Of a stretch of 64,000 bases of DNA, positions 1-64,000 are shown one piece after another. How positions within the stretch are numbered: position 1 is the stretch's first letter; each line of letters starts with the position of its first letter. The DNA is taken from assembly GCF_000745975.1 (NCBI RefSeq), contig NZ_JQKJ01000010.1:1-64000 (forward strand), in the 5' to 3' direction. The DNA is from Desulfobacter vibrioformis DSM 8776 (GTDB lineage: Bacteria > Desulfobacterota > Desulfobacteria > Desulfobacterales > Desulfobacteraceae). The notes below the pieces were generated by a model that was given only the letters and a program-made list of their open reading frames with translations, ran no database searches and had not been told where the DNA came from. The position numbers and the translations under genes were made by a program.

Positions 1-2
1 TT

Positions 3-308
3 CATGCGAAAGTCCTGGCAAAAAATCTTACATGGATATTAGCATCACCTGCTCAAGATGTAATAGAGAAAAAGGATGATAAAAAAAAGCACGAACATCA
101 ATTGAATATGACACAGGCAATTTCAAAATCCAAAGATACACTCTTTTTACTTTTTGAAAGACCTCGTGAAATAATTGAACAGCTAATCCAGCAAATTCAT
201 ACACTTTTTATGGGAGCAACAGAACCGATTAGACCTGGGCGTAAATTTGAACGAAAACATAAAGTTGCCAAAAGGGAGCATCATATGAATTTAAAACCTT
301 GCCGTTAA
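3..308 (+). CDS. IS4-like transposase, C-terminal part (5' end outside window)
   Basis: The frame is open from the left edge of the window to a TAA at 306-308, so the gene starts outside. The visible 101 residues are lysine/arginine-rich and end in a basic tail with RPGRKFERKHK. This resembles the C-terminal tail of IS4-type DDE transposases (family knowledge; weak motif). The catalytic DDE core is not in view. It could be an intact insertion sequence or a relic; a terminal inverted repeat was not recognised after 308. It fits an accessory margin with decayed genes further downstream. Confidence 0.5.
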   Translation, partial: HAKVLAKNLTWILASPAQDVIEKKDDKKKHEHQLNMTQAISKSKDTLFLLFERPREIIEQLIQQIHTLFMGATEPIRPGRKFERKHKVAKREHHMNLKPCR

Positions 309-312
309 CTTT

Positions 313-477
313 ATGACATTGAGGTCATGGGACAAGCTACTCCGATTTATCTTACCTTTTCAATTCTGGTTTTTATTCAATGTATCAAATGGCTTTGCAA
401 ACACTGCTGATCAGGACAAAACCACAGGTAATGCCGGGTTCCGTGCCCTGGCTGTAAAGTCCGTTAATAATCCGTAA
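313..477 (+). CDS. Small ORF with signal-peptide-like N-terminus (54 aa)
   Basis: An ATG at 313 opens 54 codons just after the transposase stop. The N-terminus is MTLRSWDKLLRF followed by an aromatic-rich hydrophobic run and NGFANTA, which resembles an export signal with an A-x-A-type cleavage region. The mature part would be only about 25 residues, so this may be the front end of an exported protein cut off by a rearrangement rather than a complete gene. No clear ribosome-binding site is visible. No function is suggested. Confidence 0.25.
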   Translation: MTLRSWDKLLRFILPFQFWFLFNVSNGFANTADQDKTTGNAGFRALAVKSVNNP

Positions 478-532
478 AGCCCAATAAATTCAAAAATTTT
501 CAATAAGTCAAGTGTCTTGGTGAGGGGAAATC

Positions 533-1921
533 ATGAAATTAAAAACAAATCTGATCGCTTTGGCGGCAAGTGTCATTCTTGTTCTCATTATCACGGGAAG
601 CGGTCTTGTTTATACGGAACACGAAATAGACAACGCCCTGTCTGCAAGTAAAACCATTACCTTAATTGTGAATGAGGTGTTTCAACTGAACCGGCTGGCA
701 GCCGATGTCAACCGGGCCGGCATCCCGCGCACCCGCCTGCAGTGGCAGTGGAAAATGGATGGGCTGGAAACCCTTGTCTCAAGTTTTCCCCAGGGCGACG
801 CCGCGGTGGATAAAATGCGCGTTGAAATGATTCAGTTGAACCTGATTCTGAAGGGGTATATGCAGACCTGTGAAGATGTATTCGCCCTGGGCAGCCGGGA
901 CAGCTTTAACCGGGCAATACAGTTCCGGATCCAGAACCTGACCACGTATCTTCATTCAATGTCTTCCCTCACCCAGGGGCTTCTGGTTGAAAGCTACGCC
1001 CATGTCCAGAAGGTCCGGGGGCAACAGAGAACTTTTTTAATTGTCAGTGTTGGCACCTGGTGCATTTTGCTGGTTTTCTGGACCCTGACGCTCTGGTCGG
1101 GCATCATGACACCGGTGCACAAGCTCCTGCATTCCACTGCCGTTGTCAGGCAGGGCAACCTGGCCCACCGGGTGGCGGTAAAAGACAACGGCCATGAAAT
1201 GGATGCGCTTTTAATATCGTTCAATGCCATGCTGGACCGCCTGGAAAGCCTGACCAAAACCCGGAAGACCGTATTTGATATCACGGACAGGGAACAGGCA
1301 TGGGTGGGGCGCCAGCTCAATGAAGAAATCAGCCAGATTGTAACCGGTATCAAACTTCATCTGGCTGTACTTAAAAATGAAAATACCGATAATCATATCA
1401 TTGGAAAAATTTCCTTTTACCTGGATCAGATACAGGCTGAAATCAAACAAATACTGAAAAAAATGCAGCCGGTCATGCTGGAGGAATTCGGCCTTGCCAC
1501 CACCCTGGAATGGTTTTGTGACGAGATCGGCAAAAATACGGACATCCGGCTTGATGTACCGGCCAATGATGAAGGGATTCCCAAAAGACTCCACATACCG
1601 ATTTTCAGAATTGTCCAGGAAGCTGCCAATAATGCCCTGAGCCACGGGCAGCCGGATCAAATTTCCATCCGGATCAACGACCATGGCAATATTGTCTGCC
1701 TGACCATCAAGGATGACGGCAAGGGATTTGAGTTGTCCAAGATCCAAAAAGGCCGGGGCCTGACCGCCATGCAGGTCCGGTGCGCCACGGAACAGGGCGA
1801 TTTTTCCGTGGCATCCGAACCGGAAAAAGGCTGCTGTATCACGGCTTCATTCCCGGTTCGGACAAATTCGGACCGTCCCGTCAATTCCGGGACAGATTTG
1901 TATCAGGCCGCGTTCATATAG
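533..1921 (+). CDS. Membrane sensor histidine kinase, NarX/LiaS-like, with Asn at the phospho-acceptor position
   Basis: The 462-residue protein has an N-terminal membrane helix (about 8-27), an extracytoplasmic helical sensor, a second helix (about 168-190) and a HAMP linker (about 190-240). A HisKA_3-type dimerisation segment and a HATPase_c domain follow. The ATPase side looks intact: N box with NNALSHG near 366-372, DDGKGF near 394-399 and GRGL near 407-410. The HisKA_3 box, normally ELHDE, reads QLNEE at 261-265, so the phospho-acceptor His is Asn263. The start has a strong GAGGGG site seven bases upstream. No response regulator is adjacent. It may be a pseudokinase or a partner of another kinase. 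Confidence 0.8.
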   Translation: MKLKTNLIALAASVILVLIITGSGLVYTEHEIDNALSASKTITLIVNEVFQLNRLAADVNRAGIPRTRLQWQWKMDGLETLVSSFPQGDAAVDKMRVEMIQLNLILKGYMQTCEDVFALGSRDSFNRAIQFRIQNLTTYLHSMSSLTQGLLVESYAHVQKVRGQQRTFLIVSVGTWCILLVFWTLTLWSGIMTPVHKLLHSTAVVRQGNLAHRVAVKDNGHEMDALLISFNAMLDRLESLTKTRKTVFDITDREQAWVGRQLNEEISQIVTGIKLHLAVLKNENTDNHIIGKISFYLDQIQAEIKQILKKMQPVMLEEFGLATTLEWFCDEIGKNTDIRLDVPANDEGIPKRLHIPIFRIVQEAANNALSHGQPDQISIRINDHGNIVCLTIKDDGKGFELSKIQKGRGLTAMQVRCATEQGDFSVASEPEKGCCITASFPVRTNSDRPVNSGTDLYQAAFI

Positions 1922-1935
1922 AGTCAACGCCCTTA

Positions 1936-2118
1936 TTAATCAATTTCTTCGAAGCCTAAGTCCATGGAGGCCAGGCACTCTGAACATTCCATTGTGGCAT
2001 TTTCAAGATCAGGATATTTCTCTTTGATCTCTTCTTCGGTCATGGTTGATAAATGGCTGCATCCGCACTGCGGGCAGATGCCTTTGATTCTGTGGTTCTT
2101 TGTTTTCTTTTCAGTCAT
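1936..2118 (-). CDS. Small zinc-ribbon protein (60 aa)
   Basis: The protein carries CPQCGC near residues 15-20 and CSEC near 45-48, two paired-cysteine knuckles that should hold one zinc ion. The rest is charged and soluble, with an acidic C-terminus. A good AAGGAGAG ribosome-binding site precedes the ATG. It converges on the kinase gene with only 14 bases between the stops. The function is unknown; such small ribbons often bind nucleic acid or protein partners, which is inference only. Confidence 0.6.
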   Translation of the reverse strand: MTEKKTKNHRIKGICPQCGCSHLSTMTEEEIKEKYPDLENATMECSECLASMDLGFEEID

Positions 2119-2392
2119 GATTCTCTCCTTGTTATAGGGTGATGGTCAAGCGCTGGTTAAGCCGGCTTCAAACAAAACAGGCTTAATTGAAAATAGAATA
2201 TACAATTTATGTGCCAGATAATTGCTTTGGTTTTAAAAAAAATGAGGGACAGACCACAGTAGTTGTGGATATTAAAAAAAATGGTACAATACAAATTATT
2301 AGTGCGGCGGTTTTAATTTTTTTGTCCTGGATAATGATCAATTGTACAAACCGGAAAACCCCATCGAATTGATGGGTATAAAGGGGATAAAT

Positions 2393-2698
2393 ATGAGGGA
2401 AAAAAATCTGAGTCTTGATGAAGTACTCAACGTGCTCAAGGAACGAAAATCAATATTTGAAAAAAAATTCGGAATCAGTGCCATAGGTGTTTTTGGTTCT
2501 TTTGCAAATGGAAAGAGCGGACCTGGAAGTGATGTGGATGTTGTGGTGAAGATGGTCAAACCTGATCTTTTTTACATGGTTCATATTAAAGAAGAACTTG
2601 AGAACGATTACCAGACAAAAGTTGATATTATCCATTATCGTGACAAAATGAATGCGTTTTTAAAAAAGCGTATTGATTCAGAGGCTGTTTATGTTTGA
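2393..2698 (+). CDS. MNT-type minimal nucleotidyltransferase (MntA-like antitoxin)
   Basis: The 101-residue protein contains GSFANGKSGPGSDVDVVV, the G-S-x10-D-x-D signature of minimal nucleotidyltransferases. In MNT/HEPN systems this protein modifies and neutralises a HEPN RNase (family knowledge). The ATG at 2393 is preferred over an in-frame upstream start at 2342 because AAGGGG lies about eight bases before it and the protein then has normal family length. It overlaps the next frame by 8 nt, the usual arrangement with the HEPN partner. That partner is truncated here, so this may be an orphan antitoxin. Confidence 0.8.
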   Translation: MREKNLSLDEVLNVLKERKSIFEKKFGISAIGVFGSFANGKSGPGSDVDVVVKMVKPDLFYMVHIKEELENDYQTKVDIIHYRDKMNAFLKKRIDSEAVYV

Positions 2699-2924
2699 TA
2701 CGGAACTTGTAGATGAAATACTCAGCCAAATTCTAACGGCCGCACACCGTATTGAGAGACGATCCGGAGATATCTTTGAGCCCGATGATTTTCTTATTTC
2801 CGATGCAGGAATCAGCAATTATAAATTTGACCAGCACACAATTGTGCGGTGCCCACCATATCCTCCAGCGGTGGGCACAAAAAACGTGCCCACCCTACCG
2901 GCTGGGCTTGATTTTTTACCATGA
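2691..2924 (+). pseudogene. Truncated HEPN (DUF86-like) toxin gene
   Basis: The frame starts at an ATG overlapping the MNT stop. Its first ~43 residues (beginning MFDTELVDEILSQ, with the EDD-like stretch up to SDAGIS) resemble the N-terminus of DUF86/HEPN proteins, which are usually about 110-140 residues. After about position 2820 the similarity ends and the frame runs into palindromic repeat DNA, stopping at 2924 with a low-complexity tail. The R-x4-6-H catalytic motif that defines HEPN RNases is absent. The toxin therefore looks inactivated by deletion or repeat insertion. Confidence 0.6.
2849..2894. repeat. REP-like palindrome with three copies of a 9-mer
   Basis: GTGCCCACC occurs at about 2849-2857 and 2886-2894, and its inverse GGTGGGCAC at about 2870-2878. 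The central copy can pair with either neighbour, giving two alternative hairpins. It sits exactly where the HEPN frame loses similarity, so it may mark the insertion or deletion junction. Confidence 0.55.
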
Positions 2925-2983
2925 AGTACATGAAGAGCATGAAGAAGTCCATTCTTCATGTACTTCGTGCGCTTCATGGTTTT
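2918..2983. repeat. 9-bp-period tandem/inverted repeat (ATGAAGNNN units)
   Basis: Three units of ATGAAG plus three bases run from 2921. The reverse complement follows, ending CTTCATGGT near 2980, so the whole element folds into a long hairpin. It lies between the HEPN remnant and the end of the RND operon and could act as that operon's terminator on the minus strand. A related element lies at 46850-46936. Confidence 0.6.
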
Positions 2984-2993
2984 AATACTGACG

Positions 2994-5900
2994 TCAAGAG
3001 ATATCCGCGTTACCCGGGGTTTTCTTCTGGGCCATGTAATACAGAACCGGCACCGCCATTCTGGAAATCAGCAGGGAGGCAATCTCACCAAACATCAGTG
3101 AAATGGCCAGACCCTGGAAAATCGGGTCTGCCAGGATCACCGAAGCGCCCACAACAACCGCCAGGGCTGTCAGCAGCATGGGCCGGAACCGGATGGCACC
3201 GGCTTCCACAACAGCCTCGGCCAGGGGCAGACCATGGCTTCGGCGCAGTTCGATAAAATCCACCAGAATAATGGAATTCCTCACCACAATCCCTGCACCT
3301 GCCATAAATCCGATCATTGAGGTGGCGGTAAAAAATGCCCCGAGTGCCCAATGCGCGGGCAGGATGCCGATCAAAGAAAACGGAATGGCCGCCATCACCA
3401 CCAGCGGCGTGACATAGCTTTTAAACCAGCCCACCATGAGCATATATATAAGCACCATGACCACGCAAAACGCCAGGCCCAGATCCCGGAACACCTCCAG
3501 GGTAATATGCCACTCCCCGTCCCATTTGATGGAGGGCTCGGACGGGTTAAACGGCTGCTTCAGGTTATATACAGCCACATGGTCCAGGCTTCCGCCAAAA
3601 TCCCTGCCAGACAGCTTCCCAAGCGCTTTATTCATCTCAAGGATGGGGTACACCGGACTCTCTGCCGCGCCTGCCACATCACCTGTCACGTAAATCACCG
3701 GCTTCAGGTTCTTCCGGTAGATGGGCTGGTCCACGGGTGCCCGGCCCAGGGTCACCAGTTCACGCAAGGGCGTCAGGACCGATGCCGGATTGCGCGGATT
3801 GCGCAGCCCGATGTTCAGGATAGAATCAATCCGGGCGCGTTCAGCTTTGGGAAGTTCAAATACAATATTGATCTCTTCCTTGTCCCGGGGCTGGTGGAAC
3901 AGGTCCACGGACAATCCGGAAAGCCCCATATTCACAGCCTGGGTAATGTCGCCTTCACTGATGCCGTGCAGCGCGGCTTTTTCCTTGTCCACCGTGATAA
4001 TGGTCTTTTCGCGGTCTGTCTGCCTGTACCAGTCAATATCCACCACACCATCTGTCCGGGCAAAAATCTGTTTGACCTTTTTGGCCAAAGCCAGGCGCGA
4101 GGCCTGGTTGGGGCCGTAGACCTCGGCAACCAGGGTCTGGAGGACCGGCGGACCCGGGGGCACTTCGGCAACCGCAATGGTGGCCCCGTATTTTTGGGCA
4201 ATGGCCGCCAAGGCCGGACGCACCTTTTTGGCAATTTCATGGCTTTGCCGGTCACGATCCTGTTTGGATGCCAGGTTGACCTGAATGTCTGCCACATCAG
4301 GACCCGACCGCATGAAATAATGCCGGACCAGACCGTTGAAATTATACGGGGAGGCCGTGCCTGCGTAAATCTGATAATCAGTGACATCCGGTTCCTGTTT
4401 GATCACCTGGGCCATCTCCATGGCCACCTGCGTAGTCTGCTCCAGGGTGCCGCCTTCGGGCATGTCCAGAATCACCTGAAATTCAGACTTATTGTCAAAG
4501 GGCAGCATCTTCACTTTCACCAGGCCCAACACAACCATGGCACAAGACCCCAACAGCATGGCAATGATGATACAGAAAAACAGGATACGCCAGCCACCGT
4601 GGGCCAGCAGCGGATCCATGATATGGTGATAAAACCGGGTAAACGGATCATCCGGGGCATGGTCCGGATCATGGCCTTCCTCTATTACCCCGGTGTCTCC
4701 TGCTGCCGCTTGTTTGCGTTTTAAAATATGGGTGGCAGCCCAGGGGGTAATGGTAAACGCAATAATCAGGGAAAAGACCATGGCAGCCGACGCCCCCACC
4801 GGGATGGGGCGCATGTACGGTCCCATGAGACCGCCCACAAAAGCCATGGGTAAAATCGCGGCAATCACGGCCCATGTGGCCAGAACCGTTGGATTGCCCA
4901 CCTCGCTCACCGCAATGATGGCAATATCTTTGAAGGAACGGGACCGGTTCTCCGGCAGCCGCATGTGTCTGACAATATTTTCCACCACCACAATGGCATC
5001 ATCCACCAGAATGCCGATGGAAAAAATCAGGGCGAACAGGGTGATCCGGTTCAGGGTATAGCCGTGTAAATAGAAAAGCAGCAGGGTCAGGGACAAGGTG
5101 GAAGGGATGGCCAGCATGACGATCATGGACTCCCGCCATCCCAGAAAAATCAGGATGAGCAGGGCCACCCCGAACACGGCAATACCCATGTGCAAAAGCA
5201 GTTCATTGGATTTTTCAGCCGCGGTCTCCCCATAGTCCCGGGTCACGGTAACGTCCACATCGCCGGGAATCAGGCTGCCTTTAAGCTGGTCCACCCGGGT
5301 TAAAACTTTTTTCACCACATCAACGGCATTGGCACCGGGCCGTTTGGCCACGGAAAGGGTGACAGCTGCTTCGGGATCATGGCGGTCCTTGCTGCCGAAC
5401 AATACATAAGAGTCAGGCTCCTGGGGGCCGTCAATAATTTTTGCCACCTGGTGCAGGTAAACCGGATTGCCGCTGTAAACACCGATGACGATATTGCCGA
5501 TATCTTCGGCGCTTTCCAGGAAGGTGCCGGTCTGGATCAGCATTTCCCGGTTATTGGCCTGGGTGACCCCTGAAAACGACCGGCGGTTGGCCTCGGTAAG
5601 GTGATTGATCAGATCAAAAGGCGTCAGATTCCGGGCCGCCAGCTGCAACGGATCAAACAGCACACGCACCTGGCGGCGGGTTCCGCCAATCAATTTGGTT
5701 TCAGAGACCTCAAAAATGGATTTCACCTCATCATCCACCTGGGCGGCCAGCCTGCGCAGCATAAAATGGTCATAGGTTTTGGAATGAAAGGTCAACGCCA
5801 GAATCGGCACATCGTCAATGGTATGCGGCTTGATCATGGGCATGGACACGCCGTGGGGAATCCGGTCAAAATTGGTTTGCAGCTTCTGGTTCAGCCGGAC

Positions 5901-6251
5901 AATGGAAGTTTCCAGATCCTGGCCCACATAGAAACGGACCACCAGCATACTTTTACCCGGCATGGAAGTGGAGTAGATATACTCCACGCCGGGCAGTTCA
6001 TAGAGCAGCTTTTCCATGGGGATGCTTAAACGCTGTTCCACCTCTTTGGCACTCGCCCCGGGCATGGCAACCATGACATCAATCATCGGCACTTTAATCT
6101 GGGGTTCCTCTTCCCTGGGCAGCAGGGTAATGGCCATGACCCCGAGCAGAAGCGAGGCAATAATGCCAATCAAAGTCAGTTTGGATTCAACAAAGGTCGC
6201 GGCCAACCAGCCGGCAAACCCCTTATGTTCGGGAGACTGTTGTTCGTTCAT
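2994..6251 (-). CDS. RND efflux transporter permease (AcrB/HAE1-like)
   Basis: The inner-membrane pump subunit has 1085 residues, the normal RND length. It shows a first membrane helix near 25-45, a periplasmic porter loop, and helices from about 350. TM4 carries [13 protein letters not shown] with the paired aspartates at about 417-418, the proton-relay residues of drug/organic-solute RND pumps. A second periplasmic loop and a C-terminal helix bundle follow. It is the last gene of a TolC-adaptor-permease operon, nine bases after the adaptor stop. Substrates cannot be read from sequence. A heavy-metal (CusA-like) role is less likely given overall similarity to HAE1 pumps, but is not excluded. 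Confidence 0.92.
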
Positions 6252-6260
6252 GGGATTTCT

Positions 6261-7289
6261 CTATTCCGTTTTTATGGGCTGTCCGTCCACGAGATGTTCA
6301 TTGTTTTTGAAAATAACCGTTTCACCGGGATTCAGACCAGCCACAATCTCCGTGAGTCCGTCCTGGCGCATGCCGGTTCGTACCAGGCGAAGATGGGCTT
6401 TGTTGCCGGCAGCCACAAAGACACGTTCCATCTGTCCCTTGGGTAACACGGTGCTGTCTGGCACAAACAGGGATGTCCTGGCCTGTCCGGGCAGCTTGAC
6501 CCGGGCAAACTGCCCGGTGCGCAATTTCTCGTTGAACAAAAGATCAATGGTGACCGGTGCTGTCCGGGAGACAGGATCAGCCGAAGGGGCCACCTGGGCC
6601 ACGGTACCGTTGATGGTCAGTCCGGCCGTGGGGATGGTGACCGTAAGTGTCTGGCCCGGTGCAACCTGCAGCACCAGGCTTTCGGGTACGGCACACACCG
6701 CCTGCATGTTCTGATCATTTTCAATGCGCAGCAGCACCGTGCCGGGTGTGGCCAGATCCCCGGCATGTACATTTTTCGCCGTGATCACGCCGGAAAACGG
6801 CGCGGTGATGGTGACATAACCAAGCATGGTCCGGGCCCCCTGCACCGCTGCCTTTGCCACTGCATACTGATCCTGCATGGATTTGACGGTTTCAGCCGTG
6901 GTGGCATTTTTTTTTAAAAGTTTCTGTTCCCGGGAAAGATTGCGCTCGGCCTGATTGAGCCGGGCCTGGGCCTGATTAAGCTGGGCCTCGATTTCCCGGG
7001 CACTGATTTTAACCAGTAGGTCGCCTTTGTTTACACGAGAGCCCAGAACCACGGGCACTTGAGTCACGACACCCGTCACTTTGGCGGCAATGGCCGCACG
7101 TTCAACAGCCTGCAGGGTTCCCACAACCTCCACAAGTGTGGGTACGGTCTGCTCAATTACTGTGGAAGTCTGCACCGCTGCAACAGGCAGCGCAGGGGAT
7201 GTCTCCTGTGCCCGGGCACCAACGCCCGGGACCAGGATCATCATCAGAACAAACAGAAGGTGTGTACGAATTTTCATTGTAATACCCAT
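6261..7289 (-). CDS. RND efflux periplasmic adaptor (membrane fusion protein)
   Basis: The 342-residue protein has a signal peptide (hydrophobic run LLFVLMMILVPGV, then GARAQ), a biotinyl-lipoyl-like segment with VTQVPVVLGSRVNKGD, a coiled-coil hairpin (about 95-140) and beta-barrel segments. It should bridge the RND pump and the TolC channel in the periplasm. The start could be ATG 7289 or the in-frame ATG at 7277, which leaves a more typical signal peptide; neither has an ideal ribosome-binding site. It lies 22 bases after the TolC gene and nine before the pump gene, so the three are probably one transcript. Confidence 0.9.
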   Translation of the reverse strand: MGITMKIRTHLLFVLMMILVPGVGARAQETSPALPVAAVQTSTVIEQTVPTLVEVVGTLQAVERAAIAAKVTGVVTQVPVVLGSRVNKGDLLVKISAREIEAQLNQAQARLNQAERNLSREQKLLKKNATTAETVKSMQDQYAVAKAAVQGARTMLGYVTITAPFSGVITAKNVHAGDLATPGTVLLRIENDQNMQAVCAVPESLVLQVAPGQTLTVTIPTAGLTINGTVAQVAPSADPVSRTAPVTIDLLFNEKLRTGQFARVKLPGQARTSLFVPDSTVLPKGQMERVFVAAGNKAHLRLVRTGMRQDGLTEIVAGLNPGETVIFKNNEHLVDGQPIKTE

Positions 7290-7311
7290 TGCCTTAAAAA
7301 TGTTATTATTA

Positions 7312-8688
7312 TTATTCGGAATATTGCAGTAATCCGCAGGCCCGTCTTAAATTGGCAACTGCGATGCGGTGTTCCGCATTGGCCAGTGTGTGGCGGACCT
7401 GGGCTTCTGTCAGCCGGTTTTCCGCATCAATCAATTCCGAAGAAAGCACAAGCCCTGCCTTGAATCGTTCCCGGAAAAGGCAGGCAGACGCCTGGGCAGA
7501 TGCCACCATCTTTTCGGTTACCCGGCACCGTTTGTCTGTCTGGTCAAGAGTCAAAACAGCCTGCCGGATTTCCAGGGCATAGGCCAGCTCCATTTTCCGA
7601 AGTTCATCCTTTTCCTGGGCCAGTGCGATGCTGGCCTGTTGAACCCTGGCATCTGTCTGTTTTCCGTCAAACAGCGTCATATTGACGCGGATTCCGGCCA
7701 TCCATGAGTCGCCGGAGCCGCTGCCTATCTCAAACCCCTTGTCCACCTGATAGGAACCAAAGGCATCGGCCGTGGGGTAATATCCACTTTTGGCCTGGCG
7801 AAGTCCGGCCTGCCTTGCCTGAATCAGAAACTGCATGGCCAAGATTTCCGACCTGTCTTTAAAATCAGGCTGTGTGGGCACAGGCTGTAAAGGGGTCTGG
7901 TCAAGGTTGATGTCCACCTGGTTTCCGGTCAGCCCCAGCACATTCAAAAGACTTTGTTTTGAAAGGGCAAGACCATGCTGTGCCTGAATCAAATCTTCAC
8001 TGGCAAGGGACTGCTGTACCTCCAGGTTCAACAGCTCCTGTTTGAGCAGATCCCCTTCCTCAAACCGGGCCCTGGCCGCCTGTATTGATGCGTCAATGGC
8101 CTGAACCGCCGCTTGCCTTGCGCTGACATTCCCCTTGGCCTGGACAATGTTAAAAAAGGATTTTACCACGGCAAAGCCAAGGCTGTTTTTAACGGCTTTT
8201 TCCTGGAGCATGGCCGCTTTTTTCCGGGCATTGGCAGCATCCACGCCGGCCTGGCTTCGCCCGCCGTTATATATGCGGTATGTCAGCCCAAGCATAAACT
8301 GAAGATCATCGGTTTCGCCGGGGTTGTTAAAATCAATACTGTTGGAAAACACCCCCTGGTTAAGAATATTTCCAAATGAATACATGGGGTTGTTGGTGCG
8401 CGAATATCCTGCCTGGGCTCCCAATTGAGGATAGAAGGCTGCGCTGGCTTCTTTTATGGCGGCTGCGGATGCGGCAATTCGCTTCAGCGCAATCTGTGCG
8501 TCGGGATTATTCTGCAGGGCAAACCGGACCGCTTCAGGTCCTGTCCACACCTCCGGTACAGTGTCCTGGGCAAAAGACAGGGGCACATGGGACATCGTGC
8601 AGCATAAACAAATTGCCATAATCATACGGACAGCAGCGATCCCGAACCCGTTACAACTTTTTCTGTAATTAAAAATCCATGTCTTCAT
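7312..8688 (-). CDS. TolC-family outer-membrane efflux protein
   Basis: The 458-residue protein has a signal sequence within the first ~40 residues (ending SFAQD) and two similar halves rich in alpha-helical coiled coil, each with the N-P-D/A-x pattern of OEP repeats (for example ALQNNPDAQIALKR and the later FKDRSEILAMQF). It should form the outer-membrane channel of the tripartite pump encoded downstream. It is first in the operon; its promoter should lie in the AT-rich region 8689-9193. The start is supported by a purine-rich stretch eight bases upstream. Confidence 0.88.
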   Translation of the reverse strand: MKTWIFNYRKSCNGFGIAAVRMIMAICLCCTMSHVPLSFAQDTVPEVWTGPEAVRFALQNNPDAQIALKRIAASAAAIKEASAAFYPQLGAQAGYSRTNNPMYSFGNILNQGVFSNSIDFNNPGETDDLQFMLGLTYRIYNGGRSQAGVDAANARKKAAMLQEKAVKNSLGFAVVKSFFNIVQAKGNVSARQAAVQAIDASIQAARARFEEGDLLKQELLNLEVQQSLASEDLIQAQHGLALSKQSLLNVLGLTGNQVDINLDQTPLQPVPTQPDFKDRSEILAMQFLIQARQAGLRQAKSGYYPTADAFGSYQVDKGFEIGSGSGDSWMAGIRVNMTLFDGKQTDARVQQASIALAQEKDELRKMELAYALEIRQAVLTLDQTDKRCRVTEKMVASAQASACLFRERFKAGLVLSSELIDAENRLTEAQVRHTLANAEHRIAVANLRRACGLLQYSE

Positions 8689-9193
8689 AATACCGCCTAA
8701 ATCATCTTTGCCATGTTAAATTTGTTACATTTATACCTGAACTGAAAAAGAACAGGCATGCATTTCCGAATCCAATTTAATTGCCGCATTTCCCCGTACT
8801 TTTTATTGTATCGTTTTTAAGCAGATACTATACCATAGTAATTTATCATAATCAGTTTTTATCCATTTTTTACTGATATTAAACGCTTATTGTAATATTT
8901 GTAGTTAAAATATAAAAAAAATCGTTCTTTAATGGTTCGTTATTTTCATTTAACCACCTGCAAACAAAGAAATATGTATTCAACCTGAGACAGAAAACAC
9001 TTATGTATCATCCGATACCGGTTTCACGGAAACGCCCATACAACCCGCCCATGTCACCGTCAGTGCTTTTCTGCCAACGCACCCGTCAAAACGATAAACT
9101 TTAATATGGTGTTATGATTAATTTTATTCCATAATACCTTTATTTTAAAGCTTTTTTATAAAACCATCGAATAGACGGATTGGATATAACCCC
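8689..9193. other. AT-rich divergent intergenic region (505 bp)
   Basis: There is no credible coding frame. The stretch separates the divergently read TolC operon and the APC-like membrane gene and is strongly AT-rich between about 8800 and 8950, so it probably holds both promoters. I could not pick out a convincing -35/-10 pair, operator palindrome or riboswitch. Confidence 0.5.
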
Positions 9194-10402
9194 TTGTTAA
9201 ATGGCACTATTATTATTATTGCTTTGATTTTAGGCAGTTACTTTGCCTTTTCCAAACATCTGTCTCAATCTTCAAATTGGAAAGCCACGGTCACGCCTCT
9301 GGCATCAATCATGGGAAGCGGTTTTTTGATCAGCGCACCGCTTCTGGCCGGGACCGTCGGCAACCTGGCTGTGATATGCATGGCACTGCTTCTTGCCCTG
9401 GCATTTCTTGTGGGTGAGGCCATCCGGTTCAATATCCGTCATTTTGAACCCATTGAAACCCATGGGCGCGGTTTCGCACAAGGCGTGGCTTTTTTCTCCA
9501 GGATTGTACTAACCTGTGCGTATTTCATCTCAATCACCTATTACCTGCAATTGCTGTCAGCCTTTCTTCTAAACAGCTTGGGTATTAAAAACGAATTTGC
9601 GGCCAACGGCATCACCACAGCACTTCTGGTGACCATCGGGGGAATCGGGATGTGGCGGGGGCTGGATGAACTGGAAAAAGTTGAAAAATATGCCATTGCC
9701 TTAAATCTTGGGATGATCGGCGCTCTTTTAGCCGGCCTGGGCATTTATAATTTTCAGCGGGCTGCAGGCGGACTCTGGGAACTGCCTGGGATTTCATCTG
9801 CGATCAATTTTCATGATTTAAGAGTGCTGCTCGGGCTTCTAATTGTTGTGCAGGGATTTGAAACCTCCCGCTATCTTGGAAAGGAACATACAGCAGACCA
9901 ACGAATCAGCACCATGCGGGCTGCCCAGTTGATCTCCACAGGCATTTATCTGACCTTCATTGCTCTGGCAACCATACTGTTTCACAAAAATCTTGGATCG
10001 GATGTAACGGCAATCATCAGCATGTCAAAGCCTGTGGCATCTGTACTGCCACTGCTGCTTTCCGTTGCCGCCATTGGAAGCCAATTCAGTGCTTCTGTGG
10101 CAGATACCTCAGGTGCCGGCGGATTAATCCAGGATATCATCCACGGCAAGCTTTCCATACGAACCACTTACCTTTTAGTCATTATCGTCACCGTGGCACT
10201 CACCTGGGCAACCAATGTCAATGAAATTATTGCCTATGCCTCAAGGGCATTTGCGCTTTATTATATGCTGCAATGCGGGGTTGCATGGATTGTTGCCTGG
10301 CAGAACAAGACACTTGCCAACAGGTCAAGGCGCCTTTGGCTTTTTGGGTTGCTGGCCCTGGTTTGCCTTTTGGTCTTTACCCTTGGTATCCCGTCGGGAT
10401 AA
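9194..10402 (+). CDS. Polytopic membrane protein, APC-superfamily-like permease
   Basis: The 402-residue, very hydrophobic protein has about eleven predicted membrane segments. The N-terminal half contains PLASIMGSGFLISAPLLAG, similar in style to the unwound TM1 of amino-acid/polyamine/organocation permeases. The start at 9194 is a TTG with a poor ribosome-binding site, so the true N-terminus is uncertain. It stands alone between the divergent TolC operon and the convergent clpB. The substrate is unknown; placement in the APC superfamily is inference from topology and one motif. Confidence 0.55.
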   Translation: MLNGTIIIIALILGSYFAFSKHLSQSSNWKATVTPLASIMGSGFLISAPLLAGTVGNLAVICMALLLALAFLVGEAIRFNIRHFEPIETHGRGFAQGVAFFSRIVLTCAYFISITYYLQLLSAFLLNSLGIKNEFAANGITTALLVTIGGIGMWRGLDELEKVEKYAIALNLGMIGALLAGLGIYNFQRAAGGLWELPGISSAINFHDLRVLLGLLIVVQGFETSRYLGKEHTADQRISTMRAAQLISTGIYLTFIALATILFHKNLGSDVTAIISMSKPVASVLPLLLSVAAIGSQFSASVADTSGAGGLIQDIIHGKLSIRTTYLLVIIVTVALTWATNVNEIIAYASRAFALYYMLQCGVAWIVAWQNKTLANRSRRLWLFGLLALVCLLVFTLGIPSG

Positions 10403-10481
10403 CAAGCCACCACTGGCGGACAACCGGCACAGTATCATTGTTTTTTAATACAAGCTTAGATAACGATTAGTTAAATATAAC

Positions 10482-10538
10482 AATATCCCCCCGGGGCCGA
10501 CAAAAATTTCATATGCAGGTCCCAGGGGGATATTTTTC
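10482..10538. terminator. Bidirectional terminator between convergent genes
   Basis: AATATCCCCC and GGGGGATATT form the base of a GC-rich hairpin extended by GGGGCC/GGTCCC. A T-run follows on the plus strand. It is placed correctly to end the 9194 gene and clpB. Confidence 0.75.
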
Positions 10539-10562
10539 TAACAGACCGGGCTATCCCATGGC

Positions 10563-13160
10563 CTAGATACGTGTTGGGCCATGACCGGGAACAAGCCGGT
10601 CTTTTTCTTTGTCAAGGCGGAAGGACACAGTCTCTCCTTCCAGATACTCCCCTTTAAGCAATGCCAAGGACAGCGGATTTTCGATTTCCTGCTGGATCAC
10701 ACGTTTGAGCGGACGGGCCCCAAACCCGGGATCATAACCCTTTTGCGCCAAAAAGGCCATGGCGTCATCATCCAGATGAACAGCCAGGTTCCTGGCGGCC
10801 AGCCGCCGGTTCAGGGCCGCAATCTGGATGGCGGCAATGTCCATGATATGCTCGCGTTCCAGGGCATGGAAGGTGATGATCTCATCAATCCGGTTCAAAA
10901 ATTCCGGCCTGAATGCGGCTTTAAGGGCCTGCTGCACCGCCTGTTCCACCGCTTCGGCCGACGCGCCATTCCCCGCTTCAAGCAGTATTCTGGACCCGAT
11001 ATTGGATGTCATGATGATGATGGTGTTCCTGAAATCCACGGTCCGGCCATGGCCATCGGTCATCCGGCCGTCGTCCAGGGCCTGGAGCAGGATGTTGAAC
11101 ACGTCCGGGTGGGCCTTTTCAATCTCGTCGAACAGAATAACACTATAGGGCCTGCGCCGCACCGCCTCGGTGAGGTAGCCACCCTGGTCATATCCCACAT
11201 AGCCGGGAGGGGCACCGATGAGACGGGCCACACTGTGCTTTTCCATGTACTCGGACATATCCAGCCGCACCATGGCGTCCTTAGAATCAAACATGAACTC
11301 GGCCAGGGATTTGGCCAGTTCGGTTTTACCCACACCCGTGGGTCCCATGAAGATAAAGGTACCAATGGGCCGGTCTTCGGGCTGCAAACCGGACCTGGCC
11401 CGCCGCACAGCATTGGAAACCGCATCAATGGCCTTTTCCTGGCCGATCACCCGTTTGGCAATATACGATTCCATGGCGATCAGTTTTTCCTGCTCACCCT
11501 GGAGCATCTTGGATACGGGGATGCCGGTCCAGGTGGAGACCACCTCAGCCACATCCGTCTCTTCCACATCTTCTTTAAGCATCTTGCAGGTCTGCTGCAG
11601 ACTTGCAAGACTGAGCTTTTTCTCCTCAATTTTTCTGTTCAGATCCGCAATGGTGCCGTACCTGATCTGGGCCACCTTTGCAAGGTCCCCGGCACGCTCG
11701 GCAAGCTGGGCCTCGGTCTGGAACCGGTCAATATCCTCCCTGAGCCCTGAGATCTCCCGGATAATGGATTTCTCATTATCCCAGTGCAGCTTCAAGGGCC
11801 GGATCTCCTCTTCCATGGTTGCAATATTTTTCTCCAGGTGTTCGAGACGCTCCCTGGAGGCTTTGTCCTTTTCCTTGATCAGGGCCTGGCGCTCAATGGC
11901 CGCCTGGGTCAGCCGCCGCTGGATCTCGTCAATGGCCCGGGGCATGGAGTCTATTTCGATACGAAGCTTGGATGCGCACTCATCAATCAGGTCAATGGCC
12001 TTGTCCGGCAGAAACCGGTCGGCAATGTACCGGTGGGACAGGGTGGCGGCCGCCACCAGGGCGGAGTCCTTGATCCGGATGCCGTGGTGCACCTCGTATT
12101 TTTCCTTCAGCCCCCTGAGGATGGAGATGGTGTCTTCCACCGTGGGTTCCTTGGCCATGACCGGCTGGAAACGCCGCTCCAGAGCTGCATCCTTTTCAAT
12201 ATATTTTCTGTACTCGTCCAGGGTGGTGGCCCCCACACAGCGCAGACTGCCCCGGGCCAGGGCCGGTTTAAGCATATTGGAGGCATCCACGGATCCCTCG
12301 GCAGCACCTGCCCCCACCACCGTATGCAACTCGTCAATGAAGAGAACAATTTCCCCCTCGGCAGCCTCAACCTCTTTTAATACCGCTTTGAGACGGTCCT
12401 CAAATTCGCCCCGGAATTTTGCCCCGGCAAGCATTGCCCCCATATCCAGGGCAATGACCCGCCGGTTTTTCAGGGTTTCGGACACATCGCCTTCCACAAT
12501 CCGCTGGGCCAGGCCTTCCACAATGGCGGTTTTGCCGACCCCCGGCTCGCCAATGAGCACAGGATTGTTTTTCCGGCGCCGGGACAATACCTGAACGATT
12601 CGCCGGATCTCCTCATCCCGCCCAATAACCGGGTCCAGTTTACCCTGGCGTGCCAGATCAGTCAGGTCTTTTCCGAATTTTTCCAAAGATTGGTACTTAT
12701 CTTCGGGATTCTGGTCAGTCACCCGCTGGTTACCCCGGATATCCTTGAGTACGGACAGGATCACGTCTCTTTTAACGCCCAGCCCCGTAAGGATTTCGCC
12801 CGCCTTGTCCCGGCCCTGGGTTAGGCTGATCAATATATGCTCAAGGCTGACATACTGATCCTTCATCTTTGCGGCCTCCTTAAAGGCCAGATCCAGCATT
12901 TTCCGTCCGGCTTCGGACAGATAGGGCTGTCCCCCGGACACCTTGACCATATTGTCCAGGGCAGATGACACGAGCTGTACCACATCACCGGGATTGACAC
13001 CTATTTTATTGAATATGGATACAGCAATGCCCTGGGAATCGGCCAGCATGGCCCCCAGAAAGTGGACGGGCTCAATGGCCTGCTGACCCTTTTCAACCGC
13101 AAGCGTGTGGGCCTGCTGGAACAATTCCTGGGATTTCACCGTCAATTTATCAAAATTCAT
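10563..13160 (-). CDS. clpB: ATP-dependent disaggregase ClpB
   Basis: The 865-residue AAA+ protein shows the full ClpB layout. It has an N-terminal Clp-N repeat domain (about 1-145) and a first AAA domain with Walker [10 protein letters not shown] and Walker [10 protein letters not shown] coiled-coil M domain spans about 410-530, followed by a second AAA domain with GPTGVGKTE and [13 protein letters not shown] and a C-terminal D2-small domain. The long M domain separates it from ClpA/ClpC. It resolubilises aggregated proteins together with DnaK in the cytoplasm. A GGAGGT site precedes the ATG. A heat-shock sigma-32 promoter was not recognised. Confidence 0.97.
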
Positions 13161-13299
13161 AATGCACCTCCAGATACATATTACTTTTTATTTATTACAG
13201 CCTAAAAGTAATGGCATTTTTATACCCGTCAACATCTATCTCAAATAAAATACCCAGAGAATCAACAGGCACATTAAATTTATGAATTTGCAAAACATC

Positions 13300-13305
13300 A
13301 TTATA
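13300..13305 (-). promoter_or_regulatory. Possible clpB -10 box
   Basis: A perfect TATAAT is read on the minus strand with G before it, about 140 bases upstream of the clpB ATG. The matching -35 is weak, so this is a candidate only. Confidence 0.25.
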
Positions 13306-13383
13306 CTATGCTATTTGAATAAAAAAAATGCTACCATTTTATTTGAACAATAACACCATTAATCGCAACGCAATTTAAAGAAA

Positions 13384-14304
13384 ATGAACAAAGACTTCAT
13401 TCCTGTTAAAAGATCCCAGATCCCGTTGTTCAAAGATTTTCCCCTGTTCTATTTTTCAAAAGAAAATGAACCGCTGCTTTATAAAAAAGAGGGCGAACCG
13501 CTTAAAGATCCCCGGATCAGGAACGGTCAGTTTCCGGAACTTTTTATCCGCGCATCTGACAGGGGAAAAGCCTCCAAAGCCCTTTACAAAACAATGAACG
13601 CCTATTTGTCGGAAACCATTTTCTCCCAGGGATATGTTTACATAAAGCAGGCGTTGAGCACCATTGTCCAGGAAGCCCTGGAAGGTCCGCTGAATGTTTC
13701 AGGCAAAATGCTGCCGGAGACCTTGGAGATCCTGTTCCAGGGTTACAGCGAAAATAAAATTCTGGTGAAATCCCTTGCAAAACTTTCCAGTTATTCAGAC
13801 CAGCTGGCGGACCACACTGTAAATATTTTGTTCTTAACCATGCAGTTCTGCATATTCCACCACTATTCCGAAGCAGAAGTCAAAAAGCTCGGGGTCAGTG
13901 CCATTCTCCATGACATCGGCTGCACAAAACTTCCCCCGGAAATTTACAACACCAAGACCCAATTATCAGACACCCAGTTCAAGGGACATCAGAGCCATAC
14001 GGTAAAGGGATACCGCACCATTAAAAACAGCGCCTCGTTTGAACCGGAAATTGCCACGGTGGCCCTGGAGCATCATGAAAAACTGGATGGTTCAGGCTAT
14101 CCCAAGGGTATCACCAATATATCCGAGGAAGCCCAGCTCATCGGGTTGATCATCAGCTACGAACCGTTGACCTACCGGGGCACCAGTCGCCATGGGACGC
14201 CCCAGAAACCGTTTCATTCCCTCCAGCTTTTAAAAAACGAGGTCATCGCAGGCAAATACAGCAGGCGCATGTTTGTCAATTTCTGCTCCTGCCTGAGCAG
14301 CTAA
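13384..14304 (+). CDS. HD-GYP-like domain protein with altered metal-site residues
   Basis: The 306-residue cytoplasmic protein carries a C-terminal HD-GYP-like domain: LHDIG near residues 175-180, a later H in GHQSH, and EHHEKLDGSGYPKG near 222-235. These are hallmark residues of cyclic-di-GMP phosphodiesterases. Two departures stand out. HDIGK reads HDIGC, and the usual ADVFDAL segment reads IISYEPL, so an acidic metal ligand seems lost. The N-terminal ~100 residues are unassigned. It may be a weak or inactive phosphodiesterase, or bind a different nucleotide. It is transcribed away from clpB. Confidence 0.7.
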   Translation: MNKDFIPVKRSQIPLFKDFPLFYFSKENEPLLYKKEGEPLKDPRIRNGQFPELFIRASDRGKASKALYKTMNAYLSETIFSQGYVYIKQALSTIVQEALEGPLNVSGKMLPETLEILFQGYSENKILVKSLAKLSSYSDQLADHTVNILFLTMQFCIFHHYSEAEVKKLGVSAILHDIGCTKLPPEIYNTKTQLSDTQFKGHQSHTVKGYRTIKNSASFEPEIATVALEHHEKLDGSGYPKGITNISEEAQLIGLIISYEPLTYRGTSRHGTPQKPFHSLQLLKNEVIAGKYSRRMFVNFCSCLSS

Positions 14305-14316
14305 GGACCGCAAATT

Positions 14317-14541
14317 TTATAACAGCCACGGGTTGGCCCTATATTTTTCGTACATCTTGTCAAACCGCCTGTCCCGCCTGATCTTTAAAAAAAACATCCA
14401 GCCAGGCCGGCAAATTGTGGATCATTATTTGGGATATCTCCCGGACTATATTTCTATATTTTCGCAATCTATATTCTTGTTACAGAAAAAGTATTTTTTC
14501 TTGACTGTCTTTCTCCCAGGCGGTTGCCTTGGCTGGAACAT
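14317..14541 (-). pseudogene. Possible decayed small gene with internal stops
   Basis: One minus-strand frame from an ATG at 14541 reads MFQPRQPPGRKTVKKK, then a FCNKN...CEN cysteine-bearing stretch. After three in-frame stops it continues FFLKIRRDRRFDKMYEKY and ends RANPWLL. Both ends look like real protein, and the frame is preserved across the interval (225 nt), so this looks like a small cysteine-containing protein gene inactivated by point mutations. It has no assigned family. Apart from this, the 305-base gap between the HD-GYP and GNAT genes shows nothing clear. Confidence 0.3.
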
Positions 14542-14609
14542 GTCTTGCAAAATTTTTGCGGATGAAACCCAAAAGGTATCAACAGGATAATTAAAAGGAG
14601 AAAAAGATT

Positions 14610-15077
14610 ATGGAGATTATCATCAAAGACGCACGCCCCCTCGATATTGATCAGATGCTGCCCCTGCTGGCCCAGCTTTTTGAAATAGAACAGGATTTTG
14701 AATTCAATTCCAGAGTCCAGACCCGGGGGCTGCGGCTGATGCTGGACGGGTGCGGAAAGCACAGAGCCGTAAAGGTGGCGTGGATGAATGACACAATTGT
14801 CGGAATGTGCACAGCCCAGACCCGGATTTCAACGGCCCAGGGCAATATCAGTGCAGTGGTGGAAGACCTGGTTGTGGACCGTGAATACAGAAACAAAGGC
14901 ATAGCAAGTCTTTTGCTGTCTGCCATTGAAGGCTGGGCCGTAAACAAAGGGATAAAATCCATCTCCCTGCTCGCAGACAAAGATAACCATAAAGGGCTTG
15001 ATTTTTATGATAAAAAAGCGTGGAAACGCACCGCATTGGTCTGCCTGGTCAAATCCATGGGTCAAGATCCCATGTAA
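14610..15077 (+). CDS. GNAT-family N-acetyltransferase
   Basis: The 155-residue protein has the GNAT fold signature. A central strand (AVVEDLVVDREYRNKG) leads into the acetyl-CoA pyrophosphate loop near residues 88-98 (R-x-K-G-I-A-S), then the C-terminal segment GLDFYDKKAWKRTA common to RimI-like enzymes. It should transfer an acetyl group from acetyl-CoA to an amine; the substrate cannot be told. AAAAGGAG precedes the ATG by about eight bases. It is the last gene before the nif promoter and is probably not co-regulated with nif. Confidence 0.85.
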   Translation: MEIIIKDARPLDIDQMLPLLAQLFEIEQDFEFNSRVQTRGLRLMLDGCGKHRAVKVAWMNDTIVGMCTAQTRISTAQGNISAVVEDLVVDREYRNKGIASLLLSAIEGWAVNKGIKSISLLADKDNHKGLDFYDKKAWKRTALVCLVKSMGQDPM

Positions 15078-16352
<1,275 letters not shown>

Positions 16353-16383
16353 CCAATAACCCCCAACCAGAAGGAATATTTAA

Positions 16384-16743
16384 ATGAAAGTAATGATTAA
16401 ATCCATTGTCCGCCCTGAAAAAGTTAACGCAGTCATGGCCGCCCTCATGGAAGCCGGGTATCCGGCTGTCACCCGGATGAGTGTGGCAGGACGTGGAAAG
16501 CAGCGGGGCATAAAAATCGGTGAAATTACCTATGATGAAATTCCCAAGGAGATGCTGATATCGGTGATTGATGAAAAAGATCGTGATTTTCTTCTTAAAA
16601 CCATTTTAGCCACGGCAAAGACCGGTGAGAAAGGCGCCTTTGGCGACGGCAAGATTTTCATCTCTCCGATCATCGAGTCTTATACCATCAGCTCAGGCAA
16701 AAAGGACATCGATCTTGATTCAGACGTAGAGGTGGCATCATGA
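16384..16743 (+). CDS. nifI1: PII-family nitrogenase regulator NifI1
   Basis: NifI1 is a 119-residue GlnB-like trimer subunit. It shows the PII core (MKVMIKSIVRPEKVNAVMAAL), the VAGRGKQRG segment and the GDGKIFISPI C-terminal signature. In methanogens the NifI1/NifI2 pair binds NifDK and switches nitrogenase off under ammonium, relieved by 2-oxoglutarate (family knowledge). The position between nifH and nifD is diagnostic. Its stop overlaps the nifI2 start as ATGA, so the two are translationally coupled. Confidence 0.95.
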   Translation: MKVMIKSIVRPEKVNAVMAALMEAGYPAVTRMSVAGRGKQRGIKIGEITYDEIPKEMLISVIDEKDRDFLLKTILATAKTGEKGAFGDGKIFISPIIESYTISSGKKDIDLDSDVEVAS

Positions 16744-17120
16744 AAGAAATCATGGCTGTCGTCCGCATGAACAAGATCAATAAGACCAAAAAGGCCCTGA
16801 TTGACGCGGGCGTCTCTTCCATGACCGCCATGGAGTGCCTGGGACGCGGCAAAGGCCTGGTAAACATGGATCTGCTCAAGGGTGCGGAACAAGGCTATGA
16901 AGAGGCCATTGCCCTGTTGGGCCAGAGTGACCGCCTCCACCCCAAGCGGGCCATATTTGTAGTTGTACCCGACAAACTGGTTCAAAAAACCGTAAACACC
17001 ATTATTGAAGCCAACCAGACCGGAAAGTCAGGAGATGGGGTTATCTGGGTCAAGCCCACCGAAGACTCCATCTCCGTGAGAACATCTGAAAACGGAGATG
17101 CCGTTCTTGACGAATTTTAA
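16740..17120 (+). CDS. nifI2: PII-family nitrogenase regulator NifI2
   Basis: NifI2 is 126 residues and the partner of NifI1. The PII core MKEIMAVVRMNKINKTKKAL is followed by CLGRGKGLV and a longer T-loop region characteristic of NifI2, then GDGVIWVKPTEDSISVRT near the C-terminus. Together with NifI1 it should form the complex that inhibits the MoFe protein when fixed nitrogen is abundant. The 4-base overlap with nifI1 suggests 1:1 synthesis. It is followed by nifD after 36 bases. Confidence 0.94.
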   Translation: MKEIMAVVRMNKINKTKKALIDAGVSSMTAMECLGRGKGLVNMDLLKGAEQGYEEAIALLGQSDRLHPKRAIFVVVPDKLVQKTVNTIIEANQTGKSGDGVIWVKPTEDSISVRTSENGDAVLDEF

Positions 17121-17156
17121 GCAAAACAACATGAGAGAAAAGATAGGGGTAATCAT

Positions 17157-18788
17157 ATGACAGGCGAACGAACCCACACCGTTAACCCGGAAGATATAAA
17201 AAAAGAAATTCTGGCAAAATATCCGCCCAAAGTGGCCCGGAAACGCGCCAAACAGATCACGCCGGTGACAAGCGATGAAAAAGACGGCCTCCAGGTAGGA
17301 GCCAATGTCAGGACCGTCCCGGGCATCATCACCCAGAGGGGATGCTGCTATGCAGGCTGCAAAGGCGTTATCATGGGTCCGACCCGGGACATCATCAACC
17401 TGACCCACGGCCCCATCGGCTGCGGATTCTATTCATGGCTGACCCGGCGCAACCAGACCCGTCCCCCGTCAGACGACGCTGAAAATTATATGACCTACTG
17501 CTTTTCCACGGACATGCAGGATGAAGATATTGTTTTCGGCGGGGAAAAGAAACTTAAAGCCGCCATCCAGGAAGCCTATGACATTTTCAAACCCAAGGCC
17601 ATTTCCATCTTCTCCACCTGTCCGGTGGGCCTGATCGGCGATGATGTCCATGCCGCGGCAAGAGAGATGAAAGAAAAGCTTGGCATCAATATTTTCGGAT
17701 TCTCCTGTGAAGGATATAAAGGCGTGAGCCAGTCCGCGGGCCATCATATTGCCAACAACACGATTTTTAAACACGTTGTGGGCCTGGATGACACGGTCAT
17801 GGACGCGAAATACAAAATTAATTTGCTGGGTGAATACAACATCGGCGGCGACGGGTTCATCATTGACGAATTGCTGAATAAATGCGGCATTGAGCTTGTT
17901 TCCACATTTTCAGGCAACTCCACCGTTGACCAGTTTGCCAACTGCCACACCGCAGATCTTAATGCGGTCATGTGCCATAGATCCATTAACTATGTGGCAG
18001 ACATGCTGGAGACAAAGTACGGCATTCCCTGGATAAAAGTCAGTTTTACGGGACCCACGTCAACAATCAACAGCCTGCGCAAAATAGCAGCCTATTTTGA
18101 AGACCAGGAACTCATTGACCGGGTGGAAGAGGTCATTGCCGAGGAGATGATTCCTGTTGAGGCCAAAATCAAAGAAGTCAAGGAACGGTGCCAGGGAAAA
18201 ACAGCCATGATGTTTGTGGGCGGTTCCCGGGCCCACCACTACCAGGAACTGTTCAGGGATATCGGCATGAAGGTGCTTTCCGCCGGATACGAGTTTGCCC
18301 ACAGGGATGACTATGAAGGACGCCATGTCATTCCGGATATCAAGGTTGATGCCGATTCCAGAAATATTGAAGAGCTGACCATAGAAAAAGATGAAACCCG
18401 GTACAACCCCAGAAAGACCGAGGAAGAGATGAAGGCCCTGGAGGAAAAGGGGTATCCGTTTAAATCGTATGACGGCCTGATCCCTGAGATGAACGCGGGT
18501 TCCCTGATTATCGACGACATCAGCCATCATGAAACAGAAACCCTTATCGCCATGTACAAACCGGACATCTTTTGTGCCGGCATCAAGGAAAAATACGCAA
18601 TCCAGAAGCACGGCATCCCCATGAAGCAGCTTCACTCCTATGACACGGGTGGGCCATACGCGGTATTCAAAGGGGCGGTAAACTTTTTTGAGGAAATTGA
18701 CCGCATGCTCAACGCCAACATCTGGCAGTACCTGGAAGCGCCTTGGCAAAAAGCACCTGAGTTATCCGCCAAGTACGTCTGGGAATAA
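17157..18788 (+). CDS. nifD: Nitrogenase MoFe protein alpha subunit NifD
   Basis: NifD is 543 residues, about 50 longer than the Azotobacter protein, with the extra sequence around 395-445. This insertion is typical of nitrogenases from strict anaerobes. P-cluster ligands are visible at Cys63, Cys89 and Cys155. FeMo-cofactor ligands are Cys273 (in MCHRSINY) and His493 (in LHSYDTGG). The substrate-channel His pair lies at 196-197 (GHHIAN). With NifK it forms the catalytic tetramer reducing N2. No substitution suggests an alternative (V or Fe) nitrogenase. Confidence 0.97.
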   Translation: MTGERTHTVNPEDIKKEILAKYPPKVARKRAKQITPVTSDEKDGLQVGANVRTVPGIITQRGCCYAGCKGVIMGPTRDIINLTHGPIGCGFYSWLTRRNQTRPPSDDAENYMTYCFSTDMQDEDIVFGGEKKLKAAIQEAYDIFKPKAISIFSTCPVGLIGDDVHAAAREMKEKLGINIFGFSCEGYKGVSQSAGHHIANNTIFKHVVGLDDTVMDAKYKINLLGEYNIGGDGFIIDELLNKCGIELVSTFSGNSTVDQFANCHTADLNAVMCHRSINYVADMLETKYGIPWIKVSFTGPTSTINSLRKIAAYFEDQELIDRVEEVIAEEMIPVEAKIKEVKERCQGKTAMMFVGGSRAHHYQELFRDIGMKVLSAGYEFAHRDDYEGRHVIPDIKVDADSRNIEELTIEKDETRYNPRKTEEEMKALEEKGYPFKSYDGLIPEMNAGSLIIDDISHHETETLIAMYKPDIFCAGIKEKYAIQKHGIPMKQLHSYDTGGPYAVFKGAVNFFEEIDRMLNANIWQYLEAPWQKAPELSAKYVWE

Positions 18789-18789
18789 T

Positions 18790-18827
18790 CAAGATACAAG
18801 AAGCGAGAAACAAGAAACAAGAAACGG
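18790..18827. repeat. AGAAACA-type A-rich tandem repeat between nifD and nifK
   Basis: The 47-base nifD-nifK spacer is filled by imperfect units of AAGATACA/AAGAAACA/GAGAAACA. The same motif in the opposite orientation lies at 51339-51370, so it looks like a dispersed short repeat of this genome. Confidence 0.55.
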
Positions 18828-18835
18828 AGAAACTT

Positions 18836-20212
18836 ATGCTGCTTCGACATACACCCAAAGAGATTAAAGAACGAAAAGTTTTGGCCATTAACCCGGCTAA
18901 GACCTGCCAGCCCATCGGGGCCATGTACGCGGCCTTGGGAATCCATGGCTGCCTGCCTCACAGCCATGGTTCCCAGGGCTGCTGCGCCTATCACAGGTCC
19001 ACGCTGACCCGTCATTACCGTGAACCCATCATGGCGGCCACCTCATCCTTTACTGAAGGGGCATCGGTATTCGGTGGCCAGGCCAACCTGCTCCAGGCCC
19101 TTTTAACTATGTTCACCACCTATGACCCGGACATTGTTGCGGTTCACACCACCTGTCTGTCGGAAACCATTGGCGACGACGTTAACCAGATAGTCAAGAA
19201 GGCCTATAAAGACGGCACAATCCCCAAAGGCAAGCATGTAATCCACACGTCAACGCCGTCCTATGTGGGATCCCATGTCACAGGCTTTTCCAACATGGTT
19301 AAGTCCATGGCAGTCCAGCTTGCTGAAAAGACAGGCAGGGCCAACGGGAAACTGAACATTGTGCCCGGATTTGTGGAACCTTCGGACATGGTTGAAATTA
19401 AACGGATCGCCGGAATGCTGGGCATTGACTCCATCCTCTTTCCGGACACCTCCGGCGTTCTGAACGGCCCTTTGACCGGCAAATTCCATATGTACCCCAA
19501 GGGCGGCGTTTCAATCAAAGCGTTGAAAAGTATTGGTGACAGCCGGGGCTCCATCGGGCTGGGAGAATGGGCTTCGGCAGATGCGGTCAGAGCCCTTGAC
19601 GCCCAGTTCAAGGTTCCCTGCCAGGTGCAGGATCTGCCCATCGGTCTTTTGGCCACAGACCGGTTCGTTGATGCCCTGCGCATCGCAGCCGGCGTGTCCG
19701 TACCCGATGCGGTTACCCAGGAGCGGGGACAGCTATTAGATGTGATCTCAGACATGCAGCCCCACCTGTACGGCAAAAAGGTGGCCATTGCCGGTGATCC
19801 GGACCAGGTGATTGCCTTGACCGAATTTCTGGTCACCATCGGCATGAAACCGGTCCATATCGTTACCGGTACCCCGGGTAAGGCCTTTATCAAACGGATA
19901 AAGGAAATCACGGCCCGGTTCGGAGACGATATCAATGTCAAGTGCCCCGGCGATCTGTTCCTCCTGCATCAGTGGATTAAAAACGAACCCGTGGACCTGC
20001 TCATCTGCAACACTTACGGCAAATACATTGCCCGGGACGAGGATATTCCGTTTGTACGCCACGGATTTCCCATCCTGGACCGAATCGGCCACTCCTACAT
20101 CCCCACCGTGGGATACAAAGGCGGGTTGCATCTTCTGGAAAAAATTCTGGGCGTCCTTATGGACCGCACGGACCGGGATGCACCGGAAGAACGATTTGAA
20201 CTGGTAGAGTAA
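18836..20212 (+). CDS. nifK: Nitrogenase MoFe protein beta subunit NifK
   Basis: NifK is 458 residues and lacks the ~50-residue N-terminal extension of the Azotobacter subunit, as usual in anaerobe-type nitrogenases. P-cluster cysteines appear in KTCQPIGA, in SHGSQGCCAYH and in HTTCLSETIGDD. It pairs with NifD to form the alpha2-beta2 MoFe protein. The ATG follows a GGAGA site that adjoins the A-rich repeat, so the repeat supplies part of the translation-initiation region. Confidence 0.97.
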   Translation: MLLRHTPKEIKERKVLAINPAKTCQPIGAMYAALGIHGCLPHSHGSQGCCAYHRSTLTRHYREPIMAATSSFTEGASVFGGQANLLQALLTMFTTYDPDIVAVHTTCLSETIGDDVNQIVKKAYKDGTIPKGKHVIHTSTPSYVGSHVTGFSNMVKSMAVQLAEKTGRANGKLNIVPGFVEPSDMVEIKRIAGMLGIDSILFPDTSGVLNGPLTGKFHMYPKGGVSIKALKSIGDSRGSIGLGEWASADAVRALDAQFKVPCQVQDLPIGLLATDRFVDALRIAAGVSVPDAVTQERGQLLDVISDMQPHLYGKKVAIAGDPDQVIALTEFLVTIGMKPVHIVTGTPGKAFIKRIKEITARFGDDINVKCPGDLFLLHQWIKNEPVDLLICNTYGKYIARDEDIPFVRHGFPILDRIGHSYIPTVGYKGGLHLLEKILGVLMDRTDRDAPEERFELVE

Positions 20213-20237
20213 ATTAAAGCAGTAAAGGATAAATAAA

Positions 20238-21614
20238 ATGACCTCCATATCGGTACTCAAGCAGCGGGAAAAACAGATCTACCAGAAGGGTAAACAGCCC
20301 TTTGAGATGGAATGTGAAACCAAAAGTCTGGCCGGCGCAGTCAGCCAGCGGGCCTGTGTGTTCTGCGGCTCCAGGGTGGTGCTTTACCCCATTGCCGACG
20401 CCTTGCACCTGATCCACGGTCCCATCGGGTGCGCTTCCTATACCTGGGATATCAGAGGCGCCCTGTCTTCGGGCCCGGAGCTTCACCGGATGAGTTTCTC
20501 AACGGATCTGTCAGAGACCGATATTATCTACGGCGGAGAAAAAAAGTTGAAAAAGGCATTGCTGGAGCTCATTGACAAATATTCACCCAAAGCGGCCTTT
20601 ATCTACTGTACCTGTATCGTGGGCATTATTGGAGATGACGTGGACGCGGTCTGCCGCCAGGTGGAAAAAGAGACCGATATTCCTGTCATCCCTGTCCACT
20701 CCGAAGGATTTAAAGGAACCAAAAAAGACGGGTACAAGGCAGCCTGCGACGCCTTGTTCAGCCTGATTGAAAGAAACAAAGCCCCCCGGGTCACCATCCC
20801 CGATTCCATCAATATCCTGGGCGAATTCAATATTGGCGGAGAGACATGGATCATAAAAAAATACTATGAAGCCATGGGGGTAAAGGTGGTCTCTGTGATC
20901 ACAGGAGACGGCCGGGTGGATGAAGTGATGCAGGCGGGCAATGCCGCCCTGAACGTGGTCCAGTGTTCAGGGTCGGTCACCCACCTGGCAAAGCAGATGC
21001 AGGAAGAGTACGGCATCCCCTATATCCGGGTCTCCTATTTCGGCATTGAAGATACCTCGGATGCCCTGTACCGGGTGGCCGTATTCTTTGATCAGAACCC
21101 CGAAATGCTTAAAAAAACCAAGGAATTGATTAAAAAAGAAGTCCAGGCCATTATCCCCAGCCTTGAAACCATGAAAAAAGACCTTGAAGGCAAAAAAGCA
21201 GCCATATACGTGGGCGGTGCGTTCAAGGCATTCTCCATGATCAAGGCATTAAGAACCCTTGGCATGGAAGTGGTTCTGGCAGGTTCCCAGACCGGCACCC
21301 AGGAAGACTACGAAGTGCTCAGACAGATGTGCAACGAGGGCACCGTGATCCTGGATGACTCAAACCCGCTGGAACTGGCCAAGTATTCCGTTGAAAAAGA
21401 CGCTGACCTGTTTATCGGCGGCGTCAAGGAACGCCCTATTGCCTATAAAATGGGGATTGGGTTTTGTGACCACAACCATGAACGAAAAATTCCCCTGGTG
21501 GGATTTGAAGGCATGGTCAATTTTGCAAAGGAAGTACACGGAACCGTTACAAGCCCGGTATGGGATCTTGTGCCAAGACGACAGACTCCAACCGGAAAGG
21601 AAGGTGTGATATGA
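20238..21614 (+). CDS. nifE: FeMo-cofactor scaffold protein NifE
   Basis: NifE is 458 residues, homologous to NifD, and is the alpha half of the NifEN scaffold on which the NifB product is matured into FeMo-cofactor. Seen: RACVFCGSRVV near residue 35, HGPIGCASYTWD, and CTCIVGIIGDD, the NifE counterparts of the NifD cluster cysteines. It lies 25 bases after nifK. The stop overlaps the nifN start as ATGA, matching the need for equal NifE and NifN. Confidence 0.96.
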   Translation: MTSISVLKQREKQIYQKGKQPFEMECETKSLAGAVSQRACVFCGSRVVLYPIADALHLIHGPIGCASYTWDIRGALSSGPELHRMSFSTDLSETDIIYGGEKKLKKALLELIDKYSPKAAFIYCTCIVGIIGDDVDAVCRQVEKETDIPVIPVHSEGFKGTKKDGYKAACDALFSLIERNKAPRVTIPDSINILGEFNIGGETWIIKKYYEAMGVKVVSVITGDGRVDEVMQAGNAALNVVQCSGSVTHLAKQMQEEYGIPYIRVSYFGIEDTSDALYRVAVFFDQNPEMLKKTKELIKKEVQAIIPSLETMKKDLEGKKAAIYVGGAFKAFSMIKALRTLGMEVVLAGSQTGTQEDYEVLRQMCNEGTVILDDSNPLELAKYSVEKDADLFIGGVKERPIAYKMGIGFCDHNHERKIPLVGFEGMVNFAKEVHGTVTSPVWDLVPRRQTPTGKEGVI

Positions 21615-23023
21615 CCCCGAGCAGATCCCATAAGACAACACCATCGTATACCCCCACCCAGAATGCATGCAAAATGTGCACACCTTTGGGGGCGACCCTG
21701 GTGTTCCAGGGTATTGAAGGCTGTGTGCCTCTGCTTCACGGCTCCCAGGGATGCTCCACCTATATGCGGCGCTACCTGATCTCCCATTTCAAGGAACCCG
21801 TGGATATTGCCTCATCCAACTTCACCGAGGAGACGGCGGTATTCGGCGGCGGTGCCAACCTGAAACTGGCCATTGAAAACGTGGCACGCCAGTATTCCCC
21901 GGAGATGATCGGTATCGCCACCACATGCCTGTCCGAAACCATCGGCGATGATGTGCCGTTAATTTTGAACAGCATGGGCAATGCGATTGACGGTACGGCC
22001 CTGGTCCATGTATCCACACCGTCGTACACCGGCACCCACGTTGACGGATTTCACGGAGCCGTGGCTGCCGTTGTGGACCGCTTTAACCCGGCGGGCAAAA
22101 AAATCGTCTACCGGCCCAAGAAAAAGAAAAAAATAAATCTGTTTCCCGGCATGCTCTCCAACGAAGATCTGCGGCATTTAAAAGATGTTTTCGCGGATTT
22201 CCATGTCCCTGTGACCATTCTGCCCGATTATTCGGAGCGTCTGGAAGGACCGTCATGGCAGGAATACCAGGCCATTCAGAAAGGAGGCACCCCTGTTTCC
22301 GCCATTGAAAAAATGAATGTGGCTGTCCACAGTATGGAATTGGGTTCCGTGCTGGGCCTGATGGCTGAAAAGGGAACACAGACGGCAGGGACAATCCTAA
22401 GCAAACGCTTTGGCATACCCTGCACACGCCTTCCCATTCCCATCGGGGTAAAAGCCACGGACCGCTTTCTGGATGCCCTGTCCCAGATTTCAGGCAGGCC
22501 CGTTCCTGAGCGGTACAAGAAAGAAAAATGGCGGCTGGTGGATGCCTATGTGGACGGCAATAAATATGTATCGAAAAAACGGGCACTGATTTACGGTGAA
22601 GAGGATTTTGTGGTCTCCATGGCAGGCTTCCTCGCCGAAGTCGGGATTATCCCCGTGATCTGCGCATCCGGCGGCAAAAGCAAAACATTTAATCAAGCCC
22701 TTGAAGCGATCCTGCCCGAAACCTTGATTGACCAGATTGTCATCCAGAATGACATGGACTTCACCTGCATGGAAGAGACAGCCGCAGGTATGCCCGAAAA
22801 CCTTCGGCCGCAAATCATTATCGGCAACTCCAAGGGATATGCCATGGCAAGACGGCTCAAGATCCCGCTGGTCAGGGTGGGGTTTCCCATTCACGACCGG
22901 GTGGGGGGATCGCGCATTCTGCACATTGGATACAAAGGTGCCCAGCAATTGTTTGACAATATCGTCAATACGATTCTTACGGCAAGACAGACCGAATCCA
23001 GAGTCGGATACTCATATATGTAA
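21611..23023 (+). CDS. nifN: FeMo-cofactor scaffold protein NifN
   Basis: NifN is 470 residues from the ATG at 21611, homologous to NifK. An upstream in-frame ATG at 21560 is rejected because the 21611 start gives an ATGA overlap with nifE and a normal NifN N-terminus (MTPSRSHKTT, then NACKMCTPLGA). Conserved segments include GIEGCVPLLHGSQGCSTY and TTCLSETIGDD. With NifE it forms the tetrameric cofactor scaffold. Confidence 0.96.
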   Translation: MTPSRSHKTTPSYTPTQNACKMCTPLGATLVFQGIEGCVPLLHGSQGCSTYMRRYLISHFKEPVDIASSNFTEETAVFGGGANLKLAIENVARQYSPEMIGIATTCLSETIGDDVPLILNSMGNAIDGTALVHVSTPSYTGTHVDGFHGAVAAVVDRFNPAGKKIVYRPKKKKKINLFPGMLSNEDLRHLKDVFADFHVPVTILPDYSERLEGPSWQEYQAIQKGGTPVSAIEKMNVAVHSMELGSVLGLMAEKGTQTAGTILSKRFGIPCTRLPIPIGVKATDRFLDALSQISGRPVPERYKKEKWRLVDAYVDGNKYVSKKRALIYGEEDFVVSMAGFLAEVGIIPVICASGGKSKTFNQALEAILPETLIDQIVIQNDMDFTCMEETAAGMPENLRPQIIIGNSKGYAMARRLKIPLVRVGFPIHDRVGGSRILHIGYKGAQQLFDNIVNTILTARQTESRVGYSYM

Positions 23024-23039
23024 ATTTGTAAGGAAAATT

Positions 23040-24362
23040 ATGATGAATTTAGATCACCATCCCTGTTTTAATAAAAAATCCTGCAAGGATTTCGGTCGTG
23101 TCCACCTACCGGTTGCGCCGGCCTGCAATATCCAGTGCAATTTTTGCAATAGAAAGTTTGACTGTGTCAATGAAAGCCGGCCCGGGGTTACTTCTTCCAT
23201 TTTGAGCCCTGACCAGGCCATGGCCTACCTGGCAGACGTGGTTGAGGCAAAGCCCAACACCGCTGTGGTGGGCATTGCAGGTCCTGGCGACCCCTTTGCC
23301 AACGGCGACAAAACCATGGAAACCCTGACAAAGGTGCGTGCCGCGTATCCGGAAATGCTGCTTTGCGTGGCCACCAACGGCCTGAACATTCATCCGTACC
23401 TGGATGACCTGGCAACCGTCAATACCACCCATGTCAGCATCACCATCAACGCGGTTGACCCTGCAATTGGTGCAAAAATTTATGCCTGGGTCAGGAACGG
23501 CAAACGGTCCGTGGGTCCGCTCCAGGGGGCGGAACTGCTTTTGGAACGTCAGCTTGCCGCGGTCAAGGGCCTTAGGGAACGCAATATTATGGTTAAGGTC
23601 AATTCCATTATCCTGCCCGGAATCAATGACGACCATATGGAAGACGTGGCAGAGAAAATGGGTGACATGGGTGTGGATATCTTCAATTGCATGCCCTATT
23701 TTCCCACTAGGGGTTCAAATTTTGAAAATATGGAAGAGCCGGGCAAAGATCTGGTTAAGAAAATCAGAAAGGCTGCCCAGGTCTTTGTACCCCAGATGAC
23801 CCATTGCAAACGCTGCAGGGCAGATGCCGTGGGCCTGCTGGACGATCCTTTGAACCAGAAACTCATGGACCGGCTGACATACCATGCCACCGCACCCATC
23901 CCGTTTCCCAATGCGCCTAAGTATTGCCATGAAGCGTCCGTTGACGAAGAGGTTTATGCGTTCAATTCCTCCGCGCCAAGGCCCTATGTAGCCCTGGCCA
24001 CCCGGGAAGGTGCCTTGATCAATCAGCCCCTGGGGGAGGCCACGGAACTACACATCTATGACTTAAACCAGGAGACCCCAAGCCTGGTGGAAAAAAGGAC
24101 TTTACCTAAAACCGGCGACGGGAATGCCAGATGGCAGAATCTTGCCCGGACCATTAAAGATTGTCACACTATTCTTGTGTCCGGTGCAGGGGATACCCCT
24201 AAAAAAATCCTAGGCACCATGGGATTTACCATCCTTGAAGTTAACGGAATGATAGACCTTGTACTCATGGCGCTTAAAAAAGGGGAGCCGTTAAATCATT
24301 TGATTGTCCGGACACAGACTGCCTGCGGGGAGTGCCGGGGGACCGGCACCGGCTGCATGTAA
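23040..24362 (+). CDS. nifB: NifB-co synthase NifB with C-terminal NifX-like domain
   Basis: NifB is 440 residues. The radical-SAM motif CNIQCNFC (Cys29, Cys33, Cys36) is followed by the core to about residue 300. The second part, from RPYVALATREG, matches the NifX/NafY-type cofactor-binding domain, and a CGECRGTGTGCM cysteine tail closes the protein. NifB fuses Fe-S units and inserts carbide to make the FeMo-cofactor precursor (family knowledge). The start is ATG 23040, or 23043, after AAGGA. A longer in-frame frame reaching into nifN is not a real N-terminus. Confidence 0.96.
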   Translation: MMNLDHHPCFNKKSCKDFGRVHLPVAPACNIQCNFCNRKFDCVNESRPGVTSSILSPDQAMAYLADVVEAKPNTAVVGIAGPGDPFANGDKTMETLTKVRAAYPEMLLCVATNGLNIHPYLDDLATVNTTHVSITINAVDPAIGAKIYAWVRNGKRSVGPLQGAELLLERQLAAVKGLRERNIMVKVNSIILPGINDDHMEDVAEKMGDMGVDIFNCMPYFPTRGSNFENMEEPGKDLVKKIRKAAQVFVPQMTHCKRCRADAVGLLDDPLNQKLMDRLTYHATAPIPFPNAPKYCHEASVDEEVYAFNSSAPRPYVALATREGALINQPLGEATELHIYDLNQETPSLVEKRTLPKTGDGNARWQNLARTIKDCHTILVSGAGDTPKKILGTMGFTILEVNGMIDLVLMALKKGEPLNHLIVRTQTACGECRGTGTGCM

Positions 24363-24365
24363 CTT

Positions 24366-24491
24366 GTGTTTGAACCCAAAGTCACCCATCTGCGGCGTTG
24401 CAAGTCAATTTGCAATCCTCACAACCCTCCAGGTTGCTCCGGTTGCAAATTGACTTGCGCCTTGCATCTGGGCAACTTTTGATTCAAACAC
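24366..24491. repeat. 126-bp nested imperfect palindrome between nifB and the ferredoxin gene
   Basis: The outer arms GTGTTTGAACCCAAAGT and ACTTTTGATTCAAACAC are near-perfect inverses. A second pair (GTTGCAAGTCAATTTGCAA / TTGCAAATTGACTTGC) and an innermost CAACC/GGTTG lie inside. The transcript could fold into one long hairpin. It may be a MITE-like insertion or an intra-operon RNA element. No coding frame is inside and no T-run follows. Confidence 0.7.
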
Positions 24492-24555
24492 ACCATCAAG
24501 AGACCAAATTAAAAGTTTAAGAAACCCAATTAATAGAATATTAAAGGAGAAAAAA

Positions 24556-24864
24556 ATGAACAAGCCTGAAAAACACATCCTCGTATGCTCAAGTTTCCGC
24601 CCCAGTGGAGAACCCAAAGGCAAATGCCACAGAAAAGGGTCCGGGGATTTTCTGGCCTATATTGAAAATGAAGTGATTGACAGGGGTCTTGAAGAGGTGC
24701 TGGTCTCTTCCACCTGCTGCCTGAAACAGTGTGACGACGGTCCGGTCATGGTGATTTATCCGGATAATATCTGGTATGGACATGTGGACAACGAAGAAGC
24801 CATTGATGCGATTCTAGATGCCATGGAAGACGGCACAGTGGCAGAGGACTATGTGCTGGAATGA
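24556..24864 (+). CDS. Thioredoxin-like [2Fe-2S] ferredoxin of the nif cluster
   Basis: The 102-residue protein is of the thioredoxin-fold ferredoxin family (Clostridium pasteurianum 2Fe-2S / Azotobacter FeSI type). Cysteines at 11, 24, 55 and 59, plus Cys54, fit the C-x10-12-C ... C-x3-C ligand pattern. Family members associate with nitrogenase, as electron carriers or in cofactor assembly. AAAGGAG lies just before the ATG. Its stop overlaps nifV as ATGA. Internal transcription start after the palindrome is possible but no promoter was recognised. Confidence 0.9.
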   Translation: MNKPEKHILVCSSFRPSGEPKGKCHRKGSGDFLAYIENEVIDRGLEEVLVSSTCCLKQCDDGPVMVIYPDNIWYGHVDNEEAIDAILDAMEDGTVAEDYVLE

Positions 24865-26084
24865 AAACCCATGATCTGCGGGTCTGGATGGTGGATACCA
24901 CTCTTCGGGACGGGGAACAGGCTCCGGGGGTCTTTTTCAGGCCCCTGGAAAAACTGACCATTGCCCGTCAGCTTGCCGAATGCGGTGTTGACGAGATTGA
25001 AGTGGGCATCCCTGCCATGGGTGAATTTGCATGCCGGGAAATCCAGGCCATTGCCCAGTTGAACTTGCCCAGCATGCTCACCTGCTGGTGCAGGGCAGTC
25101 AAAAAAGATATTGAACTGGCCATTGGCTGCAACACCCCCGGGGTACACATCAGTTTTCCCACGTCGTCCATTCTGCTCAAGACCTTTGAAAAAAATGAGG
25201 CGTGGGTGCTGGAAGCCCTGGATGAAACCGTCCGGTTCAGCAGGCAGTATTTTGACCAGGTATCCGTGGGGGCCCAGGATGCCACCCGCACGGACATGAA
25301 TTTTCTTTTACGGTTCTGCCGGGAAGCCATAGAATTAGGCGTCCACCGGGTACGGCTTGCCGATACAGTGGGCATGATTACCCCGTCCGCACTCATGGAT
25401 ATGATAGAGACCCTTTTAATTCGCCTTCCCGGGCTGGCCCTGGAATTTCACGGACACAACGACCTTGGCATGGCTACGGCCAATGCCGTGTCTGCCGTGG
25501 ATGCAGGCGCCAAAGCCATCAGTGTCACAGTGAACGGACTTGGGGAGCGGGCAGGTAATGCCCGCCTTGAAGAGACGGCCATGGCCCTGTTCGGTATTGG
25601 TGCAAAAAAAAGTAATATGCGCCTGTCAGGACTTGCCCGGTTATGCAATACCGTGGCAAGGTTTTCAGGACAGCAGATCCATGCGGCAAAACCCATTGTG
25701 GGGTCACGGATATTTTCCCATGAATCCGGGATCCACTGCGCAGGCCTGTTGAAAAATACACAATCCTATGAACTATATGATCCCGGACAGGTGGGCAGGC
25801 GCAACCCAAGACAAATGGTTTTAGGGGTGCATTCAGGCTCGGCAGCCATAAAACATGCACTGGCCCACCGGAACATCAACATTGATGCAGATGCGGCCCA
25901 AAGATTGCTGCCCCGGGTCAGGGCCGCGGCTGCCGCAGCAAACAAGCCCATATCCCCGGAACTGCTTGAATCCATCTATCGCCGGACATTGTGCGCCGGG
26001 CCGTTTCAAGACTGTCCGGAGATGGAAGAAGATTCTTGTGGAACAGGAAAAGACCGTGGCGAACAGATCTTGCCGCGTCCCTAA
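24861..26084 (+). CDS. nifV: Homocitrate synthase NifV
   Basis: The 407-residue enzyme condenses acetyl-CoA with 2-oxoglutarate to R-homocitrate, the organic part of FeMo-cofactor. Seen: DTTLRDGEQAPGV at residues 12-24 (metal/substrate site), a central HGHNDLGMATAN motif and GLGERAGNARLEE, all hallmarks of the alpha-isopropylmalate/homocitrate synthase family. The length is normal for NifV. Context in the nif operon decides for NifV over LeuA or a lysine-pathway enzyme. It is the last gene of the operon. Confidence 0.95.
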   Translation: MKTHDLRVWMVDTTLRDGEQAPGVFFRPLEKLTIARQLAECGVDEIEVGIPAMGEFACREIQAIAQLNLPSMLTCWCRAVKKDIELAIGCNTPGVHISFPTSSILLKTFEKNEAWVLEALDETVRFSRQYFDQVSVGAQDATRTDMNFLLRFCREAIELGVHRVRLADTVGMITPSALMDMIETLLIRLPGLALEFHGHNDLGMATANAVSAVDAGAKAISVTVNGLGERAGNARLEETAMALFGIGAKKSNMRLSGLARLCNTVARFSGQQIHAAKPIVGSRIFSHESGIHCAGLLKNTQSYELYDPGQVGRRNPRQMVLGVHSGSAAIKHALAHRNINIDADAAQRLLPRVRAAAAAANKPISPELLESIYRRTLCAGPFQDCPEMEEDSCGTGKDRGEQILPRP

Positions 26085-26096
26085 TCAGTGCCTTAC

Positions 26097-26135
26097 TCCT
26101 CAGTTTCTGTCAAAAAAACAAGAAAATGAGGAGGG
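26097..26135 (+). terminator. Weak hairpin after nifV
   Basis: TCCTCAGTTTCT pairs with AGAAAATGAGGA across an A-rich loop, just after the nifV stop. There is no clear T-run, so it may be a weak or factor-assisted terminator. The remaining ~240 bases to rfbA show no gene. Confidence 0.4.
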
Positions 26136-26377
26136 GCAATTGGGGTGCGGGTTTCCCGCGTTAAAAACTGAATTTTAATGCAAGAAAAAATTGATGACGC
26201 CCCGAACATGTTCAAATTCTGTAAGAAATTTATTTTATTTTCGACTCCTTCCATCTCTTTTCCAACCAGTGCTCACCCGCTAATACTTTAATTATGAAAC
26301 AGCTCAGCAACTTGAATTCCGTTCTGCCCCATGGGATACTGCAGCCGACGCTGGGAAATGAAATATAGAGGAGAATT

Positions 26378-27268
26378 ATGCATCATAAAAGAAAAGGCAT
26401 TATCTTAGCCGGAGGATCGGGGACAAGGCTTTATCCTCTGACCTATTCCGTAAGCAAACAGCTCATGCCGATATATGACAAACCCATGATCTATTATCCC
26501 TTGTCTACGCTCATGTTGGCAGGGATTCGGGATATCCTGGTCATTACTACGCCCCAGGATGAACCCCTGTTCCGGCACCTGCTCCATGACGGTTCCCAGT
26601 GGGGAATTTCCTTATCATATGAGATCCAGCCGGCACCCGAAGGCCTGGCCCAGGCCTTTCTCATCGGAGAACGCTTTATCGGAGATCATCCTGTTACCCT
26701 GGTGCTGGGGGATAACATTTTTTTCGGGGAAGGGCTGTCAGTTAAGCTTCAAAAGATAAGTGCCGAACAGAGCGGGGCTGTGGTGTTCGGATACTATGTC
26801 AAGGATCCGGGGCGATACGGCGTGGTTGGATTTGATAAAACCGGGAAGGTGACCAGTATCGTTGAAAAACCTGAAAATCCGCCATCCAGCTATGCGGTGA
26901 CAGGGCTTTATTTTTATGATAATCAAGTGGTGGACATTGCTAAAAGCATCCGCCCCTCCGCCAGGGGGGAGCTTGAAATAACCGATGTGAACAGTGTTTA
27001 TCTTAAAAGGGGGATGCTGCGGGTGGAGCGGCTCAACCGGGGAACGGCCTGGCTGGATACGGGTACCCATGAATCACTCCTGGATGCAGGGTCGTTCATC
27101 AAGGTGGTGGAGGACAGGCAGGGACTGAAGATCGCCTGCCTTGAGGAGGTCGCCTACCAGATGGGTTGGATTACAGCGGAGCAGGTGGAGGACCGGGCCA
27201 TGATTTTTAAAAAAAACGGGTACGGGCAATATCTTTTGGAATTGTTGAGAAGAGAGAAGACGGAATGA
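26378..27268 (+). CDS. rfbA: Glucose-1-phosphate thymidylyltransferase RfbA
   Basis: The 296-residue enzyme makes dTDP-glucose from dTTP and glucose-1-phosphate, the first step to dTDP-L-rhamnose. The nucleotide-binding loop [12 protein letters not shown] lies near residues 9-20, with KPMIYYPLS after it and [10 protein letters not shown] further in. A GAGGAG site precedes the ATG. It opens the four-gene operon rfbACDB, in which each gene overlaps the next by ATGA. Confidence 0.96.
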
Positions 27269-27813
27269 AATATAGTCAGTTGAGGATTCCGGATATGGTA
27301 TTGATTTCCCCTGAGGTGTTTAGTGACCACAGGGGATTTTTTATGGAGACCTTCCGGGATGATGAGTTTAGAAAACATGTGGCTGATGTTTCGTTTGTCC
27401 AGGACAATCACAGCGGATCGGTCAAGGGAACGCTCCGGGGGCTGCACTATCAGGTAAAGCAGTCCCAGGGCAAGCTGGTACGGGTAACAAAAGGCAAGGT
27501 ATTTGACGTCGGGGTGGATCTGCGGCGGTCCTCTTCCAGCTTCGGGCAGTGGACAGGAACGGTATTGTCCGATGAAAACCGTGCAATGCTGTGGATTCCC
27601 CCCGGATTTGCCCACGGGTTTTACGTGATGAGCGAGTTGGCTGAATTTTCATACAAGTGCACGGCGTATTACGCGCCTGAACATGAGCGGACCATCATCT
27701 GGAATGATCGGGATATCGGCATTGACTGGCCATTGGATGAGCGCACAGGGCTTTCACTGTCAGAGAAGGACCGGCTGGGGAAGCGGTTTACAGAGGCGGA
27801 GGTGTTTCCATGA
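27265..27813 (+). CDS. rfbC: dTDP-4-dehydrorhamnose 3,5-epimerase RfbC
   Basis: The 182-residue cupin enzyme epimerises C3 and C5 of the dTDP-4-keto-6-deoxyglucose product of RfbB. Seen: [15 protein letters not shown] near the N-terminus, [18 protein letters not shown] with the catalytic His, and the IPPGFAHGF segment. It overlaps rfbA and rfbD by 4 nt at each end. The length is normal. Confidence 0.95.
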
Positions 27814-28673
27814 AGGTGTTGCTGCTGGGACCAGGCGGGCAGTTGGGATGGGAGCTTGGCCGGACATGCCCCCAAGGGATAACACTGCATTCTTATGGCT
27901 ATCCTGACGTGGATCTGGCCAATGAGGAGAGCCTCCGGGATTGCATCAATGCCGTTCAACCGGACCGGATCGTCAATGCGGCAGCTTACACGGCCGTGGA
28001 CAAGGCTGAAGCAGAACCTGAACTGGCCTGGCAGATCAACAGCCGGGCCGTGGCGGTTCTGGCCGGGTTGTGCCGGGAACACCATATCCGGCTGGCCCAA
28101 ATTTCTACGGATTTTGTGTTCAGCGGAGAGAATTCAAGGCCCTATTTACCGGAGGATCCGCCCCAACCGCTTGGGGTTTACGGCCAGTCCAAACGCGGCG
28201 GGGAGAAGGCAATCCTTGAAATTCTGGGAAAAGACGGGCTGATCATCAGGACGGCCTGGCTTTATTCATCCCACAGGAATAATTTTGTCAAGACCATGCT
28301 CAGGCTGATGGCGGAAAAAGAGCATATATCAGTGGTGGACGACCAGGTCGGTACCCCGACCTGGGCAAGGGGGCTGGCCAAGGCGGTTTGGGCGGCCCTT
28401 GAAAAAGATTTACGCGGGATTTTCCACTGGACCGATGCCGGCGTGGCCTCCTGGTACGACTTTGCCATGGCTGTCCAGGAAGAGGGACTGGCATTGGGTT
28501 TGTTGGCAGAGGAAATTCCCGTCACGCCGGTGGGAACAAAAGAGTATCCGACACCGGCCAGACGGCCGGGCTACAGTGTGTTGGATACACGCTCCCTGGT
28601 GGAGCAGACCGGCCTTTTACCGGTTCACTGGAGAAAGCAGCTCAGACTGATGCTGCAGGAGTTGGCTGTATGA
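27810..28673 (+). CDS. rfbD: dTDP-4-dehydrorhamnose reductase RfbD
   Basis: The 287-residue SDR-fold enzyme performs the last step, NAD(P)H-dependent reduction to dTDP-L-rhamnose. It has the N-terminal Rossmann loop GPGGQLGWELG, NAAAYTAVDKAE, STDFVFSG and the active-site YGQSKRGGE (Y-x3-K). It is coupled to rfbC and rfbB by ATGA overlaps. Confidence 0.95.
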   Translation: MKVLLLGPGGQLGWELGRTCPQGITLHSYGYPDVDLANEESLRDCINAVQPDRIVNAAAYTAVDKAEAEPELAWQINSRAVAVLAGLCREHHIRLAQISTDFVFSGENSRPYLPEDPPQPLGVYGQSKRGGEKAILEILGKDGLIIRTAWLYSSHRNNFVKTMLRLMAEKEHISVVDDQVGTPTWARGLAKAVWAALEKDLRGIFHWTDAGVASWYDFAMAVQEEGLALGLLAEEIPVTPVGTKEYPTPARRPGYSVLDTRSLVEQTGLLPVHWRKQLRLMLQELAV

Positions 28674-29752
28674 GACGTTTACTTGTGACAGGCGGGGCTG
28701 GTTTTATTGGCAGCAACTTTGTCTATTTTTGGAAGAAAAAATGCCCGGCGGATCTGGTAGTGGTGCTGGACGCCCTGACCTATGCCGGAAATATAGCAAA
28801 TCTTGACGCCATGAAGAATGTACCTGGATTTGAGTTCGTCCACGGCGACATTCTGGATACGAAATTAGTCGAAAGGATATTTACGGATCAAGGAATTGAT
28901 ACGCTCGTTCACTTTGCAGCCGAGTCCCATGTGGACCGGTCCATCCATGGGCCGGACGCCTTTGTCCGAACCAACGTGACCGGCACCCTATCTCTATTGA
29001 ACGCGGCCAAAGCGGCCTGGCTGGACCGGGGCAGCGGTATTCCCCACAGGTTCCATCACGTGTCCACGGATGAGGTGTACGGTACGCTTGGCCCGGATGA
29101 TCCTCCTTTTTCGGAAGAAACGCCTTATGCCCCCAATTCGCCTTATGCGGCCAGCAAGGCCGGATCAGACCACCTGGTCCGGGCATTCCACAAAACTTAC
29201 GGCCTTGTGACGACCACCAGCAATTGCTCTAATAACTACGGCCCTTTTCAGTTCCCGGAAAAACTGATTCCCCTGTGCATTGCCAATATCCTGGACGGCA
29301 AATCCCTTCCTGTCTACGGTGACGGAAGGCAGATCAGAGACTGGCTTTATGTGGATGACCACAATCGGGGAATTGAACTGATCCTTGAAAAAGGCCAGGC
29401 AGGGGAAACATATAATATCGGCGGCAGTAATGAGTGCATGAATATAGAGATAGTCAGGCTGATCTGTGATCTTACGGATCTCCGGTTCAGGGAGAGGGCT
29501 TCTCTATCCGAAAAATTTCCAAAAGCGTTGCCTGCCGCAGGAAGAGCTTCCCGGGAGTTGATCTCTCATGTAAGGGATCGGGCCGGCCATGACCAACGAT
29601 ATGCCATTGATGCCCGTAAAATTAAAACAGCATTGGGGTATCACCCCAAAGAGTCCTTTGAAGCAGGAATTCAAAAAACCGTTGACTGGTACTTGGACCA
29701 CGAAAATTGGTGGCGTGCACTCATGGATACGCTCTGTTTTTCAAAAACGTGA
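28670..29752 (+). CDS. rfbB: dTDP-glucose 4,6-dehydratase RfbB
   Basis: The 360-residue SDR enzyme converts dTDP-glucose to the 4-keto-6-deoxy sugar. Seen: TGGAGFIGSNF near residues 7-17, AAESHVDRSI, STDEVYG, and the catalytic YAASKAG (Y-x3-K). It ends the rfbACDB operon before a strong hairpin. dTDP-rhamnose would feed O-antigen or other surface glycans; no glycosyltransferases lie in this window. Confidence 0.95.
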   Translation: MRRLLVTGGAGFIGSNFVYFWKKKCPADLVVVLDALTYAGNIANLDAMKNVPGFEFVHGDILDTKLVERIFTDQGIDTLVHFAAESHVDRSIHGPDAFVRTNVTGTLSLLNAAKAAWLDRGSGIPHRFHHVSTDEVYGTLGPDDPPFSEETPYAPNSPYAASKAGSDHLVRAFHKTYGLVTTTSNCSNNYGPFQFPEKLIPLCIANILDGKSLPVYGDGRQIRDWLYVDDHNRGIELILEKGQAGETYNIGGSNECMNIEIVRLICDLTDLRFRERASLSEKFPKALPAAGRASRELISHVRDRAGHDQRYAIDARKIKTALGYHPKESFEAGIQKTVDWYLDHENWWRALMDTLCFSKT

Positions 29753-29805
29753 GAAAAATTTGAATCTGTGCGGGCAGGCCGCAGGCTGGATATTCTAGCT
29801 ATAAA

Positions 29806-29845
29806 CAATTGGAATCAAATCAAAGCGTTGATTTGATCCCAATTG
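29806..29845. terminator. Strong palindrome between rfbB and the glutamate synthase operon
   Basis: CAATTGGAATCAAATCAA and TTGATTTGATCCCAATTG form 18-bp arms with one mismatch around a 4-base loop. It lies between two convergent operons and probably ends both, although no long T-run follows. Confidence 0.65.
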
Positions 29846-29855
29846 TTGGGCGTTG

Positions 29856-32186
29856 TTACATCAGAGGCGTATTGGGTATCAGTTCCCATATGCCGCAGGG
29901 ACAGGCTCCTTTACAGAATCCGCATCCAATGCATTTGGATTCATCCACCACGTATTCAAAGCCGGTTTCCTTTTCCTGCCGGCTAATGGCCCCTTCAGGG
30001 CAGACTGCCACGCAGATGCCGCAATCCCTGCAATTTCCGCAGGAGGCACAGTCCTGACTGCACGCTTCCAGATTATCGGCATCCTGTCTGGGATTATAAT
30101 AGGTCAGACTGACACGACAGGTGTCGATCGTGGGGGCAAGACCGTCCATATCCGGTACCTGGCCTTTGAGAAGCTGATCAATGACCAGAGCTGTCCGCCT
30201 GCCCGCCCCGATGGCATCGGTGATAAGTCCCGGTCCCACGGCATCCCCGATGGCAAAGACCTTTTCATCCGAGGATCGGCCGGATTCGTCCACCTTGACA
30301 AATCCCCTGGCAAGCTCAATCCCCTCTCCAAGGAAGGAGAGATCAGGCACATCGCCGATGGAGATCACCACTGTATTGGCCAACAGCGTTTCGCCATTGC
30401 TAAGTTCAACCCCATCGGAATTAATTTCTTTGGTGAATAACGGCCAGCGGAACTGGGCCCCGCATTTTTCAGCATCCTCTCTTTCCTTGCCGAATGCAGC
30501 CGGTTTCTGGACATCAATAAGGGTGATATCAACAGCACCCAGCCGGTGGGCTTCAGTGGCCACATCACAGCCCACATTACCGGCCCCGATGATCACAATC
30601 TTTTTGCCTGGTTTTATCTTGTTCGCTTTGGCCTGCTCAAGAAAATCATTGGCAAAAACAGCCCGCTCAGCACCTTTGACCGGAAGGGCTCTGGGTTTTT
30701 TGGCACCGGCTGCCACCACAACATAGTCATGGCTGTTCTTTATCTCGTTAAACTTTTCCGCATTAATTTCCTCTCCCAGCCTGATATCCTTTATATAAGA
30801 CTTTGCCCGGTCAATTTCAGCATTCAGGGTGTCGGCAGGAATTCGGGATTCGGGGATCACAGCGGAAATTTTTCCGCCAATGGTCTGGCCGGCTTCAAAT
30901 ACCGTGGCGGTGTGGCCTTTCAGGGTTAGTTGCCAGGCCGCAGAAATACCACCCGGGCCTGCGCCGATCACAGCCACTTTCTTTTGGGATTTTTGGGCAG
31001 GTTTTGGCGGTTTGGCCGTCTGGGCAGCCTGGCCCAGAAGACGGACATTAATGGGGGCCATATAAGACATGTTCCGGGTGCAGGACGCCATGCACGGACT
31101 GGGGCACAGGTGACCGCACACCGTGGCCGGAAACGGGGAATACTCAAGGCCCATGGATATGGCCTCGTCAATGTTATCGGTACGGACCATGGCCCAGCGC
31201 TGCTGGACCGGAATTCCGGTGGGGCAGGATGCCTGGCAGGGCGAGATATATTTTCCCTGCTCCCAGACCGGAATATATCTTCTGTACGCACCCTTGGTAA
31301 TGACCGGCACGGTGCCCTTTTCCATTTCCTGGAGATCTCCAATCAGACCACCGCGGCCAAGTTCCGCATCCCAGACCTGTTCTCTGAACCAGGACAGGGA
31401 TTTGCGGTCCGGCCCGTCGGCCTTTTCCTGGGGACTCTTGGCTTCAAACAGCCGCCACTCTTTTCGTACAGTCAGCTCTTTAAACAGGTTCGGCTGTTTG
31501 ATTTTTTTCAGAAAATTCTTGAGGCCCAGGGTCAGCCACTCCCATTCCTGATCATCAAGATCCACTTCCTTGGCATCCTTGTCGGAATAACTTTTGGCCT
31601 CACCCCGGATAAAAACCTTGCCGCCCACCATGCCCACCAAGGGGTTGTAACCCAAAATCTGTTCCGGGTTAGATGCATTTACACCGCAGACAACGGCAAT
31701 GCCGCCCGCCATGAACTCGCCGAAGTAATCTCCTGCCGTTCCCAGCACCCACAACTCAGGGGGCTCAAATCTGGGATTCCGCTTGGTCATGGTCATGCCC
31801 CGGGCGCCAATGGAGCCGCCCACAAAAACCTTGCCCTGGGCTGCGCCGTTCATGGCCCCGTTGGAGGCAGATCCATGCACAATGATTTGCGCACCGGCAT
31901 TGAGCCAGCCAATATCATCCGAGGCCGGCCCCATAATCTCTATTCTGGTATTGGGAGTGCCCAGGGAACCTGTGCGCTGGCCGGAATGACCAATGATACG
32001 GATGTCCATCTTTTCAGGGGCGCAATCCCAGAGTCGTCCGCCAATGCCGTGCTGGCCAAAAGCCTGGATCTCAAGCTTCCTGTTGCCCCGCTTGACGTGC
32101 TGATGAATAATCTCTTCAAGCACCCGCGAGGAGATCCGTTTTTCATCCCTTTTACCTGCTATAAAAATGTATTCGCTTTTTTTCAT
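29856..32186 (-). CDS. Glutamate synthase: GXGXG (GltB3) domain fused to GltD-like oxidoreductase and 2[4Fe-4S] ferredoxin
   Basis: The protein has 776 residues from an ATG at 32186, chosen because AAGGAGGA lies just upstream; a longer frame to 32261 lacks this. An N-terminal GXGXG beta-helix domain (repeated G-x2-G-x3-G, for example ASNGAMNGAAQGKVFVGG) is followed by a GltD module with Fe-S cysteines (CQASCPTG, CGHLCPSPC). Two dinucleotide sites follow, GAGPGGISAAW and GAGNVGCD, and two ferredoxin motifs near the C-terminus (CGICVAVCP, CIGCGFCKGACP). It should supply electrons and part of the synthase core for 2-oxoglutarate plus glutamine to glutamate. It is third in the operon. Confidence 0.88.
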   Translation of the reverse strand: MKKSEYIFIAGKRDEKRISSRVLEEIIHQHVKRGNRKLEIQAFGQHGIGGRLWDCAPEKMDIRIIGHSGQRTGSLGTPNTRIEIMGPASDDIGWLNAGAQIIVHGSASNGAMNGAAQGKVFVGGSIGARGMTMTKRNPRFEPPELWVLGTAGDYFGEFMAGGIAVVCGVNASNPEQILGYNPLVGMVGGKVFIRGEAKSYSDKDAKEVDLDDQEWEWLTLGLKNFLKKIKQPNLFKELTVRKEWRLFEAKSPQEKADGPDRKSLSWFREQVWDAELGRGGLIGDLQEMEKGTVPVITKGAYRRYIPVWEQGKYISPCQASCPTGIPVQQRWAMVRTDNIDEAISMGLEYSPFPATVCGHLCPSPCMASCTRNMSYMAPINVRLLGQAAQTAKPPKPAQKSQKKVAVIGAGPGGISAAWQLTLKGHTATVFEAGQTIGGKISAVIPESRIPADTLNAEIDRAKSYIKDIRLGEEINAEKFNEIKNSHDYVVVAAGAKKPRALPVKGAERAVFANDFLEQAKANKIKPGKKIVIIGAGNVGCDVATEAHRLGAVDITLIDVQKPAAFGKEREDAEKCGAQFRWPLFTKEINSDGVELSNGETLLANTVVISIGDVPDLSFLGEGIELARGFVKVDESGRSSDEKVFAIGDAVGPGLITDAIGAGRRTALVIDQLLKGQVPDMDGLAPTIDTCRVSLTYYNPRQDADNLEACSQDCASCGNCRDCGICVAVCPEGAISRQEKETGFEYVVDESKCIGCGFCKGACPCGIWELIPNTPLM

Positions 32187-32199
32187 ATCCCGTCCTCCT

Positions 32200-33834
32200 T
32201 TACACCACGTACTTGATACTGAGGCGGTCAGCAATGTTTTTATCATCAATTCCCAGCGCATCGGACATGCCGATGGGAAGGGAGGTGGAGCGTCCCAGGG
32301 GCGCTACGATTTTTTTGAGTTGCGTGTCAAAGGAGACAAAAATGTCAACCAGGCGCTGGGCCACATCTTCCGGATTAAGGCGGCGGTAAAGCCTTGGATC
32401 CTGGGACGTGATGCCCTTGGGGCAGATACCCAGGTTGCAGACATTGCACCGGTCTTCTTCCGTGCCCACGCAGCCGGCAGCGGCTTGCATCAGATATTTT
32501 CCAACCTGAACCCCGGATGCCCCCAGCATGATCAGGGCGGCTGCATTGGCGGCAATGTTTCCGTTTTTACCAACTCCCCCCCCGGCAAAAATGGGGACTT
32601 CATTCTGTTTGCCCAGAGATGTCAGGTTCAGGTAGTTATCCCGGACACAGCTGGCTATGGGGTGGCCCATGTGGTCCATGGAAACGGCATACGCCGCCCC
32701 GGTACCGCCATCTTCACCGTCAATGGCAAGCCCTGCCGCATATTCGTTACGTGTCAGGTTGTTCATCACCGCAAGGGAGGTGGATGAAGCGGAAATTTTC
32801 GGATATACCGGCACCCTGAACCCCCATGCCATGGACATGGACAGGATCATCTTGGCCACGGACTCTTCAATGGAGTACTGGGTCTGATGGGTCGGGGGAC
32901 TGGGCAGGCTGACACCCTGGGGAACCCCCCGGATGGCGGCAATAAGTTTATTCACTTTGTGCCACATCAAAAGACCGCCGTCACCGGGTTTTGCACCCTG
33001 CCCGTATTTGATCTCAATGGCACAGGGATCTTCTTTCATGTGCGGGATGGCGTGGATGATCTCATCCCAGCCAAAATAGCCGGAAGCAATCTGCAGGATT
33101 ACATATTTAAGGAACCGGGAGCGCAGTAACCGTGGCGGACAGCCTCCTTCGCCGGTGCAGATGCGGACGGGCATGCCCATCTCTTCGTTCAGGTAGGCAA
33201 CCCCCATCTGCAAGCCTTCCCACATGGTCGGGGAGAGTGCTCCAAAGGACATGCCGCCGATGATCAAAGGATAAATTTCCCTGACCGGCGGGATCCATCC
33301 CTTTTCCCGCAGGCATTTCATGTTTTCCCTGGGGGGAAGCACCCGGCCCAGAAGGGTACTCATCTCAAATTCATGGCGTCCGGCATCCAGGGCCGGGTCC
33401 GTGAGCATGGAGATTCTGGTGAACTTGATTCTGTCGAGTACTGATCCAGAATCGTTGCGCCGGCCGCCTCTGCGCCGGGGAATACCATGCTGGTTGATAT
33501 GGAATTTCATCCTGTCCAGGCCCGGATTTCGCTTGGGCCGGATGGCATCATTGGGACAGACCAGGGTACACATGGCGCAGCCGATGCAGGCATTTTCAAC
33601 CCGGGTGTCCTGCCGGATACCGTAAAAGGTGTCATAGGCATTACTGTGCTCGGCATTTTTGCCCACAGATGTTTTTACAATCCGTTTCTGGAACGGATGA
33701 AGGGCGATGGCCTTGACCGGACACACAGCCGTACACTGTCCGCACAGGGTACACCGGTCATTATTATATTCGATCTGCCAGGGCAGATCATTCAGGCTTA
33801 AAGAGGAAGGTTCAAGGCTTCTGTTTGACGACAT
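32200..33834 (-). CDS. Glutamate synthase FMN domain (GltB2), archaeal type with N-terminal ferredoxin
   Basis: The 544-residue protein starts with two [4Fe-4S] motifs (CTLCGQCTAVCP, CIGCAMCTLVCP). The FMN-binding (beta/alpha)8 synthase domain follows, with GGMSFGALS, GEGGCPP, KYGQGAKPGDGG and DGEDGGTGAA, typical of the stand-alone archaeal GltB. Cysteine clusters near the C-terminus (CVGTEEDRCNVC) fit the 3Fe-4S site. AGGAGGT precedes the ATG. Its start lies inside the upstream amidotransferase gene by 37 nt. It makes glutamate from 2-oxoglutarate and ammonia delivered by its partner. Confidence 0.93.
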   Translation of the reverse strand: MSSNRSLEPSSLSLNDLPWQIEYNNDRCTLCGQCTAVCPVKAIALHPFQKRIVKTSVGKNAEHSNAYDTFYGIRQDTRVENACIGCAMCTLVCPNDAIRPKRNPGLDRMKFHINQHGIPRRRGGRRNDSGSVLDRIKFTRISMLTDPALDAGRHEFEMSTLLGRVLPPRENMKCLREKGWIPPVREIYPLIIGGMSFGALSPTMWEGLQMGVAYLNEEMGMPVRICTGEGGCPPRLLRSRFLKYVILQIASGYFGWDEIIHAIPHMKEDPCAIEIKYGQGAKPGDGGLLMWHKVNKLIAAIRGVPQGVSLPSPPTHQTQYSIEESVAKMILSMSMAWGFRVPVYPKISASSTSLAVMNNLTRNEYAAGLAIDGEDGGTGAAYAVSMDHMGHPIASCVRDNYLNLTSLGKQNEVPIFAGGGVGKNGNIAANAAALIMLGASGVQVGKYLMQAAAGCVGTEEDRCNVCNLGICPKGITSQDPRLYRRLNPEDVAQRLVDIFVSFDTQLKKIVAPLGRSTSLPIGMSDALGIDDKNIADRLSIKYVV

Positions 33835-34928
33835 ATATTTACCTCCTGCCGCTCAGGGCTTACAATAGCTGTATCAAGATGCATGGGTTGAATGTCCATG
33901 GTTTTGTCTCGGTCAGGGATGACGGCGTCAAGCCCGCAAATCTCGGATGAAAAGGCAAACATACCCGGCTTGCCTCCCACCACGCCGGGCCGCAGTTTCT
34001 TGCGGTCCTGAACCATGAACATGGAGTGATCCGGCAGGGTGCCGATGACCATATTGGGGCCGTCGATAATTAAAGGGCGGCAGGTTTTTTTCAAATGATC
34101 CAGAAATTCGAAATTAGGATGCTTTGCAAGGTCGTCGCGCTGAAGCGGCGTGATCACATGTTTATACCCGTCAATGCCCAAGCCCAGCTCTTCCATGGAA
34201 AAGTGGAGGATGTGGGCAAACACTTCGGAATCGGACTGATAGCCGGTATAGCCAGGGATATTCCTTGAGGAAAGAAAATCCTTGATGGGGATAAACGCCG
34301 TATTTTCACCATTGGTCATGGTGCAGTATCCCTTGATAAAGAACGGATGGCAGGCATACAGGCTGATGGCGTAATTTGTGTTCTGCCGTCCCTGGGCCAT
34401 GATAACCCGTGCTTCAAGTTCTTTTCTGTCAAGGCCCAGGTATTCGGCCAGTTTCATGGGATCCCCGATCTCCTTGAGCATGATGGTGTCCGGCCAGAAG
34501 GAGAACACGATCATATCATTTTTCTCTTCACCCATCTCCCGTATTTTAAGCCGTACTTCCAGAAGTTTTACGGCCAGCTCTTCCTGGGTCAGGGCATCCC
34601 AGCCTTCGGGCAGTTCATAGGCTCTGATCAGATAGATATGTCGTCTGGGAATACCTTCTACCCTGGTTTTAGGTGGTTTCAAAGAGATTTTATGCTTGGT
34701 CATGAAACCAAGCTTCATCATAAAAAGGTCCAGACGGCAAATGCCTTCTTCGGTAAAGATTCCCGACAGGATCGGGGCATCTTTCATCTCTTCAAAAGTG
34801 CCACCAAGGTCCTGGAGCAAAAGCCCCACGCCGGAGCCGTCATGCCCTTCCTTCATTACGTCAAGGGCTTTGATGGCCAGCATGGGCGATTGAGGATCCT
34901 TGCTGGTGATTGCAAACAGACGACACAT
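33798..34928 (-). CDS. Glutamate synthase class-II amidotransferase subunit (GltB1)
   Basis: The 376-residue protein begins MCRLFAITSKDP, so the N-terminal nucleophile Cys2 of class-II glutamine amidotransferases is exposed after Met removal. The GHDGSGVGLLL motif is near residue 33. It releases ammonia from glutamine for the FMN subunit. It is first in the three-gene operon; AAGGAG lies about eleven bases before the ATG. Splitting GltB into separate proteins is the archaeal/anaerobe arrangement. Confidence 0.9.
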   Translation of the reverse strand: MCRLFAITSKDPQSPMLAIKALDVMKEGHDGSGVGLLLQDLGGTFEEMKDAPILSGIFTEEGICRLDLFMMKLGFMTKHKISLKPPKTRVEGIPRRHIYLIRAYELPEGWDALTQEELAVKLLEVRLKIREMGEEKNDMIVFSFWPDTIMLKEIGDPMKLAEYLGLDRKELEARVIMAQGRQNTNYAISLYACHPFFIKGYCTMTNGENTAFIPIKDFLSSRNIPGYTGYQSDSEVFAHILHFSMEELGLGIDGYKHVITPLQRDDLAKHPNFEFLDHLKKTCRPLIIDGPNMVIGTLPDHSMFMVQDRKKLRPGVVGGKPGMFAFSSEICGLDAVIPDRDKTMDIQPMHLDTAIVSPERQEVNICRQTEALNLPL

Positions 34929-34998
34929 ACTTTATTAACTCCTTATGGTCTTTTCTTTAAACAGTCAAAAGACTGCGGGCCAAAATTTCGAAACTTAA

Positions 34999-35027
34999 AG
35001 ACTAAAGGCACTTATAAAGACTGTCAA
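34999..35027 (-). promoter_or_regulatory. Candidate promoter of the glutamate synthase operon
   Basis: Read on the minus strand, a perfect TTGACA (35022-35027) is followed after 17 bases by TAGTCT, a weak -10. It lies about 70-100 bases upstream of the first ATG. The rest of the 287-base gap to the acyltransferase gene shows no gene. No sigma-54 element with correct spacing was found here. Confidence 0.35.
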
Positions 35028-35215
35028 TCTTTATTTTTCCGTTAAGGATGGTTGCGGCAGAGGGGGGTAATGCGGGAACACAGAAGATGTCAAATAACTA
35101 CTTGAAAAAATAGGTCTTTAACCATAAATCCATATTCATATTCTGCAAAATATAAATATGCAAAAAATTTGCCGTGGGACAAAACATTATATAAAGACAG
35201 AGACAAAGGGGGGGA

Positions 35216-35791
35216 TTAAATGTTCCTGAATTTTGTGGGGATTGAAAATCCGGCACGTTGATAAATTGCATGTATTTCATCCAGGTCCTGTTCCAGGCTT
35301 TCCCCGGGATGTATTTTGCCCAGCCATCTGGTTCTTTGCCTCTGATTGTCCAGATACCAGCAGATAATGGGAACATCCGCGCCTTTGGCAATGTACCAGA
35401 ATCCGGTTTTGATTGTGGGTACGGACTTGCGGGTGCCTTCGGGCACCAGTGCCACCACCAGATTCTTATTTTCTTCAAATTTTTTAATTACGCTGTCCAC
35501 AAATCCACAGGACTTGTCACGCTGTACCGGAAGTCCCCCGAGACTTTTTAAAAAAAGTGACATGGGAAAAAAGAACCACTTGGACTTGATCAGCAGTTTT
35601 GCATTAATCCTGGCAAGCTTGATATAGGTCAGGGCGCGGACTGTGTCCATGTTGGTTGTGTGGGGAAAACCAATGACCACGCATCTGGGTTCCCAATAGA
35701 CCGGCAACGGATCGTAAGTCCAGCCCATCCGTGCATAAATAAATTTGCCAAGCGCACTGAACAAAAAAGGGAACGGATTAATATCCACCAT
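35216..35791 (-). CDS. PlsC-like lysophospholipid acyltransferase family protein
   Basis: The 191-residue protein shows the acyltransferase motifs H-x4-D as HTTNMD (near residues 43-48), a basic patch with LPVQRD, and PEGTR near 119-123. It should transfer an acyl chain to a glycerophosphate-type acceptor at the membrane. It is short compared with typical PlsC (about 240), and FPHTTN rather than NHQS suggests a divergent subgroup. It is monocistronic on the minus strand. Confidence 0.8.
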   Translation of the reverse strand: MVDINPFPFLFSALGKFIYARMGWTYDPLPVYWEPRCVVIGFPHTTNMDTVRALTYIKLARINAKLLIKSKWFFFPMSLFLKSLGGLPVQRDKSCGFVDSVIKKFEENKNLVVALVPEGTRKSVPTIKTGFWYIAKGADVPIICWYLDNQRQRTRWLGKIHPGESLEQDLDEIHAIYQRAGFSIPTKFRNI

Positions 35792-36030
35792 ACCCCTCTT
35801 TATTTATTTTTTGAATTTCTTCCATAGTCCTGTCTATACCATGTTTTCATTTACATTAAAATTAACCCATGCTATTTTTTTTGAAAAAAAATTAAAGTAA
35901 AAATAACGTTTTGTAACCAATTAAATTCATTACACCCGAAACTTTAATGCGTTTACCCTGGGGGCGTAGCGCAGATAATTCATGAACACGGGTTATTCTT
36001 TTTCCATAAAAATTCTGTGCGGAGGAGAAC

Positions 36031-38208
36031 ATGATAAAGCTTAAAATCGGGTCAAAAGTAAATCTTCTTATCATTTCTGCCATGGTGCTTGTGGGCGGGG
36101 CTTCTTTAATTTTCTCCGTATCCGCCTTAAAGGATGAAGGCCGGTTTGCCATCGGGAAATACAGCACGGATATGGAGAAGATTAAAAAGGAGCACGTCAA
36201 GGATCTGGTCTCCTCTGCGTATACCATTGCCAAAGCCCGCCTTGATGCGGCAAGGGATAAAAATGCCATTCGAAAGACCCATGGCGACAATGTCAAGTCG
36301 GTGGTCAATCAGGCGATGGCCGTGTTTGAAGCCAACAATATGCCCGATGATCCAAGGCCCCTGGAAGAACGCCAGGCAGATGCCATCAAAGTGATGGACA
36401 AAATGCGCTGGGGGATTGACGGCAAAAACTATTTCTGGATCCAGGACATGAGCGGACACATTGTTCATCATCCCCTGCAAAAGCAGTTGAACGGTAAATC
36501 CTATGGAAATATAAAAGATCCCGATGGCGTACCGCTCTTTGTTGAAATGGAGCGTCTTGTAAAAAAAGACGGCGATGGATTTGTGGATTATAAATGGCCA
36601 AAACCCGGCTTTGACAAACCCCAGGATAAAATCTCTTATGTCAAACTGTTTGCGCCCTGGAACTGGGTCATCGGTGCCGGCGTATACCTTGAATGCACTG
36701 AAACAGCGGCCCAGCAGGATGCGCTCAGAAACATCGGATCCATCCGGTATGGAGAAGACGGCCTTGGCTATTTTTTTATTTACGATTCCAAGGGAGATTG
36801 TGTTCTCATGCCCAACCGGCCCGAAGCTGTGGGCACGAATGAATGGGATTTAAAGGACAGCAAAGGGCTTTATATTACCCGGGAGCTGATTAAAAAGGCC
36901 GATGCCAGCCCCGAAGGGGATTTCTTGGAATATTATTTTAACAAGCCGGGTTCCAGTGAGGATTTCAGGAAAATTTCCTTTGTAAGAAAATTATCTGAAT
37001 GGAACTGGTACATCGCCACAGGCTCCTATACCGATGATATTGAAACGGCTATTGCCAATGAGCAGGAAGAAATAGGATCCACCGTAAAGGCGGCAACCAT
37101 GAAAATATTGTCCATTGTCCTGGGAATTATGGTGCTGTCGGTGGTACTCTCCTATTTTGTTGTGGCCAAAGGAATTGTGGCACCGTTGCGCAACATGATC
37201 AATATGCTTAAAGATATTGCTTCCGGGCAAGGCGATCTGACCAAACGTATTATTGATAACTCCGGTGACGAGACCCAGGAGCTGGCCGAGGGATTTAACC
37301 GGTTCATTGAAAATATCCAGACCATGATCGCGAAAATAAAGGGTAATACCAATGATCTTACGGATGCGTCCTCAGAGCTGGCCGGCATTTCCGACCAGCT
37401 GAATTCAGCGGCCGAAGAGACCTCGGGCCGTGCAGATTCAGTGACATCGGCATCGGAAAAGATGAGTCTGAATATGGATTCCATGTCTGCTGCCATGGAA
37501 CAGGCCGCCAGCAATATCAACATGGTTTCGGCTGCATCCGAGGAGATGAGCTCAACGATTTCAGAGATCGCCCATAATGCAGAAAAAGCCCGTAATATTA
37601 CAACCGAGGCCGTTGGGCAGGCAGAGCATGCCAGCGCCCAGGTGGAAGAGCTGGGCACAGCAGCCAAAGAAATTTTTACCGTGGTGGAGACCATTACAGA
37701 TATCTCTTCCCAGGTCAACCTGCTGGCCCTGAACGCCACCATTGAGGCGGCCAGAGCCGGTGAGGCCGGTAAGGGTTTTGCGGTTGTTGCCAATGAGATC
37801 AAGGACCTGGCAAACCAGACAGCCAGTGCCTCCAGCCGGATTAAAGAGCGCGTGGCAGGAATCCAGAATTCCACCGAAGGCACTACGGCAGAGATCGTCT
37901 CCATCACAAAAGTGGTGGGAGATATCAATGAGATTGTTTCAACCATTGCTGCGGCGGTTGAAGAGCAGTCCGCCACCACCAATGAGATTACCCAGAATAT
38001 TTCCCAGGCGTATCTCGGCATTTCAGAGGTAAATGAAAACATTGCCCAAGGATCTGTCATGGCAAAAGGTGTGTCCGGTGATGCGGCAAAAGTCACCACT
38101 GCAGCCTCTCAGATTGTGGATGCCAGCCGGCAGGTAAAAGATAAATCAGCCGGCCTGTCGGGCTTGGCGGAAACGCTTTTTCAAATGATGTCCAAGTTTA
38201 AAGTATAA
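36031..38208 (+). CDS. Methyl-accepting chemotaxis protein with tandem Cache sensor
   Basis: The 725-residue receptor has one helix near 12-32 and a large periplasmic sensor. The sensor holds two Cache-like repeats, each with a Y-F/W-x-I-x-D core (GKNYFWIQD and GLGYFFIYD) and a closing WNWVIGAGVY / WNWYIATGSY. The second helix is near 350-375, then a HAMP domain and a long coiled-coil signalling tip with EEQSATTNEI. The tip should dock CheA/CheW. The start has CGGAGGAG upstream. The ligand is unknown; Cache domains commonly bind small carboxylates or amino acids. Confidence 0.92.
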   Translation: MIKLKIGSKVNLLIISAMVLVGGASLIFSVSALKDEGRFAIGKYSTDMEKIKKEHVKDLVSSAYTIAKARLDAARDKNAIRKTHGDNVKSVVNQAMAVFEANNMPDDPRPLEERQADAIKVMDKMRWGIDGKNYFWIQDMSGHIVHHPLQKQLNGKSYGNIKDPDGVPLFVEMERLVKKDGDGFVDYKWPKPGFDKPQDKISYVKLFAPWNWVIGAGVYLECTETAAQQDALRNIGSIRYGEDGLGYFFIYDSKGDCVLMPNRPEAVGTNEWDLKDSKGLYITRELIKKADASPEGDFLEYYFNKPGSSEDFRKISFVRKLSEWNWYIATGSYTDDIETAIANEQEEIGSTVKAATMKILSIVLGIMVLSVVLSYFVVAKGIVAPLRNMINMLKDIASGQGDLTKRIIDNSGDETQELAEGFNRFIENIQTMIAKIKGNTNDLTDASSELAGISDQLNSAAEETSGRADSVTSASEKMSLNMDSMSAAMEQAASNINMVSAASEEMSSTISEIAHNAEKARNITTEAVGQAEHASAQVEELGTAAKEIFTVVETITDISSQVNLLALNATIEAARAGEAGKGFAVVANEIKDLANQTASASSRIKERVAGIQNSTEGTTAEIVSITKVVGDINEIVSTIAAAVEEQSATTNEITQNISQAYLGISEVNENIAQGSVMAKGVSGDAAKVTTAASQIVDASRQVKDKSAGLSGLAETLFQMMSKFKV

Positions 38209-38230
38209 TAACGAAATAAGGAATTTACGC

Positions 38231-39457
38231 GTGATTACAGCCAATGAAAACTACAACAAACTGAATGCTTCATATTTATTTGCAGATATCGCCAAACGGG
38301 TTCAGCTTTACCAGGACAGCAATCCTGACAAGGAGGTGATTCGCCTGGGCATCGGCGATGTTACCCTGCCGCTGCCCCCTGCGGTTGTTCAGGGGTTTCA
38401 AAAGGGTGTGGATGAAATGTCCGCTGATGCCACATTCAGAGGGTATGGCCCTGAACAGGGATATCTGTTTTTGAGGCAAGCCATTGCAGCCGGAGATTTC
38501 CAGTCCAGGGGTGCGGATATTGAAGCGGATGAAATTTTTGTGTCCGACGGGGCCAAATGCGACACCGGCAATTTCCAGGAATTATTCTCCAATAATATTA
38601 CCATTGCCATTCCGGATCCGGTTTATCCGGTGTATCTGGATACCAATGTCATGGCCGGAAGAACCGGTGAGTTCAAGGACGGGCGGTACCAGGGCATTGT
38701 TTACATGGATTGCCTGAAAGAAAATGGGTTTATGCCGGATCTGCCCGACGCGCCCGTGGACCTGATCTATCTTTGTTTCCCCAACAACCCCACCGGATCC
38801 ACTGCCACCCGGGACCAGCTTGCTGCCTGGGTGAATTATGCCCGGGACAACAAAGCCCTGATCCTGTTTGACGCGGCCTATGAAGCCTTTATCCGGGATA
38901 CGGATCTTCCCAGAAGCATTTATGAAATCCCCGGGGCCAAAGAGGTGGCCGTGGAATTCAGAAGCTTTTCCAAGACAGCCGGTTTTACAGGCACCCGCTG
39001 CGGATTTACCGTGGTGCCGAAATCTTGCATGATCTATACGGCCAGCGGATCAAAGGTCTCTTTGCATAACATGTGGAATCGTCGGCAGTCCACCAAATTC
39101 AACGGCGTTTCCTATCCGGTGCAAAAGGCTGCCGAGGCGGTTTACAGCCCCGGGGGCCAGGCCCAGATCAAGGCAAACATTGACTATTACCTGGCCAATG
39201 CCCAGGTGGTCTGCCAGACCATGACAGACCTTGGATTTGACCATGTGGGGGGTAAAAATGCCCCATACATCTGGATTGACGGCAATGGCCGGGATTCCTG
39301 GGAATTTTTTGATCTGCTGCTGGATAAAGCGGGTGTGGTCTGTACCCCGGGCCAGGGCTTTGGCCGGTGTGGGGCGCAGTATATAAGAATTTCTGCGTTT
39401 AACAGCCCTGAAAATGTAGCCAAGGCCATGGCGCGAGTGAAAGATGTTTTAAAATAG
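38231..39457 (+). CDS. dapL: LL-diaminopimelate aminotransferase DapL
   Basis: The 408-residue PLP enzyme converts tetrahydrodipicolinate directly to LL-diaminopimelate, bypassing the succinylase route in lysine and peptidoglycan synthesis. Seen: IRLGIGDVTLPLP near the N-terminus, SDGAKCDTGN, FPNNPTGSTAT, and the PLP-lysine segment RSFSKTAGFTGTRCG. The start is GTG with AAGGA upstream. It follows the chemoreceptor after 22 bases; the link is probably positional only. Confidence 0.93.
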   Translation: MITANENYNKLNASYLFADIAKRVQLYQDSNPDKEVIRLGIGDVTLPLPPAVVQGFQKGVDEMSADATFRGYGPEQGYLFLRQAIAAGDFQSRGADIEADEIFVSDGAKCDTGNFQELFSNNITIAIPDPVYPVYLDTNVMAGRTGEFKDGRYQGIVYMDCLKENGFMPDLPDAPVDLIYLCFPNNPTGSTATRDQLAAWVNYARDNKALILFDAAYEAFIRDTDLPRSIYEIPGAKEVAVEFRSFSKTAGFTGTRCGFTVVPKSCMIYTASGSKVSLHNMWNRRQSTKFNGVSYPVQKAAEAVYSPGGQAQIKANIDYYLANAQVVCQTMTDLGFDHVGGKNAPYIWIDGNGRDSWEFFDLLLDKAGVVCTPGQGFGRCGAQYIRISAFNSPENVAKAMARVKDVLK

Positions 39458-39566
39458 GATTTTTTCACAGGAATCTAACAGCATTATAATTACTTTTTAA
39501 CCCTTGCCTGTTAAACATTTTCTTGTATCTTTCCAAAATTCTTTTTCATGGAGGCAAATACAGAAA

Positions 39567-40010
39567 ATGGCACAGGCTTTGCAGTTATCGTCGGACAGGT
39601 ATTGTCCCTTGGACAACGAGCCCTATATGAGTGAAGGACAGCTCACTTATTTTAAGAGCAAACTGATGCAGCGAAAGGATGATCTGAGCAACAGAATTGC
39701 CCAATCCATAAAAAAAATTAAAACCCTTGAAGGAGCCCAGGCCGATATCCTTGACCGGAGCAACGCATATATTGATCTGGAGCTTGAGGTAAAAAGTTTT
39801 GAACGCCATTCAGATATGATCGTACAGGTGGATCATGCGTTAGCGCGTATTGACGACGGCAGTTTCGGATACTGTGAACTGACCGGGGATGAAATCGGGT
39901 TGCGGCGGCTGGAAGCAATTCCTTTTGCCACCATGTCCATCAAAGCCCTGGAAGAATTTGAAACAGCTCAGGGAAGTATGTTCGTATTGAGACGAACGTT
40001 ATACTCTTAA
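39567..40010 (+). CDS. DksA/TraR-family protein lacking the zinc finger
   Basis: The 147-residue protein starts at ATG 39567, after GGAGG; an earlier in-frame start at 39504 has no such site. It has a coiled-coil hairpin with the tip D-x2-D (Asp60, Asp63 in ADILDRSN), matching the acidic tip DksA inserts into the RNA polymerase secondary channel. The C-terminal four-cysteine site is reduced to Cys103, with Thr106, Ser124 and Ala127 at the other positions, although the scaffold GYCELTGDEIGLRRLEA is kept. It probably modulates transcription initiation without zinc. Confidence 0.85.
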   Translation: MAQALQLSSDRYCPLDNEPYMSEGQLTYFKSKLMQRKDDLSNRIAQSIKKIKTLEGAQADILDRSNAYIDLELEVKSFERHSDMIVQVDHALARIDDGSFGYCELTGDEIGLRRLEAIPFATMSIKALEEFETAQGSMFVLRRTLYS

Positions 40011-40070
40011 ATTTAAAGTATCGGAATTTCCATTTCCCTAACACTTTAAAACTTAACAACCCCATAAAAA

Positions 40071-40104
40071 AACCCCTGGCAAACAAATGTTTGCCAGGGG
40101 TTTT
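40071..40104. terminator. Bidirectional rho-independent terminator
   Basis: AACCCCTGGCAAAC and GTTTGCCAGGGGTT pair around a short loop, flanked by A-run and T-run. It should end both the DksA-like gene (plus) and the OmpA gene (minus). Confidence 0.9.
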
Positions 40105-40144
40105 TATTTACTTAAAATATTGTGCGTTTAACGCTGAACCTTAT

Positions 40145-41302
40145 CTAGTAGGGATGGATTTCAACCCTTCTGTTCAGGGAGCGGCCAAAGTCTGTACTGT
40201 TCAGGGCAACCGGTTTATCAAAACCAAAGCCTGTGGTGGCCAGACGGTTGCGGGCAATACCTTTGTTTGTCAGATAATTGGCTACAGAGTTAGCGCGCCT
40301 TTGGGACAGGTCCATATTGTATTTCTTAGAACCGATATTATCGGTGTGGCCCTGGAGTTCAATGCTCATTGCAGGATTTTTCTCCAGAATTTCATAAATG
40401 GCATCAAGCTGTGCAAACGCTTCGGGTTTGATCACGTCTTTATCAAAATCAAATAATACGTTGTCAAGAACCCAGCAGCCAACGGCATTTACTTTAGCGC
40501 CTGCGGGCGTTCCGGGACACTGGTCATCGGGATCAAGTACGCCGTCACCATCGCTGTCCATGGGGGCAGCAGGAGGGGCAGCAGGAACGACAGCTCTTTC
40601 CAGGAAGACATTTTCAACAAAAGCGGCCATTGCATCGTTGCCCAGCAGATCCTTGGCGTTCATCAGGCTTGCACAGCCGCCAATGCTTGCAATCTCAGAA
40701 AGGAATTCGGTACCTTCTTTGGCATCGCCTACCTGGATAGGGTAGAAGCAGATGGCATCGCCATACTGTTCTTTAACGGCGGTCGCCTGCACAGCGCCGG
40801 CTTTCATGTCCAGACCGTCGGAAATGATAATAACGGCGGTTTTTCCGGAAAGGCTTTCAAGGTCAGTACCCATGGCCGCAATGGCGGAACCAATGGCGCT
40901 GTAGCCGCCAGCTTTTGAAATCTCACCGAGTTTTTCAGCCAGGGCAGCCGAGTTGTACCCTTCCATGCCGTAAAACAGTTCGGTTTCGTTTTTAGAAATG
41001 CACTCTGCATGCCCAAAACTTCTCAAACCAGCAGTCTGTCCAAGCTCAGGAATGGTCATGTTCATGCGTTCTGCAATAGCTTTGCCAACCATGAATTTGG
41101 GGTTGCCCATATAGTCGTCATCCATGGAGCTGGATGCATCCAGAATAATAACAAAGTTATCTACTTTGGACTGATACATGGACGCATCAAACTGTTTGGC
41201 GGAAAATGAGGGAAGCCCTGCAGGTTCCTTAGCCGCGCAACCAAACAGGAAGAGGAAGGCAGCAATGGTCAAAAGGGTTTGCACTAAACGTTTCTTGTTC
41301 AT
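40145..41302 (-). CDS. Lipoprotein with VWA and OmpA peptidoglycan-binding domains
   Basis: The 385-residue protein has a lipoprotein signal (LFLFGC lipobox, Cys22) and a von Willebrand A domain with the MIDAS start DASSSM near residues 55-60. A short thrombospondin-type-3 calcium segment (DSDGDGVLDPDDQCPG) and a C-terminal OmpA domain (FDFDKDVIKPEAF, then QGHTDNIGS and LSQRRANSV) follow. It should sit in the outer membrane, bind peptidoglycan and display a metal-dependent adhesion module. AAAGGAG precedes the ATG. Confidence 0.9.
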   Translation of the reverse strand: MNKKRLVQTLLTIAAFLFLFGCAAKEPAGLPSFSAKQFDASMYQSKVDNFVIILDASSSMDDDYMGNPKFMVGKAIAERMNMTIPELGQTAGLRSFGHAECISKNETELFYGMEGYNSAALAEKLGEISKAGGYSAIGSAIAAMGTDLESLSGKTAVIIISDGLDMKAGAVQATAVKEQYGDAICFYPIQVGDAKEGTEFLSEIASIGGCASLMNAKDLLGNDAMAAFVENVFLERAVVPAAPPAAPMDSDGDGVLDPDDQCPGTPAGAKVNAVGCWVLDNVLFDFDKDVIKPEAFAQLDAIYEILEKNPAMSIELQGHTDNIGSKKYNMDLSQRRANSVANYLTNKGIARNRLATTGFGFDKPVALNSTDFGRSLNRRVEIHPY

Positions 41303-41394
41303 CGGATCTCCTTTTTGAAGAATTTAGAATTAAATTCTTGTTCGTACTATTCTTGTTAGGACTATTGCATTATCTGATACAAATAATTTCAGAT

Positions 41395-41423
41395 ATTTTA
41401 CAAAAAAAAATAAATGAAATCAA
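41395..41423 (-). promoter_or_regulatory. Candidate promoter of the OmpA lipoprotein gene
   Basis: On the minus strand TTGATT (41418-41423) and TAAAAT (41395-41400) are spaced by 17 bases, about 90-120 bases upstream of the ATG. The match is good but not perfect. Confidence 0.4.
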
Positions 41424-41552
41424 CTGTTCTTTTTTTGATGAATGGGGGCCGCATTGCAGTGCCTTGCAATTTGAGGCAAATAATTATATACGTCCCAAGT
41501 TTGGGCCATAATTTTCTAACTTTTACGACAACACCCAAGTCGGAGTAATAAT

Positions 41553-42356
41553 ATGGAGATCTATCAAGGTATAATTCTGGGTATTCTTCAGGGGCTTACA
41601 GAGTTCCTGCCGGTAAGCAGTTCCGGCCATCTGGTCCTGGGCCAGATCTATTTCAACATTACTGAATACGGCCTTGTTTTTGACGCGTCCGTACATATGG
41701 GCACCCTGGGTGCGGTTTTTATTGTATATTTTAAAGATATCCAGGGGATTTTAAAAAGCCTGGTGTACTATGCAGGAACCCGGGACCCTTCCGGGCACGA
41801 AACGAATCTGGCCCTGGCTGCCGCCATTATCATCGGTTCAGTGCCCACGGCAATTATTGGATTCGCATTGAAACAGTTTGAGGACATTTTGTTTACCTCC
41901 TCTTTGCTGGTGGGTGCCATGCTTCTGCTAACAGGGTGTCTGCTGTGGGTGTCAAGGCGTTACTACAGGGTTGAACAAGGTGAACATTTAACCATTTCAA
42001 GGGCTGTGATCATCGGCATTGTCCAGGGCCTTGCCGTTATTCCCGGCATTTCCCGGTCCGGTTCCACCATTGCCACCGGACTTTTCACTGGCCTGGACAG
42101 AAAAACAGCGGCCCGGTTCTCATTTCTTTTATCCATCCCTGCCATTCTCGGTGCCCAGGTAATCAGCTTAAAAGATATGATAGAATCCCAGGGACACATT
42201 GACCCTGCCACCATTTGTGGTACAATCGCTTCATTCATCGTTGGGCTGGCAGCATTAAAACTCCTATTAAAACTGGTGAATACCGGAAAGTTTCATCTGT
42301 TTGCACCCTATTGCTGGCTGGCCGGAATTCTAGCGCTTTTTTCAAATTTTATATAA
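41553..42356 (+). CDS. uppP: Undecaprenyl-diphosphatase UppP (BacA)
   Basis: The 267-residue inner-membrane enzyme dephosphorylates undecaprenyl diphosphate to recycle the lipid carrier for cell-wall and O-antigen synthesis. Both BacA motifs are visible: GLTEFLPVSSSGHLVL near residues 13-28 and PGISRSGSTIATGL near 168-181. Eight membrane segments are expected. It sits 12 bases before a phosphohexomutase gene, so the two may be co-transcribed as envelope genes. Confidence 0.96.
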   Translation: MEIYQGIILGILQGLTEFLPVSSSGHLVLGQIYFNITEYGLVFDASVHMGTLGAVFIVYFKDIQGILKSLVYYAGTRDPSGHETNLALAAAIIIGSVPTAIIGFALKQFEDILFTSSLLVGAMLLLTGCLLWVSRRYYRVEQGEHLTISRAVIIGIVQGLAVIPGISRSGSTIATGLFTGLDRKTAARFSFLLSIPAILGAQVISLKDMIESQGHIDPATICGTIASFIVGLAALKLLLKLVNTGKFHLFAPYCWLAGILALFSNFI

Positions 42357-42368
42357 GGAGATAAAACT

Positions 42369-43721
42369 ATGCATCCTGGAATATTCAGAGAATATGACAT
42401 CCGCGGCATTGCAGGAGAAGAGATTTCCGAACAGGACGCCAATGCCGTAGGAAAGGCATATGGATCAATGCTCATGGGACAGGGCCGCAAAAAAGTATCT
42501 GTTGGCCGGGACTGCCGCATCACTTCTGAAGCCTATTCAAAGGCATTTATCAACGGGGCGTTGTCCGCAGGATGCGATGTGGTGGATATCGGTGTATGCC
42601 CCACGCCGGTTCTCTATTTTTCCATTCACCATCTTTGCCTTGACGGCGGGGCAATGATTACGGCCAGCCATAATCCTCCGGAATACAATGGGTTCAAGCT
42701 GATGAGCGGGCTGGATTCCATCCACAGCCACGGATTGCAGGATATCCGCAAGATCATCGAAACCCAGGCCTATACCCGGGGCCAGGGCACATTGACCCAG
42801 GCAGATGTGATTTCTCCATATATGGCCATGATTCAGGAAAACATCACGCTGAAAAATATAATCCGGGTCGGCATTGATGCGGGCAACGGCACCGGCGGCA
42901 TTACTGCGTTACCGGTGTTGCGGGGACTGGGCTGCGAGGTCCATGAAATTTACTGCGATCCGGACGGCACCTTTCCCAACCATGAGGCAGATCCCACCCA
43001 GAAAAAAAATATGACAGACCTCATTGCCCTGGTGAAAAAAAAGAATCTGGACCTTGGCATCGGCTATGACGGGGATGCCGACCGCATCGGTGTGGTGGAC
43101 AGGTTCGGAAACATCATTTACGGGGACCAGCTCATGGTGATTTATGCCCAGGAAATTCTGTCCCGCCATCCCGGTGCCACCTTTATCTCCGAAGTCAAGT
43201 GTTCCATGGTCATGTATGATCAGATCGCAAAGATGGGCGGCAACCCCATCATGTGGCGGACAGGCCACTCCCTGATCAAGAAGAAAATGAAGGAAGAGGA
43301 TGCGGCCCTGGCAGGGGAAATGAGCGGGCACATGTTTTTCAAGGATCGTTACTACGGATTTGACGACGCCCTGTATGCATCCTGCCGGCTTCTGGAGATC
43401 ATGGACAGCACCGGCCTTGGTGTGGACGAATTGATCAAAGACCTGCCCAAAACCTTTACCACACCGGAGATCCGGGTTGACTGCCCGGATGCGGTCAAGT
43501 TCCAGGTTGTGGAAAAGATAGTGGCATTATATAAATCCCGGCAAAAGGTCATTGACATTGACGGATTGCGGGCCATCTATGAAGACGGCTGGGGCCTTGT
43601 GCGGGCCTCCAATACCCAGCCGGCCCTGGTGCTTCGCTTTGAGGCCCTGACCGAATCCCGCCTGGAAGAAATTAAAACCGAAATTGAAACAGATTTGAAA
43701 AGAATCATTGAGGATATGTAA
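42369..43721 (+). CDS. Phosphomannomutase/phosphoglucomutase (AlgC-like)
   Basis: The 450-residue alpha-D-phosphohexomutase has FREYDIRGIAGEE at the N-terminus and the phosphoserine loop TASHNPPEYNG near residues 97-107. The metal loop is DGDADRIG and the sugar-binding loop GEMSGHMFF. C-terminal phosphate loop residues in ASNTQPALVLRFEA complete the enzyme. It interconverts hexose 6- and 1-phosphates for sugar-nucleotide synthesis and could supply glucose-1-phosphate to RfbA. AAGGAG lies upstream of the ATG. Confidence 0.92.
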   Translation: MHPGIFREYDIRGIAGEEISEQDANAVGKAYGSMLMGQGRKKVSVGRDCRITSEAYSKAFINGALSAGCDVVDIGVCPTPVLYFSIHHLCLDGGAMITASHNPPEYNGFKLMSGLDSIHSHGLQDIRKIIETQAYTRGQGTLTQADVISPYMAMIQENITLKNIIRVGIDAGNGTGGITALPVLRGLGCEVHEIYCDPDGTFPNHEADPTQKKNMTDLIALVKKKNLDLGIGYDGDADRIGVVDRFGNIIYGDQLMVIYAQEILSRHPGATFISEVKCSMVMYDQIAKMGGNPIMWRTGHSLIKKKMKEEDAALAGEMSGHMFFKDRYYGFDDALYASCRLLEIMDSTGLGVDELIKDLPKTFTTPEIRVDCPDAVKFQVVEKIVALYKSRQKVIDIDGLRAIYEDGWGLVRASNTQPALVLRFEALTESRLEEIKTEIETDLKRIIEDM

Positions 43722-43730
43722 TTAATTTTT

Positions 43731-45590
43731 ATGCAATTATCCCAGCCCCAGCAGGACGCTGTTCATCATACCGGCTCCCCGGCCCTAGTGGTTGCGGGAG
43801 CCGGTTCCGGTAAAACAAGAACCCTGACCGCTAAATTTTCCCACCTCATTGCCACGGGCCATGCCCCGGAGCGCATTCTGGCCATCACCTTCACCAATAA
43901 AGCGGCCCAGGAAATGAAAACCCGGCTTATGGAGATGACCGGTCTTTCCCAGATGCGCTTTGAATGGGTGAGAACCTATCACTCCGCCTGTCTGATGATC
44001 TTGAAACGGCATTGTCAGATCATGGGGTACACCCCGCCTTTACAGGTGTTCACCGTGTACCAGCAGGACAAGCTGATCAAGGAGCTGTGTGTAAAAAACA
44101 ATATTGACAAAAAATACGCAAACCGGATTCTTTCATCCATTTCCCGGGCCAAGAACGACGGTGATCCTGCCAAATATTTTGACCGCAAACCAGGATTTCT
44201 CAACATTCGGATGGCCGATATTTTTGTCCAGTTTGAAGAACGCCTGGCGGAAATGAACTGCGTTGATTTTGACAATATCCTGCTCAAGACCCGGGACCTG
44301 CTCCGGGACAATGCCGATGTGCGCCAGTTTTACCAGGATCTGTTTTCCCATATCCTGGTGGATGAGTACCAGGACACCAACAATCTGCAGGAGGAGCTGA
44401 CTTCACTTCTGTTAGGGGGGCACCGCAACCTGTTCTGCGTCGGAGATGACTGGCAGGCTGTATATGGATTCCGCGGTTCAAACGTGAGCCACTTTTTACG
44501 GTTTGCACAAAAATATAAAGATGCAAAAATTTTCAGGCTGGAGGAAAATTACAGGTCAGCCGACGAGATTGTCCAGGCAGCCAATGATCTCATTGATTAC
44601 AACCCCGACAAAATGGAGAAACGCTGTTTTTCCCAGAAAAAAGGCGGGGTGGTGGAGATCTATGATTTTATGTCCGATGCCCATGAGGCCGAGTGGGTTG
44701 CCAGGCGTATCATGGGTCTGAACAAACAGGGACAGGGTATTCCCTTTGACAGAATGGCTGTGGTCTACCGGACCAAATTCTGTTCCCTGCCCTTTGAAAA
44801 GACCTTCAGGGCCTTCCGCATTCCTTATCGTCTCATGGGCTCCCAGGGCTTTTTTGAACGTATGGAAGTACTGGATATCAACTCCTATTTAAGCGCCTCG
44901 TTTTTCCCCAATGATGATCTCTCCTTTGAGCGGATTGTCAATACGCCCAAGCGTGGGATCGGGCCGTCCATGATTAAAAAAATAGCTGGCCTGCGCTCCC
45001 GGGGCGGCTCGCTCCAGGGTGCGGCCCGGATTATGGTCCAGGACCGGCTGTTGACCAAAAAAATCCATGAAAATATGTCCGAGGCCCTGGATATTCTGGA
45101 TACCATCCATGACATGGCCCCGGCCATGGCCATGGAAACCGTCATTGACCGCGCCGGGTATTATGACCACCTGAAAAATAAGACAAAAACCGACGGGGAA
45201 TTTATTTCCAAAAAAGAGAATATCGAACAGTTGATCCATACGGCCCGGGCCAAGGATACCATGCTGGAATATCTGGAAGAGGCGGCCCTGATCCGGGAGG
45301 ATAAAGACGAGGATGACCAGGATGAAAACGGGGTGGGTCTGCTCACCATTCATTCGGCCAAGGGGCTGGAGTTTGACGTGGTATTCATCGCCGGGTGCGA
45401 AGAGGGGCTGTTTCCCCACTGGCGTTCCATTGACGAGGGAGATGCGGCCCTGTTCGAGGAACGCAGGCTCATGTATGTTGCCATGACCCGGGCCGAGCGG
45501 TTTTTATATCTAAGTTACGCCAATTACCGCAAAGGCGATTTTGCCACCCCCAGCCGGTTCATTGATCAGGTCAGGGAATGTCTGGACTAG
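43731..45590 (+). CDS. UvrD/Rep-family ATP-dependent DNA helicase
   Basis: The 619-residue SF1A helicase has motif I GAGSGKTRTL near residues 22-31, Ia ITFTNKAAQEM, and motif II VDEYQDTN. Motif III is GDDWQAVYGFRG, motif V TIHSAKGLEFDVVF and motif VI MYVAMTRAERFLYL. It unwinds DNA in repair or replication restart. It is closer in length to Rep/PcrA-type proteins than to AddA/RecB. No clear ribosome-binding site precedes the ATG, ten bases after the previous stop, so translational coupling is likely. Confidence 0.92.
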   Translation: MQLSQPQQDAVHHTGSPALVVAGAGSGKTRTLTAKFSHLIATGHAPERILAITFTNKAAQEMKTRLMEMTGLSQMRFEWVRTYHSACLMILKRHCQIMGYTPPLQVFTVYQQDKLIKELCVKNNIDKKYANRILSSISRAKNDGDPAKYFDRKPGFLNIRMADIFVQFEERLAEMNCVDFDNILLKTRDLLRDNADVRQFYQDLFSHILVDEYQDTNNLQEELTSLLLGGHRNLFCVGDDWQAVYGFRGSNVSHFLRFAQKYKDAKIFRLEENYRSADEIVQAANDLIDYNPDKMEKRCFSQKKGGVVEIYDFMSDAHEAEWVARRIMGLNKQGQGIPFDRMAVVYRTKFCSLPFEKTFRAFRIPYRLMGSQGFFERMEVLDINSYLSASFFPNDDLSFERIVNTPKRGIGPSMIKKIAGLRSRGGSLQGAARIMVQDRLLTKKIHENMSEALDILDTIHDMAPAMAMETVIDRAGYYDHLKNKTKTDGEFISKKENIEQLIHTARAKDTMLEYLEEAALIREDKDEDDQDENGVGLLTIHSAKGLEFDVVFIAGCEEGLFPHWRSIDEGDAALFEERRLMYVAMTRAERFLYLSYANYRKGDFATPSRFIDQVRECLD

Positions 45591-45613
45591 CGCCCAGGCG
45601 CTGATTTTTGAAT

Positions 45614-46849
45614 ATGGATTTTTTTTTCGGCATACGAGAACCCGTATCCCAGGCCGCTGCCCGGATCATGCACCGTGGCTCCCGGGCCATCCCTTCGGAC
45701 CACAAAAAGATATTTCTCACCCTTTTTTTTATTATTTTTATTACAGTTACCGGGGTGGGCATTGTGGTGCCTTTGCTGCCGATCTATGCCCATGATCTTG
45801 GTGCAACAGGTATTTACGTGGCCATGATTTTCGGGGCCTTTTCCATTTCCCGGGCGTTTTTTCTGCCCTGGTTTGGCAGTCTGTCAGACAAAAAGGGGCG
45901 CAAACCCTTTATTCTGGCTGGCCTTGCGACTTACATGCTGGTGGCCATTGCCTTTGTATGGGCATCCAATGTGGAAGGGCTTATTGCCATCCGTTTTATC
46001 CAGGGCGCAGGCTCTGCCATGATCATGCCCGTGGTCCAGGCCTATGTGGGAGAAATCTGTCATGAAGGCACCGAAGGATACGCCATGGGGCTGTTCAACC
46101 TGTCCATGTTTTTAAGTCTCTCTTTGGGGCCGGTGATGGGGGGTGTGGTCCAGCAGACCTGGTCTTTGAATGCGGCATTCTACTGCATGACCATCTTGTC
46201 TGCCCTGGGCGCGGCCCTTTGTCTTATCTGTCTGCCGCCTTTGTCCCAGGAACAGATTCGAATGAATAAACGATCACCAGCCTCCCTGGCCGTGGTGATC
46301 CGGGACCGGGAACTGGCCGGTCTGGTGGTTTTCAGGTATGCCTACACAGCCTGCATCGGCATTGTCTGGTGTTTCATGCCCCTGTATGCCGACAAGACCT
46401 TTCATCTGACCGGCGGAAAAATCGGATTGCTTGTGAGCGCCGGCGTGTTTGTCTCCGGTGCCTTGCAGGTGCCTATGGGCTATGCTGCGGACCGGTGGAA
46501 CAGGAGGATCATGGTGGTTGTCGGCGGCGTGTTGTCTGCCGCAGGTATTTTATACCCGTTCTGGGCCACTTCATTTATGGATCTGTTTACAGGCGTCTGT
46601 ATCTTCGGGCTGGGCGGGGGTATTTCCATGCCGGCCCTGACAGCCCTTGCCGTGGTTAAGGGTGAACAGAGGCAGGCCCTGGGATCCGTAATGGCTATTT
46701 TGACTGCTGCCCACTCCCTTGGCATGTTCACAGGTTCGGTCATGGCTGGCCTGACCATGGACTTTTTCAGCCTCTCCTATGCGTTCCCCTGCGGAAGCCT
46801 TGTCATGGCGGCAGGCGTTCTTGTGTTTCCTGTCCTGTGCCGCCGCTGA
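45614..46849 (+). CDS. Major facilitator superfamily transporter
   Basis: The protein has about 411 residues with twelve predicted helices. The MFS loop-2/3 signature GSLSDKKGRKPFIL (G-x3-D-x2-G-R-[KR]) lies after TM2, and DRWNRRIM is its weaker repeat in the second half. The N-terminal start is uncertain: ATG 45614 is used, but the first ~20 residues are not membrane-like and a later ATG at 45668 is possible. The substrate is unknown; MFS drug-proton antiporters are the nearest style. Confidence 0.85.
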   Translation: MDFFFGIREPVSQAAARIMHRGSRAIPSDHKKIFLTLFFIIFITVTGVGIVVPLLPIYAHDLGATGIYVAMIFGAFSISRAFFLPWFGSLSDKKGRKPFILAGLATYMLVAIAFVWASNVEGLIAIRFIQGAGSAMIMPVVQAYVGEICHEGTEGYAMGLFNLSMFLSLSLGPVMGGVVQQTWSLNAAFYCMTILSALGAALCLICLPPLSQEQIRMNKRSPASLAVVIRDRELAGLVVFRYAYTACIGIVWCFMPLYADKTFHLTGGKIGLLVSAGVFVSGALQVPMGYAADRWNRRIMVVVGGVLSAAGILYPFWATSFMDLFTGVCIFGLGGGISMPALTALAVVKGEQRQALGSVMAILTAAHSLGMFTGSVMAGLTMDFFSLSYAFPCGSLVMAAGVLVFPVLCRR

Positions 46850-46936
46850 ACCACGGAAAGCATGGAAGGACACAGAAAAGTACAAATTAAGCGCTTTACG
46901 CGCTAACTTTCAGTGCCTTTCGTGTCTTCCGTGGTT
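46850..46936. repeat. Nested palindrome of CACGGAAAG-type units between convergent genes
   Basis: Units of about nine bases (CACGGAAAG, CATGGAAGGA, CACAGAAAAG) run in one direction. Their inverse, ending GTGTCTTCCGTGGTT, follows. An inner TTAAGCGC/GCGCTAA hairpin forms the apex. It resembles the element at 2918-2983 in design and may also terminate the MFS and crotonase transcripts. Confidence 0.65.
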
Positions 46937-46956
46937 TATAAAAATGGTGTACAGGC

Positions 46957-47736
46957 CTATTTCTCCTGCCATATTGGCGGACGCTTTTCAAAAAAAGCCG
47001 CCACCCCTTCCTTGGCATCACAGGTATCACACAATCTGGCAAATGCTTCGTTCATATAGGCGAACTGGGCTTCATAAGGCATATCCCGGGACGCATAAAA
47101 AGCTGATTTGGCGATTTTCACAGCCACAGGACTCTTCTTTGCCAGGTCCCGGGCCCAGGCAAGGGCAGCCTCATCCAGATCTTCCCTGGGAACCACCCGG
47201 TTGATAAGCCCCAGCTCCAATGCCTGGTCCGCCTTGATCAGATCCCCGTAAAGCAGCAGTTCAAGTGCCTTTTTTTGTCCCACACACCGGGCCACAGGAA
47301 TCACCGGTCCCACACAGTTTAATCCCACGTTGATGGCGGTCAGCCCCATTTTTACGTTATCAGCGGCAATGGCCAGATCCGATGCCGCCACAAGGCCCAT
47401 ACCATTGGCTGCCGCTGCCCCGTGGACCTGGGCAATCACCGGGGTTTTTAATTTGGATATCAGCAATAGAGGGGCTTCCATTGTTTCAATCCATTCACGA
47501 TATTGATTCGTTGTCTTGCCTTTGAGCTCATTGACATCAATACCTGCGCAAAATGCCCTGCCTGCGCCTTTGATCAGAATGACCCTGACATCAGAGGCTG
47601 CGTCAAATTCTTTAAGTGCATCATACAGCTCTTCTGCCATCTGACTGGAAAAAGTGTTCATTGCCCCGGCGCGGTTCAGGGTCACACTGCCCACATGGCC
47701 GTCAAGGGTTTGTGCAATAATGGTTTCGTATGCCAT
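46957..47736 (-). CDS. Enoyl-CoA hydratase/isomerase (crotonase) family protein
   Basis: The 259-residue protein has crotonase-fold landmarks: the CoA-site segment GAGRAFCAGIDVNEL near residues 54-68 and the oxyanion-hole region AQVHGAAAANGMGLVAASDLAIA near 102-124. Conserved acids of hydratases are not all identifiable, so hydratase, isomerase or hydrolase activity is open. AAGGAG precedes the ATG. It is followed on the plus strand side by the TauE-like gene, which shares its direction and lies upstream by 20 bases, so they may be an operon. Confidence 0.88.
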   Translation of the reverse strand: MAYETIIAQTLDGHVGSVTLNRAGAMNTFSSQMAEELYDALKEFDAASDVRVILIKGAGRAFCAGIDVNELKGKTTNQYREWIETMEAPLLLISKLKTPVIAQVHGAAAANGMGLVAASDLAIAADNVKMGLTAINVGLNCVGPVIPVARCVGQKKALELLLYGDLIKADQALELGLINRVVPREDLDEAALAWARDLAKKSPVAVKIAKSAFYASRDMPYEAQFAYMNEAFARLCDTCDAKEGVAAFFEKRPPIWQEK

Positions 47737-47755
47737 AACGGTAACTCCTTATTTT

Positions 47756-48658
47756 TCAACACAGCAAATGAATAATGGAAACGCCCAGCAATACAATAAA
47801 CGTATGTTTCTGATATCTTTCAAACCAGGGAATGCGAATCAGGCGGGTGCCGATCTGCCCGCCCACGATAACCCCGCTGCAGGTTGCAAATAACAGATGG
47901 GTTCCATGGGGCCAGGACGCATATCCTTGCCAGACACTGATACAGGCCAGCAAAAGGTAAAACAGAATGGTCACAAACATGATAAGCAGACTGGTGGCCA
48001 CGGCCCGGGAGGTCGGCATTTTGAGCTTAAGCGTCATGTGAGGGATAAGCCAGTCCGTATTACCGATACTTAACAGCCCTGTGAAAAAAGAAGACACAAT
48101 AACCACAGGATAGCTTCGGGCATGGATAATGGGCGGGGTGATAAAAGGGGGCGCTTCAATAACAGGGATCGGGCTTCCTAGGGACTGGATGGTCCGGATC
48201 AAAAGATAGGCGGCAATAAGCACAAAAATGTATAGCAGAAGTTGTTCGTATCCCCTGGATATGTAGAAACTGGATATAAATCCCAGGGTCACGCCGACCA
48301 GTGCCATGGGAATAAAGGCGGCGGCTGTTTTTACATCGACCATGCCATTGAAAAAATAGGTCAATGAGCCGGTGCCTTTGCCGGCTATCTGGGTAAATAT
48401 TGAAATGACAACAGCCTCGGAAGGCCTGATTTTCAGGAAGATCAAAACCGGTATCCAGAGAATACCGGCGCCTAGGCCGGTGAACATCACCATGGCACCG
48501 ACACCGATAGCCAAAAAATGGACAAAAATAAATTTGGAAAAACTCAATGAGATTATTGCGTTTAAAAAAAAGAACAGAAAAAAAACATAGGCAGTGTCCG
48601 CCAGTATCCAGAAACCAAGATATTTAGGCGCCTTGAACAGCAGGGGCCATATTTTCAT
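47756..48658 (-). CDS. TauE/SafE-family membrane permease (DUF81)
   Basis: The 300-residue protein has about eight membrane segments in two repeats, each with the GxGxG-type loop after the first helices (TGLGAGILWIPVLIFL; TGLLSIGNTDWLIPHM). The family exports sulfite, sulfonates or other small anions. The ATG at 48658 is preferred over a TTG at 48679 because AAGGA lies ten bases before it. An N-terminal cytoplasmic segment precedes the first helix. The substrate is not determinable. Confidence 0.82.
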   Translation of the reverse strand: MKIWPLLFKAPKYLGFWILADTAYVFFLFFFLNAIISLSFSKFIFVHFLAIGVGAMVMFTGLGAGILWIPVLIFLKIRPSEAVVISIFTQIAGKGTGSLTYFFNGMVDVKTAAAFIPMALVGVTLGFISSFYISRGYEQLLLYIFVLIAAYLLIRTIQSLGSPIPVIEAPPFITPPIIHARSYPVVIVSSFFTGLLSIGNTDWLIPHMTLKLKMPTSRAVATSLLIMFVTILFYLLLACISVWQGYASWPHGTHLLFATCSGVIVGGQIGTRLIRIPWFERYQKHTFIVLLGVSIIHLLC

Positions 48659-48763
48659 CAGTCCGTCATCCTTAATCAATGGCCGCAGGCCGTTTTTCGC
48701 CTTTCATGTTTTAATAGCTGTTTTGCATTCTATACAAGAAGTTCGGCCGGGACAAGTTTCTCT

Positions 48764-49144
48764 TTAGTTGTCATCAAATTCATCTTTAAGAACATCTTCA
48801 ACAGATTCCGGCGTGTCGATATGATGGACTTTTCTCTCGTCTGAAACGACGGAAACCGATGTGGATTTCTTGACAATATTCATGGAACCCGGGCCGGCTG
48901 AAATGGCCCAGTCCTCCATGTCAAAATTAAAAAACCGGATACCGTCAAGGCCTGTCAGGGTTCTGCACAGGGTTTCCACCTCTTCGAATTTCATTTCCTG
49001 TCCGGAAATTTTTAAAAACCGACCGGAAAACCGGGCTGTCTTTCCGGAAAACGAAAAAGAGATTCCGCTGAGATCTGTATTGTGACTGACAAGAACCTGC
49101 TTAATCTTCCGGTTCGTATCATATCTTGTCGCATTTTGCTTCAT
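48764..49144 (-). CDS. Hypothetical protein (126 aa)
   Basis: No known family was recognised. The protein is soluble and mixed alpha/beta in appearance, with two pseudo-repeated beta-type phrases (GISFSFSGKTARFSG and LKISGQEMKFEEV). The C-terminus is acidic and ends KDEFDDN. It stands alone, divergent from the synthetase gene at 49384. Codon use and length support a real gene, but no clear ribosome-binding site was seen. Confidence 0.5.
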   Translation of the reverse strand: MKQNATRYDTNRKIKQVLVSHNTDLSGISFSFSGKTARFSGRFLKISGQEMKFEEVETLCRTLTGLDGIRFFNFDMEDWAISAGPGSMNIVKKSTSVSVVSDERKVHHIDTPESVEDVLKDEFDDN

Positions 49145-49383
49145 ATGACGGGACTTTAGAAAGAAATCGTGAAAAAGTCAACCCATGTTAAGCACCCGGA
49201 TATTTTAGACAGAATCCTTATCTGTGCGTCCTTAAAAATGTTTCATTTTAAACATTTCCCGGGTTTTGTATTGACTCCCATTTTAATGGTATTTATTCTA
49301 ACTGGTACGCTGTCAATTATGATATGATGGCTGCAATCACATAAGAATGACCCCTTGAATGTTCCAAATTAGGGAGTAAAACT

Positions 49384-51198
49384 ATGGAAAATCCTGACCT
49401 TGACCAAAAATTACCCGCACGTCTTGACGCGTTTCGCCGTCTGCACAGGCACACGCTTGACCACCGTGAACAATTCTGGGCTGCCCAGGCAGAGCGGCTG
49501 CAATGGCAGACTGCTTTTTCTTGTGTGGTCAAGGAAGATTTTTCCAGGCCCATGGCATCCTGGTTCTGTCACGGACAGATCAATGCCGCCCAAAACGCAC
49601 TTCACAGAATAATCGAAACAGGGAAGGGAGAATCACCGGCCCTGGTCTTTTATCAAAAATCCGGCCACGTGGACACCCTGACGTTTAATGAACTTAAAAA
49701 CAGAGTACTCAGCCTTGCAGCGGCTTTTCACCGGGACGATCTTGTCCCGGGAGACTGCATTGCCTTAAATCTCCCAAACTGTCCTGAATTTATCATCAGC
49801 GCCCTGGCAGCCGCCTATCTTGGCATTACCTACCTGCCCATCGGCTGCCATCTGCCCGCTTCCATTGTGGCAGAAGATGTCACTGCATCAAGGGCAAAAC
49901 TTGTAATCATGGCAGACAGCAACGCCTACGAAGAAAAAAAAGGCCATGTCCAGACGGTCCGCGCCCTGCTTGAAGACCTGCCCATTCTCATTTCAGATGA
50001 AAAACTTGAAGGGGTCCCAACGCTTGAAGAATACGTAGGCCAGGCAGATCCTTCCGGACTTGAGCCGGCTTGCCCCCAGGCAGATCATCCCCTGTTTGCT
50101 ATTTATGAAAACCGCCTTGCCGGCAAACATGTGGGGTCTGTTTTTCCAACAGGCGGATTTCTGGTCCAGGCCCACACCTCCTTTGATGATATTTTTAACA
50201 AAGCCCTTGTTCAGGACAAACCCAGGATGATTGTCAACACGCTGGATATGTGCAAAGCGCATACCCAGGCATACGGGCTGTGGGGACCTTTGACCAATGG
50301 CACAGGTATTATCCTCATTGATAAAAAAATCCGGGTGAATACCATTGAAGAGATTCTCAATGATCAGCCAAATCCGGCCCTGCTTTGCCGGCCGACGTTG
50401 ATTTCAGAACTCAGGGAACAGCTGGGACAGGAGGGACAGCTGAACACGGCCAAACGGTTTCCCGTAATTGCCTGTTGCGGGAACGCCCTGCCCCCCCGGC
50501 TGGTCAAATATGCAGACGGCATACTGGTAAACGGTCCGGAACGGGTGGTGAACCTGTGGGTGCAGAGCAAAAGCGGTACCGCCCTGCTCAATTCATATCC
50601 GACCCCGGAGCTGAACCGCCCCGGCGCCCTCGGATTCGGCGCTTTAGGGGTGGAGCCCTTGATCATGAGCGATTTTGGAGAACCCTGTAAAACCAACATC
50701 AGCGGCAACCTGATTTTTGACCGGTCATGGCCGGCCATGGCAACAGCCACCATCGGCACAGCCGAACATTTTAAAAAAACCTATTTTTCAAAATTCCCAG
50801 GCTGTTTCTTTACCTACGACGGGGTCAGGTCTGACAAAGACGGTTTTTTCTGGTTCATGGGACGGCTTGATGACATCATCAAGGTCAAAGGACAGGGCCT
50901 GGGCGCGTCCTTGATCGAAACGATGCTGACCTCCCACCCCCTGGTTGAAGAAGCTGCTATTATCGGCGCCCAGGACACATCCGGGGAGGATATTGTGGCC
51001 TTCGTGGTGCCCCGTAATCCGATTCAGGATGAACAAAAATGTATTAACCAGATAAAGGATTATATTGCTGATAAAATCGGGCGTTTTGCCGTACCCAAAA
51101 AAATCATCATCACGGATCAGCTGCCAAAGACCCCCACAGGAAAACTGTTCAGATCTGTTTTGCGCCGCATTGCAGCCGGGGAGGAACCCCTTGACTGA
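49384..51198 (+). CDS. Acetyl-CoA-synthetase-like protein with degenerate catalytic motifs
   Basis: The 604-residue protein aligns in layout with AMP-forming acyl-CoA synthetases (Acs). It has an N-terminal Acs-like cap, PGDCIALNLPNCPEF, the FPTGGFLVQAH segment after the P-loop, GRLDDIIKVKGQGLG, and the C-terminal lysine in TPTGK. The P-loop itself, normally YTSGSTGKPKG, reads YENRLAGKHVG (241-251). The adenine-site motif, normally WWQTETG, reads LWVQSKSG (391-398). Ordinary adenylation seems compromised. It is followed by the Buk-Ptb-like fusion in the same direction. Confidence 0.8.
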   Translation: MENPDLDQKLPARLDAFRRLHRHTLDHREQFWAAQAERLQWQTAFSCVVKEDFSRPMASWFCHGQINAAQNALHRIIETGKGESPALVFYQKSGHVDTLTFNELKNRVLSLAAAFHRDDLVPGDCIALNLPNCPEFIISALAAAYLGITYLPIGCHLPASIVAEDVTASRAKLVIMADSNAYEEKKGHVQTVRALLEDLPILISDEKLEGVPTLEEYVGQADPSGLEPACPQADHPLFAIYENRLAGKHVGSVFPTGGFLVQAHTSFDDIFNKALVQDKPRMIVNTLDMCKAHTQAYGLWGPLTNGTGIILIDKKIRVNTIEEILNDQPNPALLCRPTLISELREQLGQEGQLNTAKRFPVIACCGNALPPRLVKYADGILVNGPERVVNLWVQSKSGTALLNSYPTPELNRPGALGFGALGVEPLIMSDFGEPCKTNISGNLIFDRSWPAMATATIGTAEHFKKTYFSKFPGCFFTYDGVRSDKDGFFWFMGRLDDIIKVKGQGLGASLIETMLTSHPLVEEAAIIGAQDTSGEDIVAFVVPRNPIQDEQKCINQIKDYIADKIGRFAVPKKIIITDQLPKTPTGKLFRSVLRRIAAGEEPLD

Positions 51199-51338
51199 CA
51201 TATCAGCCAGAGCGAACAAAAGACTTGGAAAATTGATTGACGATAAATAAACGCACACGGGCCACAAGCCCACAACAAATAATGAAACTGAAACGCCAAC
51301 AATGCAGGGTAAAACGGTACGCCCCAGGCGATCCGCCC

Positions 51339-51370
51339 TCTTGTTTCCTGTATCTTGTTTCTAGTTTCAT
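51339..51370. repeat. AGAAACA-type A-rich repeat (inverse copy)
   Basis: Read on the minus strand the stretch is a series of GAAACTAGAAACAAGATACA-like units, the same motif as between nifD and nifK at 18790-18827. It lies between the synthetase-like gene and the Buk-Ptb fusion, about 20 bases before the GTG start. Confidence 0.55.
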
Positions 51371-51389
51371 GTAAAAGGGAGCCCTAAAA

Positions 51390-53855
51390 GTGAGCGCCAA
51401 ACTTCGCAATAAAATAATTGAAGCAGTGGGTGAAATCGGAAAAATCAATATTTCCATGTCCGCCTTTGAAAGGGATTTGACAGTGACCTGTGAAGCATGG
51501 CTGGCTGATCTTTCCGAACAGATAAAACAAGGCATGGGAACTTCGGATGCCATGATCATGAAAAGCGATCTTTCAGCCGTCATCGAGATCCTGATTAAAT
51601 CCCCCCCTTCCCCCGGTATCAATACCATTATAGGCGATGCCCTGACCATGATGCTGGAAATGGAACGTGCAGGCCAGGACAAATCCTGCGTGATACAACG
51701 TCTTCTCGGTCCATCCCTGGCCAAAGAAGCCCGGCAGAATGAGATGAAATTTCTGTTGCTGAATCCGGGCACGCCCTCCACCCGGATTGCCGCATACCAG
51801 GGTCTGGAACAGGTGCATAGTTTTGAGATCCATGTTCTTCCCGATGAGGAAGACAGCTTAGATCATCGGGTCAAGGCTGTGGCAGCGCATCTGGACCGCG
51901 CCGGAATTGATCTTGCCTCCTTTGACGGCATCGCCTGCCAGGGCGGATTTCTCAAACCCATCCCATCCGGAACCTACCGGGTGGTCCCGGAAATGGTCAC
52001 AGACCTTGTGGAAGCGCCGTTGCGGTCCCATGCCAGCAATATGGGTATTCCCATGGGCATGGAACTGGCCCGGATGGCAGGCCATCAAAAGGATCTGCTT
52101 TTGACCACCACAGATCCCTTTGTCTGCGACGAAATGGATCTGGTGGACCGGGTTACAGGATTTATAAAAATCAAGCGCAACGGTGCCGGGGCACATTATT
52201 TAAATCACAAGGCTGTGTGGCGGATCGTGGCCTCTTTGATGAATCAGGCACCGGAACAGGTGAATGCCGTCACCGCCCATGTGGGCGGAGGCACCTCCCT
52301 TGCCGCACACAGACAAGGACAGGTCACCATGCTCATAGATGCCTATTCCGGCCTGCCGTCTACAAGCAGGAGCGGTGCCATAGACATTGACCGGGTCATC
52401 AAAGCCATCAAATCCAAGGAGATCTCCATCCGGGATCTTGAACAGGTTCTGGACAGCCGGGGCGGACTGCTCTCACTTGTGGGCACCAATGATTTTTACG
52501 CCATGATCGGATTCCTGCGCCAGGGTGCCACCCCTGTGCAGCGCAAAAAAATAGAACTGGTCCAGAACTTTCTGGCAAGAAAAATCGCCGGCGGCATGCT
52601 CAAGCTGACCGCGGACGGGGCAGATGTCAGGGTGATGGCGATCACCGGCGGACTTGCCAAAAATCCGGACATGATGCACCGGGTCAAACAGAATATCGCA
52701 GGACGTTACCCCGTGGTAACCATGCCCGGTTACTTTGAACATGAAGCCCTGGCTGCCGGACAGATCCGGGGGTATTATGCCTCTGAAACACTCAAGGACT
52801 ACGAAACCGAACGGAATGCCCTGGAAAAAAGAAGGCATGATGAAGACGCATTGATCGACACCCCGGTATTCAAACGCGAAATCAGGTTCAAGAAAAAAGG
52901 CGCGCCGTTGACCACCTTGGACGATATTATTGATGCAGCATACCTGACGGTCGAAGAAAATTATGCCCCAACCATCGCCATTGTGGGTGCCAACAACGAA
53001 GAGGCGATCCAGGCGGCCAAAAGGGCCAATGAAGAAGGCCGGTTCCGCATCTCCAAATTCGTGCTCCTTGGCGATTTCCAGGAGATCAGCCAGATGGCCT
53101 ATGAATACGACCTTGTCATTGACAATGACAACTACACCATCTTTGATACGGAGAACCCCGTAGAAGAAGCTGTCAACCTTTTGGACGAGGGCAAGGTTGA
53201 TATTCTCATGAAAGGGTCCATCCATACAGAAGATATTCTCAGGGGATTTTTTAAATACCTGAAAGCCAGCGGCCGGCTTCAAAAAGGCCAGGTCATGAGC
53301 CACACCGCCATTGTGGATATCCCCACCCGAAACAAATTGCTGGCATTTTCAGACGGTGCGTTAAACACTTACCCTGATGAAGAAAAACGTGTGGCGATCC
53401 TTGAAAATGCATTAAAAGTGGTACATAACCTGAATATCAAGGTTCCCAAGGTGGCAGTGGTCTCTGCCGTTGAAAACGTAAACCGCAGCGTGGACAGCTC
53501 CATTGAAGCAGAACGGATTGCTGCCCGTTTTGCAGACAGGGACGACTGCATTGTGGAAGGCCCCTTGTCTTTGGATGTGGCCATGGATCCTGCCATTGCC
53601 AAAGAAAAGCATTACACTGGCCGGATCCAAGGCAATGCCGATGTGCTGATCCTGCCGGACATTGATTCGGGCAATATTTTATGGAAAACCCTGACAACCC
53701 AGTCAGGGGCAGCCCTTGCCGGGGTTATTCTGTGTGGTGATATGCCCCTGATCCTGACGTCAAGGGGGGATTCGACACGGTCAAAACTGGCGTCACTGTC
53801 CCTTGCAATAAAATTTTACTTTGATATTAAAAAAGAAAACGGGGTGGCGTCTTAA
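51390..53855 (+). CDS. Fused butyrate kinase-like and phosphate butyryltransferase-like protein
   Basis: The 821-residue protein holds three parts. Residues 1-118 are an unassigned helical extension. Residues ~119-470 resemble butyrate kinase (FLLLNPGTPSTRIA; HASNMG; His297 in TAHVGGG; AITGGLA). Residues ~505-815 resemble phosphate butyryltransferase (AIVGANNEEA; ILMKGSIHT; VPDIDSGNIL). The pair normally converts butyryl-CoA to butyrate with ATP synthesis, on separate proteins. In the kinase part the usual GRGGLLKP reads CQGGFLKP, so the conserved Arg is Gln184. The start is GTG after AAGGGAG. It is probably co-transcribed with the synthetase-like gene. Confidence 0.85.
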   Translation: MSAKLRNKIIEAVGEIGKINISMSAFERDLTVTCEAWLADLSEQIKQGMGTSDAMIMKSDLSAVIEILIKSPPSPGINTIIGDALTMMLEMERAGQDKSCVIQRLLGPSLAKEARQNEMKFLLLNPGTPSTRIAAYQGLEQVHSFEIHVLPDEEDSLDHRVKAVAAHLDRAGIDLASFDGIACQGGFLKPIPSGTYRVVPEMVTDLVEAPLRSHASNMGIPMGMELARMAGHQKDLLLTTTDPFVCDEMDLVDRVTGFIKIKRNGAGAHYLNHKAVWRIVASLMNQAPEQVNAVTAHVGGGTSLAAHRQGQVTMLIDAYSGLPSTSRSGAIDIDRVIKAIKSKEISIRDLEQVLDSRGGLLSLVGTNDFYAMIGFLRQGATPVQRKKIELVQNFLARKIAGGMLKLTADGADVRVMAITGGLAKNPDMMHRVKQNIAGRYPVVTMPGYFEHEALAAGQIRGYYASETLKDYETERNALEKRRHDEDALIDTPVFKREIRFKKKGAPLTTLDDIIDAAYLTVEENYAPTIAIVGANNEEAIQAAKRANEEGRFRISKFVLLGDFQEISQMAYEYDLVIDNDNYTIFDTENPVEEAVNLLDEGKVDILMKGSIHTEDILRGFFKYLKASGRLQKGQVMSHTAIVDIPTRNKLLAFSDGALNTYPDEEKRVAILENALKVVHNLNIKVPKVAVVSAVENVNRSVDSSIEAERIAARFADRDDCIVEGPLSLDVAMDPAIAKEKHYTGRIQGNADVLILPDIDSGNILWKTLTTQSGAALAGVILCGDMPLILTSRGDSTRSKLASLSLAIKFYFDIKKENGVAS

Positions 53856-53940
53856 AATTATCGGCCTGCGGCACTTCTGGGAATAAATTTATAGTAAGCT
53901 ATGGGTGTCGAGATTTTGCATGCCGCGTTCGGCTTAACAC

Positions 53941-53969
53941 TTGACACGAAAAATTGATCCGCCTATATT
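53941..53969 (+). promoter_or_regulatory. Sigma-70-type promoter of the D-Ala-D-Ala carboxypeptidase gene
   Basis: TTGACA (53941-53946) and TATATT (53964-53969) are separated by exactly 17 bases, giving a leader of about 43 nt to the ATG at 54019. The -35 box coincides with a TTG that could be mistaken for a start codon. Confidence 0.75.
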
Positions 53970-54018
53970 TTGTCAAATAAAAAGGCTATTCTTTATTCAC
54001 CTTAAATATCTTGTGATA

Positions 54019-55335
54019 ATGCCGCAAACAAAAAAATCACGCAGTTTGAAACGCTCTTATCTTCTTTTCTTTACATTTATATTACTTTTATTTCAAGGAT
54101 ATGCCGCTTCTGCCGCACAATCTAAATCGAATTTACTCCCCCCGACGGTTCGAATTAACGACCAGGCGGTCCGGGCCGGACTTTTGTTCGATCTTTCTAC
54201 AGACACCATTGTATGGAATAAGAATATGCATCACACTTATCCCATTGCATCCCTGACCAAAATGATGGTGGGGTTGTTGGTCTTTGAAGATATTCGTGCC
54301 GGGAAAATATCCTGGGATACGCCTATTAGGGTCACCCCGGAAGCGACCCGTGTGGGAGGCTCCATGGTCGGGCTGAAATCAGGCATCTCTCTTTGCGTGG
54401 AGGACCTGATGAAAGCAGCCCTTATATCCTCGGGCAATGATGCGACATATCTTTTATCCCAGTATTTGGGCGGTACCGAACAAAACTTCGTGTATCGAAT
54501 GAACCAGCGCGCGAAACAACTGGGCATGGCGTCAACGGGTTTTTCCAACGCCACCGGCATGCCCGCGCCGAACAGTTATAATGACAATTATTCCAGTCCT
54601 TCGGATCTTCTTCTGCTTTGCAGGGAAATGCTTAAATATGATAAGTTGCTGCAAATTACCCGCATGGGTGAATCCGTGATCTCGCAAGGTGGAAAACTCA
54701 TACGGCTGAGAAATCATAACCAACTTGTGAAGACCTATGAAGAGGTGGACGGATTAAAAACAGGATTCACCAATAATGCGCAATTTTGCCTGGCGGCCAC
54801 TTCGGAAAAAAACGGCCGACGGATGATCGCCATTGCATTGGGTATTGCGTGCAAGTCCGTGAGAAATCGATTTGTCGGCAGTATACTTTCCCAATCCTAT
54901 ATCGCTTTAGGCATGGGATCTCTCCATTCCAAAACCAGGTCAGCCATAGCCATCAAACCCAAAGAGACCCATTCTGCTCCCGACGCAGAGACTTGCCATC
55001 GGGTACGAAAGGGAGATACCCTCTATGGTATCTCAAAACAGTATGGATGTTCGATTGAACAATTGAAAAGTTGGAACGGTCTTCAAGGAAGTGAGATCCA
55101 TCTGGGTCAGAAATTGCGCATACATAAAAATTCCGGCGCAATTTATACCTTGATGCCTCGACCCGCCGAGACAACCGTTATTTACTACAAAGTCCTGCCC
55201 GGTGATACGCTTTGGAAGATTTCTAAAAAATATAATGGAATATCAGTCGAAAGATTGATCCAGCTCAACAGGCTGAAACGGGCCAGTGATTTGAAAGCGG
55301 GTGATACCGTTAAAATCGTTCTCAACCTTGGGTAA
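54019..55335 (+). CDS. D-alanyl-D-alanine carboxypeptidase (PBP5-like) with two LysM domains
   Basis: The 438-residue protein starts at ATG 54019, just after the promoter. A signal peptide (hydrophobic run LLFFTFILLLFQGY, then AASAAQ) precedes the peptidase_S11 domain, which has SLTK (catalytic Ser), SGN and KTG in order. Two LysM repeats follow, HRVRKGDTLYGISKQYG and YKVLPGDTLWKISKKYN, replacing the usual C-terminal amphipathic anchor of PBP5. It should trim pentapeptides while held on peptidoglycan by LysM. It converges on the class-A-like PBP gene. Confidence 0.92.
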   Translation: MPQTKKSRSLKRSYLLFFTFILLLFQGYAASAAQSKSNLLPPTVRINDQAVRAGLLFDLSTDTIVWNKNMHHTYPIASLTKMMVGLLVFEDIRAGKISWDTPIRVTPEATRVGGSMVGLKSGISLCVEDLMKAALISSGNDATYLLSQYLGGTEQNFVYRMNQRAKQLGMASTGFSNATGMPAPNSYNDNYSSPSDLLLLCREMLKYDKLLQITRMGESVISQGGKLIRLRNHNQLVKTYEEVDGLKTGFTNNAQFCLAATSEKNGRRMIAIALGIACKSVRNRFVGSILSQSYIALGMGSLHSKTRSAIAIKPKETHSAPDAETCHRVRKGDTLYGISKQYGCSIEQLKSWNGLQGSEIHLGQKLRIHKNSGAIYTLMPRPAETTVIYYKVLPGDTLWKISKKYNGISVERLIQLNRLKRASDLKAGDTVKIVLNLG

Positions 55336-55480
55336 TTTAGGCTCGGCGCATCCCATGGGGCGCGCAGCACCGGAAAAATTCATACCGCCATCGCTCGTGA
55401 GGCCGCAGTAATGATCAAAAATTGTGTTCAGGGGTTAGGTGGTGCATCCACCGCCAATATCATGTCCAAAACTTTTTTGT

Positions 55481-58400
55481 TCACCGGGGCCGCTGCGGCC
55501 CGCCGGCTGTCAACAACGGCATCAACTTGGGCGCTGCGGCCTTAAGGAGCTGTACTGCAAGACCGCTTGTGAAAGTATAGTCATCGGCATCCTGGCCATC
55601 CACATAGGCGGTGACGACGCCGTAAAACCGATCGCCGATGAAAAAGACAAAAACGGCGGTGCGGTTTATTGCCTTGGAGGAAATGAGTTGCCCCCCAGAA
55701 CTGTAGATATTGTGGCGGTTGTCGCCAGTGCCTGTTTTACCGCCTATGGCCAAAGATGTTCCGTCTGAAAGTAAAAATGCGCTGCGAATCCGCTGCGCCG
55801 TACCGTTTTCGACCACTCCTGAAAGCGCCTGGCGCAGCTCCTCGGCCACTTCCGGATGCATCACCTGCTCCCCCTGGCTTTTTTGATATGTCAGTCTGGT
55901 TTCATAGGGCGTTTTTTCTCCAAAACTAAGTGCCTGAATCTGAAAGGTGGGATACCACCTGCCCTTGTTCAAAACAATGCCCACAAGTTCTGCCAGGGAG
56001 TCCGGCCGATCTGCAGAGCTGCCGATGGCAGTGGCGTAGGAAGGCACCAGGCTGTTAAACGGATATTTCAAGCGCTTCCATTCCGAAAAGATTTCGCTGA
56101 ACGCTTCCTCTTCAAGAAGGGCTCGGATACGTACATCCTGTTTGTTTTTTCTGGAGGTCTTGAACAGCCATGTGTAGACCTCCTGGCGTTCCGCCGCGCT
56201 GTTTTGAATCACCTCGCCCTGCCTGGCATCCGGGTGCCGGTTCAGATAGGCCAGGGTCCACAACTCCAGAGGATGTATCCTGGTAATGTAGCCCAGATCC
56301 ACAAGCGAATAGGCATCAGGGGCAGATTTTTCGAAAAGCCCTGACAGGGTGCCACCGACACCCTGTCCGTTTTTTAAATGCCCTGCAAGAAACGTCGTAA
56401 ATTCGTCCAGACCAGCCTCCGGTTTGATATAGCGAAAAACAGCCGCCAGATTTTTCGGATTTTTGCGCATTCCCTCCAGCAGGATGTCAAAGGCCTCGCC
56501 AAAGGGTTTTCCTGCGTATTTGCGGTAAAACCGCTGAAGAAAAATGCGCCCCTCCTGATCCGCAAATTTGGCCAGGTAGTTATGCCGCCCGGGGGCCTTG
56601 GCATCTGATAGAAGCTGCCGAACACCTGGGATCTGATATTTGTAGTACTGGGCAATGTCCCGCATTAACCGAATGAACACCAGGTTGATGGATTGATTAA
56701 AGGCATCCTGCACGGAAAAGATGCGGGTATCATCCCGGTCATCAAAGTTGGAAAAGGTGTGAACCCCGCCGCCGGTGAAAAACTGCTCGTGGGGACTTGC
56801 CGAATAGCGGCGCTGCATGGCGGCGGTCAGCATGGCGGAAAGTTCCCTGTCGCCGGCGCGGCTCAGGAAAGAGATCACCCAGCGGCTCAGGTGGTCCGCC
56901 GCGTCCACCTCCACTGCGGCTAATTCTGCCCGGGAGAGCGAATGATATTGTTCATGCAGGGCAGCAATTATCTCAAGATAGGTCGCCAAAGTCCGAAATT
57001 TGGCTGATGACCCGAGCTCCAGCTTGGTGCCCGAATTGATGTTGAGCGGCTGATCAAGCGTGTCGGTCTGGAGGCGCATTAAATTGGCCCCTTCAGACCG
57101 CTCATACAAGGTGAGGCTGTAAACGATATTGGACGGATCGCCATCTCCAAGGAGGTGATAGCCGTAAAGACCTTTCTTCCGGGCTGTTGAGGGATCACTG
57201 AAGCTTTTGAGCAAACTGGTCATTTCCTGCTGTACAGATTGATCCACCGTGCTGGTAACGGAGAGATCAAAACGGTCCAGCCGATACAACCGGTCGACAT
57301 CCAGCAGGTGCAGCAACTGGACTCTGATCGCATTGAGCGCCTTTCGAGAAAGAAATGATTCGGTCCCCGGGGCCGCCACCCGCTCCTGAATGACGACAGG
57401 TGCCACTATCGCCGCATCCCTTTCCCCCGGTGTAATGATACCGGCCTGGGCCAGCAGACGAAGGTAACTGTTGGTTTTGGCTTCCAGGACGGCAGGGTCT
57501 TCCGAAAGAAAATACGATGGACGGCGTTGGGCTACAAAAAGGCTGACCACCTCTTTCAAGGCAGCGGCCCTGGCCTTCGCGGCTGAACCGGTTAATTTCG
57601 AGGGCCGCTCCGCCAGCAGGCAGATGGTTTCGCTAAAGTCGGCCCCGTACCAGGCATACAACCCATCACCAAGCCCCATGACTTCCCCGTGCCCGGTAAT
57701 TGCACCCAGGGGCATGGAGTTAATAAAATCGCATAGAATACCGTATCGGGCCTTCAAGGTTTCCGGTCCGTCCAGATAAGCACGCATGCTGGCAGATACC
57801 ATCTGTTGAAATTTGTCCGTTACAGACAGTGTCAGGCCTTGGGACGAATGGCGGAATTTTTCGATCTGGGTCGCCAGGGTGCTCCCCCCCGGAACATTTC
57901 GACTGCTGTCCACCGCTCTGATCCCTATCTCCAACGCCGCAGCGGCGAGACGTTTCCATTCCACGGCGGGATTTTTAAAAGGATAGCGTGTGTCCAGGAG
58001 TTCCCGGTTTTCGATGTAGAGCAAGATCTTTGCGATGATGTCCGGGATCTGGCTGTAATCTGAAAAAATATGTTCAGGATAGGCTGTGGCATAGATAAAA
58101 TGCCCCGAACGGTCTTCAATACGAAGACCGGCCTGGGATTTTTCCCGGTACGCGGGATAAAATCCAGCCTGGGTGTATTGAAGCAGAAATGGAGAAAAGC
58201 AGGCCTGCTCTTCGATATTGTAACCTGCGGCGTCGAGATTTCGAAGAAAAGTCGGCAATTCTACATACCCAAGCCGCGTATCGTAGGGACCTGCCTTGGG
58301 GAACTCAATGGACGGACTTTTTCCGGGAACAACCCGTACACGGATCTTTGCAGCCATCTTGCTGAAGCAATAAGCCTGCAACGCAGAGGTGCGAAGCTCA

Positions 58401-58624
58401 TGAATCACCCCAGAGATTACCGCCAGGATCAACAGAAATATGAAAATCCTTCGAACCATGCACCACACCTGTTTGCATCCTGTTCTGACTTTCATCATAG
58501 GCTTTTCGGTTCGGGGCATGTGAGTCTGAAATAGCGGCCTCGGGCCTATTTCAAAACGATCATCTTGTATTGAATAGGCTTCCTCGAATGAAGGAGGATC
58601 TGACTGGGATAGCTTGTGGTTCAA
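55481..58624 (-). CDS. Class-A penicillin-binding protein-like transglycosylase/transpeptidase
   Basis: The 1047-residue protein has one membrane helix near 58-75. A GT51-like domain follows, with IENRELL (catalytic Glu region) and GGSTLATQ. A transpeptidase domain has SSAK, QSIN and KTGTGDN in order. The start is TTG with GAGG six bases upstream; later ATGs before the helix are possible. GT51 motifs deviate from EDRxFxxH and GGSTITQQ, so polymerase activity may be altered. The length exceeds typical PBP1 (about 750-900), with the extra mass between the domains and before the KTG. Confidence 0.82.
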   Translation of the reverse strand: MNHKLSQSDPPSFEEAYSIQDDRFEIGPRPLFQTHMPRTEKPMMKVRTGCKQVWCMVRRIFIFLLILAVISGVIHELRTSALQAYCFSKMAAKIRVRVVPGKSPSIEFPKAGPYDTRLGYVELPTFLRNLDAAGYNIEEQACFSPFLLQYTQAGFYPAYREKSQAGLRIEDRSGHFIYATAYPEHIFSDYSQIPDIIAKILLYIENRELLDTRYPFKNPAVEWKRLAAAALEIGIRAVDSSRNVPGGSTLATQIEKFRHSSQGLTLSVTDKFQQMVSASMRAYLDGPETLKARYGILCDFINSMPLGAITGHGEVMGLGDGLYAWYGADFSETICLLAERPSKLTGSAAKARAAALKEVVSLFVAQRRPSYFLSEDPAVLEAKTNSYLRLLAQAGIITPGERDAAIVAPVVIQERVAAPGTESFLSRKALNAIRVQLLHLLDVDRLYRLDRFDLSVTSTVDQSVQQEMTSLLKSFSDPSTARKKGLYGYHLLGDGDPSNIVYSLTLYERSEGANLMRLQTDTLDQPLNINSGTKLELGSSAKFRTLATYLEIIAALHEQYHSLSRAELAAVEVDAADHLSRWVISFLSRAGDRELSAMLTAAMQRRYSASPHEQFFTGGGVHTFSNFDDRDDTRIFSVQDAFNQSINLVFIRLMRDIAQYYKYQIPGVRQLLSDAKAPGRHNYLAKFADQEGRIFLQRFYRKYAGKPFGEAFDILLEGMRKNPKNLAAVFRYIKPEAGLDEFTTFLAGHLKNGQGVGGTLSGLFEKSAPDAYSLVDLGYITRIHPLELWTLAYLNRHPDARQGEVIQNSAAERQEVYTWLFKTSRKNKQDVRIRALLEEEAFSEIFSEWKRLKYPFNSLVPSYATAIGSSADRPDSLAELVGIVLNKGRWYPTFQIQALSFGEKTPYETRLTYQKSQGEQVMHPEVAEELRQALSGVVENGTAQRIRSAFLLSDGTSLAIGGKTGTGDNRHNIYSSGGQLISSKAINRTAVFVFFIGDRFYGVVTAYVDGQDADDYTFTSGLAVQLLKAAAPKLMPLLTAGGPQRPR

Positions 58625-58689
58625 TTTTGGCCTCGGTTTATTTCACAAAAGATTCTTTTCAATAACGGCCATGGGCTGAGCCTGACATA

Positions 58690-59002
58690 TCAATTATCAG
58701 GCTCGGATATAATATTGCCAATCCTAATTTTCAGGCTGGCAGTCGCACAAAGCGACATTTCCGTTCACGTCAAGCGGAACTGCCTGCCACGGGGAAAAAC
58801 AATATTGTCGTTTTGGAAAACGATGGAAAAGCTGATCCGGAGGCAGTAGTAGGAAATCTTTATATCGCTTCCTGAGCCCGGATTTAAGCAGTACCTTAAA
58901 AATTGATTTGTCCAGCAGGCTCCCGTTGGTCATAAGACCGATCCAGCGTTTCATTAAAGATGCCGTTTTTACAAAATCTATAATTTCAGGTATCCTGAAC
59001 AA
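58690..59002 (-). pseudogene. Radical-SAM/SPASM protein remnant
   Basis: A 92-codon frame reads EIIDFVKTASLMKRW, LMTNGSLLDKSIFKVLL and, near the end, FSPWQAVPLDVNGNVALCDC, which is the style of a radical-SAM core joined to a SPASM cluster site. The frame stops at QPEN. In the +1 frame right after, IGNIISEPDN continues the expected SPASM sequence, so a frameshift has occurred. The N-terminal CxxxCxxC half is missing. It is a decayed gene. Confidence 0.6.
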
Positions 59003-59072
59003 AACTTGACTTGACAGTGGTCACGTTTCCCTAACGTTATTTTCCCTTTTCCCTTCGCAGTCGGGGTTGCTG

Positions 59073-59158
59073 ATAGCATGGGCGATCCAGTCTATCAAGG
59101 ACACGCCCTGCGGGTGCTCGTTCCTCGCATCCTTGACACATCTGGTGACCCATGCTGT
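59073..59158. repeat. 86-bp imperfect palindrome in a gene-free stretch
   Basis: ATAGCATGGGCGATCCAG and CTGGTGACCCATGCTGT form outer arms; TCAAGGA and TCCTTGA form inner arms. It lies in the ~510-base stretch 59003-59512, in which I see no convincing gene. It may be a REP/MITE-type element. Confidence 0.5.
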
Positions 59159-59512
59159 GCAAGGAATTAGCGACGGCGATGGAAGCGCAACGTCCACTCA
59201 GGCTCGGGATACTGGTATGTCGTTTACACTGCTGTCTTCATTTTTTCAATATCTTTCTCAAACTGTTATCCATAATTTTAACAGTTTTTAACAGTGAATT
59301 TTCCTTGAAGTGACGCATCGTTCAGATATGATAAGGGCGCTATCATTAACTTGGGGAAAATAAGTTCCTGGATGATTGAGTGCAGCTATTGTGGCATTGT
59401 ACTTGCGATTATTGTAGAAAAGGCCAAGATTCATCGTGAACCGCCAACAAAGTGGGCCATCACATGCCCCAAAAGACCAAACAGCGGCAATTGCCGAAAA
59501 AAGGAAGAGATT

Positions 59513-59611
59513 ATGAAAAAAAAATTTGGTTTTACCCTGTATTCTCTGACCCTGGTACTCGTCACCATCTGCATCTGCCAGTTCGTCTATCCGCCCCCTG
59601 AAAAGGCTTAG
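59513..59611 (+). CDS. Very small membrane protein (32 aa)
   Basis: MKKKFGFTL is followed by a single hydrophobic segment (YSLTLVLVTICICQFVY) and a short PPPEKA tail. GGAAGAG sits six bases before the ATG. Positive residues precede the helix, so the N-terminus should stay in the cytoplasm. A larger in-frame ORF from 59351 has no such support. The function is unknown. Confidence 0.45.
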   Translation: MKKKFGFTLYSLTLVLVTICICQFVYPPPEKA

Positions 59612-59642
59612 CTTTACGCCCATGGGGGTTATAAGGATGAAA

Positions 59643-59683
59643 TCCGGAGACGGGAAACCGGTCTGCGGCGTCCCGTCTCCGGA
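59643..59683 (-). terminator. Hairpin downstream of the sirtuin gene
   Basis: TCCGGAGACGGGA and TCCCGTCTCCGGA are perfect 13-bp inverse arms, starting four bases past the sirtuin stop. No T-run follows on the minus strand. Confidence 0.65.
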
Positions 59684-59687
59684 CGTC

Positions 59688-60506
59688 CTATGTTTCCCAG
59701 AGAGACAGCAGTTCGGGTAAAAATTTGCCCCCGGGCCCGTCAAGGACAATCCCCCGGTGGTGCCGGGCGGCAAACTGCCTGAAAGGATTATCTCCCGGGT
59801 TGATGTCCACAATGACCGCTTCAGGATTTCGGGCCACTGCCGTGCCGATCTGCATGGGAAGGTTGGTGGCCCCGGCCGTGCCCACCACCAAAAGAAGGTC
59901 GGTGGATGTAGCCCATGCCATGGCGGATTCGGCTTTGTACCATGTTTCGTTGTAGCATTCGTCAAACCAGAGGACATGGGGCCGGGCAAGGCTGCCGCAC
60001 CTGGGGCAGGTCAGCAGCTTTTTTTCTTCCTCGGTGACCGGCTGGTCTTTTGTTTTGTCTGCCATGCCTTCGGGAAAGTCAAACAGCTTTGGGGTGCATT
60101 CTCCTGCACACCGTAGAAAATTAAGGTTCCCGTGGATCTGGAAGGTTCGTTCAAGGCTGTTGCCGGCCCGCAGATGAAGACCGTCCACATTCTGGGTAAC
60201 CAGACAGAACCTGTCTTTGAAAATCTTTTCCATTTGGACAATGGCATGGTGGCCTGAATTGGGTTCTGCATTCTTACACACGGTCCGCCGGTAAAGGTAC
60301 CAGGCCCAGACCTCCCAAGGGCTTTGGGTAAACATGCTGTGGGTGGCCATCTGTTCAGGCCGGTACTCTTTTGACCCCACAGTCCAATACCCTTCAGGCC
60401 CCCGAAATGTAGGGATTCCGCTTTCAGCTGAAATGCCGGCCCCGGTTAAAACAGTGATCCGTTTGTTGTTGTCCTTAAACGGCTCAAGCAGTCTGGTTGT
60501 GTCCAT
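59688..60506 (-). CDS. Sir2-family NAD-dependent protein deacylase
   Basis: The 272-residue sirtuin has GAGISAESGIPTFRG near residues 22-37 (NAD site) and TQNVDGLH near 104-111. The catalytic His is in QIHGN, and a zinc site is formed by CAGEC and CPRCG. The C-terminal NAD motif reads GTAGATNLP rather than the usual GTS. It should remove acyl groups from protein lysines. GGAGG precedes the ATG. No acetyl-CoA synthetase is adjacent, though an Acs-like gene lies 9 kb away. Confidence 0.92.
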   Translation of the reverse strand: MDTTRLLEPFKDNNKRITVLTGAGISAESGIPTFRGPEGYWTVGSKEYRPEQMATHSMFTQSPWEVWAWYLYRRTVCKNAEPNSGHHAIVQMEKIFKDRFCLVTQNVDGLHLRAGNSLERTFQIHGNLNFLRCAGECTPKLFDFPEGMADKTKDQPVTEEEKKLLTCPRCGSLARPHVLWFDECYNETWYKAESAMAWATSTDLLLVVGTAGATNLPMQIGTAVARNPEAVIVDINPGDNPFRQFAARHHRGIVLDGPGGKFLPELLSLWET

Positions 60507-60643
60507 GTTTCGGCCTCCTTGTCTGTTTCAATTGTTTATCTCAATTGATACGCGTGAATTGAATAACCCATTATAAACAGGACGATACCATGAAACGTAC
60601 AGGATAGGAACTTCCTTTTTGAATTTTTGAATTCATGAAATTA

Positions 60644-63163
60644 TTAAACATTCTGGGAGAGAATAGAACCGAGTTTCAAGGATAGCTCTCTTATGGAAAA
60701 CGGTTTTTGAATGAAATGAATACCCTGTTTTAAAATGCCCTTCTCAGCTATCACGTTTTCAGTATAACCAGACATGAACAGCACCTTCATCGCAGGCCTC
60801 AAGGGGGAGAGAATCTCGTAAAGCACCTTTCCATTCATCCCTGGCATCACCACATCGGTAAGCATCAGATGGATATCCCCTTTGTGCTTTTCTGAAACGC
60901 TCCGGGCCTCCACGGGTGATCTTGAGGGTAAAACAAAATAACCTAACCTGGTTAATGCCGAGCAGATGAAGATTCTCAGCTTCTCTTCATCTTCCACCAC
61001 CAGAACGGTTCCACCGCCAGCATGAATGGGCTCAATTTCGGTCTGCCGCTCTCCGATCTGCTCTATCTTCCGGGATAGAGGAAAATAGATCTTGAAAACA
61101 GTTCCATGGTCTGGCTCACTGTAAACCCATATGGTACCCCCATGTTGTTTGACAATTCCGTAAACAGTGGATAATCCCAGACCAGTCCCTTTACCGGCTT
61201 CCTTTGTGGTAAAAAAAGGTTCAAAGATCCTCTCTCTGGTCTTTTCATCCATACCTTTGCCTGTATCTGCCACTGACAGCATCAGATAGTTGCCAGGCCT
61301 GACATCAAGCTTAACCGACGCATGATCTTTATCCAGGAAGACGACCCTGGTCTCTATGGTCAGAACGCCCCCATCCGGCATGGCGTCACGGGCATTAACG
61401 GCAAGGTTCAGAAGGATCTGCTCCATCATACCTGAATCTGCATCGATTTGAGGGATGCGCTCTTCCAGCACGGTTTTAATGGTGATGTCCTCTCCGATCA
61501 AGCGCCTGATCATATTGCTGAACCCCTCAATAACAGTATTGAGGCTGAGGGTTGCCATCTCAAGAACCTGCTTGCGGGCAAATGCAAGAAGCTGCCTGGT
61601 CAAACCTTTGGCACGTTCAGCCGCCTGCAGTATCTCCTCTAAATTCTGGTGCAGCTCACTCTCTGACGGGGTATCATCAAGGCTGATCTGTGAATACCCC
61701 ATAACGATTGCAAGCATGTTGTTGAAATCGTGGGCAATCCCTCCTGCCAGGCGGCCCACGGACTCAAGTTTCTGGGACTGCTGAAGCTGTGCTTCCAAAG
61801 AGCGCTTTTCCTGTTCACTCTTCTGTTTTTCCGCTGTTATATCCCTTGCAATGCTGGAAGCCCCGACTATCCTTTCACTCTCATCCCGAATAGGTGAAAC
61901 CTGCAAAGAGACGTCTAATAATTTGCCATCTCTGGCTACCCAGACCGTCTCAACCTGATCCGCAGGCTGGCCAGCCTTTATCCTTGCCAGCATACGCGGC
62001 ATCTCATCAGGTTGGTCCTGTGGTGTGAGAAAGGAGATATGCTTTCCAAGAACCTCACGCTCATCGTAACCGTAGATCCGCCTGGCCCCCCTGTTCCAGC
62101 TGACAATCTCCCCTTCAAGGGTTTTGCCGATAATGGCATCATCAGATGACTCAACGATACGGGCAATCCGGCGTAGAGCCTGTTCAGACCGCAGCCGCGA
62201 CTCCTGGATACGGGCATTGTAGATTGCCATTGAACAGACCTTAGCCAGAGGCAGGGCCAGAGCCAGATAACGCTCTTTATACTCCCGGAAGGTGAGGTCA
62301 TCAATTTCCAGAATACCCAGACAGACCCCTTTGTATCCCATGTATATTGCAAATCCGCGACCTGAATCTGTCCATGCAAACTGTTTTCCAGCACTTAATC
62401 CGGACGCTTCCTGCCCATTACAAAAAGGCGCATAGAATATGCGGCCAGGGGCGAAAAGAAGGTTAAACAGCTCCTCAATATGGCCAATGGCCTCCTTTTC
62501 ACTCTCTGAAGCCATCAGAATATTCATCAGATCAATCAACATCAGGTGATCTGCAAAAAAGTGATCAGGAGGCGGTGACATACCGCTCCGACTTTGGCGT
62601 AGATCCGCCACAAGACGTTCCATAGAGAGTTTTAGCATATCCACGCCTATGGGAATTGATTCGGTTGGCAGGTCAAGATATCTGCCCAGGGCAGATAATT
62701 CGGCATGGCAATTTCCGCCGACAGAGGTGTTTAACAGGGTAAGTTTCTTTGTGGTCTCATGAAAAAATTCTCTGGCTGTCTCCTGATCAAATCCCCACGC
62801 TGCAATCTCTTGCCTCCAGTTCAACAGCCAGCCGGGGGTCATAAGATATGCCCCCTCCGCGATAAGGTGATCGACCATGGCAGAGGGAGCTACCAGGTAA
62901 AAACATAACTTTGGAGCCAACAGAAAAGCTGAACTGCCCCCCTTGCTGATGGCGTCACACCCACCCAGACAGCCACCACCAATGATCGCATCCACCCCTT
63001 CAGTCTCACTGGAGAAGCGGTGTGACAGAGCCTCCCCTCCTTTTTGAAAACTCTGCTGACAGGAAAGATCATAGGTCTCTATCTCCAGGCCAGATAGATC
63101 CCGGGAAGCTGCCACCACAGCTTCCACCTCTTTCAGGAAATACGGGCAACAGAGAAGTCTCAT
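60644..63163 (-). CDS. Hybrid histidine kinase with DUF1638-like input domain, PAS and receiver
   Basis: The protein has 839 residues from the ATG at 63163, chosen because GAGGA lies eight bases before it and it follows the upstream stop by one base. Residues 1-~195 are cysteine-rich (Cys5, 6, 35, 65, 69, 87, 152) and contain [10 protein letters not shown], the DUF1638 style. A GAF-like part (~205-320) and a PAS (~330-445) follow, then a HisKA with His478, an HATPase with DTGKGM and GTGLGLS, and a receiver with Asp770. It is coupled to the URO-D methyltransferase gene, so it may sense corrinoid or methyl-group metabolism. Confidence 0.75.
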
Positions 63164-63164
63164 G

Positions 63165-64000
63165 TCACACATCCTCAGCATTGATCCAGTTCAAAGGGTA
63201 CTGCCCCCAGCGGCGCACCGCGTCAGCAACCGCCAGCAGGATATCCTCATTGACCATCAGGGGGATCTCCCCATGATTGTCCGACAGGACAAATCCGCCT
63301 CCCGGCCCAGCCAGGGCAATGGCCCGCTTCACTTCTGACTCAATATCTTCTGAACGCCAACTTCCCATTGCAAGCGCATTCAGGTCTCCTACAAGCGTAA
63401 GTTTTCCCCTGCACAGCGATTTCAATGCACCAAGATCCTCCTCTGCACTGGCGCTCATGCCAACGAAACCCGCTCTGAAAATTTCATTCACAACCGGCAC
63501 CCCCGTTCCAGATGCCATGTGAATCATCACAGCACCATTTATACGGGAGATAACATTGACAGCTGTCGGTAATCCGTACTGCAATATAAAATCCCGGGAC
63601 ATGATAGCAGGCGAGAACGCAGGGTCAGAATAGAGTATGGATGCCGCCCCGGCCTTGAGCTGTGCGTTAGCCCATGCCACACAGTATTGCGTGTTTATCA
63701 GAAGAAGACGCTCAAGCAGATCCGGCCGTTCATGGATCAGATCAAGATACGGCCCGAATCCCATCTGCATGATGGGCAGAGAGGTGGGTGAGATAATAAC
63801 GCCGGCAATCGGGATATCGTTGCCAACAGCAGCCTTTAGCCGACCTGTTGATTGCAGAACCCCCTGCAACGGCTGGTTACCAGCCACCTCAGGAGGATCA
63901 AGAAGAGAGATCTCTTCTGCCCTTCTGATAATGGGAGCTCCGGCGTTTGGTGGGCCATTGTCACAATAGAGGGCCTCTCCGCCCCAGGCCAGAATCTCCA
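63165..64000 (-). CDS. Uroporphyrinogen-decarboxylase-family (MtaA-like) protein, 5' end outside window
   Basis: The frame is open to the right edge of the window; 277 codons are visible and the start lies beyond. Sequence such as WGGEALYCDNGPPNAGAP, LVGDLNALAMGSW and GGFVLSDNHGEIPLMVNED fits the URO-D fold of corrinoid-dependent methyltransferases (MtaA/MtbA type) better than heme-pathway HemE. These enzymes move methyl groups between corrinoid proteins and thiols. Its stop is one base from the kinase start, so the two are one transcript. The substrate is unknown. Confidence 0.8.
   Translation of the reverse strand, partial: EILAWGGEALYCDNGPPNAGAPIIRRAEEISLLDPPEVAGNQPLQGVLQSTGRLKAAVGNDIPIAGVIISPTSLPIMQMGFGPYLDLIHERPDLLERLLLINTQYCVAWANAQLKAGAASILYSDPAFSPAIMSRDFILQYGLPTAVNVISRINGAVMIHMASGTGVPVVNEIFRAGFVGMSASAEEDLGALKSLCRGKLTLVGDLNALAMGSWRSEDIESEVKRAIALAGPGGGFVLSDNHGEIPLMVNEDILLAVADAVRRWGQYPLNWINAEDV

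Follow-up and report, generated by a model that had tools for sequence, protein, structure and literature searches.

What does a histidine kinase sense when its N-terminal part resembles DUF1638 and the gene preceding it encodes a URO-D-family protein? The question is raised by a minus-strand locus of Desulfobacter vibrioformis DSM 8776, located at the end of the stretch of DNA that was analysed (the window, i.e., the first 64,000 bases of the 164,305-base contig C9) and continuing beyond it. In the order of transcription, a corrinoid-protein gene is followed by the URO-D gene and then by the gene of a hybrid kinase (Table 1). The corrinoid-protein gene had been expected past position 64,000 and is indeed present there, outside the window. 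An MttB-like methyltransferase had also been suggested as something to look for beyond the window, and none was found in the host genome.

Locus organization and kinase domains

The frames of the corrinoid and URO-D proteins overlap by 10 bases. As the original prediction had noted, the URO-D gene directly precedes the kinase gene, with a single base between stop and start (tga-c-atg). The overlap and the one-base gap suggest that the three genes are carried by one transcript. An alternative in-frame ATG at position 63,181, upstream of the kinase start, would add six residues (845-aa frame). The trio is preceded by a gene for a radical-SAM protein (PF04055), RlmN-like by eye. Immediately after the kinase, also on the minus strand, a gene at positions 59688–60506 of the window encodes a protein that looks by eye like a Sir2 deacylase. 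No target of the response was recognized next to the window locus.

Table 1. Positions of the three genes and of the kinase domains (window numbering, continued past the window end on contig C9).
Feature	Position	Strand	Details
Corrinoid-protein gene	C9:64208-64879 (outside window)	-	216 aa (first ATG) or 223 aa (TTG)
URO-D (MtaA/MtbA-like) gene	C9:63165-64217; in-window part 63165..64000	-	350 aa, C-terminal 277 residues in window
Hybrid histidine kinase	60644..63163	-	839 aa, DUF1638-GAF-PAS-HisKA-HATPase_c-REC
DUF1638-type input domain, residues 1-195	62579..63163	-	PF07796; C6, C35, C65, C87 conserved among relatives
GAF-like domain, residues 196-325	62189..62578	-	Foldseek of model; profile matches in relatives
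PAS domain	61838..62170	-	PF00989/PF13426
HisKA dimerisation/phosphoacceptor domain, His478	61568..61756	-	PF00512
HATPase_c catalytic domain	61073..61435	-	PF02518
Receiver domain (REC), Asp770	60680..61006	-	PF00072

The kinase possesses the three elements of a hybrid histidine kinase: the HisKA histidine, the HATPase_c domain and the REC aspartate. His478 and Asp770 occupy the predicted places, as does the YLMTPGW motif at residue 106.

The resemblance of the first 195 or so residues to DUF1638 was confirmed by a profile match and by three cysteines and a tryptophan held in common with other DUF1638 proteins. The PF07796 score was 30.1 bits in the whole-genome search and 28.4 bits with residues 1–330, for a curated cut-off of 27 bits; on the 845-aa frame it fell to 26.7 bits, just below the cut-off. 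The same profile matched 60 of 62 aligned sequences, that of the window included (E 0.01 or better). The assignment, borderline from the window sequence alone, can thus be considered firm when the relatives are taken into account. The cysteine motif C65-x3-C69 had also been pointed out. Both cysteines exist, but C69 is not conserved, and the conserved set is made of C6, C35, C65 and C87, with a cysteine in 60, 59, 62 and 58, respectively, of 65 distinct kinase-type sequences.

The other DUF1638 proteins differ in one position of this set. In the 30 sequences of the phylum search for which loci were available, most of them stand-alone proteins (the exceptions being L154, fused to sensor domains, L140, fused to another domain, and L155 and L159, which belong to signalling cassettes), the pattern was C-H-C-C without a single departure at any of the four positions, and the tryptophan of TPGW was kept in 29. 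The histidine is located one residue after C35, where the kinase branch has its cysteine instead (59 of 65). The window protein therefore departs from the C-H-C-C set, three cysteines being kept (C6, C65 and C87) and the histidine giving way to the neighbouring C35. The comparison indicates that the kinase branch swapped one ligand-like residue, from histidine to cysteine. Judged by these alignments, the kinase-type DUF1638 is a derived branch and not a typical member of the family. It shares the Pfam family, three cysteines and the tryptophan with the stand-alone DUF1638 of Phaeobacter (PMC5764234, accessible part), from which it differs by the fusion to sensor domains and by the cysteine replacing the histidine.

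For the model of residues 1–330, the GAF domain of 5w10 was the top Foldseek match (E 3.4e-3); no match reached E 0.001 or better. A GAF_2 match was obtained in one of the 62 relatives, and the stretch of L154 corresponding to residues 196–325 matched PF01590 (23.7 bits, cut-off 22.4). The DUF1638 domain was modelled twice, with a mean pLDDT of 88.0 and 88.7 (pTM 0.85 for the latter), and neither model had a PDB match at E 0.001 or better. The best candidate fold for the domain alone, a LacI-type regulator, reached a TM score of 0.39 at most, and aspartate transcarbamoylase and Asp/Glu racemase about 0.3 each; no claim is made for any of them. When PDB sequences were searched with the DUF1638 profile, saposins and a designed protein were the sole matches, none better than E 0.013; no solved relative of DUF1638 was found.

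The corrinoid and URO-D partners

The corrinoid protein is composed of a B12-binding_2 and a B12-binding domain and contains the D-x-H-x-x-G motif, as do the corrinoid proteins cognate to methyltransferases. MtbC and pyl_corrinoid models of NCBIfam match it, the latter with 77.3 bits (cut-off 215.3). Among 96 aligned sequences, the histidine of D-x-H-x-x-G was found in 95 and its last glycine in all 96; these rows, like the 101 URO-D rows used below, include contigs present in both genome sets, and the 80 named loci provide the cleaner count. The light-responsive B12 signature includes, according to the accessible part of PMC11796333, GxxW and EH as well as GxxH and GxxxP. When GxxW and EH were scored, GxxW was present (G and W each in 95 of 96 sequences) and EH was absent, its position being occupied by V/I-Y (Y in 93 of 96).

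The URO-D protein missed every NCBIfam cut-off. Its match to an MtaA/MtbA-type model (6.8e-25) was far better than that to hemE (7.7e-4), the equivalog score of the latter being 18.6 bits for a cut-off of 302.95. The original prediction would not have held in a hemE or heme-biosynthesis neighbourhood, and this is not the situation here, given the MtaA/MtbA-type match and the corrinoid gene upstream. The best solved match was the methylcobalamin:CoM methyltransferase 4ay7 (8.4e-16).

The H-x-C motif and the distal cysteine of MtaA/MtbA provide its zinc ligands. In the 101 URO-D rows, the histidine of H-x-C was present in 100 and the cysteine at H+2 in none, this position being an alanine in 98, a serine in two and a glycine in one. 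The distal cysteine was replaced in every row by a histidine inside a D-N-H-G-E motif, of which the H, G and E, at the MtaA ligand position, were invariant (101 of 101). The conservation of this motif is biased in the 80 named loci, as LSDNHGEI was one of the two patterns used in the scan; it was nevertheless found in 21 of the 21 class loci, chosen independently of the pattern. The absence of the zinc cysteines makes a thiol methylation of the MtaA kind unlikely. Thus, of the predicted "URO-D-type methyltransferase", the family stands and the name methyltransferase is not carried over, the MtaA zinc-cysteine site being absent. The protein might bind a ligand without catalysis. The cysteine loss was not retained as proof of a dead enzyme: three of five URO-D proteins lying beside DUF1638 in places devoid of kinase genes also lack H-x-C, all three from one genus (g155). 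It may therefore not be peculiar to the signalling URO-D proteins.

The pair formed by the corrinoid and URO-D proteins belongs to the same two families, paired in the same way, as MtaC/MtbC and the methylcobamide:CoM methyltransferase MtaA/MtbA. It differs by H-x-A in place of H-x-C, by a histidine in place of the second cysteine, by NCBIfam scores far under the cut-offs and by a host genome with no detected MttB.

Recurrence and variants of the cassette

The same fusion recurs widely in other genomes, together with the corrinoid and URO-D genes. Residues 1–323 were searched against 389 genomes of the class, and 43 genomes matched. We examined 21 of these, namely all 17 with E 3e-25 or better (the D. 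vibrioformis genome included) and four GAF-only cases; judging from the match ranges, the remaining 22 were GAF-only or stand-alone DUF1638. In all 21 loci (17 DUF1638-type and four GAF-only), corrinoid and URO-D genes lay beside the sensor, the corrinoid gene of L045 being in another frame. Seventeen other genomes of the same genus were without a match in the class search, so the cassette appears patchy within its own genus.

When named genomes were scanned with the URO-D subfamily, 324 relatives came up, and the loci of the best 80 were retrieved. All 80 had a corrinoid gene upstream of the URO-D gene, visible as an open reading frame in 77 (including one fusion with URO-D) and in another frame in three (L090, L120 and L127). 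In this same sample of the best 80 of 324, the next gene downstream encoded a DUF1638-bearing protein in 59 loci, a GAF-only protein in 18 (L063 being scored from a 67-aa piece at a contig end) and neither in one (L054); in two loci, L055 and L130, the contig came to its end. A DUF1638-bearing or GAF-only third gene was consequently present in 77 of the 78 loci with downstream sequence. The 59 DUF1638 proteins carried a histidine kinase output in 44 cases (by profile), GGDEF in seven (by motif) and no detected output in eight, some of which were cut by contig ends. The organization DUF1638-GAF-HK downstream of URO-D was observed in L092 and L129. A histidine kinase was found in three of the 18 GAF-only proteins. 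The existence of these GAF-only cassettes (18 of 77) indicates that DUF1638 is dispensable in some cases.

The NCBI labels of the best 80 of 324, taken as given, cover 12 phyla, four loci being without a phylum label and one carrying an archaeal label. Most of the records are MAGs, and Desulfonema magnum 4be13 (L064) is a complete genome. The cassette L123 lies in a MAG labelled Methanosarcinaceae. Across the 59 loci with DUF1638, the distances of the three proteins were correlated with one another (r 0.48–0.57, above all 999 shuffles), a result that cannot tell joint evolution apart from common descent. A quick midpoint-rooted tree of 83 URO-D rows would require four changes for the presence of DUF1638 and 13 for the output type, the latter number being inflated by cut proteins. 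The window URO-D formed a deep side branch of this tree with L033 and L034.

Several variants were observed. L166, from the same phylum, is composed of the corrinoid protein, URO-D and a DUF1638-GAF-PAS-PAS protein with an HD-GYP-like end (by eye); its DUF1638 scored 104 bits and is of the C-H-C-C type. The input trio is constant while the outputs vary: histidine kinases were recognized by profile, GGDEF from its motif and the HD-GYP-like end of L166 by eye. In L170 and L172, DUF1638 is a protein of its own, encoded after URO-D and before a PAS-HK-REC kinase. The corrinoid gene can be seen in L170 itself and, at both sites, in the shorter loci L155 and L159. In L173, URO-D is followed by a separate DUF1638, a PAS protein and the contig end. 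Split and fused forms of the same parts are the usual sign of a joint function, and their coexistence here suggests that the parts work together. A further locus, L158/L171, in which DUF1638 lies near a kinase gene, was not retained as a cassette, the fetched stretch containing no URO-D or corrinoid gene. Among the 30 other DUF1638 genes, 21 were located beside corrinoid, URO-D or RACo genes, three of these loci (L154, L155 and L159) being themselves signalling cassettes.

A possible corrinoid-based sensor

No other URO-D, MttB or RACo was found in the host genome, of which the assembly is 95% complete, and MetH was its only other B12-binding_2 protein. To look for recurrent targets, 460 open reading frames flanking the best 80 of 324 loci were clustered, kinase, receiver, PAS and cassette matches being excluded. 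No family was present in more than five loci; the largest, named by eye, were an MCP-like piece (five), a CheW-like piece (four) and an ABC ATPase (four), and enzyme families, also named by eye, reached at most two. A further histidine kinase or receiver gene was present in the fetched flank of 52 of these 80 loci (raw count). The lack of another URO-D, MttB or RACo in the host, the lack of a recurrent enzyme in the flanks and the constant third gene favour signalling over metabolism. From these genomic features, the trio is probably a dedicated corrinoid-based sensor and not an adjunct of methylotrophy.

The MetH-like protein of the host (L163, on G000:C39 at about position 20914) was covered over 709 of about 820 aa, C-terminal end included. 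Its domains are those for homocysteine and pterin and two for B12, with no activation domain reported among them, and the genome is without a detected RACo.

Building on the observed gene order, domain make-up, motif conservation and recurrence, we propose that the three proteins constitute a cytoplasmic sensory unit in which DUF1638 and GAF read the state of the corrinoid protein, as set by a ligand bound to URO-D, and we consider this organization rather likely. The corrinoid protein would hold a cobamide through the histidine of D-x-H-x-x-G. The URO-D protein, of MtaA fold, would dock on it and present or bind a small ligand, which would most likely give a methyl group to the cobalt or take one from it. 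A thiol is improbable as this ligand, because the thiol-activating zinc cysteines are missing. DUF1638 would dock in turn on the corrinoid protein, and its four-cysteine metal or cluster site would read the methylation or redox state. GAF would then hand the signal to PAS and to the kinase (His478, then Asp770); in relatives, GGDEF or HD-GYP would receive it. The model would imply that the proteins form a complex, that cofactor and metal are bound and that methyl chemistry takes place, as well as a polarity of the signal and a set of target genes. The idea that a fold of methyl metabolism became the input of a His-Asp phosphorelay, already present in the original prediction, is supported, and is strengthened by the recurrence of the cassette.

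A more specific version is that sensing operates by enzyme chemistry: URO-D and the corrinoid protein would carry out, or attempt, the transfer of a methyl group with a specific non-thiol methylated compound, the four cysteines of DUF1638 would read the corrinoid state that results, and this readout would be plugged into histidine kinases, diguanylate cyclases or HD-GYP phosphodiesterases in many phyla. We advance this version as a whole tentatively, below an even chance.

The evidence published on DUF1638, which lends support to the proposed sensor, concerns the domain outside kinases. In Phaeobacter, mutants were rescued by methionine, and DUF1638 was linked to B12 reactivation and to the B12-dependent methionine synthase, with no specific proposal in the accessible part of the article (PMC5764234). 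In Ruegeria, the DUF1638 protein was more abundant on methylated N-osmolytes (PMC12478193, accessible part). The tie with B12 reactivation drawn from these two sources, as far as their accessible parts go, would suit a sensor of corrinoid availability or redox state, in which the kinase reports Co(I)/Co(II) or the cobamide loading, URO-D being a non-catalytic scaffold and no external methylated ligand intervening. The four conserved cysteines could hold a redox cluster, and the URO-D protein is devoid of the MtaA cysteine site. The strong conservation of URO-D, including D-N-H-G-E, is easier to reconcile with ligand binding or catalysis than with a bare scaffold, and we regard such a redox sensor as somewhat unlikely. 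It is less plausible still, and in our opinion improbable, that the kinase merely controls a functional catabolic methyltransferase made up of the corrinoid protein and URO-D. URO-D and corrinoid proteins do pair in known methyltransferase systems, and 21 of the 30 other DUF1638 loci lie by corrinoid, URO-D or RACo genes (the three signalling cassettes among them). Against this arrangement, no MttB, RACo or other URO-D was detected in the host, no enzyme family occurred in more than two flanks of the best 80 of 324 loci, and what stays constant as third member is the sensor, with an output domain that varies.

The host family, made up of sulfate reducers, does not seem obviously exposed to light, and a CarH-type light sensor based on B12 is very improbable. 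The replacement of EH by V/I-Y (Y in 93 of 96) and the presence of a URO-D partner also argue against it, whereas GxxW (G 95 and W 95 of 96), which belongs to the light-responsive signature in the accessible part of PMC11796333, speaks in its favour. CarH and other cobalamin-binding photoreceptors similarly use a B12-binding domain in regulation, and GxxW is kept in the corrinoid protein of the cassette; the cassette is distinguished from them by a separate corrinoid protein, the URO-D partner and the lack of the EH motif. With the hybrid histidine kinases having GAF/PAS input, the window kinase shares all the domains of the His-Asp phosphorelay. MsmS-type heme kinases of Methanosarcina occur near methyltransferase genes. 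What sets the window kinase apart from both is an input made of the corrinoid, URO-D and DUF1638 set.

No published description of the corrinoid/URO-D/DUF1638-kinase cassette was found in the open-access literature, by title or start of abstract. The cassette of the proposed corrinoid-reading unit would represent an input module that is new, coupled to outputs that are known. Should methyl transfer turn out to be the trigger, the sensor itself would be of a new kind, with an input built from catalysis and not from simple binding. Widespread sensor kinases and presumed c-di-GMP enzymes would gain a plausible input whose chemistry can be tested, and DUF1638 would be tied to corrinoid proteins as a domain that reads or services them directly, which is relevant to research on B12 enzymes and on two-component systems.

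Two minor observations concern proteins related to the cassette. In L167:5441-10309, a URO-D protein with H-x-C is followed by a 978-aa protein and by a corrinoid protein, and no kinase parts are present; the 978-aa protein starts with DUF1638, and its remainder is hydantoinase-like by eye. The GAF-only proteins of L049:7732-8511, L050:7934-8713 and L052:7517-8296 end in a ICSHCKKIRDDKGYW...CQDC segment with paired cysteines, which is possibly a metal-binding output or adaptor.
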